From Spirosoma oryzae (GTDB lineage: Bacteria; Bacteroidota; Bacteroidia; Cytophagales; Spirosomataceae): a stretch of 64,000 nucleotides of DNA. This document shows positions 1 to 64,000 of this stretch, in pieces. A program made the translations under genes and the position numbers. The notes below the pieces were generated by a model. The model was given only the letters and a program-made list of their open reading frames with translations. It had not been told where the DNA came from and did not search any database. Position 1 is the first letter of the stretch. Every line of letters begins with the position of its first letter. The stretch spans positions 1 to 64,000 of the forward strand of contig NZ_PVTE01000026.1 of NCBI RefSeq assembly GCF_003002825.1, given 5' to 3'.

Positions 1-357
1 ATCTTCTTCGGCCAGTTGGCTATATCTGGCCAACAGCCAGATCATGTTACAGCGTATCGAAGATCATTACCAAACTTAATTCCCCAACACGTTCTTAAAC
101 GGGCGATTGACGAATTAGACACCCGGAAGATGAGCCCCGAAGAGCGGGCCTACTTTGCCCGTGTGACAGCGGCCAATGCGGAAGCGGTCAACGCGGAGAA
201 ACGAAAAATAAAAGAGGCTAAGGAATCAGAGAATTTAGCTGTCAAAACGGAAACAGCTAAGAATCTTCTGAGTCTCGGCCTTCTAACAGTTGGACAGATA
301 GCACAAACCGTTGGTGTGAGTGAAGACTTTGTTCGCGCTCTTTCGAGTGATAAATAG
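1..357 (+). CDS. C-terminal part of a probable Rpn / PD-(D/E)XK nuclease-family protein
   Basis: The frame is already open at base 1 and has no convincing start inside the window (the first possible start is a TTG at 16), so this is probably the 3' part of a gene that begins to the left. About 118 residues are visible: a charged Lys/Glu/Ala-rich helical stretch followed by LLSLGLLTVGQIAQTVGVSE. A helical linker ending in 'LL.LGL....IA...G.S...V..L' is the typical tail of the Rpn family (recombination-promoting nuclease / PD-(D/E)XK transposase-like proteins). The nuclease domain itself is outside the window, so the family call rests only on this tail. Such genes are often multicopy and mobile. 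Confidence 0.5.
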   Translation: MFFGQLAISGQQPDHVTAYRRSLPNLIPQHVLKRAIDELDTRKMSPEERAYFARVTAANAEAVNAEKRKIKEAKESENLAVKTETAKNLLSLGLLTVGQIAQTVGVSEDFVRALSSDK

Positions 358-599
358 CCGTTTGTAACAATGGGGCTTTCGGTTCAACCGAACAGGGCCA
401 AAATTTCACGTTGCCATTATGCCATTAGTGGTGATAAATGACGGGGGCATCAGGTCGATGCGCTACCCGTGCCGCGCGTCGTCGACTGGCTGAAAAAAGC
501 CGGACAGGCTCGCTGAGTAAATTAGCAGGCCGCCAATTCCCTTTTTTAGTACGTTGTCGCGTCTATCAACATGAGTGCTATACGCGCAACGATACGGTT

Positions 600-1469
600 A
601 TGAAGCAACTTCTGGCACTACTCCTGTTCTGTCCGCTGGCAGGCTGGGCTCAATCGGAAACGGTTATTCCGGGGCTGGCGCTGCCCAACCCTCAGGCCGA
701 TACGCTGAAACCAATCGAGATTCGGGAATATCCCTACACCTACGGAAATCGCTCGTACGTGACGACCAGTTTAGCCCGTATCTATTCGTACGATGGGGTC
801 GACGTGCAGAACCCGGCGCAGGAACTGTGGCCCCGGATGCGGGCACTTAACGATCCGGACGTCAACCGAGAATATCAGCTGTATACCAATGCGGTTGAAA
901 GCCGGTCGACCGCACGCGTGTTTGCCGGTATCTTCACGGTAGGCGGGCTGATTGCCATGATCGCCGGTGGTGTGCAGGCGCGCGACTACCAGCAGGCGCT
1001 GAACGCGAAACGGCAGGCCTGGTATGCCACCCCCGCCCAACTGATAACAACGCCAGCTCCGGCGACAATCAGCAAGACCTGCTCTGCCTGGATCGGTTCC
1101 AAAAATTCGGCGGGCGTTACGCAGTGGACGTGTATGTCCGATCTGTCGATAAAAGTTACGGGGGGCGATTCACCACCGCTTTCCGTGCAAGTGCCGAACC
1201 CAAATCAGACGCCGACAACCAGTTTTGCCCCACAACCCCCCATTCCAACTTCTGTCAATATGCCGACAGGGCAGGGGCTACTGTATGGTGGACTGACGTC
1301 GGTATTGATCGGCACGGTTATCTGGTATACCATGCCGAATACGGGCGACCATTTTCACCGGGCCGTTCAGCTCTACAACCGGGCGCTGCCCCGCAAGATT
1401 TCCTGGCAACTGTTTCCGTATAGCCAATTCGGGATGGGTGGTCTTACGCTGCTGGGAACATTCAAATAG
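600..1469 (+). CDS. Secreted or membrane-anchored protein of unknown function
   Basis: The reading frame is open from 438, but ATG 600 is preferred because it gives a clean signal peptide (MKQLLALLLFCPLAGWAQ). The mature protein is about 270 residues. It has a Tyr-rich N-terminal part, a hydrophobic segment around residues 107-122 (FAGIFTVGGLIAMIAGG), a Pro/Thr-rich middle (QVPNPNQTPTTSFAPQPP) and a second hydrophobic segment (LLYGGLTSVLIGTVIWYTMP), ending near the outer-membrane-like IS/FG pattern ISWQLFPYSQFGMGG. I do not recognise a family. The two hydrophobic stretches suggest membrane attachment after export. It is convergent with the small gene at 1480-1662. The coding status is well supported by the signal peptide and length. 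Confidence 0.7.
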   Translation: MKQLLALLLFCPLAGWAQSETVIPGLALPNPQADTLKPIEIREYPYTYGNRSYVTTSLARIYSYDGVDVQNPAQELWPRMRALNDPDVNREYQLYTNAVESRSTARVFAGIFTVGGLIAMIAGGVQARDYQQALNAKRQAWYATPAQLITTPAPATISKTCSAWIGSKNSAGVTQWTCMSDLSIKVTGGDSPPLSVQVPNPNQTPTTSFAPQPPIPTSVNMPTGQGLLYGGLTSVLIGTVIWYTMPNTGDHFHRAVQLYNRALPRKISWQLFPYSQFGMGGLTLLGTFK

Positions 1470-1479
1470 CGACAGACAC

Positions 1480-1662
1480 CTACTGTATGGTCTGTGGGAT
1501 GTCGACAAGCCAGAGTAGCAGCAGGGATAGCAGGAACAGGACACCCATAAAGATGACCAGCCAATCCGGCCTTCGGGGGGGCTGGTCGTCCCGGCGTTTC
1601 GGACTGTGCTGCTGGCTCGTCGCGGAAACGGTATCAGCCGGAAAAAACGGAGGAGGAAACAT
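1480..1662 (-). CDS. 60-residue single-pass membrane protein, putative member of the trehalose-island regulon
   Basis: This short ORF encodes a hydrophilic Pro/Arg/Asp-rich N-terminal half and one strong transmembrane helix near the C-terminus (WLVIFMGVLFLLSLLLLWLV). No family is recognised and there is no signal-peptide cleavage site. Support for a real gene is contextual: about 40-95 bp upstream of its ATG (1662) lies a -7-like TTTG element and tandem CTTAG boxes with 11-bp spacing, in the same arrangement as upstream of otsAB. It is also next to the sensor kinase/regulator pair. It could be a small modulator of the kinase or an envelope stress peptide; both are guesses. A chance ORF remains possible. 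Confidence 0.5.
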   Translation of the reverse strand: MFPPPFFPADTVSATSQQHSPKRRDDQPPRRPDWLVIFMGVLFLLSLLLLWLVDIPQTIQ

Positions 1663-1700
1663 GGCAGTTAGCGGGCTAGGTACTGAAACGGGGGAATAGC

Positions 1701-1756
1701 CAAAGGTGCTACCTGTGTCTTAGGATTCGCTGATAAACTCCTTAGAGTCTGCTTAG
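1701..1756 (-). promoter_or_regulatory. Putative response-regulator boxes (CTTAG, 11-bp period) and -7 element
   Basis: CTTAG occurs at 1719-1723, 1741-1745 and 1752-1756, that is at offsets of 22 and 11 bp. On the minus strand these read CTAAG toward the 60-residue gene that starts at 1662. The minus-strand TTTG of a possible -7 element lies at 1701-1704, 18 bp from the nearest box. The same box-to-TTTG distance (17-18 bp) recurs at 6407/6424 and 11952/11970. Direct repeats with about 11-bp spacing are typical of OmpR/PhoB-type regulators; the regulator at 3128-3805 is the obvious candidate. Confidence 0.5.
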
Positions 1757-1763
1757 AAAGCGA

Positions 1764-3131
1764 TTACGGTCTGGGCAACTCAATCGTAAAAACGGTAAGC
1801 CGATTGATTGTCGACGTGACGCTGATCTGCCCGCCATGTAACTGAACGATGCGCCTGACAAGCGACAGGCCAACACCGTACCCGCGTATTGCCGACCGTT
1901 GACGGCTGCGGTAGAAGGGTTCGAAGATATACGGCAGGTCATCGGCAGGAATTGGTTGCCCTACATTCTCGATCTGGATACGAATTGCGTTCTGACCAAA
2001 CTGCATGCGTACCAGCGCTCGCCCATCGTCCGAAAATTTACAGGCATTCTCGGTCAGGTTTTTCAGCGCAGTTTCCAGAAGCGGTTTGTTGCCCTGAATC
2101 GTCAGCTGATCTACATCGTCGGGCAATACGCCCAGTTCGATACTGACTATGTACTGTGGATGTAAACCCATGACCTGATCGCGCACGTCCCAAACAAGTT
2201 CGTCGATACGTACTGTGTCGGTCAGCAGGTCGGATGATTCGTCCTGATTGATTTTCGAGAGTTGAAGCAACTCGTGTGTCAGCGTTGTAAGCTTGCCGAC
2301 GTCTTCGAGCACCGAGCGGATGGTACGTCGGTAGCTGTCCGGGTCGCGCTGATTGAGCAGGCTGACTTCCAGTTGCGAGCTGATCTGGGTAAGCGGATTT
2401 TTCAGCTCGTGCGATACATTGGCAACAAACAACCGCTGTAACCGAAACGATTCGCCTACGCGGTCTAGCAGCCGATTGATTGTTCGGGACAGTCGGTTAA
2501 TCTCGTCGTCTTCGTTGGTGATCGGCAAACGCTCGTCCTGATTGTGCGGAAAAATGGCGTTGACAACCCGGTCGATCTGCTGCATCGGTCGCAGGGAGTC
2601 GCCCGCGAAAAACCAGCCCGAGAAGGCCGTTATGCCGACAATCAGCAACAACAGCCCCAGCAAGGCCCACAGGAGCCGTCGTAAAAACGCGTCGCCGTAC
2701 GTGTTTTCGTCGCTCGCCACCACGACCAGCTGCCCGGCAGCGGTTGTAAAGCGGCTACCGGATAAGTAGTAGCTCTCCTGCCTAAAATCGATCCGCTCGT
2801 CCTGCCGGATTGTCGTCAGTACTGACACTGGAATAGTCAGGGATAGACTCTTGTTCGTTTCCAGTACAACCCGGTTCTGGTTATCGAAAACGATAAGCTT
2901 CTGATTTGTTCGTTGCCCTTTCCCGCTGCGACTTACCTGCTGAATAAGCGATTTGTGCAGGCCGTGGCGAATCAATATGTCACCAACCATATTGACGCGC
3001 TGATCGAGCCGACGATAAAAATCCGACGAGATGAAATACCAGCAGAATGCATAGATACTCACAAACGCCAGCAGCAGGATGCTGGATACCAGACCGGTAA
3101 ACCGAAAGGTAAGTCGCTGGCGGATGGTCAT
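1764..3131 (-). CDS. Membrane sensor histidine kinase (HAMP-HisKA-HATPase_c)
   Basis: 455 residues. Topology: TM1 (about residues 12-34), a periplasmic sensor region of about 115 residues, TM2 (about 151-175), a HAMP linker, then HisKA with the phosphorylated His at residue 241 in VSHELKNPL and a HATPase domain with N box (LTENACKFSDDG) and G boxes (IFEPFYRSR, GYGVGLSLV). It should autophosphorylate and pass phosphate to the partner regulator upstream, with which it overlaps by 4 bp (ATGA), indicating translational coupling. The sensor domain is not recognised, so the signal is unknown. The neighbouring trehalose genes suggest osmotic, desiccation or envelope stress (inference). Confidence 0.93.
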   Translation of the reverse strand: MTIRQRLTFRFTGLVSSILLLAFVSIYAFCWYFISSDFYRRLDQRVNMVGDILIRHGLHKSLIQQVSRSGKGQRTNQKLIVFDNQNRVVLETNKSLSLTIPVSVLTTIRQDERIDFRQESYYLSGSRFTTAAGQLVVVASDENTYGDAFLRRLLWALLGLLLLIVGITAFSGWFFAGDSLRPMQQIDRVVNAIFPHNQDERLPITNEDDEINRLSRTINRLLDRVGESFRLQRLFVANVSHELKNPLTQISSQLEVSLLNQRDPDSYRRTIRSVLEDVGKLTTLTHELLQLSKINQDESSDLLTDTVRIDELVWDVRDQVMGLHPQYIVSIELGVLPDDVDQLTIQGNKPLLETALKNLTENACKFSDDGRALVRMQFGQNAIRIQIENVGQPIPADDLPYIFEPFYRSRQRSAIRGYGVGLSLVRRIVQLHGGQISVTSTINRLTVFTIELPRP

Positions 3132-3805
3132 TCTGCTTTAAACACGTACCCCATACCAAACTGGGTATGAATGAGTTTCTGGTCGCTGTTCCGGTCGATT
3201 TTCTTGCGCAGGTAATTGATGTACACTTCTACGACGTTTGTGCCTGAATCGAAATTCTGATCCCAGACGTGTTCGGCAATTTCTGGTTTCGACAGCACCC
3301 GCCCCTGATTCCGCATCAAAAATTCCAGCAGTGCAAACTCGCGGGCCGTCAGGTCGACAGGCTGATCGTCGCGCGTGACCGTTTTGGCATCCAGATTCAT
3401 CTCTACACCACCGTACCGCAGGGTTTGCGCCGTCATGGCTACCTGCGTACCCCGTTTGGTCAGCGAGCGCACCCGCGCCAACAGTTCAGAAAACTGAAAC
3501 GGTTTCGTCAGGTATTGGTCGGCTCCGGCATCGAATCCCAGAATTTTGTCTTCGGTCTCGCCCAGAGCGGTCAGCATCAAAATTGGCGTCGTGAGCCCGC
3601 TTGCCCGTAGCTGACGGCAAAGTTCGTAGCCGTTCAGGCCCGGTATAATCAGGTCGGTAATGATCGCGGCATAATTGTTTTTCAGGGCCAGCCGTTTGGC
3701 AATTAGTCCGTCATAGGCAATATCTACCTCAAACTGACTTTCTTCCAGCCCCTGCTGAATGGCCTGTAGCGTTTTAGTCTCGTCTTCAACGACCAAAAGT
3801 TTCAT
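3128..3805 (-). CDS. OmpR/PhoB-family response regulator
   Basis: 225 residues: receiver domain with acidic pocket (VEDE), phosphoacceptor Asp51 in IITDLIIPGLNGYEL, Thr (MLTALGE) and Lys (YLTKPF), followed by a winged-helix DNA-binding domain (LTAREFALLEFLMRNQGRVLSKPEI ... VYINYLRKKID, quoted in part). It is the first gene of a two-gene operon with the kinase at 1764-3131. OmpR-family proteins bind direct repeats with about 11-bp spacing; tandem CTTAG boxes of exactly that period lie before several neighbouring genes, making this protein their likely binder. No such box is visible in front of this operon, so it is probably not controlled by the same boxes. Confidence 0.93.
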   Translation of the reverse strand: MKLLVVEDETKTLQAIQQGLEESQFEVDIAYDGLIAKRLALKNNYAAIITDLIIPGLNGYELCRQLRASGLTTPILMLTALGETEDKILGFDAGADQYLTKPFQFSELLARVRSLTKRGTQVAMTAQTLRYGGVEMNLDAKTVTRDDQPVDLTAREFALLEFLMRNQGRVLSKPEIAEHVWDQNFDSGTNVVEVYINYLRKKIDRNSDQKLIHTQFGMGYVFKAE

Positions 3806-4149
3806 AGTAGCGGAAGGTTACGCTGTTCCACTGACTGCACCCCGGTCGACGGCAGTAACGTTAAGTCTTGAATCGCCCCTGGTAATCGCCAGATTTTCTT
3901 TGTCTGGATTTACCCCCCGCCCCCTGAAGGGGGAGAAGTTCATACGCGATTTTCTCCCCCTTCAGGGGGCGGGGGGTAAATTCAGCTAAATAGTGACAGC
4001 TCTGATGGTCGACAGAGGTGTGCAGTGTAGAACAGCTATAGGAATAAACGTCTTTAGCGCAGTGGTGTTCTCAGTAAAGGTCTCGGGCCCCGTTTGCTGT
4101 ACCGAGATAAGAGATGCTTCCGGCGTAAACGAAACGCCGGAGCCTCTAC
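3806..4149. repeat. Intergenic region with a 29-bp perfect inverted repeat (3909-3980)
   Basis: No gene is seen in these 344 bases. The main feature is a perfect inverted repeat, arms 3909-3937 and 3952-3980 with a 14-base loop, built from C6, C5 and G5 runs around CTGAAGG. Each arm also contains the smaller palindrome CCCCCTGAAGGGGG. C-rich palindromes of this type recur between genes in Spirosoma-like genomes (from general familiarity, not a search). It lies upstream of the response regulator and downstream of otsAB, where it may also act as a bidirectional terminator. A second small palindrome (CTCCGGCGTTTCG / CGAAACGCCGGAG, about 4110-4144) sits just after the otsAB stop and could be its terminator. 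Confidence 0.7.
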
Positions 4150-6369
4150 TTACTCGTTAGTGATTAATACGTCACTGATGCGCTGTAGCAGGGTTTCCAC
4201 GTCCTGCTGACGAGCCAGCCGATAGCGGGCAAACGATTGACCAGCGCCTACCTTCGCCGTATACACCCAGTTGGGTAAGAGTCGAAACATATCTTCATCG
4301 GTCGTGTCGTCACCAATACTGACAATGAAATCGTAGGGTTTCTGCTCCAGAATCGTCAGCGCGACGGTTCCTTTGCTGTACCGGGCCGCCTTCACTTCCA
4401 CCACTTTGTTGCCTTGAATAACCGACAGGGGGATGGAGAATGAAGTATCCCGCAGTTGATTGGCCAGTTCCATCGCCTGGGCATCACTATCCTTGTCCGC
4501 CACCATCCGGTAATGCCAGGCTAATGCAGTTTCTTTGGCTTCGATGAACGAACCGGTAAAGCGTTCCACGAACGGGGCCATGATCGACCGGACGTTGCCA
4601 ACCCAGTCATCGGCCGACAAGTCGAGCAACTCCCAGGGCTGATCCGGTTTTTTCAGAAAAGCACCATGTTCAGCGACCAGAAAAACGGAGATGCCCGCGA
4701 ACGTTTTCTCCAGGAAGGCCCGGTTGCGGCCGCTGATGACCACCAGATCACTACTTTCGGCCAGGTGGGCCAGGGTCTGTTTAAGCGATTCGGACGGACA
4801 GGCGTCGGCCGGGTCGTCCACAAGCGGAGCGAGGGTGCCGTCGAAATCCAGCAGGAGCAGACGTTGACTGGCACCCTCAAAGGCATTGACGAATGTCGGT
4901 ACCGGCAGGTCGGTTTCCAGCTCAGGTTTATACCGGGATACATCCGCAAACGCCGTCAAAAAATTGTGACTCCATCGAAAGACGGTATTGTTTTGCAGGT
5001 GTTCCCGCATGGCGATCATGCGTTGTTGCTGCTCCGACTCAGGCATTTCCAGTCCCTGCTGTATGGCATCGGCCACTTCCTGCGTATCCGTCGGGTTGAT
5101 AATCAGCGCATCTGTCAACTCCTGCGCGGCTCCGGCAAACTCGCTCAGAATCAGCACGCCCTTGTGATCGTGACGACTGGCTACAAACTCTTTACAGACC
5201 AAATTCATCCCGTCCCGAATGGGCGTAATAAGGGCCACGTCGCAGGCCGTGTACAGGGCCAATAGCTCCGTAAACGACAACGACGAGTACGAATAGATGA
5301 TCGGACGCCAGCCAATCGTACCGAATCGACCATTGATCCGTCCGACGGTTTCTTCGATTTCGCGTTTGAGTTCCTGGTACTGCCCAATCTTATCGCGCGA
5401 CGGAACCACTGTCATGACCAAGGTTACCCGGCCCTGCCAGTCTGGATGGTGGGCCATAAACCACTCGAAGCCCTGAAGCCGGTAGATGATTCCCTTTGTG
5501 TAATCGAGCCGATCGACGGAAAAGATGATCTTGTTTTGCCGGAGCAACTGCTGGTATTGCTGCCGGGTATTGACCACGTCTGCTTCCTGCGCACTGGTGT
5601 TGAATTTAAAAAAGTCGACGCTGATCGGGAAGTCGCCGACCATAACCGATCGGTCGGGTAGCACGATGCGCGGGCCGATAATCGGTAGCTCCAGTACATC
5701 CGAAACGCTTTGTAGAAAATGCTGTACATAATCGGTGGTATGAAATCCGACGACGTCAGCACCCAGGATGCCTTTCAGTAGGGCCTGTCGCCAGGTGCGT
5801 GGCAGCAGCTTTACGATCTCGTACGTAGGAAACGGAATATGAAAGAAGTATCCGATTGTGGCGCTGGGAATCGCCTGCCGGACCATATCGGGCAGTAGCA
5901 TCAGTTGGAAATCGTGAATCCAGACCAGATCGCCGGGTTGAATCAACGCCGTCAATGTCTCCAGAAACCGCGTGTTGGCTTGCTGATAGCTTTGGAAGTC
6001 AGTTTCTTTAAACGATGCATAGGACGGGAAATAATGAAAGAGGGGCCAGATCAGGTCGTTGCTGAATCCGTAGTAAAAGCCATTGTGTACTGCCTCCTCG
6101 ATAAAAACCGGATGGGCTACAAAGGCATCATTTTCCAGCGTAGCCGGATCGGCCGATTGCAATGACGCATCGCCGAAACCAACCCAGTGGATTTTAGCCG
6201 TTGAATCGCCCTGTCGCTGTCCCATCTGCTCCGCCATCGAGAGTACGGCCGAAACGAGTCCGCCGGAATTCTGTCGTAGTTCAGTACCGTCGTCGGTTTG
6301 TTGTACCGTGAACGGTAAGCGATAAGAAACAATGAGTAGTCGATTAAATGAAGAGTCAAATGGTTGCAT
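4150..6369 (-). CDS. Bifunctional trehalose-6-phosphate synthase / phosphatase (OtsA-OtsB fusion)
   Basis: 739 residues. The N-terminal part (about 1-480) is a GT20 glycosyltransferase that makes trehalose-6-phosphate from UDP-glucose and glucose-6-phosphate; visible motifs are NSGGLVSA, WIHDFQLMLLP, SVDRLDYTKGI and ITPIRDGMNLVCKEF. The C-terminal part (about 500-739) is a HAD phosphatase with DFDGTLAPL, VISGRN and GDDTTDEDMF, which removes the phosphate to give trehalose. Single-chain fusions of the two activities are common in Bacteroidota. It is divergent from the TreS-maltokinase gene, and four tandem 11-bp boxes lie 55-92 bp upstream, suggesting co-regulation of trehalose synthesis. Cytoplasmic; all motifs needed for activity appear present. 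Confidence 0.95.
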   Translation of the reverse strand: MQPFDSSFNRLLIVSYRLPFTVQQTDDGTELRQNSGGLVSAVLSMAEQMGQRQGDSTAKIHWVGFGDASLQSADPATLENDAFVAHPVFIEEAVHNGFYYGFSNDLIWPLFHYFPSYASFKETDFQSYQQANTRFLETLTALIQPGDLVWIHDFQLMLLPDMVRQAIPSATIGYFFHIPFPTYEIVKLLPRTWRQALLKGILGADVVGFHTTDYVQHFLQSVSDVLELPIIGPRIVLPDRSVMVGDFPISVDFFKFNTSAQEADVVNTRQQYQQLLRQNKIIFSVDRLDYTKGIIYRLQGFEWFMAHHPDWQGRVTLVMTVVPSRDKIGQYQELKREIEETVGRINGRFGTIGWRPIIYSYSSLSFTELLALYTACDVALITPIRDGMNLVCKEFVASRHDHKGVLILSEFAGAAQELTDALIINPTDTQEVADAIQQGLEMPESEQQQRMIAMREHLQNNTVFRWSHNFLTAFADVSRYKPELETDLPVPTFVNAFEGASQRLLLLDFDGTLAPLVDDPADACPSESLKQTLAHLAESSDLVVISGRNRAFLEKTFAGISVFLVAEHGAFLKKPDQPWELLDLSADDWVGNVRSIMAPFVERFTGSFIEAKETALAWHYRMVADKDSDAQAMELANQLRDTSFSIPLSVIQGNKVVEVKAARYSKGTVALTILEQKPYDFIVSIGDDTTDEDMFRLLPNWVYTAKVGAGQSFARYRLARQQDVETLLQRISDVLITNE

Positions 6370-6634
6370 TAACGATATGCGTTGCTGAACGCGCAGTGTA
6401 TTTCAGCAAACTAGCCTTTCCGGCTTAGAGGGGGCTTAGGTAAACCTTAGAAACTCATTAGAGAAGTAGCCGTCCGGGTGAATTGCCACCATCAGCCAAT
6501 TCTTAGCGCTTTTCTAAGGAGTTTCTAAGCATATCCTTATATCCGGGGTTTAAGTTGCCGGAATTAGTCTCGTCTACTCCGGTCAGTACATTGGGCCGAC
6601 GGGAGTGGATACAACAGCCATTACTCAACACGGT
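6370..6634. promoter_or_regulatory. Divergent otsAB/treS promoter region with tandem 11-bp boxes on both sides
   Basis: Toward otsAB, CTTAG starts at 6424, 6435 and 6446 and a variant ATTAG at 6457: four units with an exact 11-bp period. The minus-strand TTTG of a -7-like element lies at 6407-6410, 17 bp from the nearest box. Toward treS, CTAAG starts at 6514 and 6525 and CTTAT at 6536, again in 11-bp steps, followed by TTAAGTTG (6550-6557) as a weak -7 candidate. A lone CTTAG is at 6502. No TTG -33 element is obvious at the right spacing on either side, as expected for activator-dependent promoters. Confidence 0.6.
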
Positions 6635-9600
6635 ATGACAAGCAACACAAGTGAACAGCAGGACAAGCTTTATTGGTACAAAGACGCCATTATTTACGAA
6701 CTGCACATAAAAGCATTCTGCGACGGGAACGGCGACGGTATCGGCGACTTTCAGGGTCTGCTCAACAAGCTGGATTACCTCCAGGAACTGGGCATTACGG
6801 CAATCTGGCTACTCCCGTTTTACCCGTCGCCCCTGCGCGACGACGGGTACGACATTGCCGATTACTACGCCATCAACCCGGCATACGGCACCATCGAGCA
6901 GTTTAAAACCCTGATCCACGAAGCCCATCAACGGAATCTGAAAGTCATTACGGAACTGGTAATCAATCACAGCTCCGATCAGCACCCCTGGTTCCAGCGG
7001 GCCCGCCTTGCGCCAAAGGGTTCGCCCGAACGTGATTACTACGTCTGGACTGATGATCCGACGCAGTACAAAGACGTACGGATTATTTTTCAGGATTTTG
7101 AAAGCTCGAACTGGACCTGGGACCATGCAGCGCAGCAGTACTACTGGCACCGCTTTTTTCATCACCAGCCCGACCTTAATTACGACAATCCGCTTGTGCA
7201 GGCGGAGGTGTTCCGGCTTATCGATTACTGGTGCGAACTAGGCGTCGACGGGTTTCGGCTGGATGCCGTACCGTATCTGTTCGAACGGGAGGGAACGAAC
7301 GGGGAGAATCTACCTGAAACGCATGCGTTCCTGAAAAAACTGCGCAGCCACGTCGATACCTACCATCCGGGTGTCGCGTTTCTGGCTGAAGCCAATATGT
7401 GGCCCGAAGATTCGGCCTCGTACTTCGGCGATGGCGACGAATGCCACATGAACTACCATTTCCCGGTGATGCCCCGTTTGTTTATGGCGCTACAGATGGA
7501 AGACCGGTACCCGATCACCGACATCTTCGATCAAACGCCAACTATTCCCGAGAGTTGTCAGTGGGCCATTTTCCTGCGGAACCACGATGAGCTGACACTG
7601 GAAATGGTGACCGACGAAGAGCGGGATTATATGTACAAAACCTACGCCCGCGACCCCCGTGCCCGCATCAACCTCGGCATTCGTCATCGGCTGGCTCCGC
7701 TGCTGGGCAATAACCGGCAGAAAATCGAGCTCATGAATAGTCTGCTTTTTTCGCTGCGCGGTACGCCGGTCATTTATTATGGTGATGAAATCGGGATGGG
7801 CGATAACGTGTATCTGGGCGACCGCGATGGCGTTCGGACACCGATGCAATGGTCGCCGGATCGGAACGCGGGTTTCTCGGCTGCGAATCCGCACAAGCTC
7901 TATCTGCCGACCATTCTCGACCCGGAATACCACTACGAATCGGTTAATGTCGAGAATCAGCGCCGGAATACGTCGTCGCTGTTCTGGTTTATGAAGCGGA
8001 TGATTACGCTTCGGAAGAAATACAAAGCCTTCGGTCGGGGCGACTTGCGGTTTCTGGACATCGACAATCCAAAGGTGCTGGCCTTTACGCGTACCTACGA
8101 GGAGGAGACACTGCTGATTATCATTAACTTATCCAAGTTCGCCCAGCCCGCCGAAATCGAGTTGACCGGGTTTGGGGGCTACGTGCCGATCGAAGTGTTT
8201 AGTCAGAATGCCTTCCCGGCAGTTTTGGCGAACGAGACGTATTTCTTTACCCTGGCCCCGCACGATCATCAGTGGTTTGTGCTGGAAAAAGCCAGTAAAA
8301 CTGCCGTGACTTCGCGTCAGTTACCCATCATCCAGCTAGCGCACTGGGATCAGCTACTGAGCGGTGGGCCCCGGCAGCAGCTTGAAGCCGAGATACTGCC
8401 CGGCTACTTACGCAGCGCCGACTGGTTTCAGGAAAAGAAAGAAGCCATGCAAGGCGTTTCGGTACTGCATCACGCACCACTAGCGATCGCGCCAGCGCAG
8501 GTGCTGTTGCTGGAGGTCGCGTATAGTAAAGGATTGCCCGATATCTTTCAATTGATCGTGGCGTTTGCCGACGAAGCTCAGGCGGGTAAGCTGACACAAA
8601 GTTGCCCGCAAGCCGTATTGGCTACGCTGGAGCTGGGTGCTGAACCGGGCGCGCTGTGCGATGGCTTGTACCTTGCCGACGTTCAGCAGGCGTTGCTGCA
8701 ACAACTAGCCGGTGACGACCGAGGTGGCGATGCTACTCTGGTCGTTCAGAGCGAACCGGACCTGACGGCGTATGTTCAGGAGCACAGTGGTATAAAACCA
8801 AAGCTGACCGCATCCGGCCCTGATTATGCGGCTGTTGCCTACGACCACTGCTATCTGCTGAAGGTGTACAGAAAAATCGATCTGTCTGTTAATCCGGATA
8901 CGGAAATGACGCGGTTCCTGACTGCGCAGGCTGGGTTTGACAGTGTTTCTCCCGTTGCCGGATCGATGGAGATGAAGGCTGAGGGCGGGCCGATTACACT
9001 GGGTGTTATGCAGAAGATGGTGGCTCGACACGGCGATGGTAAACAGTATGTACTGGAGCGGATCAACAACTTCATCGAGCGAATTCTGGCCCGTGATCCG
9101 GCGCAGTTAGCCGCTGCACTAGCAGCACCACTGCGCCCGTTAACCCAGCCTCTTTCATTTCCTGACCTGCCGATCGAGACCCAGGAATTAGTAGGGCATC
9201 GGGCCGCTCAGCAGGCCAATCTTTTGGGCGAACGCATTGGGCAAATGCACCTGGCGCTGGCTTCTAACAGCACGCATAAAGACTTTACCCCGGAAGAGTT
9301 CTCGCTGCATTACCAGCGCTCGCTGTTCGCAGGCTTCCAGTCGCTGGTTCGGGAAAGTTATCAGGCTCAGAAACGAACGCTACCATCACTGCCTGACGAC
9401 GTGCGGTTGGGTGTCGAGCAACTACTAACCCGGAGAAACGACTTATTGACCCTGTTTAAGCGAATCTACAGCAGGAAGCTGGACACAACGAAAATTCGTA
9501 TTCACGGCGATTTACAACTGGAAAAGATTCTGCTGACTGGCAACGACATTGCTATCCAGGACTTTGGGGGTGACACAAACCGAAGCTACAGCGAACGTCG

Positions 9601-9991
9601 GCTGAAGCGGTCGCCCCTGCGCGACGTAGCGTCCATGATCCGATCGTTCTATTACGTAGGCTACGAGGGCTTTCTGTTGACGAACCAGGTGACTACTACC
9701 GGTTTGACTTCACTGCTTCCGTATGCCGAATTCTGGTCGCGGTACATGAGCAACTTCTTTATGGAAGCGTACCTGAAAACGGTTGCGGGAAGTTCATTCA
9801 TCCCTAGTCAGCCCGGCGACCTGCAGATGATGCTGGAAACGTATCTGCTTGAAAGAGCCGTATCGGATCTGAATCACGAGCTGAACAGCCGCCCCGACTG
9901 GGTACGCGTCCCGCTGCAACTGATACAATCAATTCTGAAACAGGCGGAGCTTCGCAATCCGGAATCCGTTCTGGCAACTGACGTAATTTAG
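6635..9991 (+). CDS. treS: Maltose alpha-D-glucosyltransferase (trehalose synthase) fused to maltokinase
   Basis: About 1118 residues from ATG 6635 (an upstream GTG at 6605 is also in frame). The N-terminal 550 residues are a GH13 trehalose synthase that interconverts maltose and trehalose: nucleophile Asp in [22 protein letters not shown] (shortened: GFRLDAVPY), acid Glu in [10 protein letters not shown], third Asp in [11 protein letters not shown]. The C-terminal 450 residues match maltokinase (Mak/Pep2), which makes maltose-1-phosphate with ATP: [18 protein letters not shown] and the typical [11 protein letters not shown]. The kinase motif is somewhat divergent (Gln where HGDxHLxQ has the second His), but the catalytic Asp residues remain. 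In the GlgE pathway, maltose-1-phosphate feeds alpha-glucan synthesis; GlgE is not in this window. Confidence 0.93.
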   Translation: [1118 protein letters not shown]

Positions 9992-10001
9992 CGTGGTTTT
10001 G

Positions 10002-10082
10002 TCATTCCGAGCCCACGAGGAATCTTCGGCGTAGGCTGGTGTACCTGCTACTTACCGAAGATACCTCACGGGCTCGGAATGA
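10002..10082. repeat. Inverted repeat of the TCATTCCGAG...GAGGAATCTTCGG type
   Basis: Arms at 10002-10029 and 10055-10082 are 28 bases each and complementary except for three positions; the loop is 25 bases. The element begins just after the treS-maltokinase stop codon, so it may serve as transcription terminator for it. Elements containing CATTCCGAG and GAGGAATCT are a familiar dispersed intergenic palindrome of Cytophagales genomes (general familiarity, not searched). Confidence 0.75.
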
Positions 10083-10152
10083 TAAAAGCTATTGACAACA
10101 GCCTATCCCTAAAGCGTTGAATAGCTTATAATCAGGAATAATCGTTCACCTA

Positions 10153-11805
10153 TTAATGCCGGGTTGTGTACACCACAATCGACTCAGGCTGTACGGAGAT
10201 CTGGCTGCTATCGGTCAGCGATTCGGGTGATGCGCCGGGACCGGCCCAGGCTGGATCGGCTGAGTCGAGTAACTTCTGTAACGGAGCACCAAACTCGGGT
10301 AGAGTAACTGTCTGCTTGTCGGTGGAAAAATTCAGCAGGCATAGTACGTGGTCTGTTTTATGCCACCGATGCAGCAGTACCGTATGGTTTTCCGGCTGGT
10401 AAGTTACGGTGAGCTGGTTCGGGTTGAGATGGTACAGGGCCGGATGCTGTCGGCGCAGCGCCGTGAGCGACTGGTAGTAGCGGTACAGTGTTTGCCTTTG
10501 CGACTCGTTCAGCGTTTTCCAGGGTAATTCGGTTATCGGCTTGTTGGCCGCTGTCCGTTCGATCTGGTCAGGGGCAACGTCGGCAAGGGCGGGGTCGCCA
10601 TGCGTCGCGTTGCGAAATCGGTGAAACGCACCCCATTCTTCGCCCATAAACAGCGTAGGGATACAGGGGTCTACCAGAACAGCACCCGCCCGCAGCTTCA
10701 ACAGTTCATAGTCAGACTGACTGGTCGCCGTAGTATCTGTATTGTGGTAGGTTTGCAAGAGTTTGGTAAAGGCATTGTCGGTTGCCGAATCCGCTTCCCG
10801 CTCGAATAAATCCCGAAGAATAGTCGAAAAGGTGCCGTCGCACAAACAGTCATTCCGGGCGAGAGCTGTCGAAGGCTGAATCTGACCAGCACTGGCGGAA
10901 GAGGTGTTCGCCTTTTCGCGCCGTTTGGATGCGGTAGCGCCACGCGACACAAGCGTCAGATCCTGTTCGGTGAGTAGATAATGCTGACGGCCTGTTTGCG
11001 CAGTTAGCGCACTCGTCTGCTCCCGGATGGCACGTAGCAGGCAATCGGTGTCGGGCAGGCCATGGATACCCGCCAGAACCAAGGCATCAACGTGAAAATC
11101 CCGAAACCACATCAGCGCATCCTGAACGAGATGCTGCCGGTGCGCTGTTTCGGATCGCTCCTTATCCGGGAACGTAGTCGACCAGTCAAGCTCTTCATAC
11201 GGCAAATCCAAGATAACGGCCAGACCCTCGTAATGGCAGACGTTGATAAGGTGCTGCAACTGATCGGGGCCGCCGTATGAATCCTGAACGACAAACAAAA
11301 AATTGCTGGCCGGTGTCTGATCCGGCGCGCTGGCAAACGGTGTAACCGGTCGAAGCAGAATGGCGTTGGTACCTAGTTGCTTCACATGGTCCAGTTTGTC
11401 AACTAGCGCGTTTAGCGTGCCCCCCGGCGTAAACGTATGAACATCAATTTCGTAGATGATGTATTCGTCGATGGGTGGATTTATCCAGCTTGAATCCTCC
11501 CAGTAAGCGACGGTGCTATCGAACGCCTGCGACGGGCCATATACGCCCTGCGGCTGTAGCTGTGAGACCGGGTCTACCCGTTTCGTGTTGTTCGTGTAGT
11601 TGTCACCGGGCTTTACCCGATCAGTCGTAAGCTGCCAGTAACCGCTACCGTCGTTCGCAAGAGGCAATAGGGGCGCGTGGTGGTTGACCGAAGTCGTTAG
11701 CGATTTCGCGACGGGCGGACATGCGCCAGTGATGACTTGTTTATCGGTCGAAAATGGTACGCCAAGTAGGCGTTTTTGTGCGGTATATTGGCTCATTACG
11801 TGCAA
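10153..11805 (-). CDS. TreZ-like GH13 protein lacking the catalytic nucleophile (probable pseudoenzyme)
   Basis: 550 residues (an inner ATG at 11796 is equally possible). The architecture follows maltooligosyltrehalose trehalohydrolase (TreZ): an N-terminal beta domain (GYWQLTTD, then VDPVSQLQPQGVYGPS), a GH13 barrel starting at YIIYEIDVHTFTPGGT, the YGGPDQL and GLAVILDLPY motifs, and IPTLFMGEEWGAF near the end. However, the strand that should carry the nucleophile (DGLRLDA) reads DALVLAG at residues 240-246: Arg243 is Val and Asp245 is Ala. Glu280 (LLTEQD) is kept, but the final NHD motif is not found. Hydrolysis is therefore unlikely. Tandem CTTAG boxes upstream link it to the trehalose genes; it may be a glucan-binding or regulatory protein. 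Confidence 0.75.
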   Translation of the reverse strand: MHVMSQYTAQKRLLGVPFSTDKQVITGACPPVAKSLTTSVNHHAPLLPLANDGSGYWQLTTDRVKPGDNYTNNTKRVDPVSQLQPQGVYGPSQAFDSTVAYWEDSSWINPPIDEYIIYEIDVHTFTPGGTLNALVDKLDHVKQLGTNAILLRPVTPFASAPDQTPASNFLFVVQDSYGGPDQLQHLINVCHYEGLAVILDLPYEELDWSTTFPDKERSETAHRQHLVQDALMWFRDFHVDALVLAGIHGLPDTDCLLRAIREQTSALTAQTGRQHYLLTEQDLTLVSRGATASKRREKANTSSASAGQIQPSTALARNDCLCDGTFSTILRDLFEREADSATDNAFTKLLQTYHNTDTTATSQSDYELLKLRAGAVLVDPCIPTLFMGEEWGAFHRFRNATHGDPALADVAPDQIERTAANKPITELPWKTLNESQRQTLYRYYQSLTALRRQHPALYHLNPNQLTVTYQPENHTVLLHRWHKTDHVLCLLNFSTDKQTVTLPEFGAPLQKLLDSADPAWAGPGASPESLTDSSQISVQPESIVVYTTRH

Positions 11806-12164
11806 AGTCTGGGCGTGCCATTCTTCCCGCCCGTTGAGGTATCAAAGGAATACGATCCCATTACCGTGCTGTAGCTGAACAGAAACTGCTACAGGTAGGC
11901 TGACTGTGGACGGAGTAAGCAGAATACACTGAGTGATAAATCCTTGTGTGTCAAAGAACGGCTCCTTCCCTTAGAATCGACTTAACCAAAACTTAAAAAC
12001 TCCTTAGAGAACAGCCGCCACCTATACGGTTTTGTAAATCGATTAGGTCTGGCAATGAATCGAGCCTATTTCGGCCACTTACCTCTCCGGCAAATCGCCG
12101 AACAACCGATGTCGTTTGCTTTTCCGGCGATTGACATGCTATTTGTAGGTTGATCGACCAAAAT
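11806..12164. promoter_or_regulatory. Intergenic region with four tandem CTTAG/CTTAA boxes (11970-12007)
   Basis: No gene is seen in these 359 bases. Units start at 11970 (CTTAG), 11981 (CTTAA), 11992 (CTTAA) and 12003 (CTTAG), an exact 11-bp period. The minus-strand -7 candidate GTTCTTTG lies at 11952-11959, with its TTTG 18 bp from the first box, the same geometry as before otsAB. The implied transcript runs leftward into the TreZ-like gene with a leader of roughly 130 bases. The boxes also lie about 160 bp before the permease on the other side, which might share control; no good -7 element was found for it (TATTTG at about 12141 is weak). Confidence 0.55.
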
Positions 12165-13622
12165 ATGACGCCTGAACCGCTCCTTCCTGACGAAAAAACA
12201 GAATTTAATCGTTCCCTGAGTTTACTCGACTCAACGCTCATCGTTTCCGGTACCATGATTGGGTCCGGCGTGTTTATCGTCTCGGCCGACATGGCCCGTA
12301 ACCTGGGATCGGCGGGCTGGCTGCTGGCACTTTGGGTGCTGACGGGTGTGCTGACCGTGGCGGCTGCGCTTAGCTACGGTGAGCTGGCCGGAATGATGCC
12401 CAAGGCCGGGGGGCAGTACGTATATATTCAGCGAGCTTACAACCGACTGACGGGATTTGTCTATGGCTGGACCGTATTCGCCGTTATTCAGACCGGAACT
12501 ATTGCCGCCGTGGCGGTTGCCTTCACCAAGTATTCGGCCGTATTCATGCCCGCCCTCGGTCCGGAAAATGTGCTGGTGACATTGGGTTCGATCAAGATTA
12601 CGCTGGGCTCGCTGTATGCCATTGCCAGCGTTGTGCTGCTGACTTGGCTGAACAGCCGGGGGGTGCAAAGCGGTAAGCTCATTCAGAACGTCTTTACATC
12701 GGCCAAACTGATTGCGCTGCTGGGGCTGATCGTTGTCGGGATCGCCGTTGGCCTGAACAGCGGGTTGCTGACGACCAACCTGCGTGACGCCTGGGATGCC
12801 AGTACGACGTCTGCCGATGGGGTCACATTACCCTTGACCGGGCTGGCCCTGGTACTGGCCTTCGGTACGTCGATGGTTGGCTCATTATTTTCCGCCGACT
12901 CCTGGAACAATGTCACCTTCATTGCGGGTGAGATTAAAGACCCCCGCCGTAATATTCCACTGGCCCTGTTTCTCGGTACCCTGATCGTAACGACGATCTA
13001 CTTTCTGGCCAACGTATCGTACCTGTCGCTGCTTCCGCTGAAAGGATCGCCCACCGCGACTGACATCATTGGCCGGGGTATCCAGTTTGCCGAAGCCGAC
13101 CGCGTTGCTACGGCCGCCGTCTCGACCTTGTTCGGGAACATTGCTGTCGCGTTTATGGCCGGGCTGATTATGATCTCGACCTTCGGCTGCAATAATGGGC
13201 TGATTCTGGCGGGGGCACGGCTGTACTACGCCATGGCAAAAGACGGGTTGTTTCTAAAACAGGCATCACATCTGAACGAAAATGCGGTGCCCGCCCGCGC
13301 CCTGTGGCTACAATGTATCTGGGCATCGATCCTGTGCCTGTCGGGGAAATACGGTGACCTGCTTGATTACTGCACGTTTGCCTCATTACTGTTTTATATC
13401 GTTACGATTGGTGGCTTGTTCCGGCTCCGGCGCAAAGAACCAAACGCAGCCCGACCCTACCGGGCCTTCGGCTATCCGCTGGTGCCGGCCATTTACATGC
13501 TTGCCGGTCTGACGATATGCGCTATCCTGCTGTACACCAAGACGTTCAATACGGGTATGGGCTTGCTGATTGCCGGGCTGGGTATACCGATCTACTGGTT
13601 GACGACACGAAGCAGTAATTAG
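12165..13622 (+). CDS. APC-superfamily amino acid permease
   Basis: About 485 residues from ATG 12165, with 12 hydrophobic segments. The first helix carries the substrate-binding glycine motif of the APC fold (GTMIGSGVFIVSAD), followed by SYGELAGMMPKAGGQYVY, typical of the LAT/SteT-like branch of amino acid transporters; FGCNNGLILAGARLYYAMAKDG is also characteristic (quoted in part: LILAGARLYYAMAKDG). It should move amino acids across the inner membrane, but substrate cannot be told from sequence. It is divergent from the TreZ-like gene, and a possible compatible-solute or amino acid link to the trehalose island is only inference. Confidence 0.88.
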   Translation: MTPEPLLPDEKTEFNRSLSLLDSTLIVSGTMIGSGVFIVSADMARNLGSAGWLLALWVLTGVLTVAAALSYGELAGMMPKAGGQYVYIQRAYNRLTGFVYGWTVFAVIQTGTIAAVAVAFTKYSAVFMPALGPENVLVTLGSIKITLGSLYAIASVVLLTWLNSRGVQSGKLIQNVFTSAKLIALLGLIVVGIAVGLNSGLLTTNLRDAWDASTTSADGVTLPLTGLALVLAFGTSMVGSLFSADSWNNVTFIAGEIKDPRRNIPLALFLGTLIVTTIYFLANVSYLSLLPLKGSPTATDIIGRGIQFAEADRVATAAVSTLFGNIAVAFMAGLIMISTFGCNNGLILAGARLYYAMAKDGLFLKQASHLNENAVPARALWLQCIWASILCLSGKYGDLLDYCTFASLLFYIVTIGGLFRLRRKEPNAARPYRAFGYPLVPAIYMLAGLTICAILLYTKTFNTGMGLLIAGLGIPIYWLTTRSSN

Positions 13623-13645
13623 GTATAGGAGTAACGAGTTGTATA

Positions 13646-13688
13646 GGCGTATTTCGGCCCGTCAACCTGACCACTGTTGAAATACGCC
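13646..13688. terminator. Hairpin after the permease gene
   Basis: Arms GGCGTATTTC (13646-13655) and GAAATACGCC (13679-13688) are perfectly complementary with a 23-base loop. It lies 24 bases after the permease stop. There is no T-run, so termination is uncertain; it may equally be a small intergenic palindrome. Confidence 0.4.
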
Positions 13689-13715
13689 CTGTACTGAATT
13701 CGTTTTACGTATACT

Positions 13716-15050
13716 ATGGCCTTGATGAAGATTGCCGGTTATGGCTTCGTATTGCTGCTGGTTGGCTTGGCGGCATGTACGGGTATTGGCCCCGCAACCA
13801 GCCTTTTTAAACCCTCGTCGCCCCACGAGCAATACAGTCAGTCGCTGAAGGATGCCAAACTCGACCGAACAGCCCTCGGTACCGACTGGCTTCGGGCCGG
13901 CGAGCGGGCACTGGGCGATTCGCTGACCATCACTGTGCCGTACCGGGAGAGCGGTTATTTCTCCGCTAGTAAGCCCCTGGCTACCGGATATAAGCTGAAA
14001 GGAGAACGGGGTGACCGCTTTCTGATAAAAGTGGAAACGGTAGGAACGCAGGACGCTCAGGTATTTATTGACGTGTTTTCGCTCGATGAACAGGGGAAAA
14101 CCAGCCTGGTAACAGCCTCGAAAGCGGATACCAACGTGCTGAACTGGGAGCCCCGGCGGAATCAAAATTACCTGATTCGGGTGCAGCCTGAATTGCTGCG
14201 TTCGGGGCAGTACACCATCTCCATAACGCGTGAACCCGCCCTGAGCTTTCCGGTGCAGGGTAAAGACAGTCGCCAGATCAGTAGCTATTTCGGCGTTCCG
14301 CGTGATGGTGGCCGGCGGAAGCACGAGGGTATCGATATTTTCGCACCGAAGGGTACGCCCGCGCTGGCATCAGCCAATGGTATTGTTTCGGGCGTTGGTC
14401 TCAATCGGTTGGGCGGAAACGTGGCTTTTGTCAACGACGCTGAACGCAGGATTCGTATCTATTACGCCCACCTCGACAGCTGGCATGTCAAGGATGGTCA
14501 GCGCGTGGCTGTTGGTGATACAATCGGGTTCGTGGGTAACACAGGTAACGCACGCACCACGGCCCCGCATCTTCACTACGGTATTTACACCTACGACGAG
14601 GGGGCAACCAATCCGCTACCCTTTATCCGGCTGGGACGTGGGCCCGCCAAGCAGCCGATGCTGGCAACAAGCCGGCTAGGCGACTCGGTGCGGGTGATCG
14701 ACGCACGAACGGCTATCCGGACAGGACCATCGAGCGAAGCGCGCAGCCTGCAAACGCTGCCCAAAGGGACAGTACTGACAATCGCTGGCGGTACGGATTT
14801 CTGGCTTCGGGTAGTAACGCCAACCGGTGCAACAGGTTATGTAGCTAATAAGGCGATGGAGTCGATACGACGCCCGTTGCGGCAGGTTGCCCTGGCGACG
14901 CAAAAGCCACTATTGGATAATGCCGACCCAACGGCAGCCCCCGTTAGCCTACTGGCAGCTGGTAGTCAGCTAGCCGTGTTGGGCGTATTCGGTGCGTTCG
15001 AACTGGTGCGGCAGGCCAACGGCACGACGGGATGGGTGAGCGCACAGTAA
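13716..15050 (+). CDS. M23-family peptidoglycan endopeptidase, lipoprotein with SH3-like repeats
   Basis: 444 residues. The N-terminus has a lipoprotein signal with lipobox LAAC (Cys about residue 24; ATG 13725 would be an equally good start). A non-catalytic beta-rich region follows (about 60-170), then a LytM/M23 domain (about 185-300) with zinc ligands in KHEGIDIF and HLHYGIY and the middle YYAHLDSW. The C-terminal part has two SH3-like modules (VRVIDARTAIRTGPSSEAR and a second one ending FELVRQANGTTGWVSAQ). It should be anchored to a membrane in the periplasm and cut peptide cross-links in peptidoglycan. All catalytic motifs are present. Confidence 0.92.
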   Translation: MALMKIAGYGFVLLLVGLAACTGIGPATSLFKPSSPHEQYSQSLKDAKLDRTALGTDWLRAGERALGDSLTITVPYRESGYFSASKPLATGYKLKGERGDRFLIKVETVGTQDAQVFIDVFSLDEQGKTSLVTASKADTNVLNWEPRRNQNYLIRVQPELLRSGQYTISITREPALSFPVQGKDSRQISSYFGVPRDGGRRKHEGIDIFAPKGTPALASANGIVSGVGLNRLGGNVAFVNDAERRIRIYYAHLDSWHVKDGQRVAVGDTIGFVGNTGNARTTAPHLHYGIYTYDEGATNPLPFIRLGRGPAKQPMLATSRLGDSVRVIDARTAIRTGPSSEARSLQTLPKGTVLTIAGGTDFWLRVVTPTGATGYVANKAMESIRRPLRQVALATQKPLLDNADPTAAPVSLLAAGSQLAVLGVFGAFELVRQANGTTGWVSAQ

Positions 15051-15051
15051 G

Positions 15052-15336
15052 CTACCAGGTAGCTGTAGCCGGGGATGTCGACCAACTGGTATCGTTATAT
15101 AGGCGACTTTCAAGCGAGTCGCATTTCTCTAGTCGTTCCTTCAGGTTGTTGATCTGACTATTTTGCTGGTCAAGGCTGTGCCGCAGTTCCAGCGTCTGAT
15201 CGGCCAGATGTTGGTGCCGCTTGTAGGCTACCCGTAGCAAGCCCGCGATTCCTACCAGGAGTATAAACACAATGGTAAGCAGTGAGTAGATAATTTCGTG
15301 GCGGGCGGGTGACATGATGAAGAGCGTATCATACAA
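15052..15336 (-). CDS. Small membrane protein with a coiled-coil tail
   Basis: 94 residues (ATG at 15315 is an alternative start). One transmembrane helix (IIYSLLTIVFILLVGIAGLL) is followed by a heptad-like helical stretch (HLADQTLELRHSLDQQNSQI, NNLKERLEKC) and a short Ser/Thr-rich end. No family is recognised. The layout, a short N-terminal membrane anchor followed by a cytoplasmic coiled coil, resembles FtsB/FtsL-like or scaffold proteins, but there is no further evidence. Its stop lies one base after the M23 gene's stop, so the two genes are convergent. Confidence 0.65.
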   Translation of the reverse strand: MYDTLFIMSPARHEIIYSLLTIVFILLVGIAGLLRVAYKRHQHLADQTLELRHSLDQQNSQINNLKERLEKCDSLESRLYNDTSWSTSPATATW

Positions 15337-15361
15337 AATAACGAAAACGCCATTTCATAAA

Positions 15362-15392
15362 GAAGCCCCGATCCTGACAGGATCGGGGCTTC
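15362..15392 (-). terminator. Rho-independent terminator of the DUF4136 lipoprotein gene
   Basis: Perfect 13-bp stem (15362-15374 with 15380-15392, GAAGCCCCGATCC and complement) and a 5-base loop. On the minus strand it is followed by CTTCTTT. It lies 26 bases after the end of the gene at 15418-15987. Confidence 0.8.
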
Positions 15393-15417
15393 GTCTTACT
15401 TTCTTCGTACGTTGATT

Positions 15418-15987
15418 CTACCGGGCTGCACCGTAATCCTGCCCTGCACTCTCAGGGAAGTTCTTCATAATGCTGGCTACCGTTTCACGGAATGCCTGAT
15501 CGCGATCCCGCTCTTTGTTCCGGCTGTTCAGCTGACCGGTTGCCCATCCCTGCCAAACGATATCGTTGGTCCGGGTATCGATGATGTTCACTACGACACG
15601 GTTTTCTTCGTATTGGCGTGAATACACGTTGTTACCCATACCGCCGTACCACCAGGAGTAAGGCGAATACATATTGTTCGATTGGATTTGCTGCCGGTCG
15701 CGGGAGTCGGTGAAGAAGCGGACGATCATGTCAGCTTCGCCCTGCTGCACAGGCTTGTAGCCGTGGGCCTGTAGCGTTTGCTCCAGGGCATCGGCGATTC
15801 GGCGCTGATTCAGGTTACTGCCTACGATTGGGTCGGCATTGCGCTGCCGATCGGCTTCGATGCGGAACGTGCTGAACTGGCGGACGTTTACTTTAGGGTC
15901 ATAGTCGTACTTTACCGTTACTGACGGGGCGCAGGACGCCAGCGTACCGACGATGAATAAACTGCTGATTATGCGGCTAATGTTCAT
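15418..15987 (-). CDS. DUF4136-family lipoprotein
   Basis: 189 residues with a lipoprotein signal peptide (MNISRIISSLFIVGTLASCAP; lipobox LASC, Cys19). The mature part has the DUF4136 pattern: VKYDYDPKVNVRQFSTFRIE near the start, a middle segment ADMIVRFF with alternating strands, and NRVVVNIIDTRTNDIVWQGWA near the end. DUF4136 proteins are small periplasm-facing lipoproteins without a known biochemical role. A weak -7 candidate (minus strand, CATCTTTG at 16102-16109) lies about 115 bases upstream. A strong terminator follows, so it appears to be a single-gene unit. Confidence 0.9.
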   Translation of the reverse strand: MNISRIISSLFIVGTLASCAPSVTVKYDYDPKVNVRQFSTFRIEADRQRNADPIVGSNLNQRRIADALEQTLQAHGYKPVQQGEADMIVRFFTDSRDRQQIQSNNMYSPYSWWYGGMGNNVYSRQYEENRVVVNIIDTRTNDIVWQGWATGQLNSRNKERDRDQAFRETVASIMKNFPESAGQDYGAAR

Positions 15988-16238
15988 GAGATTTATGGCA
16001 TTGTGGGGTTATGTCGACTAACTAACGTACAGCTACCCGTCGTTTGTATAGCTTACCCAAATAACGAGTGGAGCGTTGCAATCGTTCCGATAATTTAACG
16101 GCAAAGATGCGCTTAATCGGTAATTAATTAACTGACTACCAAAACGTTAAAAAGTGTTAATGGGGCAATATGCTTTCCTGGCATCCGCTTGATTTACGAC
16201 GCAGTATACCGGCTTTTGCCGATGGATAAACAAACTAA

Positions 16239-16268
16239 AAACCCAGCATCGGTTAAGATACTGGGTTT
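16239..16268 (-). terminator. Terminator of the atpA-atpG unit
   Basis: Arms AAACCCAG (16239-16246) and CTGGGTTT (16261-16268), extended by ATC/GAT after one mismatch, with TTTTTAG following on the minus strand. It lies 28 bases after the atpG stop. The rest of the 15988-16296 gap shows only an AT-rich stretch and no gene. Confidence 0.75.
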
Positions 16269-16296
16269 CAGCAATAAATAGAAAAACAACGGTTCG

Positions 16297-17181
16297 TTAG
16301 CCATTGGCAAGCGCTTCGGCGCCACCAACGATTTCGAGAATCTCCGTCGTAATAGCAGCCTGACGAGTCCGGTTGTACACCAGGCGAAGCTGTTTCAGCA
16401 GTTCACCAGCGTTTTCGGTAGCCTTGTCCATTGCCGTCATCCGGGCACCGTGTTCCGAAGCGTTCGAATCGAGCACCGCTTTGTAGAGTTGAATCTTAAG
16501 CGTCTTCGGAATCAGTTCCGTAACAATCTCTTCCTCCGATGGCTCAAAAATGTAGTTGACCGATGCGGTTGATCCTTTCGGCGCTTCAGCCGCTACGATC
16601 GGCAGCATCTGTTCCGCCCGGACGATCTGTACGGCAGCATTACGAAACTCGTTGTAAACAATCTCAACGACATCATATTGGCCCGATACAAAGCTATCCA
16701 TCGCTTCTTCAGCGGCTGCCCGTACGTTTCCGAAGTTCAGCGCACCAAATACATCAACGTGGTTGGTATTGACTTTGAAGCCACGGCGTTGCATCGCTTC
16801 GCCACCCTTCTTGCCAATCGCCATGATATGTACGTTGCCCGAACGAGCCTGTGCCGCGTATTTCTCGCTGATGAGCGTCAGCGCGCCCTTCACTACGTTG
16901 GTGTTGAACGCGCCACACAACCCCCGATCAGACGTGACGACGATGAGCAGTACACGGTCGACCTGCCGGATCTGATGGTATGGGCTTTCCGACGCCGTTT
17001 CTGCGCCAGCCGATACTGTGCTCAGCATCTGACTTAGCTTCTGGGCGTAGGGTCGTAATTGCGTGATATTATCCTGAGCCCGGCGCAACTTGGCAGCCGC
17101 CACCATTTTCATGGCTTTGGTGATTTGCTGCGTCGAATTGATCGACGAGATACGGGCCCGTACTTCTTTTAGTGAAGCCAT
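16297..17181 (-). CDS. atpG: ATP synthase F1 subunit gamma
   Basis: 294 residues, normal length. The N-terminal helix MASLKEVRARISSINSTQQI and the C-terminal helix NRTRQAAITTEILEIVGGAE are the two conserved helices forming the rotating coiled-coil shaft inside the alpha3-beta3 head; the middle Rossmann-like domain has TSDRGLCGAFN. It couples proton flow through F0 to ATP synthesis. It follows atpA with a 109-base gap containing an inverted heptamer repeat. The other F-type genes (beta, delta, epsilon, F0) are not in the window. Confidence 0.97.
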   Translation of the reverse strand: MASLKEVRARISSINSTQQITKAMKMVAAAKLRRAQDNITQLRPYAQKLSQMLSTVSAGAETASESPYHQIRQVDRVLLIVVTSDRGLCGAFNTNVVKGALTLISEKYAAQARSGNVHIMAIGKKGGEAMQRRGFKVNTNHVDVFGALNFGNVRAAAEEAMDSFVSGQYDVVEIVYNEFRNAAVQIVRAEQMLPIVAAEAPKGSTASVNYIFEPSEEEIVTELIPKTLKIQLYKAVLDSNASEHGARMTAMDKATENAGELLKQLRLVYNRTRQAAITTEILEIVGGAEALANG

Positions 17182-17186
17182 AGTCT

Positions 17187-17284
17187 GTTTACGGTTTTCA
17201 GTTTACGGTTTTCGGTTTACGATCGAGTGGTGCATTATTGACCTGCATCAGCCTACCGTACGCTGAAAACCGTAAACCGTAAAC
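17187..17284. repeat. Inverted array of heptamers between atpA and atpG
   Basis: The left arm is a run of 7-base units of the form GTTTACG/GTTTTCR (from 17187); the right arm (17263-17284) is its complement. GTTTACGGTTTTCAG at 17187-17201 pairs perfectly with 17263-17277. The loop is about 60 bases. The element lies inside an operon gap, so it is transcribed and could form a long hairpin in the mRNA. Confidence 0.7.
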
Positions 17285-17290
17285 TACTTT

Positions 17291-18865
17291 TTAGTATTGA
17301 GCTGAAAGTTCGGCGGCTACTTTCTTCAATGTAGCAGTAGCTTCGTCGGTTAGTTTACCGGCGCGCAGGTCGTCAAGAACTTTCGGGTACTGGGCGCTCA
17401 ACACCATCGCAAACTCGCTTTCGAAGGCTTTCACCTTGTTGACGGGTACCTTGTCGAGCAGACCGTTGGTCGATGCGTAGATGATAGCCACCTGCTGTTC
17501 AACCGATACCGGCGAGTACTGTGGCTGCTTCAGCATTTCCTGGTTACGACGGCCCCGCTCAATGGTCAGCTTAGTCGATGCGTCGAGGTCAGAACCGAAT
17601 TTCGCGAAGGCTTCCAGTTCGCGGAACTGAGCCTGGTCCAGCTTCAGCGTACCGGCCACCTTCTTCATCGACTTGATCTGTGCATTACCACCTACCCGCG
17701 ATACCGAGATACCTACGTTGATGGCCGGACGAATACCTGAGTTGAACAGGTTCGACTCCAGGAAGATCTGACCGTCGGTGATCGAGATTACGTTCGTCGG
17801 GATGTAAGCCGATACGTCACCCGCCTGTGTTTCGATGATCGGCAACGCGGTCAGCGAACCACCGCCTTTTACCCGACCTTTCAGGCTCGGTGGCAGATCG
17901 TTCATGCTGGCTGCGATATCGTCGTTGGCGGTCACTTTAGCGGCCCGCTCCAGCAGACGGCTGTGCAGGTAGAATACGTCACCGGGATACGCTTCGCGTC
18001 CTGGTGGGCGACGCAGCAGCAGCGATACTTCACGGTAGGCAACAGCCTGTTTCGACAGATCGTCATAAACGACCAGGGCCGGACGACCCGTGTCGCGGAA
18101 GAACTCACCGATGGCAGCACCCGTAAACGGCGCAAAGAACTGCATCGGCGAAGGATCAGATGCGTTAGCCGCTACGATTACGGTGTAATCCATGGCACCG
18201 GCTTTGCGGAGCGTAGCTTCCACCTGTTTAACCGTCGATGCTTTCTGACCGCAGGCTACGTAGATACAGTATACCGGTTGCCCTTTGTCGAAAAACTCTT
18301 TCTGGTTGATGATCGTATCGATGGCGACAGCAGTCTTACCCGTCTGACGGTCACCGATGATCAGTTCGCGCTGACCCCGACCAACCGGGATCATGGCGTC
18401 GATTGCTTTGATACCCGTTTGCAGCGGCTCGGTTACAGGCTGACGGAAGATAACGCCGGGGGCTTTACGTTCCAGCGGCATCTGATACAGCTCGCCCTGA
18501 ATCGGGCCCATGCCATCGATGGGCTGACCCAGCGTGTTGACAACCCGGCCCAGAATACCATCGCCTACGTTGACGTAAGCAATCTGATCGGTACGCTTTA
18601 CGGTGTCACCCTCTTTGACTTCCGAATAATCGCCGAGCAATACGGCTCCGACGTTATCTTCTTCGAGGTTGAGGGCCATTGCCTGCAACCCATTGTCGAA
18701 AGAAAGCAATTCTCCGGCCTGCACCTTCGAGAGGCCGTAGATACGCGCTACGCCGTCGCCGATTTGCAGCACCGTACCGACTTCTTCGAGTTCAGCTTCG
18801 GTTTGTGTTCCGGCCAGTTGCTGGCGCAGGATAGCTGATATCTCGTCGGGTCTTACGGATTCCAT
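17291..18865 (-). CDS. atpA: ATP synthase F1 subunit alpha
   Basis: 524 residues. Clear features are the N-terminal [14 protein letters not shown], the P-loop [13 protein letters not shown], the alpha signature [14 protein letters not shown] and the conserved arginine-finger region. It forms the non-catalytic nucleotide-binding subunits of the F1 head at the cytoplasmic face of the inner membrane. It is the first gene of an atpA-atpG unit. A good -7 element lies 40-47 bases upstream on the minus strand. In many genomes alpha is preceded by delta; here the gene upstream is a divergent FKBP isomerase, so this is a split F1 locus. Confidence 0.98.
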
Positions 18866-18904
18866 ATATGATTATGAAGAGATTAAACGATTGATTTTAG
18901 GCCG

Positions 18905-18912
18905 CAAAGGTA
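18905..18912 (-). promoter_or_regulatory. Probable -7 element of atpA
   Basis: Minus-strand TACCTTTG matches the Bacteroidota -7 consensus TAnnTTTG and lies 40 bases before the atpA ATG. A clear TTG -33 element is not found at the usual spacing, only a T-rich run. The rest of 18866-19211 (346 bases) holds this and the divergent promoter at 19094-19121, but no gene. Confidence 0.5.
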
Positions 18913-19093
18913 AGGGTAAAAACTTGATAAAACTACGATGATCTGCTGTAATCAGTGCTGAATGTTAGACTTTTCCGGGATAATGTAGCCAATGGTAACG
19001 TTATGATAAAGTAAGCCGGCCGAGACAGGATTTAAAGGACAAGTGCAACGGAATAGGGCCGATGTGCTTGGAATAAAGGTCTGATATGTTAAA

Positions 19094-19121
19094 TTGACTT
19101 AAAACTGGCTGAATATTTTTG
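19094..19121 (+). promoter_or_regulatory. Probable promoter of the FKBP isomerase gene
   Basis: TTG (19094-19096), 17 bases, TATTTTTG (19114-19121). This matches the Bacteroidota primary-sigma pattern although the spacer is at the short end. The implied start of transcription is about 80 bases before ATG 19212. Confidence 0.5.
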
Positions 19122-19211
19122 CAAAAAGCGGGAATGCCAAACTTTTCGTTTGGTACTGTACGTTTTGTTTTTAGTGTCCATTTACTGTTTAGATCTCGTT
19201 TATTCGTTCAC

Positions 19212-19985
19212 ATGAAGTTCAACGCATGGTTGCTGGCTGGTATGACGTCGGCTGTTGTTATCGCCGGTCCGGCAAACGCCCAAACCAAGAAACCTACTCC
19301 TAAAAAGCCGGCTACGGCTAAACCTGCTTCGTCGGCGGCAACGGCTTCGGCTGGTGCTGACCTGAAAACATCGCAGGATTCGATTAGCTATAGTATTGGT
19401 CTGTTTATGGCGCAAAACCTGAAGCAACAGGGTATGAATGACCTGAATCAGACGCTGCTGACGAAAGGTATACAGGATGCCATGGGTGGTGGCAAGACAC
19501 GCCTGACGCAGGAGCAGGCCGGTACCGTGCTGAATGCGTACGCGCAAAAGCAGTACGCCATCCGCAATGCCGAAGCACAGAAAGCCTCCGCTGGAAACAA
19601 GAAGATCGGAGAAGCATTCATGGCCGAAAACAAAACCAAACCGGGCGTTGTCACCACGGCTAGTGGCCTGCAGTACATCGTTGAAAAAGAAGGGACTGGT
19701 GCGAAACCAACAGCTTCAGATCGGGTTAAAGTACACTATACCGGTAAGCTGCTCGACGGCAAGGTATTCGACAGCTCGGTAGAGCGCGGCACACCCGCCG
19801 AGTTCGGTGTGAGCGAAGTTATTAAAGGCTGGACGGAAGCGCTGCAACTGATGCCGGTCGGTTCCAAATGGAAGTTGTTTATCCCCGCTGAAATCGCGTA
19901 CGGCGATCGTGGGGCTGGTGCCGACATCAAACCCGGCTCGACGCTGGTGTTCGATGTCGAATTGCTCGATATTGTAAAACAATAA
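19212..19985 (+). CDS. Exported FKBP-type peptidyl-prolyl cis-trans isomerase
   Basis: 257 residues from ATG 19212; the frame is open upstream but only this start gives a signal peptide (MKFNAWLLAGMTSAVVIAGP, cleaved after ANAQ). A Lys/Pro/Ala-rich linker leads to an FkpA/Mip-like N-terminal dimerisation helix region (SYSIGLFMAQNLKQQG) and a C-terminal FKBP domain (about 150-257) with VKVHYTGKLLDGKVFDSS, GWTEALQLMPVGSKWKLFIP and AYGDRG, which includes the isomerase pocket residues. It should help fold exported proteins in the periplasm. The next gene is the C-terminal processing protease, another periplasmic quality-control enzyme. Confidence 0.95.
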   Translation: MKFNAWLLAGMTSAVVIAGPANAQTKKPTPKKPATAKPASSAATASAGADLKTSQDSISYSIGLFMAQNLKQQGMNDLNQTLLTKGIQDAMGGGKTRLTQEQAGTVLNAYAQKQYAIRNAEAQKASAGNKKIGEAFMAENKTKPGVVTTASGLQYIVEKEGTGAKPTASDRVKVHYTGKLLDGKVFDSSVERGTPAEFGVSEVIKGWTEALQLMPVGSKWKLFIPAEIAYGDRGAGADIKPGSTLVFDVELLDIVKQ

Positions 19986-20098
19986 AGAGCGAAAGAATGA
20001 AAGAGCGCCAGAGCGATCAGCCGATTCAGGTACTTCGCTCTTTCACCGCAACGGCGGGCCGCTCTTTCGCTCTTTCGCCACTAAACTGGGTAGTGTAG
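19986..20098. repeat. Inverted repeat with short tandem units between the FKBP and CTP genes
   Basis: The left part (from 19986) has repeated GAGCGAAAGAATGAAAGAGCG; the right part (about 20035-20080) has CGCTCTTTCNCCG and CGCTCTTTCGCTCTTTCGCC, complementary to the left. The units are about 7-8 bases. It resembles in layout, not sequence, the elements at 17187-17284 and 52358-52485. Confidence 0.6.
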
Positions 20099-22177
20099 AT
20101 GAAGAAGTATCTGGTGACCCTGGTGCCCGTGCTGATGCTGAGTTTTCAAATGGACTCGCCATCAGACAAAGTCATAACGCGAACTGTGCCGGTAACCTAC
20201 GCTGAAGGTGATCTGAAGCCAACCATTTCGCAGGAAAAAGTAGAAACGCTGGTAGCAAAACTGCTGACGACCTACCACTACCGGAAAGTGCGGCTCAACG
20301 ACTCACTATCGGCGGTTGTGTGGGACAACTACCTGAAAGAGATTGACGGCAGCAAGACCTACCTGTTGGCGTCCGACGTGACTTCGTTCGAGAAGTACCG
20401 CGATCAGATTGATGACGCGCTGGTAAATGGAGACCTGACTGCGGCTTACGATATATATAATGTATTTCGGAAGCGGTTTCAGGAGCGCAGCGCGTTCATC
20501 AAGGAGCAACTGAAAAAGCCGTTCACGTTTACGGCTGACGAAACGTTCAACACTGACCGGGAGAAAGCGAGCTGGCCTAAATCGATTGAGGAACAAAATG
20601 ACCTGTGGCGCAAAATTCTGAAAAATCAGGCGCTCGATCTGAAACTGGGCGGTAATCGTAGCGATAGTGCCGTGAGCGCGCTCATGACACAACGGTATAA
20701 CAACCTCGACAAAGCGATCAACCGGGTTAAGAGCGCCGACGTGTTTCAGATGTATATGAACTCGTTCGCCGAAGCACTCGACCCGCATACCAACTATCTG
20801 TCGCCAAGCAATGCTGATCGCTTCAATCAGGAGATGAGTCAGTCGCTGGAAGGCATTGGTGCCATGTTGCAGGAAGACGGTGATTACATCAAAATCACCA
20901 ACGTATTACCCGGTGGTCCGGCTTTCAAGAGCAATCAGTTGAAAGCGAACGATAAAATCGCTGGCGTTGCACAGGGCGATAACGGCCATATGGTCAACAC
21001 GATGAACTGGCAGGTTGATGAGGTAGTAAAGCTGATCAAAGGTCCAAAAGGAACGGTCGTACGCCTACAGGTTATCTCACCGAATGCCATTGCCGGTGCA
21101 CCGCCGAAGGAAATCCGGTTGGTTCGCGAGAAGATTAAATTGGAAGAACAGCGGGCCAAGAAAGAAGTCATCGACGTCGTTGACAATGGGAAGACGGTCA
21201 AGATTGGCGTTATCAACATTCCGATGTTTTACCGGGATTTTGAAGGTGCCCGTCGACGCGAAGAAGGCTTCAGCAGCACGACGAGCGATGTGAAGAAGTT
21301 TGTCGAAGAACTGAAAGCCGAAAAAGTGCAGGGTATCGTAATCGACCTGCGCGATAATGGGGGCGGTTCGCTAACCGAAGCTATCGATCTGACCGGCTTG
21401 TTTATTCCAAAAGGGCCGGTCGTACAGGTCAAAGAATCGACCGGCGAGACGGAGGTCTACTCAGACAAAGATGGTGGTGCCGTGGTATACGATGGCCCGA
21501 TGGCCGTCCTTGTAAACCGGTTCAGCGCGTCAGCGTCGGAGATTTTCGCGGCCGCTATTCAGGATTACAAACGTGGAATCATCATCGGCGGTCAGACCTA
21601 TGGTAAAGGAACAGTGCAGACGCTGGTTGACTTGAATCAGTGGTTGCCTAAAGAGCCGGAAAAGGTCGGTCAGGTAAAAATGACAATTCAGAAGTTTTAC
21701 CGGATCAACGGGAGCAGCACGCAGCACCGGGGTGTAACGCCCGACGTCGAACTGCCGTCTGCGTTCTCGGCCGAAGAGTACGGAGAAAGTTCGCAGCCAA
21801 GCGCACTGCCCTGGGACCACATCAACTCGACTCGGTACGATGCATCCCAGGCCGTCGACGATAAGATTCTGGCTCGCCTGCGTGCTCGTTTCGATCAGCG
21901 ACTCAAATCCGATGTGGAATTGAAGCAGTTGGCGCAGGATTTGGCCGACTTCAAGAAAGCCAAGGAAAACACGGTTGTGTCATTACTGGAATCGAAACGC
22001 CGGAAAGAGCGGGAAGATGCCGAACGGAAACGGACGGCAGCCGTGAAGGTTTCGCAAATGTCAGCCCCGGCTGATGAAACCGGGACCCCTGCCAAAACGG
22101 AATCGAAAAAGAAGAAAGATACCTACCTCAACGAAGCTGGGCTGGTATTAGCCGATTACATTCTGGCAGCGAAATAA
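20099..22177 (+). CDS. C-terminal processing (tail-specific) protease, S41 family
   Basis: 692 residues with an N-terminal signal-like segment (MKKYLVTLVPVLMLSFQMDS). Order of parts: an N-terminal helical domain of tail-specific proteases, a PDZ domain (about 250-330: LEGIGAMLQEDGDYIKITNVLPGGPA), the S41 catalytic core with IVIDLRDNGGG, the nucleophile Ser in NRFSASASEIF and the Lys in GKGTVQTL, and a charged helical C-terminus (ESKRRKEREDAERKRT). Ser/Lys-dyad proteases of this type cut periplasmic proteins at unstructured C-termini. All catalytic residues are visible. Likely co-transcribed with the FKBP gene; a strong terminator follows. Confidence 0.95.
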   Translation: MKKYLVTLVPVLMLSFQMDSPSDKVITRTVPVTYAEGDLKPTISQEKVETLVAKLLTTYHYRKVRLNDSLSAVVWDNYLKEIDGSKTYLLASDVTSFEKYRDQIDDALVNGDLTAAYDIYNVFRKRFQERSAFIKEQLKKPFTFTADETFNTDREKASWPKSIEEQNDLWRKILKNQALDLKLGGNRSDSAVSALMTQRYNNLDKAINRVKSADVFQMYMNSFAEALDPHTNYLSPSNADRFNQEMSQSLEGIGAMLQEDGDYIKITNVLPGGPAFKSNQLKANDKIAGVAQGDNGHMVNTMNWQVDEVVKLIKGPKGTVVRLQVISPNAIAGAPPKEIRLVREKIKLEEQRAKKEVIDVVDNGKTVKIGVINIPMFYRDFEGARRREEGFSSTTSDVKKFVEELKAEKVQGIVIDLRDNGGGSLTEAIDLTGLFIPKGPVVQVKESTGETEVYSDKDGGAVVYDGPMAVLVNRFSASASEIFAAAIQDYKRGIIIGGQTYGKGTVQTLVDLNQWLPKEPEKVGQVKMTIQKFYRINGSSTQHRGVTPDVELPSAFSAEEYGESSQPSALPWDHINSTRYDASQAVDDKILARLRARFDQRLKSDVELKQLAQDLADFKKAKENTVVSLLESKRRKEREDAERKRTAAVKVSQMSAPADETGTPAKTESKKKKDTYLNEAGLVLADYILAAK

Positions 22178-22198
22178 TAAATCAGTAAGCATCAACGA

Positions 22199-22228
22199 AG
22201 CCCGGCCTCAGCAGGTCGGGCTTTTTTT
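22199..22228 (+). terminator. Rho-independent terminator after the CTP gene
   Basis: AGCCCGGCC (22199-22207) pairs with GGTCGGGCT (22214-22222, one G-T wobble), followed by seven T. A textbook terminator 22 bases after the stop codon. Confidence 0.88.
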
Positions 22229-22234
22229 ACGACT

Positions 22235-22474
22235 ATGTGGTATTTCCTTATTCGGCAGGGCAATGTCTCTTACGAACAATACCGGGCGCTACAGCGGAAA
22301 GCCGCGCTGACCGAAGTTGAACTCTTCAATGACCCTTACGAGAATTGGTACGTGTTAAGCGTGGAGAAAGAGCAATACACCGCCTTCGTCGACCAGTTAG
22401 ACCGGCAAGGCATTGTCTACGACTTGCGCAGCGACCGACCCCTGCGCGATGAGTTGCTGAGCCTCATGCGTTGA
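22235..22474 (+). CDS. Small hypothetical protein (79 residues)
   Basis: The ATG lies immediately after the CTP terminator. The sequence is a mixed alpha/beta pattern with many aromatic residues (MWYFLIRQGNVSYEQYRALQ ... YENWYVLSVEKEQYTAFVDQ) and a hydrophilic end. There is no signal peptide or membrane helix, so it is probably a cytoplasmic protein with a ferredoxin-like beta-alpha-beta pattern (inference from the hydrophobic spacing). No family is recognised. It precedes dnaG by 63 bases, but a -7 element for dnaG lies in between. Confidence 0.65.
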   Translation: MWYFLIRQGNVSYEQYRALQRKAALTEVELFNDPYENWYVLSVEKEQYTAFVDQLDRQGIVYDLRSDRPLRDELLSLMR

Positions 22475-22503
22475 AAACGGGCGTCGTTCTCCGCGTTTCG
22501 ACG

Positions 22504-22511
22504 TATCTTTG
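22504..22511 (+). promoter_or_regulatory. Probable -7 element of dnaG
   Basis: TATCTTTG fits TAnnTTTG and lies 27 bases before the dnaG ATG. No TTG is found 19-21 bases upstream (nearest is 30 bases away), so the promoter may be weak or activator-dependent. Confidence 0.4.
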
Positions 22512-22537
22512 AGTAGCAGCATCAACAAATACCAGTC

Positions 22538-24601
22538 ATGCGGATTCCTGAGGAAACCGTCGAGCGCATTCGGCAGGCCAGTGATATTCTGGAGGTTATT
22601 AACGACTTCGTGTCGCTGAAAAAAAGGGGCAGTAACTACATTGCCTGCTGTCCGTTTCACAACGAGAAAACGCCATCATTCAACGTTAATCCGGTCCGGC
22701 AGATTTACAAATGCTTTGGCTGCGGCAAGGCGGGGGATGCGGTACGCTTCGTAATGGATATCGAAAATATCGGTTACGGGGAAGCGCTACGGTACTTGGC
22801 CAAGAAATACGGTGTCGAGATCGAGGAGCAGGAGCAAACACCGGAAGAACTGCTGCGGCAGAATGAGCGGGAAAGCCTGCTGATTGCGTTGAACTTCGCC
22901 AAGACGTACTTCCAGGAGCTGATGCAGCAGACCGATGAGGGGAAGAGCATTGGCCTGAGTTACTTCCGGGAACGTGGGTTTACTAACCCGACTATCGACG
23001 CCTTTGAACTGGGCTATAGCCTTGATCAGTGGGACGGATTGCTACAAGCCGCCATCAAACGGGGCTACAACCCCGATATGCTGGAGAAGGCGGGGCTCAT
23101 TCTGCGGAAGGAAGCCGATGGGGGCGGGAAAACGAAAACCTTCGATCGCTTCCGGGGGCGGGTCATGTTCCCGATCCATAACGTGTCCGGGCGGGTTATT
23201 GCCTTCGGTGCCCGCATACTCAAGACCGACAAGAACCAGCCGAAATACCTAAACTCGCCAGAGACTACCGTATACCACAAAAGCCAGGTTCTGTACGGCA
23301 TCTACCAGGCTAAGCAGGCAATCCGGCAGGAAGATGTTTGCTTTCTGACGGAAGGGTATACGGACGTTATTTCGCTACATCAGGCGGGTATCAAGAACGT
23401 CGTTGCATCCTCGGGTACGTCGCTAACGACGGAGCAGATACGGCTGGTGGCTCGCTTTACGCCTAACATCACGATCCTGTATGATGGCGACGCTGCCGGT
23501 ATCAAAGCGGCCCTGCGTGGTCTCGACATGGTGCTTGAGGAAGGGCTGAACCTGCGCCTGCTGCTGCTGCCTGATGGGGAAGATCCCGACAGCTACGTGC
23601 ATAAGGTCGGCGCGGAAGCATTCAAAGCGTACATAAAACAGCATTCACAGGACTTCATCGATTTCAAAGCCAGTCGATGGTTAACCGAAGCCGGCGACGA
23701 TCCACTCAAGCGGGCAGAAGGTATATCGGACGTGTGCGCCAGTATCACCCGCATCCCCGATCTGTTGAAACGACAAACCTTGTCGCAGCGGGTTGCGCAG
23801 GTTTTTCATGTCAGTGAACAATCGGTTATCTCGGAGATAAATCGGCTGTTACGCAAACAGCAGGAGCAGGGGCAAAAGGAAGCCGAACGGCAGCAACATC
23901 GGACAGAAGCTACTAATCGGCAGGCTGCTCCGGCACCGCAGCAAGCGGCTACGACCGATGATATCAACGCGTTGCTGAGTAGCCTGAGCGATTCGGACGC
24001 GGACCTGCCAGATATTGTCATACCTGATGCGCCTGCCCGGCCGGCAGCGCAAGCGAAAACGGTACAGACACCTTTAGCACTTCAGGAGGCTGAGTGTATT
24101 CGATTACTGCTGAATCACGGGGCCCGTGAGCTTGAACCGGGTATTACGCTTTGTCAGTACGTATTGAGTGAACTGGATGATATTGACTTTCAAACCTCGC
24201 CGTACAACCTGATCCTGACGCTGTATCGGGAGGCATACGCACAGGGTGACATTCTGCTAGCCGCCGATTTTCTGAATCGGCGCGTCAGTACTGAGCAGGC
24301 CATACAGGAGCAGGCTATCCATATGACCACACCGCGCTATGAGATCAGCGATGGTTGGCAGAAGCACGAGATATTCGTACCATCCGAGGAGGAGATCGGT
24401 ATTCTGGCCGATGCTGCCTATCGGAATATCCTTCGGATCAAGAAAATGCTGGCTGAGCAACGGATGAGTCAGATACAGGCCCAAATGCGCGAGCCAGCTA
24501 ACTCTCCCGATGAAGCAGACCGGTTGATGCTTGAATTTATGGGTATGAAACGAGTGGATATGGAGATCTCACGTTTACTTGGTACCGTCATTTCGGGATA
24601 A
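22538..24601 (+). CDS. dnaG: DNA primase
   Basis: 687 residues. An N-terminal CHC2 zinc-binding domain (CCPFHNEKTPSFNVNP, KCFGCGKAGDAV), the RNA polymerase core, and a TOPRIM domain (FLTEGYTDVISLHQAG, LYDGDAAGIKAALRG) are all present. A Gln/Ala/Pro-rich linker (about residues 445-480) leads to the C-terminal helicase-binding domain. It makes RNA primers for DNA replication in the cytoplasm together with DnaB. Length is somewhat above E. coli DnaG, mainly from the linker. No defect is seen. Confidence 0.97.
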   Translation: MRIPEETVERIRQASDILEVINDFVSLKKRGSNYIACCPFHNEKTPSFNVNPVRQIYKCFGCGKAGDAVRFVMDIENIGYGEALRYLAKKYGVEIEEQEQTPEELLRQNERESLLIALNFAKTYFQELMQQTDEGKSIGLSYFRERGFTNPTIDAFELGYSLDQWDGLLQAAIKRGYNPDMLEKAGLILRKEADGGGKTKTFDRFRGRVMFPIHNVSGRVIAFGARILKTDKNQPKYLNSPETTVYHKSQVLYGIYQAKQAIRQEDVCFLTEGYTDVISLHQAGIKNVVASSGTSLTTEQIRLVARFTPNITILYDGDAAGIKAALRGLDMVLEEGLNLRLLLLPDGEDPDSYVHKVGAEAFKAYIKQHSQDFIDFKASRWLTEAGDDPLKRAEGISDVCASITRIPDLLKRQTLSQRVAQVFHVSEQSVISEINRLLRKQQEQGQKEAERQQHRTEATNRQAAPAPQQAATTDDINALLSSLSDSDADLPDIVIPDAPARPAAQAKTVQTPLALQEAECIRLLLNHGARELEPGITLCQYVLSELDDIDFQTSPYNLILTLYREAYAQGDILLAADFLNRRVSTEQAIQEQAIHMTTPRYEISDGWQKHEIFVPSEEEIGILADAAYRNILRIKKMLAEQRMSQIQAQMREPANSPDEADRLMLEFMGMKRVDMEISRLLGTVISG

Positions 24602-24740
24602 TGCGTAAACAACGAAGTATGTAATAGGCGTGTGATTCAACTCGTCTGTAAACGAAAGAGCCAAGTTTGTCTTTCCAATGACCATACGTAGTAATTTTTC
24701 CGGCTTTCCTGTAGTAATTTTTTACTAGACGCGTACAAAA

Positions 24741-24766
24741 AAGGCTCTTCGATTTCGAAGAGCCTT
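24741..24766 (-). terminator. Rho-independent terminator of the 130-residue gene
   Basis: Perfect 12-bp stem (AAGGCTCTTCGA and its complement, 24741-24752 and 24755-24766) with a minimal loop, followed on the minus strand by TTTTTT. It lies 25 bases after the gene at 24792-25184. Confidence 0.85.
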
Positions 24767-24791
24767 ACCTTTATAGCGGGGAAATTGAACA

Positions 24792-25184
24792 CTATGCTTG
24801 CGCTACGGTCTTAATCATCGAAGCGCCGTTAACCAGTTCTGCGTCGATTTCCTGGTTCAGGTCACTCAGCAGTCTGGCATGAGAGTGAAGCTGACCTGAC
24901 TGTGACGACTGAAATTTACCGATCTTGGGATTGTTCATGTCCATCAGTAACGTCATCAGTACGTCGCTCATGTGCTGACGCAGCGTCATCAACTGCCGTA
25001 GTCGCATACGGGTAGCTGAGTCCTGCCGACGCGAACCACCTCGAAGGGAATTGATAACTTCCGTTAATTTGGCATACCGGTTATGAAATTGCTCTGTCGC
25101 TTCTACCCAATCCAAAATCAAGTTCTGCACTTCTACAGCTGATGCCTCGTAAGTAGCCGATACTGATTGCTCTTGACCTTTCAT
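24792..25184 (-). CDS. All-helical hypothetical protein (130 residues)
   Basis: The sequence looks entirely helical, with amphipathic segments VQNLILDWVEATEQFHNRY and RLRQLMTLRQHMSDVLMTLL and a C-terminal helix rich in Asp/Glu. There is no signal peptide, membrane helix or recognised domain. Real coding status is supported by the strong terminator right after it and by a gene-like composition. It is transcribed divergently from the LuxR-type gene at 25416, and a perfect 28-bp inverted repeat lies between them. A role as a small helical partner or four-helix-bundle protein is possible but unproven. Confidence 0.7.
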   Translation of the reverse strand: MKGQEQSVSATYEASAVEVQNLILDWVEATEQFHNRYAKLTEVINSLRGGSRRQDSATRMRLRQLMTLRQHMSDVLMTLLMDMNNPKIGKFQSSQSGQLHSHARLLSDLNQEIDAELVNGASMIKTVAQA

Positions 25185-25267
25185 ACGATACCTAACTTAA
25201 AATCTCGTTTTTTTTCCGTTGATCAAAAGTATACAGGCGTGCGTAGCGAACGCAAGCGTATACGCAT

Positions 25268-25338
25268 GAAATCACCCTTTTCCTGCGTGAAATCAACGAA
25301 TTGATTTGAGTGATTTCACGCAGGAAAAGGGTGATTTC
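25268..25338. repeat. Perfect 28-bp inverted repeat between divergent genes
   Basis: Arms 25268-25295 and 25311-25338 are exactly complementary (GAAATCACCCTTTTCCTGCG and onward), separated by 15 bases that themselves contain GAATTGATTTGA. Each arm also carries the short repeat GAAATCA at both ends. It is not followed by a T-run. It occupies most of the space between the start codons at 25184 and 25416, so it overlaps both promoters and may be an operator, a folded leader or a small mobile palindrome. Confidence 0.85.
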
Positions 25339-25415
25339 GCACCTTTTGGCTTGTTGATTGCCCATATAGACTAGTAGATTCGATCGTCTGATTCGCGATA
25401 TGCCCACTGAAACCT

Positions 25416-26111
25416 ATGAACTTGTCCATCAAAAATCAGGAGTCTGCTAAAAACTTTGCGATTCGCCGTCGAGACTTCTCCATACTGGTTGCGCAGTCGG
25501 AACTGTTCAATTGTGAGGTCCTGAGTCAGCTGCTGAAAGAGCAGGGGTACAATGTAGTGGGTAGGGCCGTCGAAATGGAAGATACGCTTCAGCAGATTCG
25601 GGTCAAGCGACCACACTGCGTGATACTTGAATCGGAAATATCCGGGCGGCAAAGTTTCGACATCGTAGAAGAACTACGAACGACCAACTACCAGACCAAA
25701 TTTATTCTGTATACAAGCAAACCTGATGCCCGAATGGTGGCAAAGGCAATGCAAATCGGCTTTTTTGGCTTTCTGTATGCCAACGACAGTCTGGACGAGC
25801 TGTACCGCTGTTTTCACACCGTGAGCAGTGGCGGTTGTTACTACAGTAACGGGTTTATGTCTTTACTGAAGGATTACGGGGTAGATATAATCTCCGATGA
25901 GACACGAACCGCGCTAAACCGCCTGACCAATCGTGAACGGGAAGTGCTCCGTATGGTTGCCGATGGGGGGACAACAGACGAAATAGCGGATAATCTGGGG
26001 ATTAGCTATCGTACAGCGATCAATCATAAGGCGCACATCGCTAAAAAACTTGACTTGGAAGGCTGTCGTCAACTGCCCAAATACGGTATTTCTGTCCGGA
26101 AATACCTGTGA
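25416..26111 (+). CDS. LuxR/NarL-type regulator with a degenerate (pseudo-)receiver domain
   Basis: 231 residues: an N-terminal receiver-like domain and a C-terminal LuxR helix-turn-helix (LTNREREVLRMVADGGTTDE, IADNLGISYRTAINHKAHI). The receiver has lost its active site: the usual Asp pair after the first strand reads VAQSE, the phosphoacceptor Asp position is Glu72 (CVILESEISG), and the conserved Lys position is Ala122 (GFLYANDS). Phosphorylation is therefore unlikely, and Glu72 may mimic the active state. It ends three bases before the LytTR gene, with which it is convergent. No kinase partner is adjacent. It probably responds to ligand, protein partner or amount rather than phosphate. Confidence 0.88.
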   Translation: MNLSIKNQESAKNFAIRRRDFSILVAQSELFNCEVLSQLLKEQGYNVVGRAVEMEDTLQQIRVKRPHCVILESEISGRQSFDIVEELRTTNYQTKFILYTSKPDARMVAKAMQIGFFGFLYANDSLDELYRCFHTVSSGGCYYSNGFMSLLKDYGVDIISDETRTALNRLTNREREVLRMVADGGTTDEIADNLGISYRTAINHKAHIAKKLDLEGCRQLPKYGISVRKYL

Positions 26112-26114
26112 GTG

Positions 26115-27131
26115 TCAAGACGAGAATACCTCGAAGGAGTTAGCGTCGGAGTTCGAGCGGGGCGGAATGTTACCTTGTAACCATTCCTTGAATTCGTGCA
26201 TCCGGGCCCGGGGAACAATAACCTCGTGATTGCCGGGCGTGTTGAGTCGAACTATATATTTGCCGTTTTCCCAGTAAGCATAGTTAAGTACAGCCTCTCG
26301 GTTGACTATATAATCGCGCTTTATACGAAAGAAAACGCTGGGGTCGAGTTCCTGATCAAGTTCGTTGAGGGTTTTCGTGATCAGATACCGGCCACGGGGG
26401 TGCTCAGCGTAGTATTGGCGTTCTTCCACCGTGAAGAAATAAGCTTCTGTCGACAGGAAGGTGATTTCACCATTAGCGTCTTTTCCGCGCAGGTACAATG
26501 GATTGTCTGATTGAACGGCTTCCTGCACGGGCGGATTACTCAGTTGGTCTATCACCTGTGCCATCATTGCTGACTCTGACTCGGCAGCCTGTTGCGCCTT
26601 CTGCCGCTCGCGCAGGTAATCTGATATAAGCGATATGTTGACAGATGCATAGGCGATGAGCAAGATTGGAATGAGGTACCGCAGGTACATTTCCCCCGTA
26701 AAGGTGCCGATGAGGAACGAGTTGAGGTAGTTCTGAAACGAGTAATCCGGGAATTTCTGAAAAACGAACCGGACGGTTTCCGTAATCGGATTGAATATGA
26801 AGAAGGCTAGTAATACAGTTGGAAGCAGCTTAAGCTGATAGCGAAGGATCACCTCAGGCTTCAATTCGAGTGAAGTAAGCCCGAACTGCTTATGCTGTTG
26901 ATTAAGCAGGCTAAGCAGCACAAGCACGGTGACTACTTCCGGTAAGACGATGCTCCGAACGAATAACCACATGTAAGGCAAAAAGCCCCCGTACTGTGTA
27001 AGTCTGGCAAGCTTGGAACTGTATATATAAGACCAGGAAACGCCTTCCATTGCCAGTACGATAACCAGCAGGACGCCGATACTATAGATCGGGTTCCGTA
27101 AATATTTTCTGGTTAGCTGTATCGTCGTCAT
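26115..27131 (-). CDS. Membrane-anchored LytTR-type transcriptional regulator
   Basis: 338 residues. The first about 180 residues contain four hydrophobic helices (for example IGVLLVIVLAMEGVSWSYIY and IVLPEVVTVLVLLSLL), then a short coiled-coil linker (RERQKAQQAAESESAMMAQV) and a LytTR DNA-binding domain (about 210-325) with the typical FFRIKRDYIVNREAV. There is no receiver or kinase domain, so signal sensing would be through the membrane part. It is divergent from the three-peptide operon with 176 bases between start codons, a layout that suggests it controls that operon and perhaps senses its product. The LytTR family usually controls peptide, bacteriocin or virulence genes. Confidence 0.88.
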   Translation of the reverse strand: MTTIQLTRKYLRNPIYSIGVLLVIVLAMEGVSWSYIYSSKLARLTQYGGFLPYMWLFVRSIVLPEVVTVLVLLSLLNQQHKQFGLTSLELKPEVILRYQLKLLPTVLLAFFIFNPITETVRFVFQKFPDYSFQNYLNSFLIGTFTGEMYLRYLIPILLIAYASVNISLISDYLRERQKAQQAAESESAMMAQVIDQLSNPPVQEAVQSDNPLYLRGKDANGEITFLSTEAYFFTVEERQYYAEHPRGRYLITKTLNELDQELDPSVFFRIKRDYIVNREAVLNYAYWENGKYIVRLNTPGNHEVIVPRARMHEFKEWLQGNIPPRSNSDANSFEVFSS

Positions 27132-27211
27132 ACTGCCCTTATCAAAAATCTAAACTAAGATACTAGTAAATATTGACTAATACCTAACGTATTAATGAGA
27201 CTTTTCTGCGA

Positions 27212-27242
27212 TTGAGCGCCCTGTGGGGGTGGGGTACCTTTG
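27212..27242 (+). promoter_or_regulatory. Promoter of the three-peptide operon
   Basis: TTG (27212-27214), 20 bases, TACCTTTG (27235-27242): an excellent match to the Bacteroidota promoter pattern. The implied transcript starts about 27249, leaving a leader of roughly 60 bases before the first peptide. Just upstream, 27183-27191 read on the minus strand gives TACGTTAGG, which fits a single LytTR half-site; no well-placed second half-site was found. Confidence 0.65.
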
Positions 27243-27307
27243 TATTGTCAATGAGACAAAAAAAGACAACGCAAGTAACCTCATCACTTTTATATCAGTC
27301 AATCGCC

Positions 27308-27469
27308 ATGAAAAAGCAATTTTCGATCAAGGCCATCAATGTCGCCAAAGGTAATGTTCTGTCGGCTGCTAAAGCTGAATCAGCTAACCTGCTGAAGTTT
27401 CTCAAACCCGCCGATTGCTGCCCCACTGCTGACTTTACTGCCTTGACCAAGCCAGTTTTGTCGCTCTAA
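27308..27469 (+). CDS. Short peptide 1 of a tandem three-peptide family (53 residues)
   Basis: Starts MKKQFSIKAINVAKGN and ends LTKPVLSL. It shares with the next two genes a Lys-rich N-terminus (M-K/N-K-Q/N-F-x-I-K-x-I-N), an alanine/serine hinge (SAAK.ES) and the invariant LLKFLKPADCCPTADFTAL with a Cys pair at residues 37-38. The frame is open further upstream (27212), but that would start inside the promoter, and alignment with peptides 2 and 3 fixes ATG 27308. There is no signal peptide and no Gly-Gly leader. The composition (basic leader-like half, Cys/Thr/Ser-bearing conserved half) suggests a precursor of a ribosomally made modified peptide; this is inference. No known family is recognised. 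Confidence 0.85.
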   Translation: MKKQFSIKAINVAKGNVLSAAKAESANLLKFLKPADCCPTADFTALTKPVLSL

Positions 27470-27515
27470 TCAGTCCGCATTAATCATTCCAACTGACATA
27501 TCTATTCGATCTATC

Positions 27516-27674
27516 ATGAACAAGCAATTCGCCATCAAGAGCATAAACACCAAAAAAAGTCTAGTATCTGCTGCCAAAGCTGAATCAGCTAACCTGCTGA
27601 AGTTTCTCAAGCCAGCCGATTGCTGCCCCACTGCTGACTTTACCGCACTGGTTAAACCTGTAGTCTCTCTCTAA
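27516..27674 (+). CDS. Short peptide 2 of the tandem family (52 residues)
   Basis: Starts MNKQFAIKSINTKKSLVSAA and ends LVKPVVSL. Its central region is identical to peptide 1 over 24 residues, including the Cys pair at 36-37, and the DNA of that region is also nearly identical, which implies recent duplication. The N- and C-terminal ends vary, with substitutions that keep charge and hydrophobicity, so the ORFs are under protein-level selection. The gap to peptide 1 is 46 bases and to peptide 3 is 39, and no promoter or terminator is seen in either, so one transcript is likely. Confidence 0.88.
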   Translation: MNKQFAIKSINTKKSLVSAAKAESANLLKFLKPADCCPTADFTALVKPVVSL

Positions 27675-27713
27675 GTAACTCAGTCTATCAATCTCTGATA
27701 CAGTACCAACGAC

Positions 27714-27875
27714 ATGAAAAAGAACTTTGCCATCAAAACGATCAACACCGTAAAGAACGGTATCAGCTCGGCCGCCAAAAACGAATCAGCCAGCCTGCTC
27801 AAGTTTCTCAAGCCCGCTGATTGCTGCCCCACCGCAGACTTTACCGCGCTGAATAAGGCTAGTATCTCTTTGTAA
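27714..27875 (+). CDS. Short peptide 3 of the tandem family (53 residues)
   Basis: Starts MKKNFAIKTINTVKNGISSA and ends LNKASISL. It is the most diverged copy (NESAS in place of AESAN, different C-terminal end) but keeps LLKFLKPADCCPTADFTAL unchanged. The identity of this 19-residue block in all three, against free variation on both sides, points to a function that depends on the block, such as recognition or modification around the Cys pair. The stop is 26 bases before the acyltransferase-like gene, with no terminator between, so the peptides and that enzyme are probably one operon. Confidence 0.88.
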   Translation: MKKNFAIKTINTVKNGISSAAKNESASLLKFLKPADCCPTADFTALNKASISL

Positions 27876-27901
27876 TAAATCCCATTCAACTACGTACGGT
27901 T

Positions 27902-29014
27902 ATGGCAGCTGCTCTGACGCTATATAAGGAAGAACTTGCTCGGTGCAAAGCGCATTTCGACCAGATCGACTTGCGTCAGGAGCGAGGGTACCTGATGAAG
28001 TTCACCACCTTTTCGGCCAACGTGGAAAATATAATGCCGTTTATCCCACGTAGCGAGCACGAAGGGCTGTTTCGGCAGATTCTGCTGCAACAACTGTTTA
28101 CCACCTTCGATCTGACTTGCCTGTCGGCGGGTGATCTAGTAGATAGAAAAGGGGACGAACTGACATCGATCGGAGCAGGGCCACGCATTTATTGTACGTA
28201 TCACCTCGGCTCCTACCGGCTACTGACCAGCGTGCTGCTGCGGCACGGTGTAGACTGTGTCGTGCTGATGGGGAATAACGCAAACCGGTCGCAGGGCGAT
28301 GGTATCTGTGACCACGTAGAGTCGTTGCGCAAAGAGAGAGGTATGGCCAGCGGTTTCCGAATCGTAGAAACGGGTCACCCTTCAGCAGCACTTACCGTAT
28401 TGCGCGAGTTGAAAGCTGGTAAGTCGATTATCGTGTATGTCGACGGAAGCCCGGAAACGGCACCGGAACCGGGCGACGAAAGCCAGTTTCTGACCGTCAA
28501 TATGGGCGAGCGTCAGGTAATGACCCGGAAAGGCGTCGCTTACCTGTCACACGCATCAGGTGTACCGATCATACCTGTAGTTAGTTACCGGGATGAGAAC
28601 ATGACGAATGTTCTACAAAGTCTGGACCCAATCTATCCTGTGAAGCATAGCGACCGCGAGCAGTACTGCCAGACAGCTATGCAGCAACTCTACGACGCTT
28701 TCTGGCTGTATTTGAGTCGTTATCCGGGACAATGGGAGGGCTGGAACTATATTCATTCGTTCCTGAAACCGATCAATGCCGCTAATCGCACGGCGAGACC
28801 GGTCATTATGCACCCCGTATTCAACGCTGAGCGTTACTCGCTTTGCGAGCTTGAGCAAGCGCCGATCCTGTTTGATCGTCGTTCGTATCAGACATACGAG
28901 ATTACGGATGATCTGCGAGATTTGTTACTCAATATCGACACCGTGGAATCGGTAAAGGGACTTATCGGCGACGAGATGTACGATGAGCTGGTCGATATGG
29001 AGATTTTGTGTTAA
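27902..29014 (+). CDS. LpxL/HtrB-like acyltransferase-fold protein linked to the peptide genes
   Basis: 370 residues, no signal peptide or N-terminal membrane helix (true LpxL has one). Residues about 93-275 follow the LpxL/HtrB fold: PRIYCTYHLGSYRLL, a variable helix, LKAGKSIIVYVDGSPE, MTRKGVAYLSHASGVPIIPV. The usual H-x4-D/E catalytic motif reads H101-LGSY-R106, so the acidic residue is replaced by Arg. The C-terminal 50 residues (ILFDRRSYQTYEITDDLRDL ... LVDMEILC) look like a short beta-hairpin plus helices, faintly like PqqD-type peptide-recognition domains (weak). It is the last gene of the peptide operon and ends at a strong terminator. It may modify or bind the peptides; a lipid A role seems unlikely given the context. 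Confidence 0.8.
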   Translation: MAAALTLYKEELARCKAHFDQIDLRQERGYLMKFTTFSANVENIMPFIPRSEHEGLFRQILLQQLFTTFDLTCLSAGDLVDRKGDELTSIGAGPRIYCTYHLGSYRLLTSVLLRHGVDCVVLMGNNANRSQGDGICDHVESLRKERGMASGFRIVETGHPSAALTVLRELKAGKSIIVYVDGSPETAPEPGDESQFLTVNMGERQVMTRKGVAYLSHASGVPIIPVVSYRDENMTNVLQSLDPIYPVKHSDREQYCQTAMQQLYDAFWLYLSRYPGQWEGWNYIHSFLKPINAANRTARPVIMHPVFNAERYSLCELEQAPILFDRRSYQTYEITDDLRDLLLNIDTVESVKGLIGDEMYDELVDMEILC

Positions 29015-29041
29015 TTTTTTTTCCGTCTATATACAACAACT

Positions 29042-29075
29042 AAAAAAGGGACCTTCAGTTGAGGGTCCCTTTTTT
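29042..29075. terminator. Bidirectional terminator between the peptide operon and rng
   Basis: Perfect 12-bp stem AAAAAAGGGACC / GGTCCCTTTTTT (29042-29053, 29064-29075) with a 10-base loop. The A and T runs make it work on either strand; it serves the convergent genes at 27902-29014 and 29107-30669. Confidence 0.88.
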
Positions 29076-29106
29076 CTATGGGTAAAAAATGCTTGGCTGT
29101 GGCAGG

Positions 29107-30669
29107 TTAAGAACCGCTGCCCGTCTCGATCACTTCACCCGCTTTGTTGAAGAACTTGAAATTGACGATGCCCAGCGAACTGTCTTTAATAAGCTTCACT
29201 CGGGTCTTGTACTTTACGTACCACTGCCATTGCTTCGAGTAGAGGCCCTTCGTGTAGTAGGCATACAGGAAAGGGTGCATGGCAATAGATACACCTCGCT
29301 CGTTCTGCTTCGTCAGAATGTAATCGAGATTGCTCTCAATCACGTCAGTAACCAGTACGCTGGCCTGAATCGTACCACTACCACCGCAGGTCGGACAAAC
29401 TTCCCGCGTGACAATGTTCATTTCTGGACGAACACGCTGCCGGGTGATTTGCATCAGCCCGAATTTGGTCAGCGGTAGGATGGTGAATTTCGAGCGATCT
29501 GGCTTCATCTCATCGCGCATGATATCCTGCAGGAGCTTTTTATTCTCCGGCTTCTTCATGTCGATGAAGTCGACGACGATAATACCACCCATATCGCGTA
29601 ACCGAAGCTGACGCGCAATCTCTTTGGCCGCTTCCTGATTGACGCTGATGGCTGTCGCTTCCTGGTCTTCTTCGGAATTCGACTTATTGCCACTGTTGAC
29701 GTCGATGACGTGCAGCGCTTCGGTATGCTCGATAATCAGGTAACCACCACCGGGCAAACTCACCGAGCGACCAAACAGGGACTTCAGCTGTTTCTCCAGA
29801 CCCAGCGCTTCAAATATTTTGGTCTTGCCGTTGTGAAGCTTGACAATCTTCTCTTTCTCAGGGGCGATCGTATGGATGAACTGCCGAATCTCTTCGTACG
29901 ACTCCCGTGTGTCGACCGTAATACTTTCGAACGACTCGTTGAGCATGTCGCGAAGAATCGACGACGCCCGGTTCATTTCACCCAGTATCCGATCTCTTGG
30001 ACGGGCTTCTGATAAGCTTTTAATGGCCATGTCCCACTTGGCCAGCGAATTTTGCAAGTCGCGGTCGAGCTCTTCGACATCCTTGTCCTGTGCAACGGTG
30101 CGGACAATGATACCGAAGTGTTTAGGCTTGAGCGATAGCATCAGCTTTTGCAGACGGCTACGCTCGGCTCGGTCGGTAATCTTCTTGGATAAATTGACGC
30201 CGTCGGCAAATGGTACCAGGACCAGATAACGACCAGCAATGGAAATGTCGCAGGATAGGCGTGGACCCTTGGTCGAGATGGGTTCTTTAACCACCTGTAC
30301 CAGAATCGGGGTGTTTTTGGTCAGTACCTTATCGATCTTCCCGATTTTATCGATAGCCGGCTCAAGGGTAACGTTGTCGAGCCGACCCGTGGTGACGCGT
30401 TTTGCAATAACGTCTTTGACAAACTTGTTGAGCGAACTGATATTCGGACCCAGGTCCTGATAGTGCAGGAACCCGTCTTTCTCGTGCCCTACGTCGACAA
30501 AAGCCGCGTTGAGGCCCGACGACAGTTTTTTGACGGTTCCCAGGTATAAGTCGCCAACAGTAAAGCTGCTGTCTAACTCTTCTTCGTGATACTCCAGCAG
30601 TCTCTTGTTTTGCAAGAGTGCAATCCGATCACCTTTTTGAGTCGAACTGATAACTAATTCATTACTCAC
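29107..30669 (-). CDS. rng: Ribonuclease E/G family endoribonuclease
   Basis: 520 residues. An N-terminal S1 RNA-binding domain (VGDLYLGTVKKLSSGLNAAF, VDVGHEKDGFLHYQDL), the RNase H-like catalytic core with the metal-binding Asp residues in HVIDVNSGNKS and IIVVDFIDMK, and the zinc-link CPTCGGSG are all present. It lacks the long degradosome-scaffold tail of E. coli RNase E, so it is RNase G-sized. It processes 5'-monophosphorylated RNA, for example 16S rRNA precursors and mRNA. It follows the small basic protein at 30830 and the HU/TPR genes on the same strand. Confidence 0.95.
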   Translation of the reverse strand: MSNELVISSTQKGDRIALLQNKRLLEYHEEELDSSFTVGDLYLGTVKKLSSGLNAAFVDVGHEKDGFLHYQDLGPNISSLNKFVKDVIAKRVTTGRLDNVTLEPAIDKIGKIDKVLTKNTPILVQVVKEPISTKGPRLSCDISIAGRYLVLVPFADGVNLSKKITDRAERSRLQKLMLSLKPKHFGIIVRTVAQDKDVEELDRDLQNSLAKWDMAIKSLSEARPRDRILGEMNRASSILRDMLNESFESITVDTRESYEEIRQFIHTIAPEKEKIVKLHNGKTKIFEALGLEKQLKSLFGRSVSLPGGGYLIIEHTEALHVIDVNSGNKSNSEEDQEATAISVNQEAAKEIARQLRLRDMGGIIVVDFIDMKKPENKKLLQDIMRDEMKPDRSKFTILPLTKFGLMQITRQRVRPEMNIVTREVCPTCGGSGTIQASVLVTDVIESNLDYILTKQNERGVSIAMHPFLYAYYTKGLYSKQWQWYVKYKTRVKLIKDSSLGIVNFKFFNKAGEVIETGSGS

Positions 30670-30701
30670 AAGATGAATGAACGGTTAGGATGGCTATATA
30701 T

Positions 30702-30747
30702 AAAAAAAGAAGCCACGTTCGGGCTTTGCAGACCGGCCGAGGCTTCT
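30702..30747 (-). terminator. Terminator of the 29-residue basic protein gene
   Basis: AGAAGCC (30708-30714) and GGCTTCT (30741-30747) form the outer stem, with further pairing inside (CGG/CCG), and TTTTTTT follows on the minus strand. It lies between the 30830 gene and rng, so rng probably has its own promoter. Confidence 0.7.
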
Positions 30748-30753
30748 CCAAAT

Positions 30754-30829
30754 AAGTGCTCCGTATACGGTGTCGTGAGCCTTCGGTTAACTGAAATCAG
30801 CCGAACACGGACTGACCGTATACCGTAGA
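30754..30829. repeat. Imperfect inverted repeat with GTATACGGT units
   Basis: CCGTATACGGTGTCGTG near 30762 is partly complementary to GACCGTATACCGTAG ending near 30829; the inner parts CGGTTAACTGAAATCAGCCG also pair partially. It lies directly after the 29-residue gene. Its layout resembles the heptamer elements at 17187 and 52358. Confidence 0.5.
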
Positions 30830-30919
30830 CTACTTTTTCTTGTGCCGGTTTTTTCTGAGCCGTTTCTTCCGCTTGTGAGTGGCAATCTTGTGCCGCTTCC
30901 GTTTTTTACCGCAAGGCAT
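30830..30919 (-). CDS. 29-residue AURKAIP1/COX24-like basic ribosome-associated protein
   Basis: ATG at 30919 on the minus strand, stop at 30830. The peptide starts MPCGKKRKRHKIATHKRKKR and continues with Leu, Arg, Lys, Asn and His to a triple-Lys end; 18 of 29 residues are basic (Lys/Arg/His 20). This matches the very short AURKAIP1/COX24-domain proteins annotated in Bacteroidota, related to the mitochondrial small-subunit protein mS38 and the mycobacterial bS22, and thought to bind the ribosome. It is too short for ordinary gene finding. The G-K-K-R-K-R-H-K-I core is the recognisable part. It has its own terminator; nearby rng (rRNA processing) fits a ribosomal role. Confidence 0.85.
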   Translation of the reverse strand: MPCGKKRKRHKIATHKRKKRLRKNRHKKK

Positions 30920-31014
30920 AATGCAAACAGTGTTTAATGGTTATATGTAAGTCGGTCGGCCACCCGGCCAACCCCGAATTCAATGCATGTGCTAACTACC
31001 ACGCTGCATTCGTT

Positions 31015-31866
31015 TTATTTCAGCCGATCTTCGTACTCGTGAATCGCGGCTAAAATCTGCGGATCTTTCTCCTGGGTTTTCACCTCGGCAAGGACCTGCT
31101 TTGCTTCTGATTTCTGACCTGACTCGGCCAGGCTGACACCTAAATAAAACTTGGCCTTTCGGCTAGCTGGATTGTTGACCAGAATCTGACGGAATCGCTC
31201 CACCGCCCGGCCGTACTGCCCTGACCGCATCGACAGCATCCCCAGATTAAACAACGCGAGTTCGTTGTTCGGGTCCTGCTGTAACACCGACCGCAGCAAG
31301 GCGATACCCTGCATTGGATTGTCGGTATTGACGTAGGTCATGGCCATATTGGCTTTTGCTGCCAGCAGATTCGGATTTTTGTCCAGCAACTGCTGGTAAA
31401 ACATCCGGGTCTGTTGACCCAAGGCCGCCGTTTTGGCTTCATCGACGGCAAAGGTATAGGCTTCAAAATACTGGTCACCCGCCCGAAGCAGATTTTGCTC
31501 TGTCGGCTGGGCTTTCGCTACCAAACCGGCGTAGTGAGCCGCACTGTCGTAACGACTCGCTTTCCGGAATGTGTCAATAAGTTGATCTGCGGCTTTAGCC
31601 TGTTGGGCCGGAGCCGCCGTCAGATACGCCGTCCGCAGGCTGTTAAGGCGCTGCTGTTGTTCGGGCGTCATCGGCGCTTCATGAATTTCAGACCGGTCGA
31701 CTGTGGCACCGGATGTCGTAGGCTGCGCGCCTGCTGACGTACGTTCGCCCATGCTGGCCGATCCAAGCTGCTTGCTTTCGTTGCGTACAACTACCTTCGG
31801 CCGGGTATACAACCCCACCGTCAGCAACGACGCCAGCACGACCACTAACAGCACGTATTTATTCAT
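31015..31866 (-). CDS. Membrane-anchored tetratricopeptide (TPR) repeat protein
   Basis: 283 residues. One N-terminal membrane segment (YVLLVVVLASLLTVGLYT) is followed by a Ser/Thr-rich linker and four or more TPR units from about residue 80 to the end; the best are AKANMAMTYVNTDNPMQGIA, LFNLGMLSMRSGQYGRAVER and AKFYLGVSLAESGQKSEAKQ. TPR proteins act as scaffolds for protein complexes; the partner is not known. The gene lies between HU and the small basic protein on the same strand, 32 bases after HU, so it is likely co-transcribed with HU. Confidence 0.9.
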   Translation of the reverse strand: MNKYVLLVVVLASLLTVGLYTRPKVVVRNESKQLGSASMGERTSAGAQPTTSGATVDRSEIHEAPMTPEQQQRLNSLRTAYLTAAPAQQAKAADQLIDTFRKASRYDSAAHYAGLVAKAQPTEQNLLRAGDQYFEAYTFAVDEAKTAALGQQTRMFYQQLLDKNPNLLAAKANMAMTYVNTDNPMQGIALLRSVLQQDPNNELALFNLGMLSMRSGQYGRAVERFRQILVNNPASRKAKFYLGVSLAESGQKSEAKQVLAEVKTQEKDPQILAAIHEYEDRLK

Positions 31867-31898
31867 AAAGCTTTGGGGAAACAGGGTGTACTTGCTGA

Positions 31899-32201
31899 TT
31901 ACTCAGCGGCAACTTTGGTTTTTTCGCTGGTTTTAACCTGCTCAACAAACACCTTAGCCGGCTTGAAGCTGGGGATAAAATGTTCATCGATCACCATGGC
32001 GGTGTTTTGCGAAATGTTACGGGCTACTTTCTTAGCTCTTTTTTTGTTGATGAAACTGCCGAACCCTCTCACATAAATGTTCTCTCCCTCGGCCAGCGAG
32101 TCTTTCACCACCGTAAAGAAGGTTTCGAGTGTGTTTGTCACTTCAACCTTATCAATTCCGGTCTTATCGGCGATCTCTGCAATTACGTCTGCTTTCGTCA
32201 C
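31899..32201 (-). CDS. HU/IHF-family DNA-binding protein
   Basis: 100 residues: MTKADVIAEIADKTGIDKVE at the N-terminus, and the DNA-contacting arm with GFGSFINKKRAKKVARNISQ, followed by IPSFKPAKVFVEQV. This is the normal HU/IHF fold, with a short Lys/Ala-rich tail. It bends and packs chromosomal DNA. The HU-mutY-ssb-gldE order seen here is a conserved neighbourhood in Bacteroidota. A -7 element lies 63-70 bases upstream. Confidence 0.96.
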   Translation of the reverse strand: MTKADVIAEIADKTGIDKVEVTNTLETFFTVVKDSLAEGENIYVRGFGSFINKKRAKKVARNISQNTAMVIDEHFIPSFKPAKVFVEQVKTSEKTKVAAE

Positions 32202-32263
32202 GACTTCTTAAACTTTAACGTTTACTGTGTTGTTGAAAAATTCAGGTGTCAAAAATGAGACCG

Positions 32264-32271
32264 CAAATGTA
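32264..32271 (-). promoter_or_regulatory. Probable -7 element of the HU gene
   Basis: Minus-strand TACATTTG matches TAnnTTTG exactly. Twenty bases upstream is a T-run rather than a TTG. It lies in the 142-base gap between divergent HU and mutY. Confidence 0.5.
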
Positions 32272-32343
32272 GGCCTTTCCGGTTTATTTAAAAAGTAACG
32301 ACCGGTCGTTTTTACTCCCAGGACCGCATTTTTCCATTTTATT

Positions 32344-33432
32344 TTGGATTGGCAATCAGACGCTAACGCCGTGAAAGCGGCATTTGCTCCTACTCTCGAA
32401 GGGTGGTACGAGCGGCACCGACGCGACCTGCCATGGCGCCACACACGTGACCCCTACAGGATCTGGCTTTCGGAGGTAATTCTGCAACAAACCCGGGTGG
32501 CGCAGGGTAGACCTTACTATGAGCGGTTCGTGGAAGCGTACCCAACCGTCACCGATCTGGCGCTGGCCGATGAGCGCGAATTACTGCGACTTTGGCAGGG
32601 CCTGGGCTACTACTCGCGTGCCCGGAATCTGCACCAGACTGCCCGCTACATAACCGAGCAACTGAATGCAGAGTTTCCGGCGACGTTCGATGGTTTGCTA
32701 TCGCTCAAAGGAATTGGCGTGTATACCGCAGCTGCGGTGGCCTCCTTCGCGTTTGGCGAGCGGGTACCCGTAGTCGACGGCAATGTGTATCGGGTACTGG
32801 CCCGCGTGTTCGGCATCACGGAGGACATAACAACGACGGGGGCGAAGAAAACCTTTGCTAAACTGGCCAGCGAGTTGATTCAACCGGCCAGTGATCCGGC
32901 AACGTACAATCAGGCGATTATGGAATTTGGCGCTATTCAATGTACGCCCGTTTCGCCCGATTGTCTGTTATGTCCGCTTCAGCAGTCGTGTAATGCGTAC
33001 CAGACGGGCCGACAGCAGCGATTACCCGTGAAGGCAAAGAAAGAACCCGTCCGGAATCGGTATTTCAATTACCTGGTGTTGCGGCAGAACGGTAAGCTGG
33101 TGATGCGCGAGCGAACGGCGCGTGATATTTGGCAAAATCTGTACGATTTCTGGCTGGTGGAAACCGACGAACCCATTACGGCGTTGACTGACCTGAATCT
33201 GCCCGATGAGTTGGCTAAACTGGTGCAGCAGGGGAGGCTAACGGGTAATCCAGTGCCGCTTACGCAGTTACTCTCGCACCAGCGAATTCGGGGCCAGTTC
33301 TTCCTGGTCGATCTGCCCGACACGGTATCTATGCCATTGCCGACGGGGTTTGGACAGTATTCTATGGATGAAATAAACCAGTTGCCGAAGCCGGTTCTGG
33401 TTACGACGTATTTGAACGAATGGCTTGGATAA
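32344..33432 (+). CDS. mutY: A/G-specific adenine DNA glycosylase
   Basis: About 362 residues. The start is uncertain: no ATG is available, TTG 32344 and GTG 32371 are both in frame before the conserved WYERHRRDLPWRHTRDPY. The HhH-GPD domain has the catalytic Glu in SEVILQQTRV, the hairpin LKGIGVYTAAAVASFAFGE and the catalytic Asp in VPVVDGNVYRVL. The iron-sulfur loop is C-x6-C-x2-C-x5-C (CTPVSPDCLLCPLQQSC). The C-terminal NUDIX-like domain recognises 8-oxoguanine. It removes adenine mispaired with 8-oxoG in DNA. All key residues are present. Confidence 0.95.
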   Translation: MDWQSDANAVKAAFAPTLEGWYERHRRDLPWRHTRDPYRIWLSEVILQQTRVAQGRPYYERFVEAYPTVTDLALADERELLRLWQGLGYYSRARNLHQTARYITEQLNAEFPATFDGLLSLKGIGVYTAAAVASFAFGERVPVVDGNVYRVLARVFGITEDITTTGAKKTFAKLASELIQPASDPATYNQAIMEFGAIQCTPVSPDCLLCPLQQSCNAYQTGRQQRLPVKAKKEPVRNRYFNYLVLRQNGKLVMRERTARDIWQNLYDFWLVETDEPITALTDLNLPDELAKLVQQGRLTGNPVPLTQLLSHQRIRGQFFLVDLPDTVSMPLPTGFGQYSMDEINQLPKPVLVTTYLNEWLG

Positions 33433-33455
33433 ATAGGTAAGATTCAGTATCTTTA
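33425..33455 (+). promoter_or_regulatory. Probable ssb promoter
   Basis: TTG (33425-33427), 20 bases, TATCTTTA (33448-33455), one base off the -7 consensus. The -33 element overlaps the last codons of mutY. The implied transcript starts about 40-45 bases before the ssb ATG. Confidence 0.55.
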
Positions 33456-33504
33456 TCTGTTCTAATCCACCTTATTTTTACAACACAACAAGCGAAAACA
33501 GCAT

Positions 33505-34041
33505 ATGGCAAGCTTGAATAAAATGACCATTATCGGCAACCTGGGGGCCGATCCTGAAGTACGTTATCTCGACGGTGGAGCCGTGGTTGCCACGTTCAAC
33601 GTCGCTACAACGGAAAAATATACTAACCGCAACGGCGAAAAGGTCGAACAGACCGAATGGTTCCGCGTTGAACTCTGGAACGAACAGGCCAAGGTTGCCG
33701 AGAAGTACTTGAAGAAAGGTAATTCCGTCTACGTGGAAGGCCGCCTGCGGACGGAACTTTGGACCGATAAAGAAGGTAAAGAACGGACTTCGCTGCGCGT
33801 ACGGGCTAACACCATGCAACTGCTGGGTAGCCCCAACAGCGATGGTGGTGCCGATAATCAGTACGAAGCGTCCCGGCAACAGGCCGCTTCGGCACCGCAG
33901 CAAGCAGCACCCCGTCAGCAGGCGGCACCGGCCCCCCAGCAGTCGGCTCCGCGTCCGCAGGCACCCGTGCAGCAAACGCGTCCGCAGCGGCAGCCTGAAC
34001 CCGCGCCCTTCGACGGTGGCGATGACGACTTACCGTTCTAA
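33505..34041 (+). CDS. ssb: Single-stranded DNA-binding protein
   Basis: 178 residues. The N-terminal OB fold (about 1-110) begins MASLNKMTIIGNLGADPEVR and has QTEWFRVELWNEQAKVAEKY. A long Gln/Ala/Pro-rich linker follows, and the C-terminus is the acidic tip DGGDDDLPF that binds partner proteins such as RecQ and PriA. It coats single-stranded DNA during replication and repair. It lies between mutY and gldE, the conserved Bacteroidota arrangement, with its own promoter. Confidence 0.97.
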   Translation: MASLNKMTIIGNLGADPEVRYLDGGAVVATFNVATTEKYTNRNGEKVEQTEWFRVELWNEQAKVAEKYLKKGNSVYVEGRLRTELWTDKEGKERTSLRVRANTMQLLGSPNSDGGADNQYEASRQQAASAPQQAAPRQQAAPAPQQSAPRPQAPVQQTRPQRQPEPAPFDGGDDDLPF

Positions 34042-34072
34042 GCCCCGCATTGCTTACTAAGATTCACAATAC

Positions 34073-35410
34073 ATGGACCCTGGTGATCCGCTTTCTCGAC
34101 AGGTGCTCTCAGCCGATTTAGGCTGGGGCACCTATCTTACGTTATTTGGCCCGTATCTGGCGCTTGTTCTGCTGCTGATTACGCTGGCTGGTCTGGTTTC
34201 CGCTTCTGAAGCCGCCTTTTTCTCGCTTTCACCCGACGACCGGAGTCGCTGCCGGCAAAGCGGTGAGCCGGGCTACCAGCAAATTGCCACCTTGTTGGAG
34301 CGGCCGAAACGGCTGCTGGCATCGCTGGTTATCTTCAATAACATCGTCAACTTCGCCATTGTCGTTATCATCAGTTTCCTGACCTGGGAATACATGCACG
34401 ACACGAATCAGTCGAACTGGTTGCTGGTTGGCGTAACCACACTGACGACATTGGCTATCGTGCTTTTCGGCGAGATCGTTCCGAAAGTGTATGCCAGCCA
34501 GAACAACCTGCGGGTTGCCCGCCGGACGGCTACACTAGCCTCAATCGGGTTAACCATTTTCCGGCCCTTGGCGGTATTACTGGTGAATCTGAGTAATCAG
34601 GTTGACAAGCGTATCGAACGACGGGGGTACAAACTATCGGTGGAGGAGTTAAGTCAGGCCGTAGAGCTGACTGGGTCCGAAGCGACCACCGAAGAAAAAG
34701 AGATTCTGAAAGGGATCGTCAATTTTAGCAACCTGACTGCCCGGCAGGTGATGCGCTCCCGGCTCGATATTTCCGCTGTCTGCGATGATCTTACATTTTC
34801 GGAACTGATCGAGCAGATCAATGCATCGGGCTATTCACGGGTGCCGGTATATGGCGAGTCGCTCGATACGGTCGAAGGTATCGTCTACATAAAAGACTTG
34901 CTGCCGCACATTCACGCCGATGACTCATTCAACTGGCAGTCGCTGATGCGGCCGGTATTCTTTATTCCTGAAAACAAGAAGGTCGACGATCTACTACAGG
35001 ACTTTCAGAAGAAGCGGGTACACATGGCCATCGTCGTTGACGAATACGGCGGTACGCGCGGGCTGGTGACGCTCGAAGACATTATCGAAGAAATCTTTGG
35101 GGATATCAACGACGAATTCGACGATGAAACGCCGGAAGGCTATCAGCGTGAGGACGAGCGGACGGTAGTATTCGAAGGAAAGACTCCGCTCACGGACGTG
35201 TGCCGGGTGTTGAATGTCGACGCGACTACCTTTGAAACGATTCAGGGCGACAGCGAGTCGCTGGGTGGTTTGCTGCTCGAACTGTTTGGGCGACTACCCA
35301 CTACGGGTGATGAATCAGAATACGCCGGGTTTAATTTTACCGTAACAGACGCGGATGATAAGCGAATCAACGCGGTTCGGGTCACGAAGCTGGACAAATC
35401 TCCGGCTTAA
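34073..35410 (+). CDS. gldE: GldE-type gliding-motility-associated membrane protein (DUF21-CBS-CorC_HlyC)
   Basis: 445 residues. The N-terminal DUF21/CNNM region has four hydrophobic helices (for example YLALVLLLITLAGLVSASEA, then FNNIVNFAIVVIISFLTW, shortened). A CBS pair follows (about 210-330: ARQVMRSRLDISAVCDD, IVYIKDLLPHIHAD, HMAIVVDEYGGTRGLVTLED) and a CorC_HlyC transporter-associated domain closes the protein. GldE was found with gliding mutants of Flavobacterium; family members resemble magnesium/cobalt efflux-type proteins. The ssb-gldE link supports the name. gldD, often next, is not here: a terminator and a reverse-strand gene follow. Confidence 0.88.
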   Translation: MDPGDPLSRQVLSADLGWGTYLTLFGPYLALVLLLITLAGLVSASEAAFFSLSPDDRSRCRQSGEPGYQQIATLLERPKRLLASLVIFNNIVNFAIVVIISFLTWEYMHDTNQSNWLLVGVTTLTTLAIVLFGEIVPKVYASQNNLRVARRTATLASIGLTIFRPLAVLLVNLSNQVDKRIERRGYKLSVEELSQAVELTGSEATTEEKEILKGIVNFSNLTARQVMRSRLDISAVCDDLTFSELIEQINASGYSRVPVYGESLDTVEGIVYIKDLLPHIHADDSFNWQSLMRPVFFIPENKKVDDLLQDFQKKRVHMAIVVDEYGGTRGLVTLEDIIEEIFGDINDEFDDETPEGYQREDERTVVFEGKTPLTDVCRVLNVDATTFETIQGDSESLGGLLLELFGRLPTTGDESEYAGFNFTVTDADDKRINAVRVTKLDKSPA

Positions 35411-35492
35411 TTTCGTCGCTGCGGTGTCAATTCTAGAAGCCTGAACGGTTCTGCTCTGTATAGACAAGTTCAGAGTCAAAACATTGACTGTC

Positions 35493-35544
35493 AAAGAAAG
35501 GGAGGTGAAATGATGCGACAAGCTGACTTTTACCTCCTTTTCTT
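35493..35544 (+). terminator. Hairpin terminator after gldE
   Basis: AAAGAAAGGGAGGTGAAA (from 35493) pairs with TTTTACCTCCTTTTCTT (to 35544) with two G-T pairs, followed by a T-rich stretch. The 35411-35613 gap holds nothing else that I can support. Confidence 0.6.
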
Positions 35545-35613
35545 GTTTGTCTTCATTAGTCTGCGTCTTCGCAGGTTCAGCCATCTTTCTTCTTTGTCTA
35601 ATTTCCTTCTTCG

Positions 35614-36711
35614 CTATAGCCACAAACCTTTTCCCGCAATGTAATCGTCGCGGAGCTGCTTTATGTCATTCATTGTGTACGTCAGCAGTTTCTGATCCTG
35701 TAACTGCTTCAGCCGCTTACGCTCTGTGCCGGTGAAATGGCCGTCGATAAGCATGCTGAATAGCAACAACCGCTCGACACTGCGTTGCATAGCAACTGGT
35801 AACGCTGCCATTTTGGGCATAAAATCGTCGGGAGCGTGGGGGAGGACGGCAGCACTGACACGATCCGTCAGGGTTTCAGCCAATAGCAGGTGAACGTATA
35901 TGTGCAGGCTGGATAGAATACCGGCAAAGTTGAGTGCATCGGTCACGATCTCCTGAAATTGCTCATCGGTATGCCATTCTTCGCGTAACTCATTGACGAA
36001 ACTACGGATGGTCAGCGGAGCAAGAATACGAATCCGCAGTTCGAACTGTACGCGCCAGGCACGGTACACGAGCCATCCCGTGTACAGGATTAGCCCAATC
36101 CCGACTGCAATCGACGGCGATAAATAGGCCGATAGCCATTGACTAACGAGGGTACTGACAATGAAGCCGATTACGGTACTGACTGCGAAGTAAATCAGAA
36201 GCCCCGACCGCGACCAGGCCATGTACGCTCTGATTCCCACGCCAAGTCGAAATGGTTGCCGCTTTGAACGGGCCATCCGGAACATCGTCTCAGTATGGTA
36301 TTCGTAACGGAGATCATGCAGGCGCGGAAACTGACAAATCTGCGCAATTGCTTTAGCTCCCAATCGATTCACTGCCGTAGTCAAATACACCGCCAGATAA
36401 AGCAGCAACAGTGCGTACAGGATTGTAATCAGTGGTAGCGTAACGGTCGAGTTAGCAAAGGCTACGTCGGTCTTCGCGAAAAAGTCGGGCCAGGACAAAC
36501 GGGAGAACTGAAACAGGAGTACGGTCAGCGCGCTGATGAATCCCGTTGTGAAGAGTGTTGCGTAGACAACGCGTTGGGTAAGGAAAATCTCAACGTCGCT
36601 CATCACGTAAGGCTCATCGGTCGGATGACTTGCATCGAGTGCCCGGCGCAGATAGCGCATGGTCAGATGATCCAATAGTCCGGTAGAGTCTTGCGGAGGC
36701 CGTGTAGACAT
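35614..36711 (-). CDS. Multi-pass membrane protein of unknown function
   Basis: 365 residues. Four clear transmembrane helices occur in two pairs (about 50-75, 93-117 and 170-225: YATLFTTGFISALTVLLFQF, LPLITILYALLLLYLAVYLT, LLIYFAVSTVIGFIVSTLV, IAVGIGLILYTGWLVYRA). The hydrophilic C-terminal half is mainly helical, ending in TGTERKRLKQLQDQKLLTYT. No family name can be given with confidence. It is alone on the minus strand, divergent from the DUF3500 gene. Confidence 0.85.
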   Translation of the reverse strand: MSTRPPQDSTGLLDHLTMRYLRRALDASHPTDEPYVMSDVEIFLTQRVVYATLFTTGFISALTVLLFQFSRLSWPDFFAKTDVAFANSTVTLPLITILYALLLLYLAVYLTTAVNRLGAKAIAQICQFPRLHDLRYEYHTETMFRMARSKRQPFRLGVGIRAYMAWSRSGLLIYFAVSTVIGFIVSTLVSQWLSAYLSPSIAVGIGLILYTGWLVYRAWRVQFELRIRILAPLTIRSFVNELREEWHTDEQFQEIVTDALNFAGILSSLHIYVHLLLAETLTDRVSAAVLPHAPDDFMPKMAALPVAMQRSVERLLLFSMLIDGHFTGTERKRLKQLQDQKLLTYTMNDIKQLRDDYIAGKGLWL

Positions 36712-36789
36712 GGTGGGTAGGCCAGAGATTTATTTTCTTTTAACTAGCAAACAGTGCTGGTTGTTGATTAAAAAGTGGGAGGGTTGCTT

Positions 36790-37893
36790 ATGCGTACGAC
36801 AGGGCTACTAGTTGTCTATGGTGTAGTGAACGCACTGATTTGTTGGGGTATACCAGCACAGGGCCAGTCGGTGACAAACGCTGCAAAAGCGGCTACCGAC
36901 CTGCGGGACGATATACAGACGCATGCGAAGACTTTTCTTCAGTCATTGACGGCGGAGCAGCGAAAGCAGGCCGTGTTTCGGTTTGACGACGAAGAGCGTT
37001 TCGACTGGCACTATATTCCCCGCGACCGAAAGGGGGTGCCCCTTCGCGCCATGAATGCTGCGCAGAAGCAGGCGGCATTGCAACTGCTGAAAAGTAGTCT
37101 GAGCCAGGAAGGATACGACAAAGCACGCGGTATCATGGCGTTGGAAAATGTGCTGCGTGTAATCGAAAATCGCCCGGCAAATGATACGTACCGCGACCCG
37201 GATCAATACGCTTTTTCAGTTTTCGGTGATCCTTCCGGCAAGGAGCCCTGGAGCTGGCGCGTCGATGGACATCATCTGGCGATGCAGTTTCTGATTGTAG
37301 CAGGGCCGAGCGGGGAAGGGCGCGTGCTGGCACAAACCCCTATCTTCTTTGGCAGCAATCCGGCGGTTGTGCGAATCGATGGCCCGGAGAAGGGAAAGCA
37401 GGTGCTAAAAGAAGAAACGATGCATGCCTTCGCATTGCTGGCGTCGCTCGACACGGCCCAGGTCAGGCGGGCCACGTTAGCTGCTGTGGCCTATCCGGAT
37501 ATCGTAACCGGCAACCGACGCAAACTGTCGCTCGACCGAATGGATGGTCTGCGTATGGGCGATATGACACCAACCCAACGAGCCTTGTTCACGGACTTGC
37601 TGAAGGTGTACATGGGACGTTATCGGGTTACGCTGGCGAAACAGCAGTTGGATAAGCTAACGAAAGCCGGACTTGACGAACTGCGCTTTGCCTGGGCGGG
37701 CGACCTGACCCCAACGGTCGGGGCCGGCAAAGGCTGGTACTACCGGATTCATGGCCCAACCATACTGATTGAATACGACAATACACAGACAAACGCCAAC
37801 CACATTCATACCGTCGTACGCGACCTGACAAACGATTTTGGCATGGACGCGCTGGAGGAACACTACCGTAATAGTCTGCATAGCAAGCCGTAA
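36790..37893 (+). CDS. DUF3500-family exported protein
   Basis: About 367 residues from ATG 36790 (a GTG at 36775 is in frame), with a signal peptide (LLVVYGVVNALICWGIPAQG). The DUF3500 features are EERFDWHYIPRDRKGVPLRA, ALENVLRVIE, and the conserved FGDPSGKEPWSWRVDGHHLA, followed by TPIFFGSNPA and, near the end, YYRIHGPTILIEYDNTQTNA and HIHTVVRD. The family is found across bacteria and fungi and its biochemical role is unknown; the many His/Trp/Asp residues suggest a metal or small-molecule site (inference). It is likely exported and is followed by the subtilase 76 bases later. Confidence 0.9.
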   Translation: MRTTGLLVVYGVVNALICWGIPAQGQSVTNAAKAATDLRDDIQTHAKTFLQSLTAEQRKQAVFRFDDEERFDWHYIPRDRKGVPLRAMNAAQKQAALQLLKSSLSQEGYDKARGIMALENVLRVIENRPANDTYRDPDQYAFSVFGDPSGKEPWSWRVDGHHLAMQFLIVAGPSGEGRVLAQTPIFFGSNPAVVRIDGPEKGKQVLKEETMHAFALLASLDTAQVRRATLAAVAYPDIVTGNRRKLSLDRMDGLRMGDMTPTQRALFTDLLKVYMGRYRVTLAKQQLDKLTKAGLDELRFAWAGDLTPTVGAGKGWYYRIHGPTILIEYDNTQTNANHIHTVVRDLTNDFGMDALEEHYRNSLHSKP

Positions 37894-37969
37894 GAAAGAT
37901 TTTAACCTTTTTTACGAGATTGTGAACAGGGAGTGGGCTTGTTTTACGCAAAAATTTCGTTCTCTGTGC

Positions 37970-39574
37970 ATGAAGAAAATCATCCTATGGGCGTCGGCCG
38001 GGCTGTGTATGGCGGCAACGGCATCGGCGCAGGAAACGCAGTGGTATCTGCGCGATAAAACAGACAGTACGGCGAGTATCAGTGTCGATCGGGCCTACCG
38101 CGAACTACTGGCCAATAGAAAACCTACCCCCGTGCTTGTCGCTGTCATCGACGGCGGTATCGATACGAGCCACGTCGATCTTAAAAGCGTGCTCTGGACA
38201 AATCCCCGCGAAATCCCCGGCAACGGCATCGACGATGATAAGAATGGCTACGTCGATGATATTCATGGCTGGAATTTTATCGGCGGTAAAGATGGGCGGA
38301 ACGTCAGCTACGAGACGGTAGAGATTACCCGGATTTACAACAAACTACGGTCGCAATACGAAGGCAAAGACCGGAAGACGTTGAAGCCCGCCCAGCAGAA
38401 AGAGTACGATCTGTACGTAAAAGCGAAGAATGAGGTTACCAAGAACCAGGCGCAGTACAAGTCGCAGTACGAAGGGATTCACGGCTTTTACACGCAGTAC
38501 GCGATGGCGGTCGACGCGATCAAACAGGCGTTGAACGTTCCTAAACTCGACACGGCAACGCTGGCTAAAGCACTTGATACGCTGTCGAATGCCGAGTTGC
38601 GCCGGCCGGTTGGCGGTATTCTACAGGTATTGCGTCAGCAGGGCGTTGCCGATGCTGAAGTAATGAAATCGGAGCTGGGTAAGTACGACGAGCAGCTGAA
38701 AACCCGTGCCGAATACAACTACAACCCCGATTTCGACAGCCGCAGTATTGTGGGCGACAACCCGGATGATGTCAATCAGCGGAATTACGGTAATGCCGAT
38801 ATTAACGGACCCGATCCCGATCACGGGACGCACGTAGCCGGTATTATCGGTGCCGACCGGACCAACAATCTGGGGGTAATGGGTATCGCTGACGCCGTAA
38901 AAATCATGGGTGTGCGGGCTGTTCCCAATGGCGACGAACGCGATAAGGATATAGCCAACGCGATCCGGTACGCCGTCGATAATGGGGCGCAGATCATTAA
39001 CATGAGTTTTGGCAAAGATTATTCGCCCCAGCGTAAGGCGGTGGAAGATGCCGAACGTTACGCGTACTCGAAGGGGGTGTTGCTGATTCACGCGGCTGGT
39101 AACGATGGAAAAGACATCGATACCGCGATGAACTATCCGGCTCCGCGCTTTGAAGATGGAACGGCGGTACCGAACGTAATTACGGTAGGAGCTAGTGCAG
39201 AACCCGTCAACAACGAACTGGTCGCCAGCTTTTCGAACTACGGTAAGCGCGACGTCGACGTGTTTGCACCGGGCAAAGAAATCTATTCGACCGTACCAGG
39301 CAGCAAATACGAGAACAACAACGGTACCAGCATGGCCTCGCCCGTTGTAGCCGGTGTTGCTGCCGTGCTCAAGTCGTACTTTCCCAAGCTGACCTATGCC
39401 GATATCAAGCGAATCATTCTGGCGTCGGCCACGCCGTACCATGTGAAAGTGCGTCGTCCGGAATCGAGCACGATGGTCGACTTTGCGACCCTGTCGAAAA
39501 CGGGTGGCGTTGTCAATCTGTACGAAGCGGTGAAGCTGGCACTGGCCGAGGAGAAGTCAAAATCCGGTAAGTAA
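37970..39574 (+). CDS. Exported subtilisin-like serine protease (S8)
   Basis: 534 residues from ATG 37970; the reading frame is open upstream, but this start gives the signal peptide MKKIILWASAGLCMAATASA. The catalytic triad is visible: Asp in VAVIDGGIDTSH, His in DHGTHVAGIIGA and Ser in NNGTSMASPVVAGVAA. Between Asp and His lies a helical insert of about 170 residues rich in Lys and Tyr, typical of Bacteroidota members. The oxyanion Asn is in HAAGNDGKD. Probably a periplasmic or secreted protease. A strong terminator follows. Confidence 0.95.
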   Translation: MKKIILWASAGLCMAATASAQETQWYLRDKTDSTASISVDRAYRELLANRKPTPVLVAVIDGGIDTSHVDLKSVLWTNPREIPGNGIDDDKNGYVDDIHGWNFIGGKDGRNVSYETVEITRIYNKLRSQYEGKDRKTLKPAQQKEYDLYVKAKNEVTKNQAQYKSQYEGIHGFYTQYAMAVDAIKQALNVPKLDTATLAKALDTLSNAELRRPVGGILQVLRQQGVADAEVMKSELGKYDEQLKTRAEYNYNPDFDSRSIVGDNPDDVNQRNYGNADINGPDPDHGTHVAGIIGADRTNNLGVMGIADAVKIMGVRAVPNGDERDKDIANAIRYAVDNGAQIINMSFGKDYSPQRKAVEDAERYAYSKGVLLIHAAGNDGKDIDTAMNYPAPRFEDGTAVPNVITVGASAEPVNNELVASFSNYGKRDVDVFAPGKEIYSTVPGSKYENNNGTSMASPVVAGVAAVLKSYFPKLTYADIKRIILASATPYHVKVRRPESSTMVDFATLSKTGGVVNLYEAVKLALAEEKSKSGK

Positions 39575-39593
39575 ACCGGAAGAAACCCATTTG

Positions 39594-39638
39594 TTGCCCC
39601 GACCGATTTATCAGTACTGGTGGTTTCGGTCGGGGCAA
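39594..39638. terminator. Terminator after the S8 protease gene
   Basis: Perfect 13-bp stem (39594-39606 and 39626-39638, TTGCCCCGACCGA and complement), followed by TTTTTTG. It also stands just after the end of the convergent gene at 39652. Confidence 0.88.
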
Positions 39639-39651
39639 TTTTTTGTCCCGG

Positions 39652-40947
39652 TTAGTCGGCGATTTTTACGGTCGGACCGCTTAAGCCAGCGTTGAAGCTA
39701 AGGATGGAAATCAGATTACCGTTGAATTCCGTGTTCAGCGAGAAATTGCGGCCCAACGCATATGCCAGCACAAAACGATCTGACAGGTGATACTCGAAAC
39801 CCATCGCCAGCCGGTAATCCTGATCGCTGCGCAGCAGCCGGTCAGTTTGGCCCGTCGGCAGGGAAGTCCGTTGCAGCGTCGTGTTCTGAAACCGATGAAT
39901 GTATTCGATCGACAGTGACAGCCGGCGCCAGTTTGCCGCCACCCGACTGCCAACGTCCCAGTTGCGCGTCGGGTCCGTAACGACCTGATTGCTCATGAAC
40001 CGCACCAACCCCAGTACTTCTAGATTGACATTGTTCCAGATCCAGCTGCCACCCGGCGTAGCCCAGATACCGTACTTGGCCAGCGTCGAATAATCAAAGT
40101 CGTTGGTTGGAAATTCGACCGACGAAGCAGCCGCGACGTCCATGCGGAAGCCTTTGCGGAAATAATAGTGTCGCTCTACTTTTTTGGCCAGTTCCGCCAG
40201 TTTATAGGTCTTGTCGTAGTCGCTCAGTTTCAGAATCATCTGCCCCAACAGTAGCTGACACTGGGCATTATTTTCGGGATAACGGCCCAGCAATACCGAT
40301 TCGACTACGTCGATTTGCAACTGGGTAAAATCGCGGATATACGCTTTGTCGGTAATACGATCGTTGATGACGATGCCGAATTCCTTATCCAGGTAAGCCC
40401 GGAGTGCGTTACCGTTGGCAAAGGTCTTGCCCCGACCGGCTTCCAGAATGTAGCGGGCTGGGGCAATGATAGCAATTCGACTCGTCAGGGCGGCCAGATC
40501 AGTATCGAAAGCCGTTGTCAGTTGACCGGGGAAAAGCGTTGCCCGCAGACCGAAGCCTACTTGCTGAATCGTCCGGGTCGAGTCGAACAGGCTAGCCCGG
40601 CGACCGGTAGCTACCGAAATCGAAAACGACTGTTTCAATGAGGCTCCCGTCGTCGGGTTCATCAGCTGCCGTACGCTGATGTCGCGTGGCTTAAACCAGT
40701 AGGGCGTAACCTCCAGCGCGTAATTAACGGGAATTTGCCAGGAGCTACCCGAACTGAAATTCGTCAGCAAGGCTGTTTCGAGCGCCTTGTAACTTTTCGG
40801 CCGGGCAATTTCTGCGGGCTGAACGCCGAGGATTGTCGTGGCGGGCGACGAAACCGCGTGTAGATCATCGACCCGCAGATCCTGCGCGTTGACCAGTAAG
40901 GGGAGGGCGACCAGTCCGGGCAGCCAGCGAAAGGAGGAGTGGCGCAT
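39652..40947 (-). CDS. Exported protein of unknown function, probably outer-membrane beta-rich
   Basis: 431 residues with a signal peptide (FRWLPGLVALPLLVNAQ). The C-terminal half has alternating beta strands with aromatic belts (WDVGSRVAANWRRLSLSIEY, RLAMGFEYHLSDRFVLAYAL, NLISILSFNAGLSGPTVKIA), as in outer-membrane barrels; the N-terminal half includes IPVNYALEVTPYWFKPRDIS. There is no recognised family. Its start is two bases after the stop of the 115-residue gene at 40950, so the two form an operon and may work together. Confidence 0.8.
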   Translation of the reverse strand: MRHSSFRWLPGLVALPLLVNAQDLRVDDLHAVSSPATTILGVQPAEIARPKSYKALETALLTNFSSGSSWQIPVNYALEVTPYWFKPRDISVRQLMNPTTGASLKQSFSISVATGRRASLFDSTRTIQQVGFGLRATLFPGQLTTAFDTDLAALTSRIAIIAPARYILEAGRGKTFANGNALRAYLDKEFGIVINDRITDKAYIRDFTQLQIDVVESVLLGRYPENNAQCQLLLGQMILKLSDYDKTYKLAELAKKVERHYYFRKGFRMDVAAASSVEFPTNDFDYSTLAKYGIWATPGGSWIWNNVNLEVLGLVRFMSNQVVTDPTRNWDVGSRVAANWRRLSLSIEYIHRFQNTTLQRTSLPTGQTDRLLRSDQDYRLAMGFEYHLSDRFVLAYALGRNFSLNTEFNGNLISILSFNAGLSGPTVKIAD

Positions 40948-40949
40948 GG

Positions 40950-41297
40950 TCAGACGAAGGAAAGGGTGATGCTGTAACTGACGGTACCGTTATCGGCATC
41001 GGCGTCGGCAGTGAACGGGGCGAACCGATGATCGTTGACCACAAACCAAAGGCTGGTGCGGTTCGTAAAGGGATTGGTATCCGTAACCAGCGTAACCGTC
41101 AGTAACGATTTACCCCGAAGCTCGGCCGGGTGGCCAAGTGCGTAGTTGACGATGTTGCCGTAGGCGTACCGGCCCGTAAAATCCTTGAAAACCGTGTAGT
41201 TAACGTCGCCATCGCCCCCACGTATGGTCAACAGGACCGGCTGAGTAGCGGGGTAACTTGATAAGTCTACGAGTAAGGAGCTAGTGAAGTCGCGCAT
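40950..41297 (-). CDS. Hypothetical protein (115 residues) in operon with the outer-membrane-like protein
   Basis: The sequence is beta-rich (VLLTIRGGDGDVNYTVFKDF, LRGKSLLTVTLVTDTNP, GTVSYSITLSFV) with no signal peptide or membrane helix. The alternation of hydrophobic and polar residues suggests a small beta-sandwich. No family is recognised. It is the first gene of a two-gene operon, with only two bases between its stop and the start of the next gene. Confidence 0.7.
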   Translation of the reverse strand: MRDFTSSLLVDLSSYPATQPVLLTIRGGDGDVNYTVFKDFTGRYAYGNIVNYALGHPAELRGKSLLTVTLVTDTNPFTNRTSLWFVVNDHRFAPFTADADADNGTVSYSITLSFV

Positions 41298-41355
41298 AAC
41301 CGTAAACCTACGAAAAGACTGTGTATCAGCAAGCTTACGTTCGTGAACGGCCCAC

Positions 41356-42954
41356 TTACCCTACGATCAGCTTCTGCCCCGGCCGTAACGACGTGGTTTT
41401 GATGTTGTTAAGCTTCTTTAGCCGGTCGATGGTCAGACCGTCGTAACGCTGGGCAATATTCCAGAGTGTGTCGCCATCCTGGACGCGGTGGTACCGGGGT
41501 TTGATGTGTCTTGTTTTGGCAACAGCTTCCGCTTTATGACGTGCTTTGGCCGTGCCCTGCTCCGCCAGTCGCTCCGAGCGGGTTTCAGCCGCTTCTTTCA
41601 GGATCGTCAGCGTCTGACCCGGCTGTAGTGTGTTCGATTTGAGGTGATTCCAGCGTTTCAGGTCGTACAGGTCGACATGATACCGGTCGGCTATATCGCC
41701 CAGATTGTCTTTCCGTTTGACGACGTACGTTTGTTTCTTCGGCTTCTTCAGCACGACCGTTTCGATGTCTTCGTCGGTCTCATCGGCTGGTTCTGCCACC
41801 GCGAGTTTAGCCGCTACGGCTGCTTTTCGCGCCGACTCCGTGCCGGGCTCTTCCTCACCAGTCATGGGTGTCGGCGACGCAAGTGCGAGCCCGTTGGCAC
41901 CAAGCCGGTTCCAGCCACTCATCGAATCGTTGCCATAGCGAACGTCTTCACCCTTCGCCATCAGCATATGGTCCATAACGACCGGCATGCGACTGGCCGA
42001 ATCCATGATGGCCTGGCGATGACTGCGTACGTAGGCAACATGCTGCCGGGGAACGCGCAACGGATAGTGATCGGTGTACTCGGGTAGAATGGTTGTCGTG
42101 ACAGCCGGGTTCATCCGTTGCAACTCGGCCAGCGGGACACGACCGTGTTTGGCAAACGTTTCCAGATTGAAATAACCCGTAATCTGCATTGTGTCCGTCG
42201 GGATGGGGTACTGGAAATTTTCGCCGACGATGCCGTGGTCGGCTGCGTGGTTAAGGATGTACGTAAACGCCACAAATTGCGGTACGTAACCGCGCGTCTC
42301 CTTCGGTAGTGCGTCGTAGATGGCGTAATACGTCGTACCGCCCGTCCGGCGCATCGCTCGTTTGACGACGCCCGGCCCGCAGTTGTAGGCGGCCATGGCT
42401 AATTCCCAGTCCTCGAAAATGGTATATAGATCGCGCAGGTATTTGCAGGCCGCTTCGGTGGCTTTTACCGGGTCCATACGCTCGTCGACATAATCGTCCT
42501 GGTACAGTTTCATGTCGCGGCCGGTACCGGGCATGAACTGCCACAGACCACCCGCCCCCGCATGTGACACCGCCCGTGGGTTTAGCGATGACTCAACGAC
42601 CGAGAGGTATTTCAACTCGTCGGGCATGTCGTACTGCGCCAGCATTTTTTCGTAAAGCGGAAAAAACAGCGGTATTCGCTCAAGCATCAGTTTGGTCGTG
42701 CTGGCCCGGCGAAACGTAAAATAATCGACGTACGCCTGAACCGCTTTATGATAGTTCAGCGGAATGTCTTTCTGGAGTTTGGCCAGCCGTAGCTTCAGCA
42801 GCGTATCGGGAACGGTCGGGACGGCGGCAACCGTGTCCCGTCGGGTAGCGGTGCTGTCGGTGGTTTGAGCCCGGCTGGGCGCGTAGGAGGTAAGAAACAG
42901 GCCTGTCAGGCTACAAATTAGCAACGCTTGCCGCAGATACTGGTTCAGACGCAT
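41356..42954 (-). CDS. Membrane-bound lytic murein transglycosylase with LysM domains (MltD-like)
   Basis: 532 residues. A signal peptide (LLICSLTGLFLTSYAPSRAQ) is followed by an SLT domain (about 100-230) with catalytic Glu121 in VVESSLNPRAVSHAGAGG and the conserved GLWQFMPGTGRDM and AAYNCGPG. The C-terminal half carries two LysM modules (YVVKRKDNLGDIADRYHVDL, YHRVQDGDTLWNIAQRYDGL) that bind peptidoglycan. The enzyme cleaves the glycan strand, forming 1,6-anhydro ends. A linker rich in Ala/Glu/Lys separates the two halves. Role: cell-wall turnover in the periplasm. Confidence 0.95.
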   Translation of the reverse strand: MRLNQYLRQALLICSLTGLFLTSYAPSRAQTTDSTATRRDTVAAVPTVPDTLLKLRLAKLQKDIPLNYHKAVQAYVDYFTFRRASTTKLMLERIPLFFPLYEKMLAQYDMPDELKYLSVVESSLNPRAVSHAGAGGLWQFMPGTGRDMKLYQDDYVDERMDPVKATEAACKYLRDLYTIFEDWELAMAAYNCGPGVVKRAMRRTGGTTYYAIYDALPKETRGYVPQFVAFTYILNHAADHGIVGENFQYPIPTDTMQITGYFNLETFAKHGRVPLAELQRMNPAVTTTILPEYTDHYPLRVPRQHVAYVRSHRQAIMDSASRMPVVMDHMLMAKGEDVRYGNDSMSGWNRLGANGLALASPTPMTGEEEPGTESARKAAVAAKLAVAEPADETDEDIETVVLKKPKKQTYVVKRKDNLGDIADRYHVDLYDLKRWNHLKSNTLQPGQTLTILKEAAETRSERLAEQGTAKARHKAEAVAKTRHIKPRYHRVQDGDTLWNIAQRYDGLTIDRLKKLNNIKTTSLRPGQKLIVG

Positions 42955-43065
42955 ACGATTTACTGTTGTTGACTGGTCGATGGCCCGCAGGCAACCACAT
43001 CGACGGTTCAGGTAATGGGTATTCAGTTAAAATAGCCAATAGCCATTTACTTACTCATCAGGCGC

Positions 43066-44490
43066 TCACTGCAACGATTGGGCCACAGTTAGCAGGCGCT
43101 CCTCAGCGAAGGGGGGCGTCATCAGTTGCAGGCCAATGGGCAGGGCCGGTTCGCTACCGTCATGCCCGTTCGGAATCGACACGGCCGGATAGCCGACTAC
43201 ATTAGCCAGAACGGTGAAAATGTCGCCTAAGTACATTTGGAGCGGATCGCTGGTTTTTTCGCCGAGCCGGTAAGCTGTTGTTGGCGTAGTCGGCGATAGC
43301 AGGACGTCGTATTGGGTAAACAGCCGCTCCATTTCCTGCTGCATGAGTCGGCGAACGCGTTGTGCTTTTGTGTAATACGCGTCGTAGTAGCTGGCACTGA
43401 GGACAAACGTACCAAGCAGAATCCGCCGACGCACTTCCGCGCCGAAGCCTTCCGTCCGGCTGCGCTTGTACATCGTAATCAGGTCCGTACTATCGGGACT
43501 GCGGTAGCCGTAACGAACCCCATCGAAACGCGACAGATTCGACGATGCTTCGGCGGTTGTCAGGATGTAGTAGGTAGGAAGCAGGTATTTCAGCAGACTG
43601 ATGTCGACAGCGTCGACCTGATGGCCGGCCGCGCGGAGCTGATCCAGTTTCTGCCGGGTGGCTTCGCGGATGGCCGGATCGACGCCTTCGCTATCGATGC
43701 CTTCGCGCAGATACGCCACGCGCAACGGCTTGACCGGGGCTGTTACGGCTTGCGTATACGCGCCAACCGGCTGTGTCGACACGGTGCTGTCGAACCCATC
43801 GGGACCGGCCATGATTTCCAGCAGCAGGGCTACGTCGGCGAGGGTGTTGGCTATGGGACCGATGCAATCGAACGACGATGCGTAGGCAACGAGTCCCCAG
43901 CGGCTGATGCGCCCGTACGTCGGTTTCAGGCCCACCACGCCACAGAACGCTGCCGGCTGGCGGACGGAGCCGCCGGTGTCTGAACCGATACTGGCCAGAC
44001 ACAACCCAGCCTGCACGGCTACGGCTGATCCGCCACTCGATCCGCCCGGTACCCGCGTTGGGTCAGCTGCGTTCCGAACGGGGCCAAAAGCTGAATTTTC
44101 ATTCGACGAACCCATGGCAAATTCGTCGCAGTTCTGCCGGCCGATAACGATGGCATCTTCGGCCAGCAGTCGTTCGACGGCGGTACCGGTAAACTGAGCG
44201 GTGAAATTGTCGAGGATATGGCTACCCGCCCGTAACCCATGCCCGGCATGGCTCAGAACATCTTTCAATCCAATGACCATACCGGCCAAGCGCCCTGCCG
44301 TACCATTGGCCAGTTTCCGGTCGACCTGTTCGGCCTGTACCCGGCTTTCATCGGTATACACCTGCGTGAATACGTTGAGGTGAGCCTGTTCGGCGATGCG
44401 GTCGAGATAGTGATCGACTAACTGGCGGCAGGTGATCGATCCGGCTTTCAGATCGGTCTGTACGGCGGCAAAGGAGCGGTATTCAGTCAA
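43066..44490 (-). CDS. gatA: Glutamyl-tRNA(Gln) amidotransferase subunit A
   Basis: 474 residues, amidase-signature family. The catalytic Lys is in VIGLKDVLSHAGHGLRAGS, and the Ser-cisSer-Lys region reads GSSGGSAVAVQAGLCLASIG followed by SDTGGSVRQPAAFCGVVGLK. With GatB and GatC it converts Glu-tRNA(Gln) to Gln-tRNA(Gln) in organisms that lack a glutaminyl-tRNA synthetase. GatB and GatC are not in the window, so the complex is encoded at separate loci. The position before tatA on the same strand has no obvious functional meaning. Confidence 0.94.
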   Translation of the reverse strand: MTEYRSFAAVQTDLKAGSITCRQLVDHYLDRIAEQAHLNVFTQVYTDESRVQAEQVDRKLANGTAGRLAGMVIGLKDVLSHAGHGLRAGSHILDNFTAQFTGTAVERLLAEDAIVIGRQNCDEFAMGSSNENSAFGPVRNAADPTRVPGGSSGGSAVAVQAGLCLASIGSDTGGSVRQPAAFCGVVGLKPTYGRISRWGLVAYASSFDCIGPIANTLADVALLLEIMAGPDGFDSTVSTQPVGAYTQAVTAPVKPLRVAYLREGIDSEGVDPAIREATRQKLDQLRAAGHQVDAVDISLLKYLLPTYYILTTAEASSNLSRFDGVRYGYRSPDSTDLITMYKRSRTEGFGAEVRRRILLGTFVLSASYYDAYYTKAQRVRRLMQQEMERLFTQYDVLLSPTTPTTAYRLGEKTSDPLQMYLGDIFTVLANVVGYPAVSIPNGHDGSEPALPIGLQLMTPPFAEERLLTVAQSLQ

Positions 44491-44615
44491 AACAAACGAA
44501 CGATTGGTTAACGAAGAGCGGCCGTTTGTCCGTTGGTCGAGTAGCTATTTTGCTACGACAGGCTACTACAAACAGAACAAACCGGCTGACACTCACGCAA
44601 AGAACGGAATAAAAT

Positions 44616-44668
44616 AAAAACGGACAAGCAGATCACTCCGGTTTGGAATGAGCTGCTTGTCCGTTTTT
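44616..44668. terminator. Strong bidirectional-type terminator before gatA
   Basis: Perfect 16-bp stem (44616-44631 with 44653-44668, AAAAACGGACAAGCAG and complement) with an inner second stem (ACTCC/GGAAT partial). It terminates tatA on the minus strand, which ends at 44684. Confidence 0.88.
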
Positions 44669-44683
44669 ATGCTGTGAACCCGA

Positions 44684-44899
44684 CTACTTCGAGTGCGAGT
44701 GCGTATCCGTTTCTTTAAGGCTGTCTTCGATGTTCTCCCGAACATCTTTCGTCGCGTCCTTAAACTCGCGGATGCCTTTACCAAGACCCCGTGCGAGTTC
44801 GGGGATCTTCTTCGCGCCGAACAGCAGGAGCAGTGCCAGGAAAATAAGGATCATCTCCTGACTGCCCAAACCCAATACTGCAAAAATGCTTGAAACCAT
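44684..44899 (-). CDS. tatA: Sec-independent twin-arginine translocase subunit TatA/E
   Basis: 71 residues. The N-terminal membrane helix (EMILIFLALLLLFGAKKIPE) is followed by the hinge PELARGLGKGIREFKD and a charged amphipathic helix ending in TDTHSHSK. TatA forms the pore that carries folded proteins across the inner membrane. The other Tat genes are not here. A TACTTTTG -7 element lies just upstream. Confidence 0.95.
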   Translation of the reverse strand: MVSSIFAVLGLGSQEMILIFLALLLLFGAKKIPELARGLGKGIREFKDATKDVRENIEDSLKETDTHSHSK

Positions 44900-44922
44900 G
44901 ATCGTTAGGATTTGACTATGTA

Positions 44923-44930
44923 CAAAAGTA
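44923..44930 (-). promoter_or_regulatory. Probable -7 element of tatA
   Basis: Minus-strand TACTTTTG fits TAnnTTTG and lies 24 bases before the tatA ATG. No clear TTG -33 element is seen. Confidence 0.45.
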
Positions 44931-44968
44931 AAAAACTCTGCTAAACTACCCTAGCAGACTAGGCTGAA

Positions 44969-45427
44969 TTAACCAATCTTAATTACCTGCGACTGCCCGG
45001 CGGTTTCGGCTGTGGGCTGCGCCGTCAGCTCCCATTGCCGAAACTTCTCTATGTCATCTTTTATGCCGCTAAACAGCCACAGCATCAGGGCAATATCGTC
45101 GGTTATCCCGACAACCGGCAGAAAGTCGGGCAAAATATCGATTGGCGACACAAAGTAAATCAGTACGGCAATGACCCGAATCAGGGTTTTCCAGGGGAGT
45201 TGCCGGTAATCGCCCGACGCGTATGCCTTCAGCAATCGGGTTACGATACTGAGTTGCTCGCGAAAGACGCCAATGTTCTTACCCGACAGGCCACCACTTT
45301 TGTCCAGTGCCTCGCGGATCAGCTGATACAGGCTGCGGGTGTTACGAGCATACCGAACCGCGCCGATGTTGGCACGTTTAAAAAACAGTGACGTGAGGAT
45401 ACGAGTTATGAGACTTTTATTTGCCAT
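44969..45427 (-). CDS. DUF1232 (YkvA-like) membrane protein
   Basis: 152 residues. The core VLIYFVSPIDILPDFLPVVG with ITDDIALMLWLFSGI is the DUF1232 signature, a short membrane-associated helical hairpin. The N-terminal part is a basic helix (ITRILTSLFFKRANIGAVRY) and the C-terminal end is polar. Function unknown; YkvA proteins are widespread and uncharacterised. It is upstream of tatA on the same strand, 69 bases apart, with a separate -7 element for tatA. Confidence 0.9.
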   Translation of the reverse strand: MANKSLITRILTSLFFKRANIGAVRYARNTRSLYQLIREALDKSGGLSGKNIGVFREQLSIVTRLLKAYASGDYRQLPWKTLIRVIAVLIYFVSPIDILPDFLPVVGITDDIALMLWLFSGIKDDIEKFRQWELTAQPTAETAGQSQVIKIG

Positions 45428-45584
45428 TTGGTCGTGATGATCGTTACCAGTTAGACAACGGCCGGAGTGTTTTGTTTAAGCCGGTCCAGTGAGTGGTACT
45501 CGTTTCGTTCGTCATCGTAACAAAATAATTCTTTAAATAATCTACAAACTCACCAAAGGGCGTCTAAGTTTGCGCACGACTCAG

Positions 45585-45615
45585 TTGGTTTGTCGGCGGG
45601 CAGCGCCTTACTTTG
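45585..45615 (+). promoter_or_regulatory. Probable promoter of malate dehydrogenase
   Basis: TTG (45585-45587), 20 bases, TTACTTTG (45608-45615), one base off the -7 consensus. The implied transcript starts around 45622, about 30 bases before the ATG. Confidence 0.6.
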
Positions 45616-45650
45616 CCCGTAATCGTTAACCCTTTAATCCAGATTGCTGT

Positions 45651-46586
45651 ATGAAAGTGACTGTGGTAGGAGCCGGAGCCGTTGGGGCTACCTGCGCCGA
45701 CAACATTGCCCGCCGGGAATTAGCACACGAAGTCGTTTTGCTGGACATCAAGGAAGGCATTAGCGAGGGTAAATCGCTCGACATGCTCCAGGCGTCAACG
45801 CTGCTCGACTGCGACATTAAGCTGACGGGCTCTACTAATGATTACGAAAAAACAGCCGGTTCGGATGTTGTCGTCATAACATCGGGTCTGCCGCGCAAAC
45901 CTGGAATGACCCGCGAAGACCTGATTGGTATCAACGCCGGGATCGTAAAAGGGGTTACCGAAAACATCCTGAAACACTCGCCAGACGCGATTTTCGTCAT
46001 TATCTCCAACCCAATGGATACCATGACGTACCTGGCGCTGAAATCGTCGGGATTGCCTAAAAATCGTGTAATCGGTCTGGGCGGAGCACTCGATTCGGCC
46101 CGCTTCAAAACGTATCTGTCGCTCGCCATGAACTGCTCGCCCAACGATATTCAGGCGTCCGTAATCGGTGGTCACGGCGACACGACGATGATTCCGCTGA
46201 CCCGGCTGGCTACGAAAGGCGGTGTGCCGGTCAGTAATTTCCTGGACGAAGAAACGCTGAAAAAAGTAGCGGCCGACACGATGGTGGGCGGGGCTACCCT
46301 GACGGGCCTGATCGGAACGTCGGCCTGGTACGCACCCGGTGCGGCCGGCGCGTATATGGTCGAGAGTATCCTGCGCGACCAGAAACGGGTCATTCCGTCC
46401 TGCGTCCTGCTCGAAGGCGAATACGGTCAGTCGGATATCTGTCTGGGCGTGCCGGTGGTGCTGGGCCGCAATGGCTGGGAAGAAATCATCGATTATAAAC
46501 TGAACGATGAGGAGCAGGCCGCCTTCAACAAATCGGCTGATGCCGTCCGGAGCATGAACGGTGTACTGAGTACGCTGAACGTGTAA
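45651..46586 (+). CDS. mdh: Malate dehydrogenase (LDH-like type)
   Basis: 311 residues. An N-terminal Rossmann motif (VTVVGAGAVGATCADNIARR) with Asp in LLDIKEG for NAD, the substrate Arg residues in GLPRKPGMTREDL and the catalytic His in IGGHGDTTMIPL are present. Arg at the mobile-loop position (LPRKPGMTR) indicates malate rather than lactate. It interconverts malate and oxaloacetate in the TCA cycle. The gene stands alone with its own promoter and terminator. Confidence 0.97.
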   Translation: MKVTVVGAGAVGATCADNIARRELAHEVVLLDIKEGISEGKSLDMLQASTLLDCDIKLTGSTNDYEKTAGSDVVVITSGLPRKPGMTREDLIGINAGIVKGVTENILKHSPDAIFVIISNPMDTMTYLALKSSGLPKNRVIGLGGALDSARFKTYLSLAMNCSPNDIQASVIGGHGDTTMIPLTRLATKGGVPVSNFLDEETLKKVAADTMVGGATLTGLIGTSAWYAPGAAGAYMVESILRDQKRVIPSCVLLEGEYGQSDICLGVPVVLGRNGWEEIIDYKLNDEEQAAFNKSADAVRSMNGVLSTLNV

Positions 46587-46888
46587 GGTTTACAATGCTC
46601 AGGTCATGGTAAGAGCGGTGGGCAGATGTAATATCCGCCTACCGCTCTTTTGCTGATACCTACTGGCATTTGGTGACGTACCCAAAACGGCGCGCTGTAA
46701 ATGGAGGAAGCTCAACAAGTCGAAAGCCGCTCCTGGCGTAGAGAAAGGTAATTTGCAGCCCCAGCGCAGTGCTTGGCCAACGCGCGTTGAACTACCGTTC
46801 ACGAAGTACTACCGCTCGTTCACTGGGTGGCTATTGCTAATCAGCGGTAGCGGATGCAGCTTTGGGGGCACGTAACTTCACTAAAGCA
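46587..46888. terminator. Gap after mdh with a hairpin terminator (46611-46649)
   Basis: AAGAGCGGT (46611-46619) pairs with ACCGCTCTT (46641-46649), with extra pairing of GGGC inside, and TTTTGC follows. The rest of these 302 bases contains no supported gene; a weak -7-like GCAGCTTTG near 46857-46865 could start the gene at 46889. Confidence 0.65.
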
Positions 46889-47548
46889 ATGAAAACGTTT
46901 ACCCTGTTGGCGGCTCTCGTAGCCGTGACCACGCTGAGCACGGCACAGACCCGTGAGATTTACACCAACGCCAATTTCAAAACGCTGGCCAAAGATCACA
47001 AGGTGCTGGCGGTACTCCCCTTCAAAACGACACTCCAGCTACGACCCAAAGAAGTGGAGAAAAACGGCGGTCCGGCGGGTGTTGCCGCGCTGGAAAAACG
47101 CGAAGGACTTGACGTACAGAGCGCTGTTCACTCGTATTTCCTCAAGCGAAAAGAAAGCAAAGACCTGATCGTCGACGTGCAGGACGTCAACCGGACCAAC
47201 GCATTACTGGAGCGAAACGCGGTGACCTACGAAACGCTGTCGAGTTTTATGCCCGAAGAACTGGCGAAAATGCTGGGCGTCGATGGTATTGTTTCCGGAA
47301 CGTTCGAAAGCACGCAGCCCATGTCGAACGGAGCAGCCATTGCCATGTCGCTGGCCGTTGGGTTTGCCGGTCCGACGAATACGGGTAAAACGACGATCAG
47401 CATCAACGACGGTAAAACGGGCGACCTGCTCTGGAAATACGACAAGACGCTGTCGCGTGGGTTCGGTAGCAACACCAGTACGATCATCACGACCATTATG
47501 CGGAAAGCGTCGCGGCAACTGCCTTACGACAAAGATTACCGGGATTAG
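46889..47548 (+). CDS. Exported protein with a lipoprotein-GNA1162-like/CsgG-like fold (uncertain)
   Basis: 219 residues from ATG 46889, with signal peptide MKTFTLLAALVAVTTLSTAQ. The mature part follows a pattern seen in CsgG- and GNA1162-type proteins: KVLAVLPFKTTLQLRP, LDVQSAVHSYFLKRKE, VDVQDVNRTNALLERN, LAKMLGVDGIVSGTFE, TTISINDGKTGDLLWKYDKT. That pattern is a fold-level resemblance, not a proven family. A possible role is in building outer-membrane or surface complexes. The end is shared with a strong bidirectional terminator. It is unlinked to recognisable partners. Confidence 0.7.
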   Translation: MKTFTLLAALVAVTTLSTAQTREIYTNANFKTLAKDHKVLAVLPFKTTLQLRPKEVEKNGGPAGVAALEKREGLDVQSAVHSYFLKRKESKDLIVDVQDVNRTNALLERNAVTYETLSSFMPEELAKMLGVDGIVSGTFESTQPMSNGAAIAMSLAVGFAGPTNTGKTTISINDGKTGDLLWKYDKTLSRGFGSNTSTIITTIMRKASRQLPYDKDYRD

Positions 47549-47562
47549 TTCACCGCCTGCCC

Positions 47563-47601
47563 AACGAAAAAGCCCGTCAGCAGTTGACGGGCTTTTTCGT
47601 T
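47563..47601. terminator. Bidirectional terminator
   Basis: Perfect 17-bp stem (AACGAAAAAGCCCGTCA and complement; 47563-47579, 47585-47601) with a 5-base loop and A/T runs at both sides of the GC core. It separates the convergent genes at 46889-47548 and 47624-49045. Confidence 0.92.
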
Positions 47602-47623
47602 GATGCGAGAACGATTACTGAAG

Positions 47624-49045
47624 CTAGATGAACAACTGATACTGTAACGTGAGCTGGCCACGGCGACCGGCCGGGGTGAACAGATTGCCGTCGGCGCGAT
47701 AAGACGGGCGGTTTTGATAGTCCAGCGTGAACTTGGCGTTATGGCCGTTGATCAGGTAGTTGACCCCGAGGTTATAGACGCCCAGCGGCTGCGTAATGCG
47801 GTCGTAAGTAGCAATCTGTGCTTGGGCATACGGCATCAGCGTACCGCGACCGCTACCAAACAGATTCCGTTTCATTAGATAACCGACCTGTCCGTAGACG
47901 ACGCTGCCGGTGCCGAACATGGGAAAGGCGTTGCCCTGCGTGCCCGCCGGAAAACCAGCCGCAATACCACTCGCCGGATTCATAATGCCGTTGAATCGTA
48001 GGTAGTTGGGGCCGTAGTTGGTGCTGAAATAACCGAGGTAAGCATTGATGGCCGTACCCCTCGTTTTGTTGAGCGGCATGTCGAGAAACGAGGCTACCGA
48101 CCACAGGTTCATCGGGTGGTACAGCGTATCGCCCCCAACGGTGGTTGCCGTTGCCTGCTGCTGTGTGATAAAACCCGCTTCCAGATTGACGATTTTGCGG
48201 GCACCGAGATACGTACCAGTGTTGTAGCCGGGTGTCTGATGCGCTTCCCTGTCGAAGAACTGCCACATGAAAAAGCCCTGATACTGCTTCCGATGACCCT
48301 TTAACGCAAACTGGGCATTCTGGCTGTAGCTGGGCAAAGCCGCCCCGCTTGTCTGGATCGGGAAGGGGTCAGACATAGCGATCCGGTAGTCGAGCCGACC
48401 AACCTGCCCACGGGCGTACAGACTTAACTTACGGGCAAACTCGTCCGTCTGGTCGACGGTCGCCTGGGCGAAAACGGGTACGTCCATACTCATGATGGTT
48501 GCCACGCTGGGGCCGCTAAACCGCGACAGACCGTTGACGATGGTCAGGCCATAGCCGATGTTGAGCAGGTTTCGGTTTTTGAAGACCAGGTATTCGCCCA
48601 CGGCGTCGTGAAAGAACGGCTGAACCTTCCGGTTCGACGTGGCCGTCGGGCTGAAGCCGCCGTTGAGGTAGTTGAAGTTGTTCAGCCCGAACTGAAAATA
48701 AATAAAGACGTGATCGCTGAGCTGACCGAATAGCTGCATCCGGGTCCGACGCAGTCCGATGTCGACCGTGCTGGTGTTGGGTTCCTGAATAACCGTCGAG
48801 CCGGGATTACTCTGGTTGACTCGTAGCCAGGCCTGATTCAGAAAGGTAGCCTTGATGAAGTGCGTGCCCGACGCGTTGAGGCTGTATTTGAGTTCGTTCT
48901 TGTCGACCCCCGCCGGTGTGGCCGCTATCGCCGGATCGCGTGATGGCAGACTGTCAGTCGTCGGGTTGACGGCCCGTTGCGCAACACTGATCTGGCTGAT
49001 GAACAGTAAAATACACAACCCTATTGTTCTGGAAAATGAAAGCAT
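47624..49045 (-). CDS. Outer-membrane porin-like protein (phosphate-selective porin O/P type, uncertain)
   Basis: 473 residues with a signal peptide (SFSRTIGLCILLFISQISVA). The mature protein is rich in alternating aromatic/polar strands and Asn/Gln/Thr; typical strands are VDIGLRRTRMQLFGQLSDHV, FIYFQFGLNNFNYLNGG and NLEAGFITQQQATATTVGGD, and it ends in aromatic RGQLTLQYQLFI, as outer-membrane barrels do. RTRM...G....H.F....G..N is reminiscent of porin O/P. It should form an outer-membrane pore; substrate unknown. It is downstream of the RND efflux operon but separated from it by a terminator. Confidence 0.75.
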   Translation of the reverse strand: MLSFSRTIGLCILLFISQISVAQRAVNPTTDSLPSRDPAIAATPAGVDKNELKYSLNASGTHFIKATFLNQAWLRVNQSNPGSTVIQEPNTSTVDIGLRRTRMQLFGQLSDHVFIYFQFGLNNFNYLNGGFSPTATSNRKVQPFFHDAVGEYLVFKNRNLLNIGYGLTIVNGLSRFSGPSVATIMSMDVPVFAQATVDQTDEFARKLSLYARGQVGRLDYRIAMSDPFPIQTSGAALPSYSQNAQFALKGHRKQYQGFFMWQFFDREAHQTPGYNTGTYLGARKIVNLEAGFITQQQATATTVGGDTLYHPMNLWSVASFLDMPLNKTRGTAINAYLGYFSTNYGPNYLRFNGIMNPASGIAAGFPAGTQGNAFPMFGTGSVVYGQVGYLMKRNLFGSGRGTLMPYAQAQIATYDRITQPLGVYNLGVNYLINGHNAKFTLDYQNRPSYRADGNLFTPAGRRGQLTLQYQLFI

Positions 49046-49152
49046 AGGCGATGGTTAAACGGAGCGTAAAGCGGTAAACGCGTCGGTAAAAGTAAGCCCG
49101 GATGATGAGCAATGACGGGATACTGCCTGAACAGACGTTTCTCAAAAACAAA

Positions 49153-49179
49153 AAGGGACTGCCCGACGAGCAGTCCCTT
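49153..49179 (-). terminator. Terminator of the RND efflux operon
   Basis: AAGGGACTGC (49153-49162) pairs with GCAGTCCCTT (49170-49179), followed on the minus strand by TTTGTTTTTGAG. It lies 26 bases after the pump gene stop. Confidence 0.85.
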
Positions 49180-49204
49180 CTGATAACGAGCCGACCATAC
49201 CGGC

Positions 49205-52200
49205 CTATACTTCGGCCGATTCGCGGGTAACGGGTTTGTTCTTCTTGCCGGAAATCCGGTTCCAGACGCGCCCTGCCGCATTGAATCCATTCTCAAACGT
49301 CAGGTATACCGTCGGAACGAGCACCAGCGTCAGCAGCAGCGAACTGATCAGACCGCCGATGATTACCCAGGCCAGTCCGTTTTTCGATTCGGAGCCGTCG
49401 CCGGTAGCCAGTGCCATGGGCAACAGACCGATAGCCATCGCGATCGTTGTCATCAGAATCGGACGAATCCGTTCACGACCGGCTTCAATCAGTGCTTCGA
49501 TTGTGCTCTTACCTTCCTCTTTCTGCGCGTTGGCAAAGTCGACCAGCAGAATCGCGTTTTTCGCGACCAGACCGATCAGCATAATCATACCCAGCATTAC
49601 GAAGAACGAAATCGACTCACGGGTCAGGGCCAGCGCCAGGAAGGCACCGATGACGGCCATCGGAATCGAGAACAGGACGACGAACGGACGGAAGTACGAG
49701 TTATACAGCGCCACCATCAGCAGGTAAACGAAGGTAATGGCTAGTCCGAGCGCAATACCCAGGCTACCGAAGGCATCGGCCTGCCGTTCCAGATCACCCT
49801 TCAGGGCGTACGTAACACCGCCTGGCAACTCCGTCTTTTTCAGAATAGCGTCGATCTCGGCACCGACCGTACCAATCGGCCGACCAACGACGTTGGAGTT
49901 GACCGATAGCGAACCGACCCGGTTGTAGCGTGAGAGCTGCGTAGCGCCGGTACCCAGCGTGAGATCGGCGATTTGGTCGACTTCGATCAGGTTACCCTGT
50001 GCGTCGGGGACGGTCAGGCTACCAACGTCATTTTTACTTTGCCGGTTGAACCGGTCCAGCTCGACGCGGATGTCGTAGTCGCGGTTGCCGATGCGGTATT
50101 TACTGTCCGTATTACCCGAGAAAGCCGTTTGCAGCGTAGCCCCGACGTTTGCCACCGATACACCATACTGCGCCATCTTCCGGCGATCGAGGTTGACTTT
50201 CAGCTCTGGTTTAGGATCATCGACCGATAGTTCGACATCAGTCGTACCACTAACCGACGACACGATTTTCTTCACAATTGCGGCCGACTTTTCGAGGTCT
50301 GCCTGTGAATTGCCCTGGAGCAGAATCTGAATCGGCGTCGCGTTGGCACCACCCGTAATCCCGACCGGTGCCGATTTAACGTTCAGCCCGGCGATTTTCA
50401 TGATTTGCGCTTTCTGTTCAGCCGCAAACTGGTCGATGGTGATGCTCCGCTGATCCTTGGGGACGATGGTTACCGTAATCTCCGCCTTGTGGTAGGGCGT
50501 CGACCCCAGGCCACCGCCCTGCGATGAGCTGGAGTAGCCTACGTTGCTGTTGACCTTCGTGACCAGCGGATTGGCCATCAGCTGCTTCTCGATGGTCTGA
50601 CAGATCCGGTTGGTTTCAGCCAGACTGTTGAATGGCTCACCCTCGACCTGAATGATGAATTCACCCTGGTCACTCTGCGGGAAGAACGTCGTTCCGATAA
50701 AGCCACCGGCTACCAGCCCGATCGAGCCGACGAACAGCACGATAGCGGTCAGGTATACCCACCGTTTGTGGAACAAGCCCCAGCGCAACAGCTTGGCATA
50801 CCCGTCTTTCAGCGAATCGAACTGGTGCTCGAACGCTTTCAGGAACCGCTTACCAAGACCGGGGCCGTTGAGGTCGGTTTCTTTGGCGAAGCGCGACGCC
50901 AGCAGGGGCGTAATCGTAAACGAAACGATCAGCGACATCAGCGTCGAGAATACGACGACCAGCGAGAACTCCCGGATGATGTTGGCGATCAGGCCCTGTA
51001 CGAACACCAGCGGCAGAAATACCACTACGTCGACCATCGTGATGGCGACAGCCGTAAAGCCAATCTCGTTCCGTCCGTCGAGCGATGCCTGCCGACGGTT
51101 TTTGCCCATCTCCAGGTGCCGATAAATGTTTTCCAGGACCACAATCGAGTCATCGACCAGAATACCGACGACCAGCGAAAGGGCCATCAGTGTCATCAGA
51201 TTGAGCGTAAAGCCCAGCAGGTACATTGGTACGAACACCGAAATAATCGACGCCGGTACCGAGACCATCACGATGAACGCATTCCGCAGGCTATGCAGGA
51301 AAAGCAGCATCACCAGTGCTACCAGCACAACGGCAAATTCAAGGTCGAAAATCACTCCCTCGGCCGAAGCCAGTGTGTATGTCGATGAGTCGCTGGTAAC
51401 TTCGAACTTCAGGCCGATGTTGGCATACTGCTTTTCAATGTTGCCCAGAATAGCCCGTACCCGCTGACTGATTTCGACGGCGTTGGCATCGGTTTGCTTC
51501 TGAATCGTTATCCCGACCGACTCGCGGCCGTTGATCCGGTTAATCGTCGTGGCGTCGGCAGCGCCATCGGTAATAGTGGCTACGTCGCTCAGGAGAATCT
51601 TGGTGCCGTCGGGCGAGGTTCTGAGCGCAGCGTTCCGTATCTGATCAATGCTGGTAAACTTACCCGATAGCCGGATGGCGTATTGCGCCCGGTCTGTTTC
51701 GATCTTACCCGTCGGGTAGTCGAGGTTGGCCGCGTTGATAGCCTGGCTGACCTGCGCTACCGACAGGTTGAAATTCTTCAGCTTGTTCGGGTCGATACCG
51801 ATGCGAATTTCGCGCTCGCGGCCACCCGTCAGCGATACCTGTCCGACCCCGTCGACCTTGGTCAACTGGGTTCGAATCTGATCGTCGACGAGGTCGTAGA
51901 GTTTGGTCGGTTCGAGGTTCGCCCGGACGCCCATCCGCAGAACAGGCAGGTCGTCGGTCGAGAATTTGAGCAGTGTCGGCGAATTTACTTCGTCGGGTAA
52001 CTGCGACAGAACGGCGTTGATTTTTCGCTGCGCGTCTTCCAGCGCCTGATTGGGGTCGGCGCTGGCGTTGAGTTCTACCTGAATGGTGGACAGCCCTTCC
52101 TGACTGGTGGAACTGATGTTTTTCAGGTTTTCAATGGACGATACGGCGTCTTCGAGTTTCCGGGTGACGGAGTTTTCTACCTCACCGGCCGCAGCGCCCG

Positions 52201-52354
52201 GATACGTCGTCAGAATCGTCACCACCGACGCGTCGAATTTGGGCAGCAGGGTGTAGTTCAGGCTCTTGTACGAGATGAACCCCAGCAGCCCCAGCACGGT
52301 AAAGGCCACGACAACCAGCGTCGGTCGTTTAATGGCAATCTCTGTTACTGACAT
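49205..52354 (-). CDS. RND-family multidrug efflux pump, inner-membrane transporter (AcrB/MexB-like)
   Basis: 1049 residues from ATG 52354 (MSVTEIAIKRPTLVVVAFTV); the frame extends upstream to 52423, but that would translate part of the heptamer repeat. Twelve transmembrane helices in two sets and two large periplasmic loops. The proton-relay region has VGILVDDSIVVLENIYRH with the two Asp residues of helix 4, and helix 10 has LIGLVAKNAILLVDFAN with the Lys. It pumps drugs or other amphiphiles out, driven by the proton gradient, together with the adaptor and TolC protein upstream. Last gene of the operon TetR-TolC-adaptor-pump. Confidence 0.95.
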   Translation of the reverse strand: MSVTEIAIKRPTLVVVAFTVLGLLGFISYKSLNYTLLPKFDASVVTILTTYPGAAAGEVENSVTRKLEDAVSSIENLKNISSTSQEGLSTIQVELNASADPNQALEDAQRKINAVLSQLPDEVNSPTLLKFSTDDLPVLRMGVRANLEPTKLYDLVDDQIRTQLTKVDGVGQVSLTGGREREIRIGIDPNKLKNFNLSVAQVSQAINAANLDYPTGKIETDRAQYAIRLSGKFTSIDQIRNAALRTSPDGTKILLSDVATITDGAADATTINRINGRESVGITIQKQTDANAVEISQRVRAILGNIEKQYANIGLKFEVTSDSSTYTLASAEGVIFDLEFAVVLVALVMLLFLHSLRNAFIVMVSVPASIISVFVPMYLLGFTLNLMTLMALSLVVGILVDDSIVVLENIYRHLEMGKNRRQASLDGRNEIGFTAVAITMVDVVVFLPLVFVQGLIANIIREFSLVVVFSTLMSLIVSFTITPLLASRFAKETDLNGPGLGKRFLKAFEHQFDSLKDGYAKLLRWGLFHKRWVYLTAIVLFVGSIGLVAGGFIGTTFFPQSDQGEFIIQVEGEPFNSLAETNRICQTIEKQLMANPLVTKVNSNVGYSSSSQGGGLGSTPYHKAEITVTIVPKDQRSITIDQFAAEQKAQIMKIAGLNVKSAPVGITGGANATPIQILLQGNSQADLEKSAAIVKKIVSSVSGTTDVELSVDDPKPELKVNLDRRKMAQYGVSVANVGATLQTAFSGNTDSKYRIGNRDYDIRVELDRFNRQSKNDVGSLTVPDAQGNLIEVDQIADLTLGTGATQLSRYNRVGSLSVNSNVVGRPIGTVGAEIDAILKKTELPGGVTYALKGDLERQADAFGSLGIALGLAITFVYLLMVALYNSYFRPFVVLFSIPMAVIGAFLALALTRESISFFVMLGMIMLIGLVAKNAILLVDFANAQKEEGKSTIEALIEAGRERIRPILMTTIAMAIGLLPMALATGDGSESKNGLAWVIIGGLISSLLLTLVLVPTVYLTFENGFNAAGRVWNRISGKKNKPVTRESAEV

Positions 52355-52357
52355 ATG

Positions 52358-52485
52358 AGTTTGTAGTTTGTAGTTCGTGGTTTGTTGTTCGGAGTTTAAG
52401 TCAGGTCGTTTACGATACACCATTCGCTTTCGCTACCGGGATTGCGTCAGCCTAACCACAAACTACGAACTACAAACTACTAACC
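52358..52485. repeat. Inverted heptamer array between pump and adaptor genes
   Basis: Left arm, from 52358: AGTTTGT AGTTTGT AGTTCGT GGTTTGT TGTTCGG, five 7-base units. Right arm (52451-52485) reads as units ACAAACT, ACGAACT, ACAAACT and ACTAACC, complementary to the left (20 of 21 bases across the core). The right arm overlaps the last codons of the adaptor gene. The intervening about 50 bases contain no repeat. Confidence 0.75.
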
Positions 52486-53546
52486 TGTTTACTGTTGCTG
52501 ACCGTTACTTTCGATCCGTTGCTGAGGTTGAGCTGCCCGTTGACGACGATGGGTTCGCCCTGTTGCAGCCCGTCGAGTACCTGGTACTGATCACCGTTGT
52601 CGTAACCGAGTTTGATCCGACGCAGCCGGGCTACGTCGTTCTGAACCACGTATACGCTTGCACTGTCGGCCCCGCCGACCAGCGCCCGACGCGGGATAAA
52701 CAGACCACTGACGCCCTGCTTGAAGGTGAAGTTTGCGTTGGCCAGCGTACCGGCTTTCAGCTGATTCTTCGCGTTGTTGTTCAGGTACACTTCCACCGGA
52801 TAGTTGTGCAGTGCATCGCCCTTCGGGCTGATGTAATGTACTGCACCCGTGAAGACGACACCCGGAAAGGCCTGCGCCGTCACGTTGGCCCGGTCGCCAA
52901 TTTTAAGCTGATAGACGGCCTGCTCCGGTACGTTCACAACCAGTTTCAGCTGACTCAGGTTGATTACTGATGCCAGCACCGCCCCGACCTGTACGTACTC
53001 GCCGTTCTCTACTTTCTTGTCGTAGACATAGCCGCTGATCGGCGCTACTACTGCACCATTGCCCAGTACCCGCTTCTGCTGCTTCTCGCTGATCAGCGTA
53101 TTGTTGTACTGGTCTTTCAGTTTCTGGTACGCTTCCTGCGTGACGGCACCGCCCTGATACAGCCGTTCGTAGCGTTCCATTTCGCGTTTGGCGTTGTCGA
53201 CCGCCGTCTGACTATTCTGAACGACGATGCCCTGTACTTCGTCCTGAATGTACCCAACCCGCTGGCCTTTACCGACCTGCGAACCCAGCACCAGGTTGAA
53301 ACCCGTCAGCTTACCCCGCGTTTCGGCGATGATGTTGCCTTCGTTTCGGGCTTCGACTGTTCCGAGCAGTGACAGATTCTGGTCCAGTTTCTCGAACGTT
53401 ACCGGCTGAATTTCAACGACAGGCGTCGTCTGGAACGTTACTTTCGGCGTCTTGGCCGCGTCGATTTCTTTTTTATTGTCGATGAGCCGGAACGCAATCA
53501 GCCCGATTAGCGCAACGACACCGAGTATTATGAGAATTCGTTTCAT
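52470..53546 (-). CDS. RND efflux periplasmic adaptor (membrane fusion protein)
   Basis: 358 residues. One N-terminal membrane anchor (RILIILGVVALIGLIAFRLI), then the lipoyl/hairpin/beta-barrel order of AcrA-like proteins: FEKLDQNLSLLGTVEARNEG, VGYIQDEVQGIVVQNSQTAV (helical hairpin), VVAPISGYVYDKKVENGEYV and VQNDVARLRRIKLGYDNGDQ. It bridges the pump and TolC. The start codon is 12 bases after the TolC stop, so translation is likely coupled. The heptamer inverted array lies just after the gene. Confidence 0.95.
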   Translation of the reverse strand: MKRILIILGVVALIGLIAFRLIDNKKEIDAAKTPKVTFQTTPVVEIQPVTFEKLDQNLSLLGTVEARNEGNIIAETRGKLTGFNLVLGSQVGKGQRVGYIQDEVQGIVVQNSQTAVDNAKREMERYERLYQGGAVTQEAYQKLKDQYNNTLISEKQQKRVLGNGAVVAPISGYVYDKKVENGEYVQVGAVLASVINLSQLKLVVNVPEQAVYQLKIGDRANVTAQAFPGVVFTGAVHYISPKGDALHNYPVEVYLNNNAKNQLKAGTLANANFTFKQGVSGLFIPRRALVGGADSASVYVVQNDVARLRRIKLGYDNGDQYQVLDGLQQGEPIVVNGQLNLSNGSKVTVSNSKQVSSL

Positions 53547-53558
53547 GAGTGGCTTGTC

Positions 53559-54923
53559 TTATTTTTTTGTCACGTAATCGATGATCGTACCCTGCGCGTT
53601 TTCGTAGTCGAGCCGCGCCTGATACAGGCTGATGAGTTTATTGGCAAGGTTGTTCTGGGCAGTCGTCAGGGCGTCTTTCGAATCGATGAGGGTAACCGAC
53701 GTCGCGATGCCTTCCTTGTATTCCAGTTCAGTTACGGTCAGAATCCGCTGAGCAAGCGTAATGTTATCCCGTTCGCGCTGAATGTCGCTGACCAGGTTCT
53801 GATAACTCACCTGCGCATTGCTCAGGTTCAGTTGGGCCGACTCGCGGGTCAGAATCTGCTGAAGCCGAAGGGTTTCCAGATTCAGCCGGTTCTCCTGATC
53901 GCGATACCGGCGCTGATTACCATCGAAAAGGTTCCAACTCATGGTTACACCGACGGCTCCGCTCTGAAACCAGGGTAAACCATTATTCAGGAAGTTGAAT
54001 GATTCCCGCTGGGCGTTGGTGCCGTATGTAGTATACAACCCGAAGGAAGGCAGATAGCCTCGGTTGTTGGCCTCCCGGTTCAGATTGGCCAACTGGGTAT
54101 TGATAAGTAACTGCTGAAAGTCAGGGCGATTTTCGACGAAGTTTGCATTCGTTTCGACAAGTTCGACGACTTGCAGTTCATTCTCGATTTCAAGCGCCTG
54201 CAAGGAAAGAGGCTGGTCGATGGGCATACCCATCTGAAATTTCAACCGGTTCAATGCCTGGCTAAAGTTTCGATTGGTTTGCTCCAACTGCGATTGCAGA
54301 TTGTTACGATTCAGTTGAATGCGGCCAAAATCAATTTCGCGCGTTGTTCCATTTTTCAGCCTTACCAGTTCCTGGCGCATCAGTGTATCCGACGAACCTA
54401 AATTACGGGTGATAAGCCTTCGTTGCAGATCAATGACCAGCGCCTGATAATACGCCTGCGCCACGTTATAGGCCTGCGTCTGCTCAGCTTGAAGCGTCAC
54501 TTTGGATTGAAGAGTGATCTGTAGTTTGGCCGCTTTCAGTGCCAGACCCAGCGTTGGATCGAATAGTTTTTGATCGACCCGTCCTGTCAAGGTCGTACTG
54601 TACTGGGTTCCGAATCGCAGTGGTACAAATTCGCCCGGCGCTCCCCCGAAAAACTGGGCAGGCAATAATTGAACGGGAAGTTTGTAGTTGTCAATTACGG
54701 ACCCGGATATGCCAACCTGTGGTAAGTTTTGGCCGATAACCTGCTTGACCTGCACACCTGATATCTGCTCGTTGATACGGGCAATTTTGATGTTCGGGTT
54801 GTTAGCCCGCGCGTAGGCAACGCACTGAGCCAGCGTAAACCCATCGCTGGGGGGCGCTAGCTGCGCCCTGACGGTGGGCATCAGCAGCGCCAAAAGGAGA
54901 CACAAAATAATACGCTTTCTCAT
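53559..54923 (-). CDS. TolC-family outer-membrane efflux channel
   Basis: 454 residues with a signal peptide (RIILCLLLALLMPTVRAQLA). The long coiled-coil repeat of OEP/TolC proteins is visible in two homologous halves: FTLAQCVAYARANNPNIKIA, LKAAKLQITLQSKVTLQAEQ and later LTRESAQLNLSNAQVSYQNL, ILTVTELEYKEGIATSVTLI with the C-terminal DYENAQGTIIDYVTKK. It provides the exit duct for the pump at 49205. Second gene of the operon, after the TetR regulator. Confidence 0.95.
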   Translation of the reverse strand: MRKRIILCLLLALLMPTVRAQLAPPSDGFTLAQCVAYARANNPNIKIARINEQISGVQVKQVIGQNLPQVGISGSVIDNYKLPVQLLPAQFFGGAPGEFVPLRFGTQYSTTLTGRVDQKLFDPTLGLALKAAKLQITLQSKVTLQAEQTQAYNVAQAYYQALVIDLQRRLITRNLGSSDTLMRQELVRLKNGTTREIDFGRIQLNRNNLQSQLEQTNRNFSQALNRLKFQMGMPIDQPLSLQALEIENELQVVELVETNANFVENRPDFQQLLINTQLANLNREANNRGYLPSFGLYTTYGTNAQRESFNFLNNGLPWFQSGAVGVTMSWNLFDGNQRRYRDQENRLNLETLRLQQILTRESAQLNLSNAQVSYQNLVSDIQRERDNITLAQRILTVTELEYKEGIATSVTLIDSKDALTTAQNNLANKLISLYQARLDYENAQGTIIDYVTKK

Positions 54924-54949
54924 GTGTATGGTGGTTGTAATCGTCTGAC

Positions 54950-55588
54950 TTATAGGGAACTGAGGTTGTGTAGGAATCGTCGGATGGCGCGCTCGTACAG
55001 CGATGTCGTATCCTTGAACAGGGCGGCCATAGCCGGGTCGTTGAGTGCTTTCAAATGCCGTTCGGCTTCATCGGGTTTTACGTTGGTAATCAGGTTGATA
55101 TAGCCCGTTATCAGACAGAACCAGTTGAAAATGGCTTCCGGGACTAGTTGCTCCCGTACACCCAGCTCGCTAAACAGACTGTTCATCCGGCAGCGGGCTT
55201 CGTGCATTTCGTCGCGCATCTGCTCGCGCTGCTGGGCCATCCGCTCGGGGTTGTGCATCAACCGGAATACCTCCGGCTGACTGGTGGCGAAGTTCCACTG
55301 CACCATTGAGAGCTGCACCAGCTTTTCGTTGGCGTCCATAGGCTGGGCCAATACGCTGTCGAAGGCGGCCTTGATCTCTTCGTGGCCCTGCCGGACAATG
55401 CTGTGCAGGACGTCTTCTTTGTTTTCAAAATGCTCGTATACAATAGGTGCCGTATACTCAATGGCATCGGCAATGCTGCGTATCGTCACGGCATTCCAGT
55501 CTTTGTCCCGCGCGATCAGCCGGGCTGCGTCCAGAATGCGCTGGCGCGTTTCGGCTTTCTGACGGACTCTACGTTCGGTTGTACTCAT
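54950..55588 (-). CDS. TetR/AcrR-family transcriptional repressor of the efflux operon
   Basis: 212 residues. N-terminal helix-turn-helix: TRQRILDAARLIARDKDWNA, VTIRSIADAIEYTAPIVYEH, FENKEDVL, the classic TetR pattern. The C-terminal part is helical and ligand-binding in the family. It is the first gene of the efflux operon, so it probably represses its own operon and releases on binding a pump substrate. The start is 28 bases from a -7 element. Confidence 0.93.
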   Translation of the reverse strand: MSTTERRVRQKAETRQRILDAARLIARDKDWNAVTIRSIADAIEYTAPIVYEHFENKEDVLHSIVRQGHEEIKAAFDSVLAQPMDANEKLVQLSMVQWNFATSQPEVFRLMHNPERMAQQREQMRDEMHEARCRMNSLFSELGVREQLVPEAIFNWFCLITGYINLITNVKPDEAERHLKALNDPAMAALFKDTTSLYERAIRRFLHNLSSL

Positions 55589-55615
55589 TCATCTAACCTG
55601 TTTCAAAAAACCTAA

Positions 55616-55623
55616 CAAAGATA
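55616..55623 (-). promoter_or_regulatory. Probable -7 element of the TetR-efflux operon
   Basis: Minus-strand TATCTTTG matches TAnnTTTG. An AT-rich stretch (55624-55660) upstream lacks a TTG at standard spacing, and a TTTG is 25 bases away. No convincing palindromic TetR operator was found by eye. Confidence 0.5.
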
Positions 55624-55689
55624 GATTTTATAAGTTTCGTCTAATTCGCAAATTTTTTCTTTGTGATGAACGGTATCTTTAAATGACGA

Positions 55690-55723
55690 AAGGCCAACCC
55701 TACAGCATAGTCGGGTTGGCCTT
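55690..55723 (-). terminator. Terminator of the metalloprotease gene
   Basis: AAGGCCAACCC (55690-55700) and GGGTTGGCCTT (55713-55723) form an 11-bp stem with a 12-base loop. The following minus-strand sequence is only moderately T-rich. Confidence 0.6.
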
Positions 55724-55766
55724 CGATATATTTTACTGAAAAATTAATTCGTTAAAAAATGCAATT

Positions 55767-58235
55767 TTAGTGAACGTCGCAGGATGGATCGAGCCACGCC
55801 TGACCGGGGTCGATCGGCGCGCCATCGGGCGGACTCATAGTCGCTGGCGTGGAAATCTGATCGGGGTCATCGAAGTAGCGACCGATCGCCCAGCGTAAGT
55901 AAGCCGACTGGCTACTCTTGGGCGCAGTCGTAAGCCGTTGACTCATAGTTGTCAATGCATTGTGGACGACAGCTTTGACACTGCCATCGGTTTCCTTATT
56001 GCTCGCCAGCCGGATAAGTGCATCGACGTACAACCGCTCGTTCTGCTGATTGATGGCCTGTAGGTAGGTAGCACCGGTTGTGGTCGTGGCCACCTGCTTA
56101 CTGAGCGCGTTCAGCATGTCGTCGAGCCCCATCAGGCTTGGGTCGAGGGCATGCTGACGCACCAGTCGGGCGCAACGCTCTGGATTCAGCAGCATTCGGT
56201 AGGTCATACCCGCAGCGGCTTCGGCGGGGGCCATCGCGTCGAAAGCCAGCCCCGTGTGGCGTTTGAATACTTCACGCTGATTGGGGGAATAACGGAAGGG
56301 GCGGGGTGGCAGCAGCTTCAGTACGGCATCGGGAACGGCTAGCGCCGAGGGGGCCAGGGTGGTTAGCAGCGCGTCCAGTGCCCGCTTCTGTTCTGTCGCC
56401 GGTACGGTTGCTACGATGGGCTGACCGTCGCCCCGCAGCGCGTTGGTGTACGTCTGTCCGGCAATGACTTTAGCCGCTGACTCGACCTGATACCGGTGAA
56501 ACATATAGACGGGGACAAGCACTTCTTCCAGCGTTGCCATGGGTGTACCAACTGGAATTTTCGTTTCGTTGAAATTGCGCAGGGCCAGCGCCCGAACGTC
56601 CATCACCCGTTTTAACTCATCAACGGCGTTGGCACCGTTGTCCCACAGGTGCGTTGCCGGGTGGACCGAACCCTCAGGCCGTGCATCCTGATCGGTCAGG
56701 AATGTCAGCCCCGCCTTGTGCATATCGGTGACCAGTTTATTGAGCTGCTGCTTTTCGCTAGTACCCTTGGGAAACTGTTCGTAGCCGTAGCGGATGCTCC
56801 ATTTGTCGTAAGCGCCGATACCCGTTGCATAAGCGTCCGACAGGTCGATGGCGTTGCCTTTGATTGTTGCCAGCATGGTCGGATAGTCCATGACCGACGC
56901 TCTGTTTTGCGTACTGGCAATGTAGTTGTGCGGCAGGCCGAGCGTATGCCCCACTTCGTGAGCCGCCAGTTGCCGGAGTCGGGCCAGCGACATCGTCATC
57001 ATCGGGTCGTTAGCCATTTTTTGCGTCGTGTCAGCGCCAAAGCTGCCGGTCAGGGCCTGGGCAATCAGATAATCCTGCCGGACCCGTAGCGACCCCAGGG
57101 TTACTTTCCCCTTGATGATCTCGCCCGTGCGCGGGTCGACAATGCTGGCTCCGTAGCTCCAGCCGCGTGTCGACCGATGAACCCACTGTACCAGGTTGTA
57201 GCGCACGTCCATTGGGTCAGCGTCGGGCGGGAGCAGTTTCACCTGAAACGCGTTTTTGTAGCCAGCCGCTTCAAACGCTTGATTCCACCAGGCGGTACCT
57301 TCCATCAACGCCGAGCGGATGGGTTCGGGCGTACCGGGGTCGAGGTAGTAAACGATGGGTTTGACGGCTTCGCTGACGGCCGCGTTCGGGTCTTTCTTTT
57401 CCAGCCGGTGCCGCGAAATATACCGCTTCATGATCGGCTGACTGACGGGCGACGCGTAATCGAAAAACTCGATACCGCCGTAGCCGATGCGCGGATCGAA
57501 CAGCCGGGGCTTGTAGTTACTGTCGGGCAGCTGCACAAACGAATGGTGCTGATGCATGGTCACGGCGGCAGGCGTCGGTACGACCTCGCGCAGGTACGGC
57601 CCGGCCTGATCGCCGGTCAGGGTGATGATGGTCTCAAACTCAGTATTCTGCGGAAACGACTTCGACATCGGCAGGTACATGGCCGAGCGGGTGGCGTCGA
57701 AGCGGTAGTTGCCTTGCCGGGTCCGGGCAATGTCCTGCGCGGCTCCGACGGCATCCTGAAGCAGAAACGGCGTTATATCGACCAGTACGTTCCCGTTTTC
57801 TTCGGCTGCAATCTCGAAACCTGCGTGTACCGACTGGGCAAACGACTGCTCGACGGCCCGGCGTTCGAGTGGATCGTTGCTCAGGGCGCGGTAAGCGTAG
57901 TTGGGCTCGATCATCAGCACCTTATTGCCACTGCGCTGAAATTTTACGATGTGTTCCTGACCCAGCCTACCCCGATCGAGACCGATGTCATTGGAGCCAA
58001 CCCCCTGGGCCAGGGTAGGGTAGTAGAGCAACTCGGTGTCGAACTTGTCGATTTCGAGCCAGACTTTGCCTTTCTTGGCATCCCAGTAATAGGTCAGAAA
58101 ACCGGGGTTACGCTCCATACCTTTGGTAAAGGCGTCGATTGTCGTCGTGGACGCTGGCGCTGGCGTGGGGGCCTGCGCGAAGAGGGTCGACCCTGTCAGT
58201 AACGAACAGGTCAGCAATAAATAGAAACGGCGCAT
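55767..58235 (-). CDS. Exported zinc-dependent metalloprotease (DUF4953/DUF5117 type)
   Basis: 822 residues from ATG 58235, with signal peptide MRRFYLLLTCSLLTGSTLFA. It has the N-terminal propeptide-like region of DUF5117 (KGMERNPGFLTYYWDAKKGK), the catalytic site AAHEVGHTLGLPHNYIAS (HExxHxxGxxH: zinc ligands and the Glu), and the C-terminal DUF4953-like region. The frame upstream of ATG 58235 (to 58265) is weak. Bacteroidota carry several such large proteases, often secreted. Substrate unknown. It is convergent-distant from the efflux operon and followed by a hairpin. Confidence 0.9.
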   Translation of the reverse strand: MRRFYLLLTCSLLTGSTLFAQAPTPAPASTTTIDAFTKGMERNPGFLTYYWDAKKGKVWLEIDKFDTELLYYPTLAQGVGSNDIGLDRGRLGQEHIVKFQRSGNKVLMIEPNYAYRALSNDPLERRAVEQSFAQSVHAGFEIAAEENGNVLVDITPFLLQDAVGAAQDIARTRQGNYRFDATRSAMYLPMSKSFPQNTEFETIITLTGDQAGPYLREVVPTPAAVTMHQHHSFVQLPDSNYKPRLFDPRIGYGGIEFFDYASPVSQPIMKRYISRHRLEKKDPNAAVSEAVKPIVYYLDPGTPEPIRSALMEGTAWWNQAFEAAGYKNAFQVKLLPPDADPMDVRYNLVQWVHRSTRGWSYGASIVDPRTGEIIKGKVTLGSLRVRQDYLIAQALTGSFGADTTQKMANDPMMTMSLARLRQLAAHEVGHTLGLPHNYIASTQNRASVMDYPTMLATIKGNAIDLSDAYATGIGAYDKWSIRYGYEQFPKGTSEKQQLNKLVTDMHKAGLTFLTDQDARPEGSVHPATHLWDNGANAVDELKRVMDVRALALRNFNETKIPVGTPMATLEEVLVPVYMFHRYQVESAAKVIAGQTYTNALRGDGQPIVATVPATEQKRALDALLTTLAPSALAVPDAVLKLLPPRPFRYSPNQREVFKRHTGLAFDAMAPAEAAAGMTYRMLLNPERCARLVRQHALDPSLMGLDDMLNALSKQVATTTTGATYLQAINQQNERLYVDALIRLASNKETDGSVKAVVHNALTTMSQRLTTAPKSSQSAYLRWAIGRYFDDPDQISTPATMSPPDGAPIDPGQAWLDPSCDVH

Positions 58236-58422
58236 TCCAGGTTGGTCGGTTGTATGAACTCCCAAGATAAGCTGAAAATGCCGGTGTTGCCCATCAATTG
58301 TTTTGTGATAGAGCTGAAATCGATAAAAACTGTTGGTTTTTGAGTGAAAACGCGAACAGAGAAAGGTAACTGGCTATTAAGGCAACCAGGCCGATCGGCA
58401 CCGTACCCCTGTCCGAAAATAG

Positions 58423-58450
58423 CGAGCGCCAGGATTACTCCCGGCGCTCG
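58423..58450 (-). terminator. Hairpin after the S9 peptidase gene
   Basis: CGAGCGCC (58423-58430) and GGCGCTCG (58443-58450) form an 8-bp stem with a 12-base loop, followed on the minus strand by CTATTTTCGG. It lies 6 bases after the end of the gene at 58457. Confidence 0.65.
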
Positions 58451-58456
58451 TTGTCC

Positions 58457-60688
58457 TTAGTTGGCTGGCTCGCCTTTTAAATGCTCAGCCAGATAATCGG
58501 TGTATTGCTGGTGGAGCAACACGTAGCTAGTGGCACTGTACGAGACGCGGTGTGTACCCGGCGGATAAATGCGCAGGTCGGCATCTTTGCCCGCATCTTC
58601 CAGCGCCTTCATCAACTGGAAAGTATTGCGGACGTGGACGTTTTCATCCATGGTCGAGTGCGCGACGAACAGCTTACCGGCCAGGTTTTTCGCGTAGGTC
58701 GTTACGGCGCTGGCTTTGTATTTCTCTTCGTTCTCAGGCAGTAGGCCCATGTACCGCTCGGTGTAAATGCTGTCGTACAACCGCCAGTCGGTAACGGGCG
58801 CACCGACAAGCGACACGCGGAATACGCCGGGGTGGGTCAGCATGGTGTAACTGCTCATGTAACCACCATACGAGTGGCCCCGAATGGCGATGCGCTTCCC
58901 GTCGACCCAGGGTTGTTTAGCCAGATAAACCGCCGTTTCGGAAAAGTCCAGACTCTCGTACTTACCCAGTTGCTCATACACGATCTTCTCGAAATCGCGG
59001 CCGTAGCCACCCGATCCCCGGTTGTTTACGCCGACAATAACGTAGCCCTGTTGTGCCAGCCACTGGTGCCAGCCCTGCGTGTTGAATTCGTTGTACACCG
59101 ACTGCGCACCCGGCCCGCCGTAGATATCGAGCATAACGGGGTACTTCTTCGTCGGGTCGAAATCGATGGGGCGGATGATCGAGATGTCGATTTTCTGTCC
59201 GTCGCTGGTGGTAAAGCTGGTGAGTTCTTTGGGCGCGTAGGTATGACCGGCAATGTACTGTTTTACCGACTCGTTAGTCTCCAGCGTCTTGATCAGCTTC
59301 CCTGATACGTCGCGGAGTTCGACTTGCGTAGGCGTCTGTACGTTTGAATACTGGTCAATGAAATACTGGCCGTTGGGCGAAAAGTCGACCGTGTGCTTAC
59401 CCGGTACGGTCGTCAGCCGCCGTTTGTTTTTGCCGTCGGTATCGATCGAAAACAGTTGCCGTTCGGTGGGCGCGGCTTCGGTCGAGGTAAAATATACCTT
59501 ACGTGTTTTCGGGTCGATATGATGTACGTAGGTCACTTCCCATTTGCCACTCGTAACGGGGTTAAGCAGCTTGCCCGAATAATCGTAGCGGTACAGATGC
59601 GCGAAGCCGTCGCGGTCCGATACCCAGTAATATTCCTGCACGCCCGCCGGGAAATAAAGCAGGTGGTTGATGTTGGCGAAAAAATCGAAGACGTCGATCC
59701 ATTTGGTCGCCGTTTCTTCCATAATCTGTTTCGCAGCTCCCGTGCGTCCGTTGGTCATGAACAGGCGCATATGATTCTGCTTCCGGTTGAGGTGAACGAG
59801 TGCCAGCTGCCCTTCCTGCGAGGTCCAGTAGATGCGGGGAATGTAGCCGTCGCCGAGGTCAACGTTCATCCACTCCTTGTGCTGATTTGCCAGCTCGATC
59901 ACGCCGATGCGAACGGTTGGATTTTTGTCGCCGACGCGGGGGTAGGGGAGCGAATCGTAGGTCTCGTCGAAACCGGCGTAATCGGTCAGGCGGTAGATGG
60001 GCACCTGCCGTTCATCCGACTGCCAGAAGGCAATGAACTTGCTGTCAGGCGACCAGTACCAGGCTTGGGCCAGCCCAAATTCTTCCTCGTACGCCCAGCC
60101 GAACCGACCATTATAGAAAGCCGGTTTCGCGTCGTTGGTCAGGCGGGTTTCCTGCTGCGTTGCGAAGTCGAACACGAACAGGTCGCCACCGCGCTCGTAG
60201 CCTACCTTACGGCCGTCGGGGGCCAGTTCGGCCGTCTGTGCATCTTTGGCGACCAGTTTCAGGCTTTTGTCTGCCACCGAATATACGTAGTAATCGGAGA
60301 TACCCGACCGGCGGTATACGGGCCGGAAGTTGGCCTGAAACAGGATGTTCTTTGAGTCTTTCGACCACTGAAATTCGTCGTAGGTAAACGGCTTGCTGGT
60401 ACCGGGGAACCGCAGCTGACTACCGTCGAAAATCAGGCTTTCTTTCTGGTCTTTGGGCGACAGTGATTTAATGGTGTTCTGGTCGGCGATGTACGAGAAG
60501 CGGTTGCCGCCGTCGATCCAGTTGACGTTACGCGGTCCCGACGAACCGCTCAGCTGACCACTGGCAAACAGGGCCTGTTGCAGACTGGTATACCGTTGTT
60601 TGCCCGACGTCGTTGTCTGGGCTGTCACGACCTGAACGGTCAGGGCCAACGCACTCAGCAGCCAACCGACTGAAATACGATAGTTCAT
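58457..60688 (-). CDS. Dipeptidyl-peptidase IV-like serine peptidase (S9B)
   Basis: 743 residues from ATG 60688 (signal peptide ISVGWLLSALALTVQVVTAQ); the frame reaches 60775 but the upstream part overlaps an intergenic repeat. The N-terminal beta-propeller (about 50-480) has RYTSLQQALFASGQLSGSSG and EEFGLAQAWYWSPDSKFIAF, the latter containing the double-Glu site (EE) that binds the N-terminus of substrates. The C-terminal alpha/beta hydrolase has Ser in IRGHSYGGYMSSYTML, Asp in HSTMDENVHVRN and His in YPPGTHRVS. It should remove X-Pro dipeptides from peptides in the periplasm. Confidence 0.95.
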   Translation of the reverse strand: MNYRISVGWLLSALALTVQVVTAQTTTSGKQRYTSLQQALFASGQLSGSSGPRNVNWIDGGNRFSYIADQNTIKSLSPKDQKESLIFDGSQLRFPGTSKPFTYDEFQWSKDSKNILFQANFRPVYRRSGISDYYVYSVADKSLKLVAKDAQTAELAPDGRKVGYERGGDLFVFDFATQQETRLTNDAKPAFYNGRFGWAYEEEFGLAQAWYWSPDSKFIAFWQSDERQVPIYRLTDYAGFDETYDSLPYPRVGDKNPTVRIGVIELANQHKEWMNVDLGDGYIPRIYWTSQEGQLALVHLNRKQNHMRLFMTNGRTGAAKQIMEETATKWIDVFDFFANINHLLYFPAGVQEYYWVSDRDGFAHLYRYDYSGKLLNPVTSGKWEVTYVHHIDPKTRKVYFTSTEAAPTERQLFSIDTDGKNKRRLTTVPGKHTVDFSPNGQYFIDQYSNVQTPTQVELRDVSGKLIKTLETNESVKQYIAGHTYAPKELTSFTTSDGQKIDISIIRPIDFDPTKKYPVMLDIYGGPGAQSVYNEFNTQGWHQWLAQQGYVIVGVNNRGSGGYGRDFEKIVYEQLGKYESLDFSETAVYLAKQPWVDGKRIAIRGHSYGGYMSSYTMLTHPGVFRVSLVGAPVTDWRLYDSIYTERYMGLLPENEEKYKASAVTTYAKNLAGKLFVAHSTMDENVHVRNTFQLMKALEDAGKDADLRIYPPGTHRVSYSATSYVLLHQQYTDYLAEHLKGEPAN

Positions 60689-60714
60689 GTGATGATTCGA
60701 ATGAATTGAATCAT

Positions 60715-60722
60715 CAAAGCTA
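60715..60722 (-). promoter_or_regulatory. Probable -7 element of the S9 peptidase gene
   Basis: Minus-strand TAGCTTTG fits TAnnTTTG, 27 bases before ATG 60688. It supports the choice of that start over the longer frame. No TTG at standard spacing. Confidence 0.45.
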
Positions 60723-60732
60723 CGAAAACCAA

Positions 60733-60858
60733 TGTAGAGACCGCACCGGCGGACCGGCGACCCTTCGCGTCTCACCGCCGGATGGCTACCGCCGGCAGGT
60801 GTTGCTGACGCGTGCTGAGACGCGAAGGCCGGGTCGCCGGTGCGATCGCGTCTCTACA
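60733..60858. repeat. Composite inverted repeat with TGTAGAGAC/GTCTCTACA ends
   Basis: Outer arms TGTAGAGAC (60733-60741) and GTCTCTACA (60850-60858); inside, GCACCGGCGGACCGGCGACC pairs imperfectly with GGTCGCCGGTGC, and TTCGCGTCTCA with TGAGACGCGAA; the centre CCGCCGG...CCGGCAGG forms a further hairpin. Elements with GTAGAGACGCG ends are a familiar dispersed palindrome in this group (general familiarity). It lies between the divergent S9 peptidase and SusC genes. Confidence 0.7.
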
Positions 60859-60967
60859 GAAAAACCAAACATACGTGCCTTAATCGTTTATTAATCCGTA
60901 TTTTTTCTAGCTATATTTCGCGTTCATATAAGCATAATTCTGTTTTTATACTCTTAAACGTGCGTCT

Positions 60968-63900
60968 ATGAACAACCGTTACACACGCGTTAGTCCGCGT
61001 TGCTGCCTGTGTTGGCTGCTCGGACTGATCCTTTTCTTCCACACCACTACGTATGGACAAGGTACCCGGTACACCTTTACCGGCCGGACCACTGACGCTA
61101 CCGGGCAACCTTTGCCGGGCGTGACAGTTCAGCTAACCGGTACCGCTGCCGGCCTGAACGGTACCGCGTCGAATGCCGATGGTAATTACAGTTTCAGCGC
61201 CACCGTTACACCCGGTACGTACACGCTGACGTTCACCGCCATAGGCTATGGTGTGGTCAATCAGTCGGTTACGCTGGGTCGCGACGAAACCATCGCCACC
61301 AACGCGCAACTAAAAGAAGACGTGGCCAACCTGGATGAGGTCGTTGTGACGGGGTCGACAATTACCACGACCCGGCGCGAACTGGGGAATGCCATCAGTA
61401 CTATTCGTGGTGCTGACCTGACACAGTCGGGTTCGCCCAACCTGATTAATTCGTTACAGGGCAAAGTGCCGGGGGCGCAGATTACGCAGAACTCCGGCGA
61501 CCCGGCCGGTGGGATCAGCATTCGGCTCCGGGGTATAAAATCGCTGGCTGGCTCGTCAGACCCGCTGTACGTGATCGACGGGGTGATCGTCAGCAACCAG
61601 AGTACGAACGTGTCCCAACTGGCATCGGCCAATGACATCGGCTCGGCCAATGCGGGGCAGAATCGGCTGTCGGATCTGAACCCGAATGACATTGCCAGTA
61701 TCAACGTCGTCAACGGGGCGGCTGCCGCAGCGCAGTACGGGTCGCGGGCGGCTAACGGCGTGGTGCTGATTACGACCAAGCGTGGCACGTCGGGAGCCCC
61801 CCGCGTCACGGTATCGACTTCGGTCAACGTCAACGAATTGCGTAGGGGCGTTCCCATCAATACGTACGGTAAGCAGTTTGGTTTCGCGGCTCTTCGTTTG
61901 AATCCTATTGCTGCGCTAGATGACAAGCAATACAATAACATGATTAATAAGGAGCCTGGAGCTTATGTACCACAGGCTGGCGAAACATTTGCCCGAATCG
62001 TTCGTGATGGAGCGGGAGCATATGTTAGGACCAACCTGGTCGATGTAACGCGGTACAACTATTTCGACCAGATTTTCCGGACAGGCTACGGTACAGACAA
62101 TGCCGTGTCGGTATCGGGTGGTCGCGACAATACGCAATACTATGTGTCGGCGGGGTACCTCAAAAATCAGGGGATCATCAAGGGCACTGATTTTACCCGC
62201 TACAATCTCCGCGCCCGCGTCGATCAGCGGCTGACCAACTGGGCCAAACTCTCGGCTGGGCTAAGCTACATCAACAGCTTTTCCAACGAGAAAGCCAACG
62301 GTAACGTGTTTTACAGCCCGATCAACGCGGTCAACATCACCAACAACATCTATGACATTACGCAGCGCGACGCGGGCGGGAACCTGCTTGCCGTCGAGCC
62401 GACCCGCGTGAATCCGCTGTCGACCATCGAGGATATGAAGTTCACGCAGTCGGTAAACCGGACGATCAGCGACGTACAGCTAAACCTGACACCGATCAAG
62501 GGATTGAGCATCGACTACATTCTGGGCGTCGATACCTACGCGCAGATTGGTCAGAACTACATCCGGCCGTACCCCTATCAGGCGCAGGCGGGTTTGCCCG
62601 ACGCCCGGTATCCGGACGGTTTTGCCGCGACGGCCAACAATTCGGTACTGCTGCTCAACTCCGACCTGAACGCCAGCTACGAACGGCAACTGACAACGGA
62701 CATTAAACTGAACGTGATTGCCGGGTTCAATTACCAGTACAGCCGGCAGGACTACACCATTTCCAGCGGACGTGGGCTGGCCCCGTTTATCGAGACTGTC
62801 AACGGTGCCACCAGTACAACAGTGCAGAGCAGCTACGCCCTCGATCGGTATAACCTGAGCGGCTACTTCGGGCAGGCTACCGTTGGCTACCGGAACCTCG
62901 CCTTTCTGACGGCCGCCGTCCGGCGCGACCGGTCATCAAAATTCTCGGCTTCCGAAACCAACCAGATTTATCCCAAACTGAGCGGCTCGTTCGTCTTGTC
63001 GGACCTGGGTTTCTGGAAAGATGCCGGACTGTCGTCGGCGATCAGTAGCGTGAAACTGCGTACGTCTTACGGTGAAGCCGGTAACCTGTCGGGTGTCGGG
63101 ACGTACAGCCGGTTTTACCAATTTACACCGGTGCCGTTCCTCGGGAAAAATACGGTTGTGCCGGGTACGACGCTGGCCAACGAGCGGGTGCGACCGGAGC
63201 GCATGACCGAACTGGAAGGCGGGGTCGATCTGGCATTCCTGAATAACCGGCTCAGTCTGGGTGTCACGCTGTATCATCAGAAAATCAACGATCTGGTCGT
63301 CAACCGGACGCTGGCCCCGTCGACGGGGGGAAGCAGTATTGTCAACAACGTCGGTACGATGGAAAACCGGGGCCTTGAACTGGTACTCGACGTGGTGCCG
63401 GTGAAAACGCGCGACATCAACTGGGACTTTACGGTGATTTTTAACCGGAACCGAAATAAGGTTCTGTCGCTGGGAACGCCCGCCATCTCAATCGATAACG
63501 TGGCTGGCGCGCCGGTTTACCTGCTGGAAGGGCAACCGGCCGGTGTATTCTACGGAACCGGATACGCCTACAACGCCGATGGCTCACTGCTGCTGACCTC
63601 GTCGGGTTTCCCCCAATCGGAGCGGGCACTGTCGCAGCCGACGGGGTCGATTGATTACGTGCCGGCCCGCACGGCCGAAGGACAACCCGACACGCGATAC
63701 AACCCGGCAAACATCATCATCGGCAACCCGAATCCGAACTGGACGGGCTCGTTCAGCACGAACGTCTCGTACCGCAAACTGGGGCTGCATCTGTTGCTCG
63801 ACGCAGTGCAGGGTGTCGACGTATTCAACGCCGACAAACGTACCCGGCAGGGGGTAGGGATCGGCGACTATGCAGAGAAAGAACTGCGCGGTGAGTTGCC

Positions 63901-64000
63901 CCGTGGGTACATTTTCGGCATCTACAACACGCAGCAGTGGCGCATCGACGACGGGTCGTACACGAAGCTGCGCGAAGTATCGCTGAGCTACCAACTGCCT
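60968..64000 (+). CDS. SusC/RagA-type TonB-dependent transporter, partial (3' end beyond the window)
   Basis: ATG 60968; 1011 codons are open to the last base without a stop. A signal peptide (CCLCWLLGLILFFHTTTYGQ) is followed by a carboxypeptidase-D-like regulatory domain (TGRTTDATGQPLPGVTVQLT), then the TonB-box region LDEVVVTGS, the plug with SLQGKVPGAQITQNSGDPAG, IRLRGIKSLAGSSDPLYVID and SRAANGVVLITTKRGTSG, and the outer-membrane barrel. It imports large substrates across the outer membrane with TonB energy and a SusD partner, which would lie just to the right. A segment of about 150 bases around 61890-62040 is less GC-rich than its surroundings. Confidence 0.95.
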   Translation, partial: MNNRYTRVSPRCCLCWLLGLILFFHTTTYGQGTRYTFTGRTTDATGQPLPGVTVQLTGTAAGLNGTASNADGNYSFSATVTPGTYTLTFTAIGYGVVNQSVTLGRDETIATNAQLKEDVANLDEVVVTGSTITTTRRELGNAISTIRGADLTQSGSPNLINSLQGKVPGAQITQNSGDPAGGISIRLRGIKSLAGSSDPLYVIDGVIVSNQSTNVSQLASANDIGSANAGQNRLSDLNPNDIASINVVNGAAAAAQYGSRAANGVVLITTKRGTSGAPRVTVSTSVNVNELRRGVPINTYGKQFGFAALRLNPIAALDDKQYNNMINKEPGAYVPQAGETFARIVRDGAGAYVRTNLVDVTRYNYFDQIFRTGYGTDNAVSVSGGRDNTQYYVSAGYLKNQGIIKGTDFTRYNLRARVDQRLTNWAKLSAGLSYINSFSNEKANGNVFYSPINAVNITNNIYDITQRDAGGNLLAVEPTRVNPLSTIEDMKFTQSVNRTISDVQLNLTPIKGLSIDYILGVDTYAQIGQNYIRPYPYQAQAGLPDARYPDGFAATANNSVLLLNSDLNASYERQLTTDIKLNVIAGFNYQYSRQDYTISSGRGLAPFIETVNGATSTTVQSSYALDRYNLSGYFGQATVGYRNLAFLTAAVRRDRSSKFSASETNQIYPKLSGSFVLSDLGFWKDAGLSSAISSVKLRTSYGEAGNLSGVGTYSRFYQFTPVPFLGKNTVVPGTTLANERVRPERMTELEGGVDLAFLNNRLSLGVTLYHQKINDLVVNRTLAPSTGGSSIVNNVGTMENRGLELVLDVVPVKTRDINWDFTVIFNRNRNKVLSLGTPAISIDNVAGAPVYLLEGQPAGVFYGTGYAYNADGSLLLTSSGFPQSERALSQPTGSIDYVPARTAEGQPDTRYNPANIIIGNPNPNWTGSFSTNVSYRKLGLHLLLDAVQGVDVFNADKRTRQGVGIGDYAEKELRGELPRGYIFGIYNTQQWRIDDGSYTKLREVSLSYQLP

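Follow-up and report, generated by a model that had tools for sequence, protein, structure and literature searches.

The window analysed comprises 64,000 nucleotides of Spirosoma oryzae (GCF_003002825.1), namely positions 1-64,000 of the forward strand of contig NZ_PVTE01000026.1. Three small open reading frames in tandem are followed by a fourth gene; all lie on the plus strand and are separated by gaps of exactly 46, 39 and 26 bases, as an earlier note made from the sequence had described. The consensus promoter, the terminator at the end of the operon and the divergent gene of a membrane-anchored LytTR regulator listed in the same note were also found, and a hairpin as good as that of the terminator was obtained in 1 of 200 shuffled sequences. 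In the open reading frames of the window locus, no protease, exporter, acyl-donor gene, lanthionine synthetase or FAS gene was recognised by reading. Three C39-peptidase matches are present in the genome, all of them on contigs other than that of the window locus.

Table 1. Features of the peptide operon and its upstream neighbours; coordinates refer to the window.
Feature	Position	Strand	Remarks
LuxR-type response regulator	25416-26111	+	Response_reg PF00072 3.7e-13, GerE PF00196 1.4e-14
Membrane-anchored LytTR regulator, divergent	26115-27131	-	PF04397 1.4e-18; four hydrophobic segments
Operator-like site ACTAANATANNNGTAANNATTNACTA (ACTAAGATACTAGTAAATATTGACTA)	27154-27179	+	Upstream of promoter; two ACTA(A) boxes, starts 22 bp apart
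Bacteroidota-type promoter TTG-N20-TACCTTTG	27212-27242	+	TTG 27212-27214, TACCTTTG 27235-27242
Precursor peptide 1 (pep1)	27308-27469	+	53 aa; ORF, peptide alignment, dN/dS
Precursor peptide 2 (pep2)	27516-27674	+	52 aa; ORF, peptide alignment, dN/dS
Precursor peptide 3 (pep3)	27714-27875	+	53 aa; ORF, peptide alignment, dN/dS
LPLAT-fold maturase candidate with C-terminal RRE-type domain	27902-29014	+	370 aa; H101, R106 at catalytic-acid position, D181
C-terminal RRE-type domain of the 370-aa protein	28799-29014	+	Structure models, structural comparison
Intrinsic terminator, hairpin and T run	29042-29075	+	-22.1 kcal/mol, z -3.97

The three peptide ORFs are real genes under purifying selection. 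In comparison with the closest relative (locus L001), dN amounted to 0.04, 0.06 and 0.05 and dS to 1.12, 0.82 and 0.57 for pep1, pep2 and pep3, respectively, and these low dN values relative to dS indicate selection on the ORFs as proteins. No Pfam or NCBIfam family was matched by pep1-3 at an E-value of 1. Each peptide is basic with a net charge of +5, and none contains a signal-peptide-like or hydrophobic segment (hydropathy at most 0.9).

Conservation was examined in an alignment of 48 distinct close-form peptides. The motifs MKKxFxIK and (A)KxE and one Cys are common to all 48, with M1, F5, K22, E24 and C38 as invariant columns. The exactly conserved centre claimed in the earlier note holds for the window, where FLKPADCCPTADFTAL is identical in pep1-3, but the Cys pair included in that claim differs between species: its second Cys is invariant (48/48), and position 37 is occupied by Cys in 39/48 and by Ser in 9/48. 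The N-terminal half is conserved and the C-terminal end variable, the residues C-terminal of the Cys differing in length as well as in sequence. This division into a leader half and a core end supports the proposal that the peptides are precursors. AKxE in its plain form occurs in 44 peptides; downstream of this motif, Ser is found in all 44 and Lys in 43, at no conserved column; Cys38 is the sole C-terminal nucleophile at an invariant column of the close-form peptides. A double-glycine leader was rejected, since the 48 peptides have no conserved GG column.

In a first scan of genome contigs, 25 loci were obtained from Spirosoma, Fibrisoma, Larkinella, Runella, Rhabdobacter and one MAG (Spirosomataceae-type), and in all of them (25/25) one, two or three peptide genes immediately precede the enzyme gene. 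Distinct close-form enzyme sequences numbered 47, or 46 after removal of L027, a truncated copy of the window. Peptides lie beside the enzyme at 46/46 of these distinct loci, a count that is partly circular because the peptide HMM was seeded from the same loci. The pairing of the two genes had been named beforehand as the point at which the earlier proposal could fail, and it held in every one of the 45 genomes that have either gene in a sample of 150 from the family: close-form enzyme and close-form peptide occur in identical sets of genomes, neither occurs alone in any, and the distance between the enzyme match and the nearest peptide copy is 16-73 bases in all 45. Before exclusions, the enzyme was detected in 49 genomes and the peptide profile in 46; G005, G052, G077 and G080 were left out of the enzyme count as having distant homologues only, and the peptide match in G077 (E 0.005), situated inside a 679-residue frame and not near the enzyme, was left out as spurious. 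The peptide HMM was seeded with 12 peptides from enzyme loci and profile A4 with 19 such peptides, so that divergent precursors without an enzyme could escape; the A4 scan of the family genomes still tests whether seed-like peptides occur without the enzyme. Placement by fixed windows classed 14 of 108 strong peptide matches as not near an enzyme, of which 8 are due to an enzyme frame that opens upstream of the start codon, 3 lie on the cut locus L027 and 3 (L068-L070) have an enzyme missed by the motif; by enzyme HMM, peptides adjoin the enzyme in every locus of these 14 matches. At the order level, enzyme profile matches were obtained in 32/341 genomes (E 1e-10), and in the phylum sample in 4/395, three of them from the family itself. 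The system is narrow, with the close form in one family and scattered relatives mostly of the same order. A short precursor gene beside a modifying enzyme and conserved together with it, one of the features by which membership in the RiPPs was judged, was thus found.

The structure of the enzyme was modelled with AlphaFold2 using 15 homologues (pLDDT 81.3, pTM 0.81). Residues 32-291 were superimposed on PatA (5f2z; Z 20.9, 2.8 Å over 232 residues), LpxM (5kn7) aligned with Z 20.1 over 244 residues, and a Foldseek search of the model matched the LPLAT fold at E 7.1e-11. The LpxL/HtrB-like fold that had been read from the sequence was thereby confirmed, as was the absence of a hydrophobic membrane anchor. 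Neither an LPLAT nor an RRE match was obtained from enzyme sequence profiles against the PDB; fold comparison alone gave them. PF01553 scored 13.4 of 23 bits on the window enzyme, below the Pfam gathering score. PF03279 matched 6/15 close-form members (best E 2.6e-8), and the homologues of L067, L101 and L104 pass its cut-off.

Alignment by hhalign with canonical Lip_A_acyltrans proteins of relatives placed H101 in the column of the catalytic His and R106 in that of the Glu, at a probability of 94 with an 18-member profile and of only 2.8 with a 15-member profile, the canonical profile having taken in 5 of the 16 proteins found (motif filter). H101 and D181 are invariant in 18/18 aligned members. 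All 18 lack the acid of the HX4(D/E) signature, its position being occupied by R (10), Q (3), S (2), G (1), N (1) or P (1). An acceptor bearing a thiol, or another nucleophile better than a sugar hydroxyl, would fit this loss. Cys98 of the enzyme was considered as a family-wide acyl-thioester relay and rejected, as it is replaced by Thr in L066 and by Val in L103.

The C-terminal part of the enzyme (residues ~303-370) is predicted to form three strands and three helices, both in the full model and when modelled alone (pLDDT 85.5). This RRE-type domain does not appear in the earlier note. The PDB chain most similar to the isolated domain was that of the lasso B1 protein 6jx3 (Z 6.6, rmsd 2.5 Å over 67 residues), next came TbiB1 with leader peptide present (5v1u, Z 6.3; 5v1v, Z 6.2), and then the BmdB/BmdC oxidase complex, ThcOx, PqqD, McbBCD, PbtF, a sactipeptide enzyme and SuiB. 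The best 17 rows comprise 14 of RiPP proteins (8 different), two of the BmdB/BmdC complex and one of the ribosomal oxygenase NO66; a YcfD-like hydroxylase (Z 3.1) and, from Z 2.4, unrelated rows lie below. With the full enzyme model, TbiB1 was also aligned to residues 303-370 (Z 5.4). The structural match to solved RREs, at Z 6.6 weak when taken alone, is below a Z of 8 and may reflect a common arrangement only, and Foldseek of the domain alone gave E 0.25 or more; the case for an RRE therefore depends on which proteins fill the list, on the order of secondary-structure elements and on the genomic company. No PqqD/RRE Pfam match was obtained for the domain with HMMER, whose filters drop most weak matches, and no PDB chain was matched by sequence. 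A sequence match does not define an RRE, and RREs divergent in sequence have been reported (PMC12710340). Comparison of the close-form tail with those of distant homologues by hhalign gave 97.3 % for the FAS group, 98.6 % for the RiPP group and 48.7 % for L104/L105. As modelled, the C-terminal domain has RRE architecture, is structurally nearest to the RREs of lasso peptides, and would probably bind the leader. Of the earlier suggestion that the acyltransferase-like protein binds or lipidates the peptides, the binding half is strengthened by this domain, which is of a leader-binding kind, but not the lipidation half, given the Arg at the acid position in the window.

Seventeen loci with distant homologues of the enzyme were examined by reading and, where stated, by HMM. 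RiPP-type genes or precursor-like peptides were found in 12 of them. LanB is encoded at L059, L060, L064 and L100, and an M50-type protein at L061, L062, L063, L066, L101 and L102; the latter exceeds the Pfam cut-off in L062 only, and that of L063 is nearest to the model of the daptide intramembrane protease (100 of 300 bits). An ATP-grasp protein was assigned at L066 by TIGR04192 (221 of 230 bits) and at L102 by reading, Pfam naming ATP-grasp in neither; L102 also has a SPASM partner (TIGR04193, 128 of 175 bits). An arginase (PF00491) adjoins the homologue of L063. L103 contains a precursor of the FlmA family (NF052472) above the cut-off, a peptide arginase (PF12640), a radical SAM protein and JmjC_2, and at L067 only a Cys-rich peptide of the TIVELEDRLE type was read. 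Neither precursor nor RiPP enzyme was recognised by reading near L065 and L104-L107 (four genomes of one genus). FAS-type genes, assigned by reading and not by HMM, occur at L059-L062, L064, L065 and L100; the set includes ketosynthases, FabG, FabZ, ACP, AMP ligase and phosphopantetheinyl transferase, not every gene being present at each locus. In the enzyme tree, the close form constitutes one clade (91/92) among members with RiPP company, with a weak backbone. Most precursor-like ORFs read have a Cys downstream of a leader-like ERLE motif. Two (L061:6117-6389 and L066:8069-8242) have none there, so that Cys cannot be the site of modification throughout the family.

A homologue of the LytTR regulator adjoins all 46 distinct close-form loci. 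Ten loci with LytTR homologues elsewhere were read, and none has such a peptide gene beside it; association with peptides is therefore not a general property of the LytTR family. The LuxR-type regulator was found beside 27/27 distinct loci at which the upstream sequence exceeds 3 kb; it is a conserved neighbour, with an unproven functional link to the peptide operon. An element TAnnTTTG occurs in the 250 bp before the first peptide gene at 24 of 26 loci checked (absent from L006 and L007). The full promoter form TTG-N18-22, for which the background is 0.018 matches per 250 bp, is present at 8 of these 26. LytTR sites consist of two 9-bp direct repeats with a spacer of 12-13 bp. The operator-like site resembles them and is a probable LytTR target, as judged from its sequence. 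Its pattern, drawn by eye, has 1 match in the 64-kb window, against 0 in 100 shuffles, and this is the single match in the 6.57-Mb genome; the exact form occurs at 23/138 loci, several of which are copies of one place. Uniqueness in the genome suggests that the LytTR protein may have one main target, the peptide operon. A signalling role, for which the LytTR neighbour and this unique site are the whole basis, is tentative.

The locus is likely to be of RiPP nature. We favour, with somewhat less assurance, a minimal RiPP pathway in which leader binding and acylation of the core would both be tasks of the RRE-LPLAT protein. The N-terminal half of the peptides (MKKxFxIK ... AKxE) would serve as leader and the Cys-containing C-terminal end as core. 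The RRE-type domain would grip the leader, probably via the FxI stretch, and present the core to the LPLAT domain, which would use acyl-ACP or acyl-CoA as donor to attach a fatty acyl group to a side chain. Acylation of the peptides, taken by itself, is probable. Cys38 would be the first choice as acceptor, since no other C-terminal nucleophile of the close-form peptides occupies an invariant column; Lys22 or Ser/Thr are alternatives. The Cys-less ORFs of L061 and L066 and the Ser and Lys residues after AKxE in the close form lower the odds of a Cys, which is a guess that will rather fail than hold. The membrane-bound LytTR protein would control the operon through positions 27154-27179 and could, at the membrane, serve as sensor of the product. 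The most extended version is doubtful: the acid-less LPLAT-RRE protein would S-acylate (or otherwise acylate) the invariant Cys, the resulting membrane lipopeptide would be read by the LytTR protein acting on a single genomic site, the five genes would make up a lipopeptide signalling circuit, and elsewhere in Cytophagales lanthipeptide- and graspetide-like precursors would receive polyketide or fatty-acyl chains from members of the RRE-LPLAT family.

Loss of the catalytic acid from every aligned member would also be explained if the LPLAT-fold domain were no longer an acyltransferase and performed another reaction on the leader-bound peptide, such as hydrolysis, another transfer or chaperoning of the Cys core. 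The invariance of H101 and D181 in the same 18 members speaks against a dead fold, and several homologues lie, as read from sequence, inside FAS-type operons, where acyl transfer would be natural; we consider this explanation unlikely. Regulators of the LytTR type often control bacteriocins, and together with the basic character of pep1-3 this would suit peptides that are secreted or membrane-active without modification, the acyltransferase-like protein altering membrane lipids as immunity. An RRE-type domain on the enzyme, homologues that travel with RiPP maturases, and peptides with neither a signal-peptide-like segment nor a conserved Gly-Gly make such a system quite improbable.

Strict co-occurrence of peptide and enzyme, and a locus at which no exporter was recognised, could also be expected if the enzyme bound the peptides as a regulatory cofactor, these being an intracellular partner or inhibitor of a lipid enzyme. 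Precursors would account better than a fixed subunit for the tandem repetition (up to three copies) and for the variable C-terminal end; the cofactor model is quite improbable.

Among known systems, the LPLAT proteins LpxL, LpxM and PatA share the fold with the window enzyme (Z ~20), H101 being aligned with their catalytic His. The window enzyme differs from them in the missing HX4(D/E) acid, the RRE-type tail and a substrate that is presumably a peptide. A phospholipid/glycerol acyltransferase is reported to be part of the flexirubin cluster (PMC3992019). Several distant homologues are found in FAS-type operons of similar style; however, most of these operons (not that of L065) also contain LanB, M50 or precursor genes, and the window locus is devoid of recognised FAS genes.

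In the literature examined, RiPPs are lipidated by GNATs, by prenyltransferases or through the lipoprotein pathway. GNATs act on selidamides and nostolysamides (PMC13060382), and for selidamides an arginase makes the ornithine that is acylated (PMC12703449, PMC13060382). The window locus resembles selidamide loci in having a ribosomal, leader-bearing precursor beside an acyltransferase gene, and arginase genes adjoin two distant homologues (L063, L103). It differs in the LPLAT fold with RRE-type domain in place of a GNAT and in the lack of a recognised lanthionine synthetase, and assignment to the selidamide type was rejected because of the enzyme fold. Bacteroidota also make the lipidated DAG-RiPPs (chryseobasin-type), in which a Cys plays a key part; these follow the lipoprotein pathway, with an SPII lipoprotein signal and an MNIO (PMC12636315). 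This route was rejected for pep1-3, which have no hydrophobic segment or lipoprotein signal. PMC12715784 and PMC12076493 concern prenylation. The DD(I/V)LF (FlmA/OhkA) RiPPs with peptide arginase are linked to the present family by L103, where an RRE-LPLAT homologue lies beside the arginase, but their precursor is unrelated to the window peptides.

The word 'acyltransferase' is absent from the main text of PMC12703449, on the DD(I/V)LF RiPPs with peptide arginase, and from the main texts of the RRE papers PMC12710340 and PMC7470986; none of three terms looked for is present in PMC10352776, on Bacteroidales RiPPs. No LPLAT-type RiPP maturase was found among the matches listed, which are mostly from non-subscription papers, so that absence is not proven. 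The locus is a real and conserved RiPP-like system of small size, and no description of its maturase architecture was found in the literature searched. If the favoured pathway is correct, a peptide-directed LPLAT protein with its own leader-binding domain would add a new enzymatic way of making ribosomal lipopeptides to the GNATs, prenyltransferases and lipoprotein pathway of known lipidated RiPPs and would bring a subfamily of LPLATs into RiPP biosynthesis, in a system of peptide and enzyme small enough for immediate testing.

Wherever the available sequence reached far enough, the close-form precursor-enzyme locus had a gene for a LuxR-type response regulator beside it (27 of 27 loci).

Feature coordinates in the window and in two loci with distant enzyme homologues (RRE-LPLAT)
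Feature	Location	Remark
LuxR-type response regulator	window 25416-26111	adjoins close-form locus
Four tandem peptides, 47-50 aa	L063:9097-9850	RC-containing ends
DD(I/V)LF (FlmA-family) RiPP cluster	L103:8268-13732	also holds a JmjC gene
Radical SAM gene	L103:4827-6287	further along the same locus

The tandem peptides of L063 adjoin an M50-type protein, an arginase and the RRE-LPLAT homologue. LPLAT-like proteins of 433-469 aa from one genus (L104-L107) have a weakly RRE-like tail and are adjoined by a gene of ~800 aa; inspection of these loci by reading found no precursor near the LPLAT-like gene.

Four further loci (L059, L060, L064 and L100), as well as L061 and L062, carry such a homologue within FAS/flexirubin-style operons, recognised by reading and combined with LanB or M50 genes, and most contain precursor-like peptides. 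These operons are putative polyketide- or fatty-acyl-RiPP hybrids. In the FlmA-family cluster of L103, 3 bases separate the peptide arginase gene from the RRE-LPLAT homologue.
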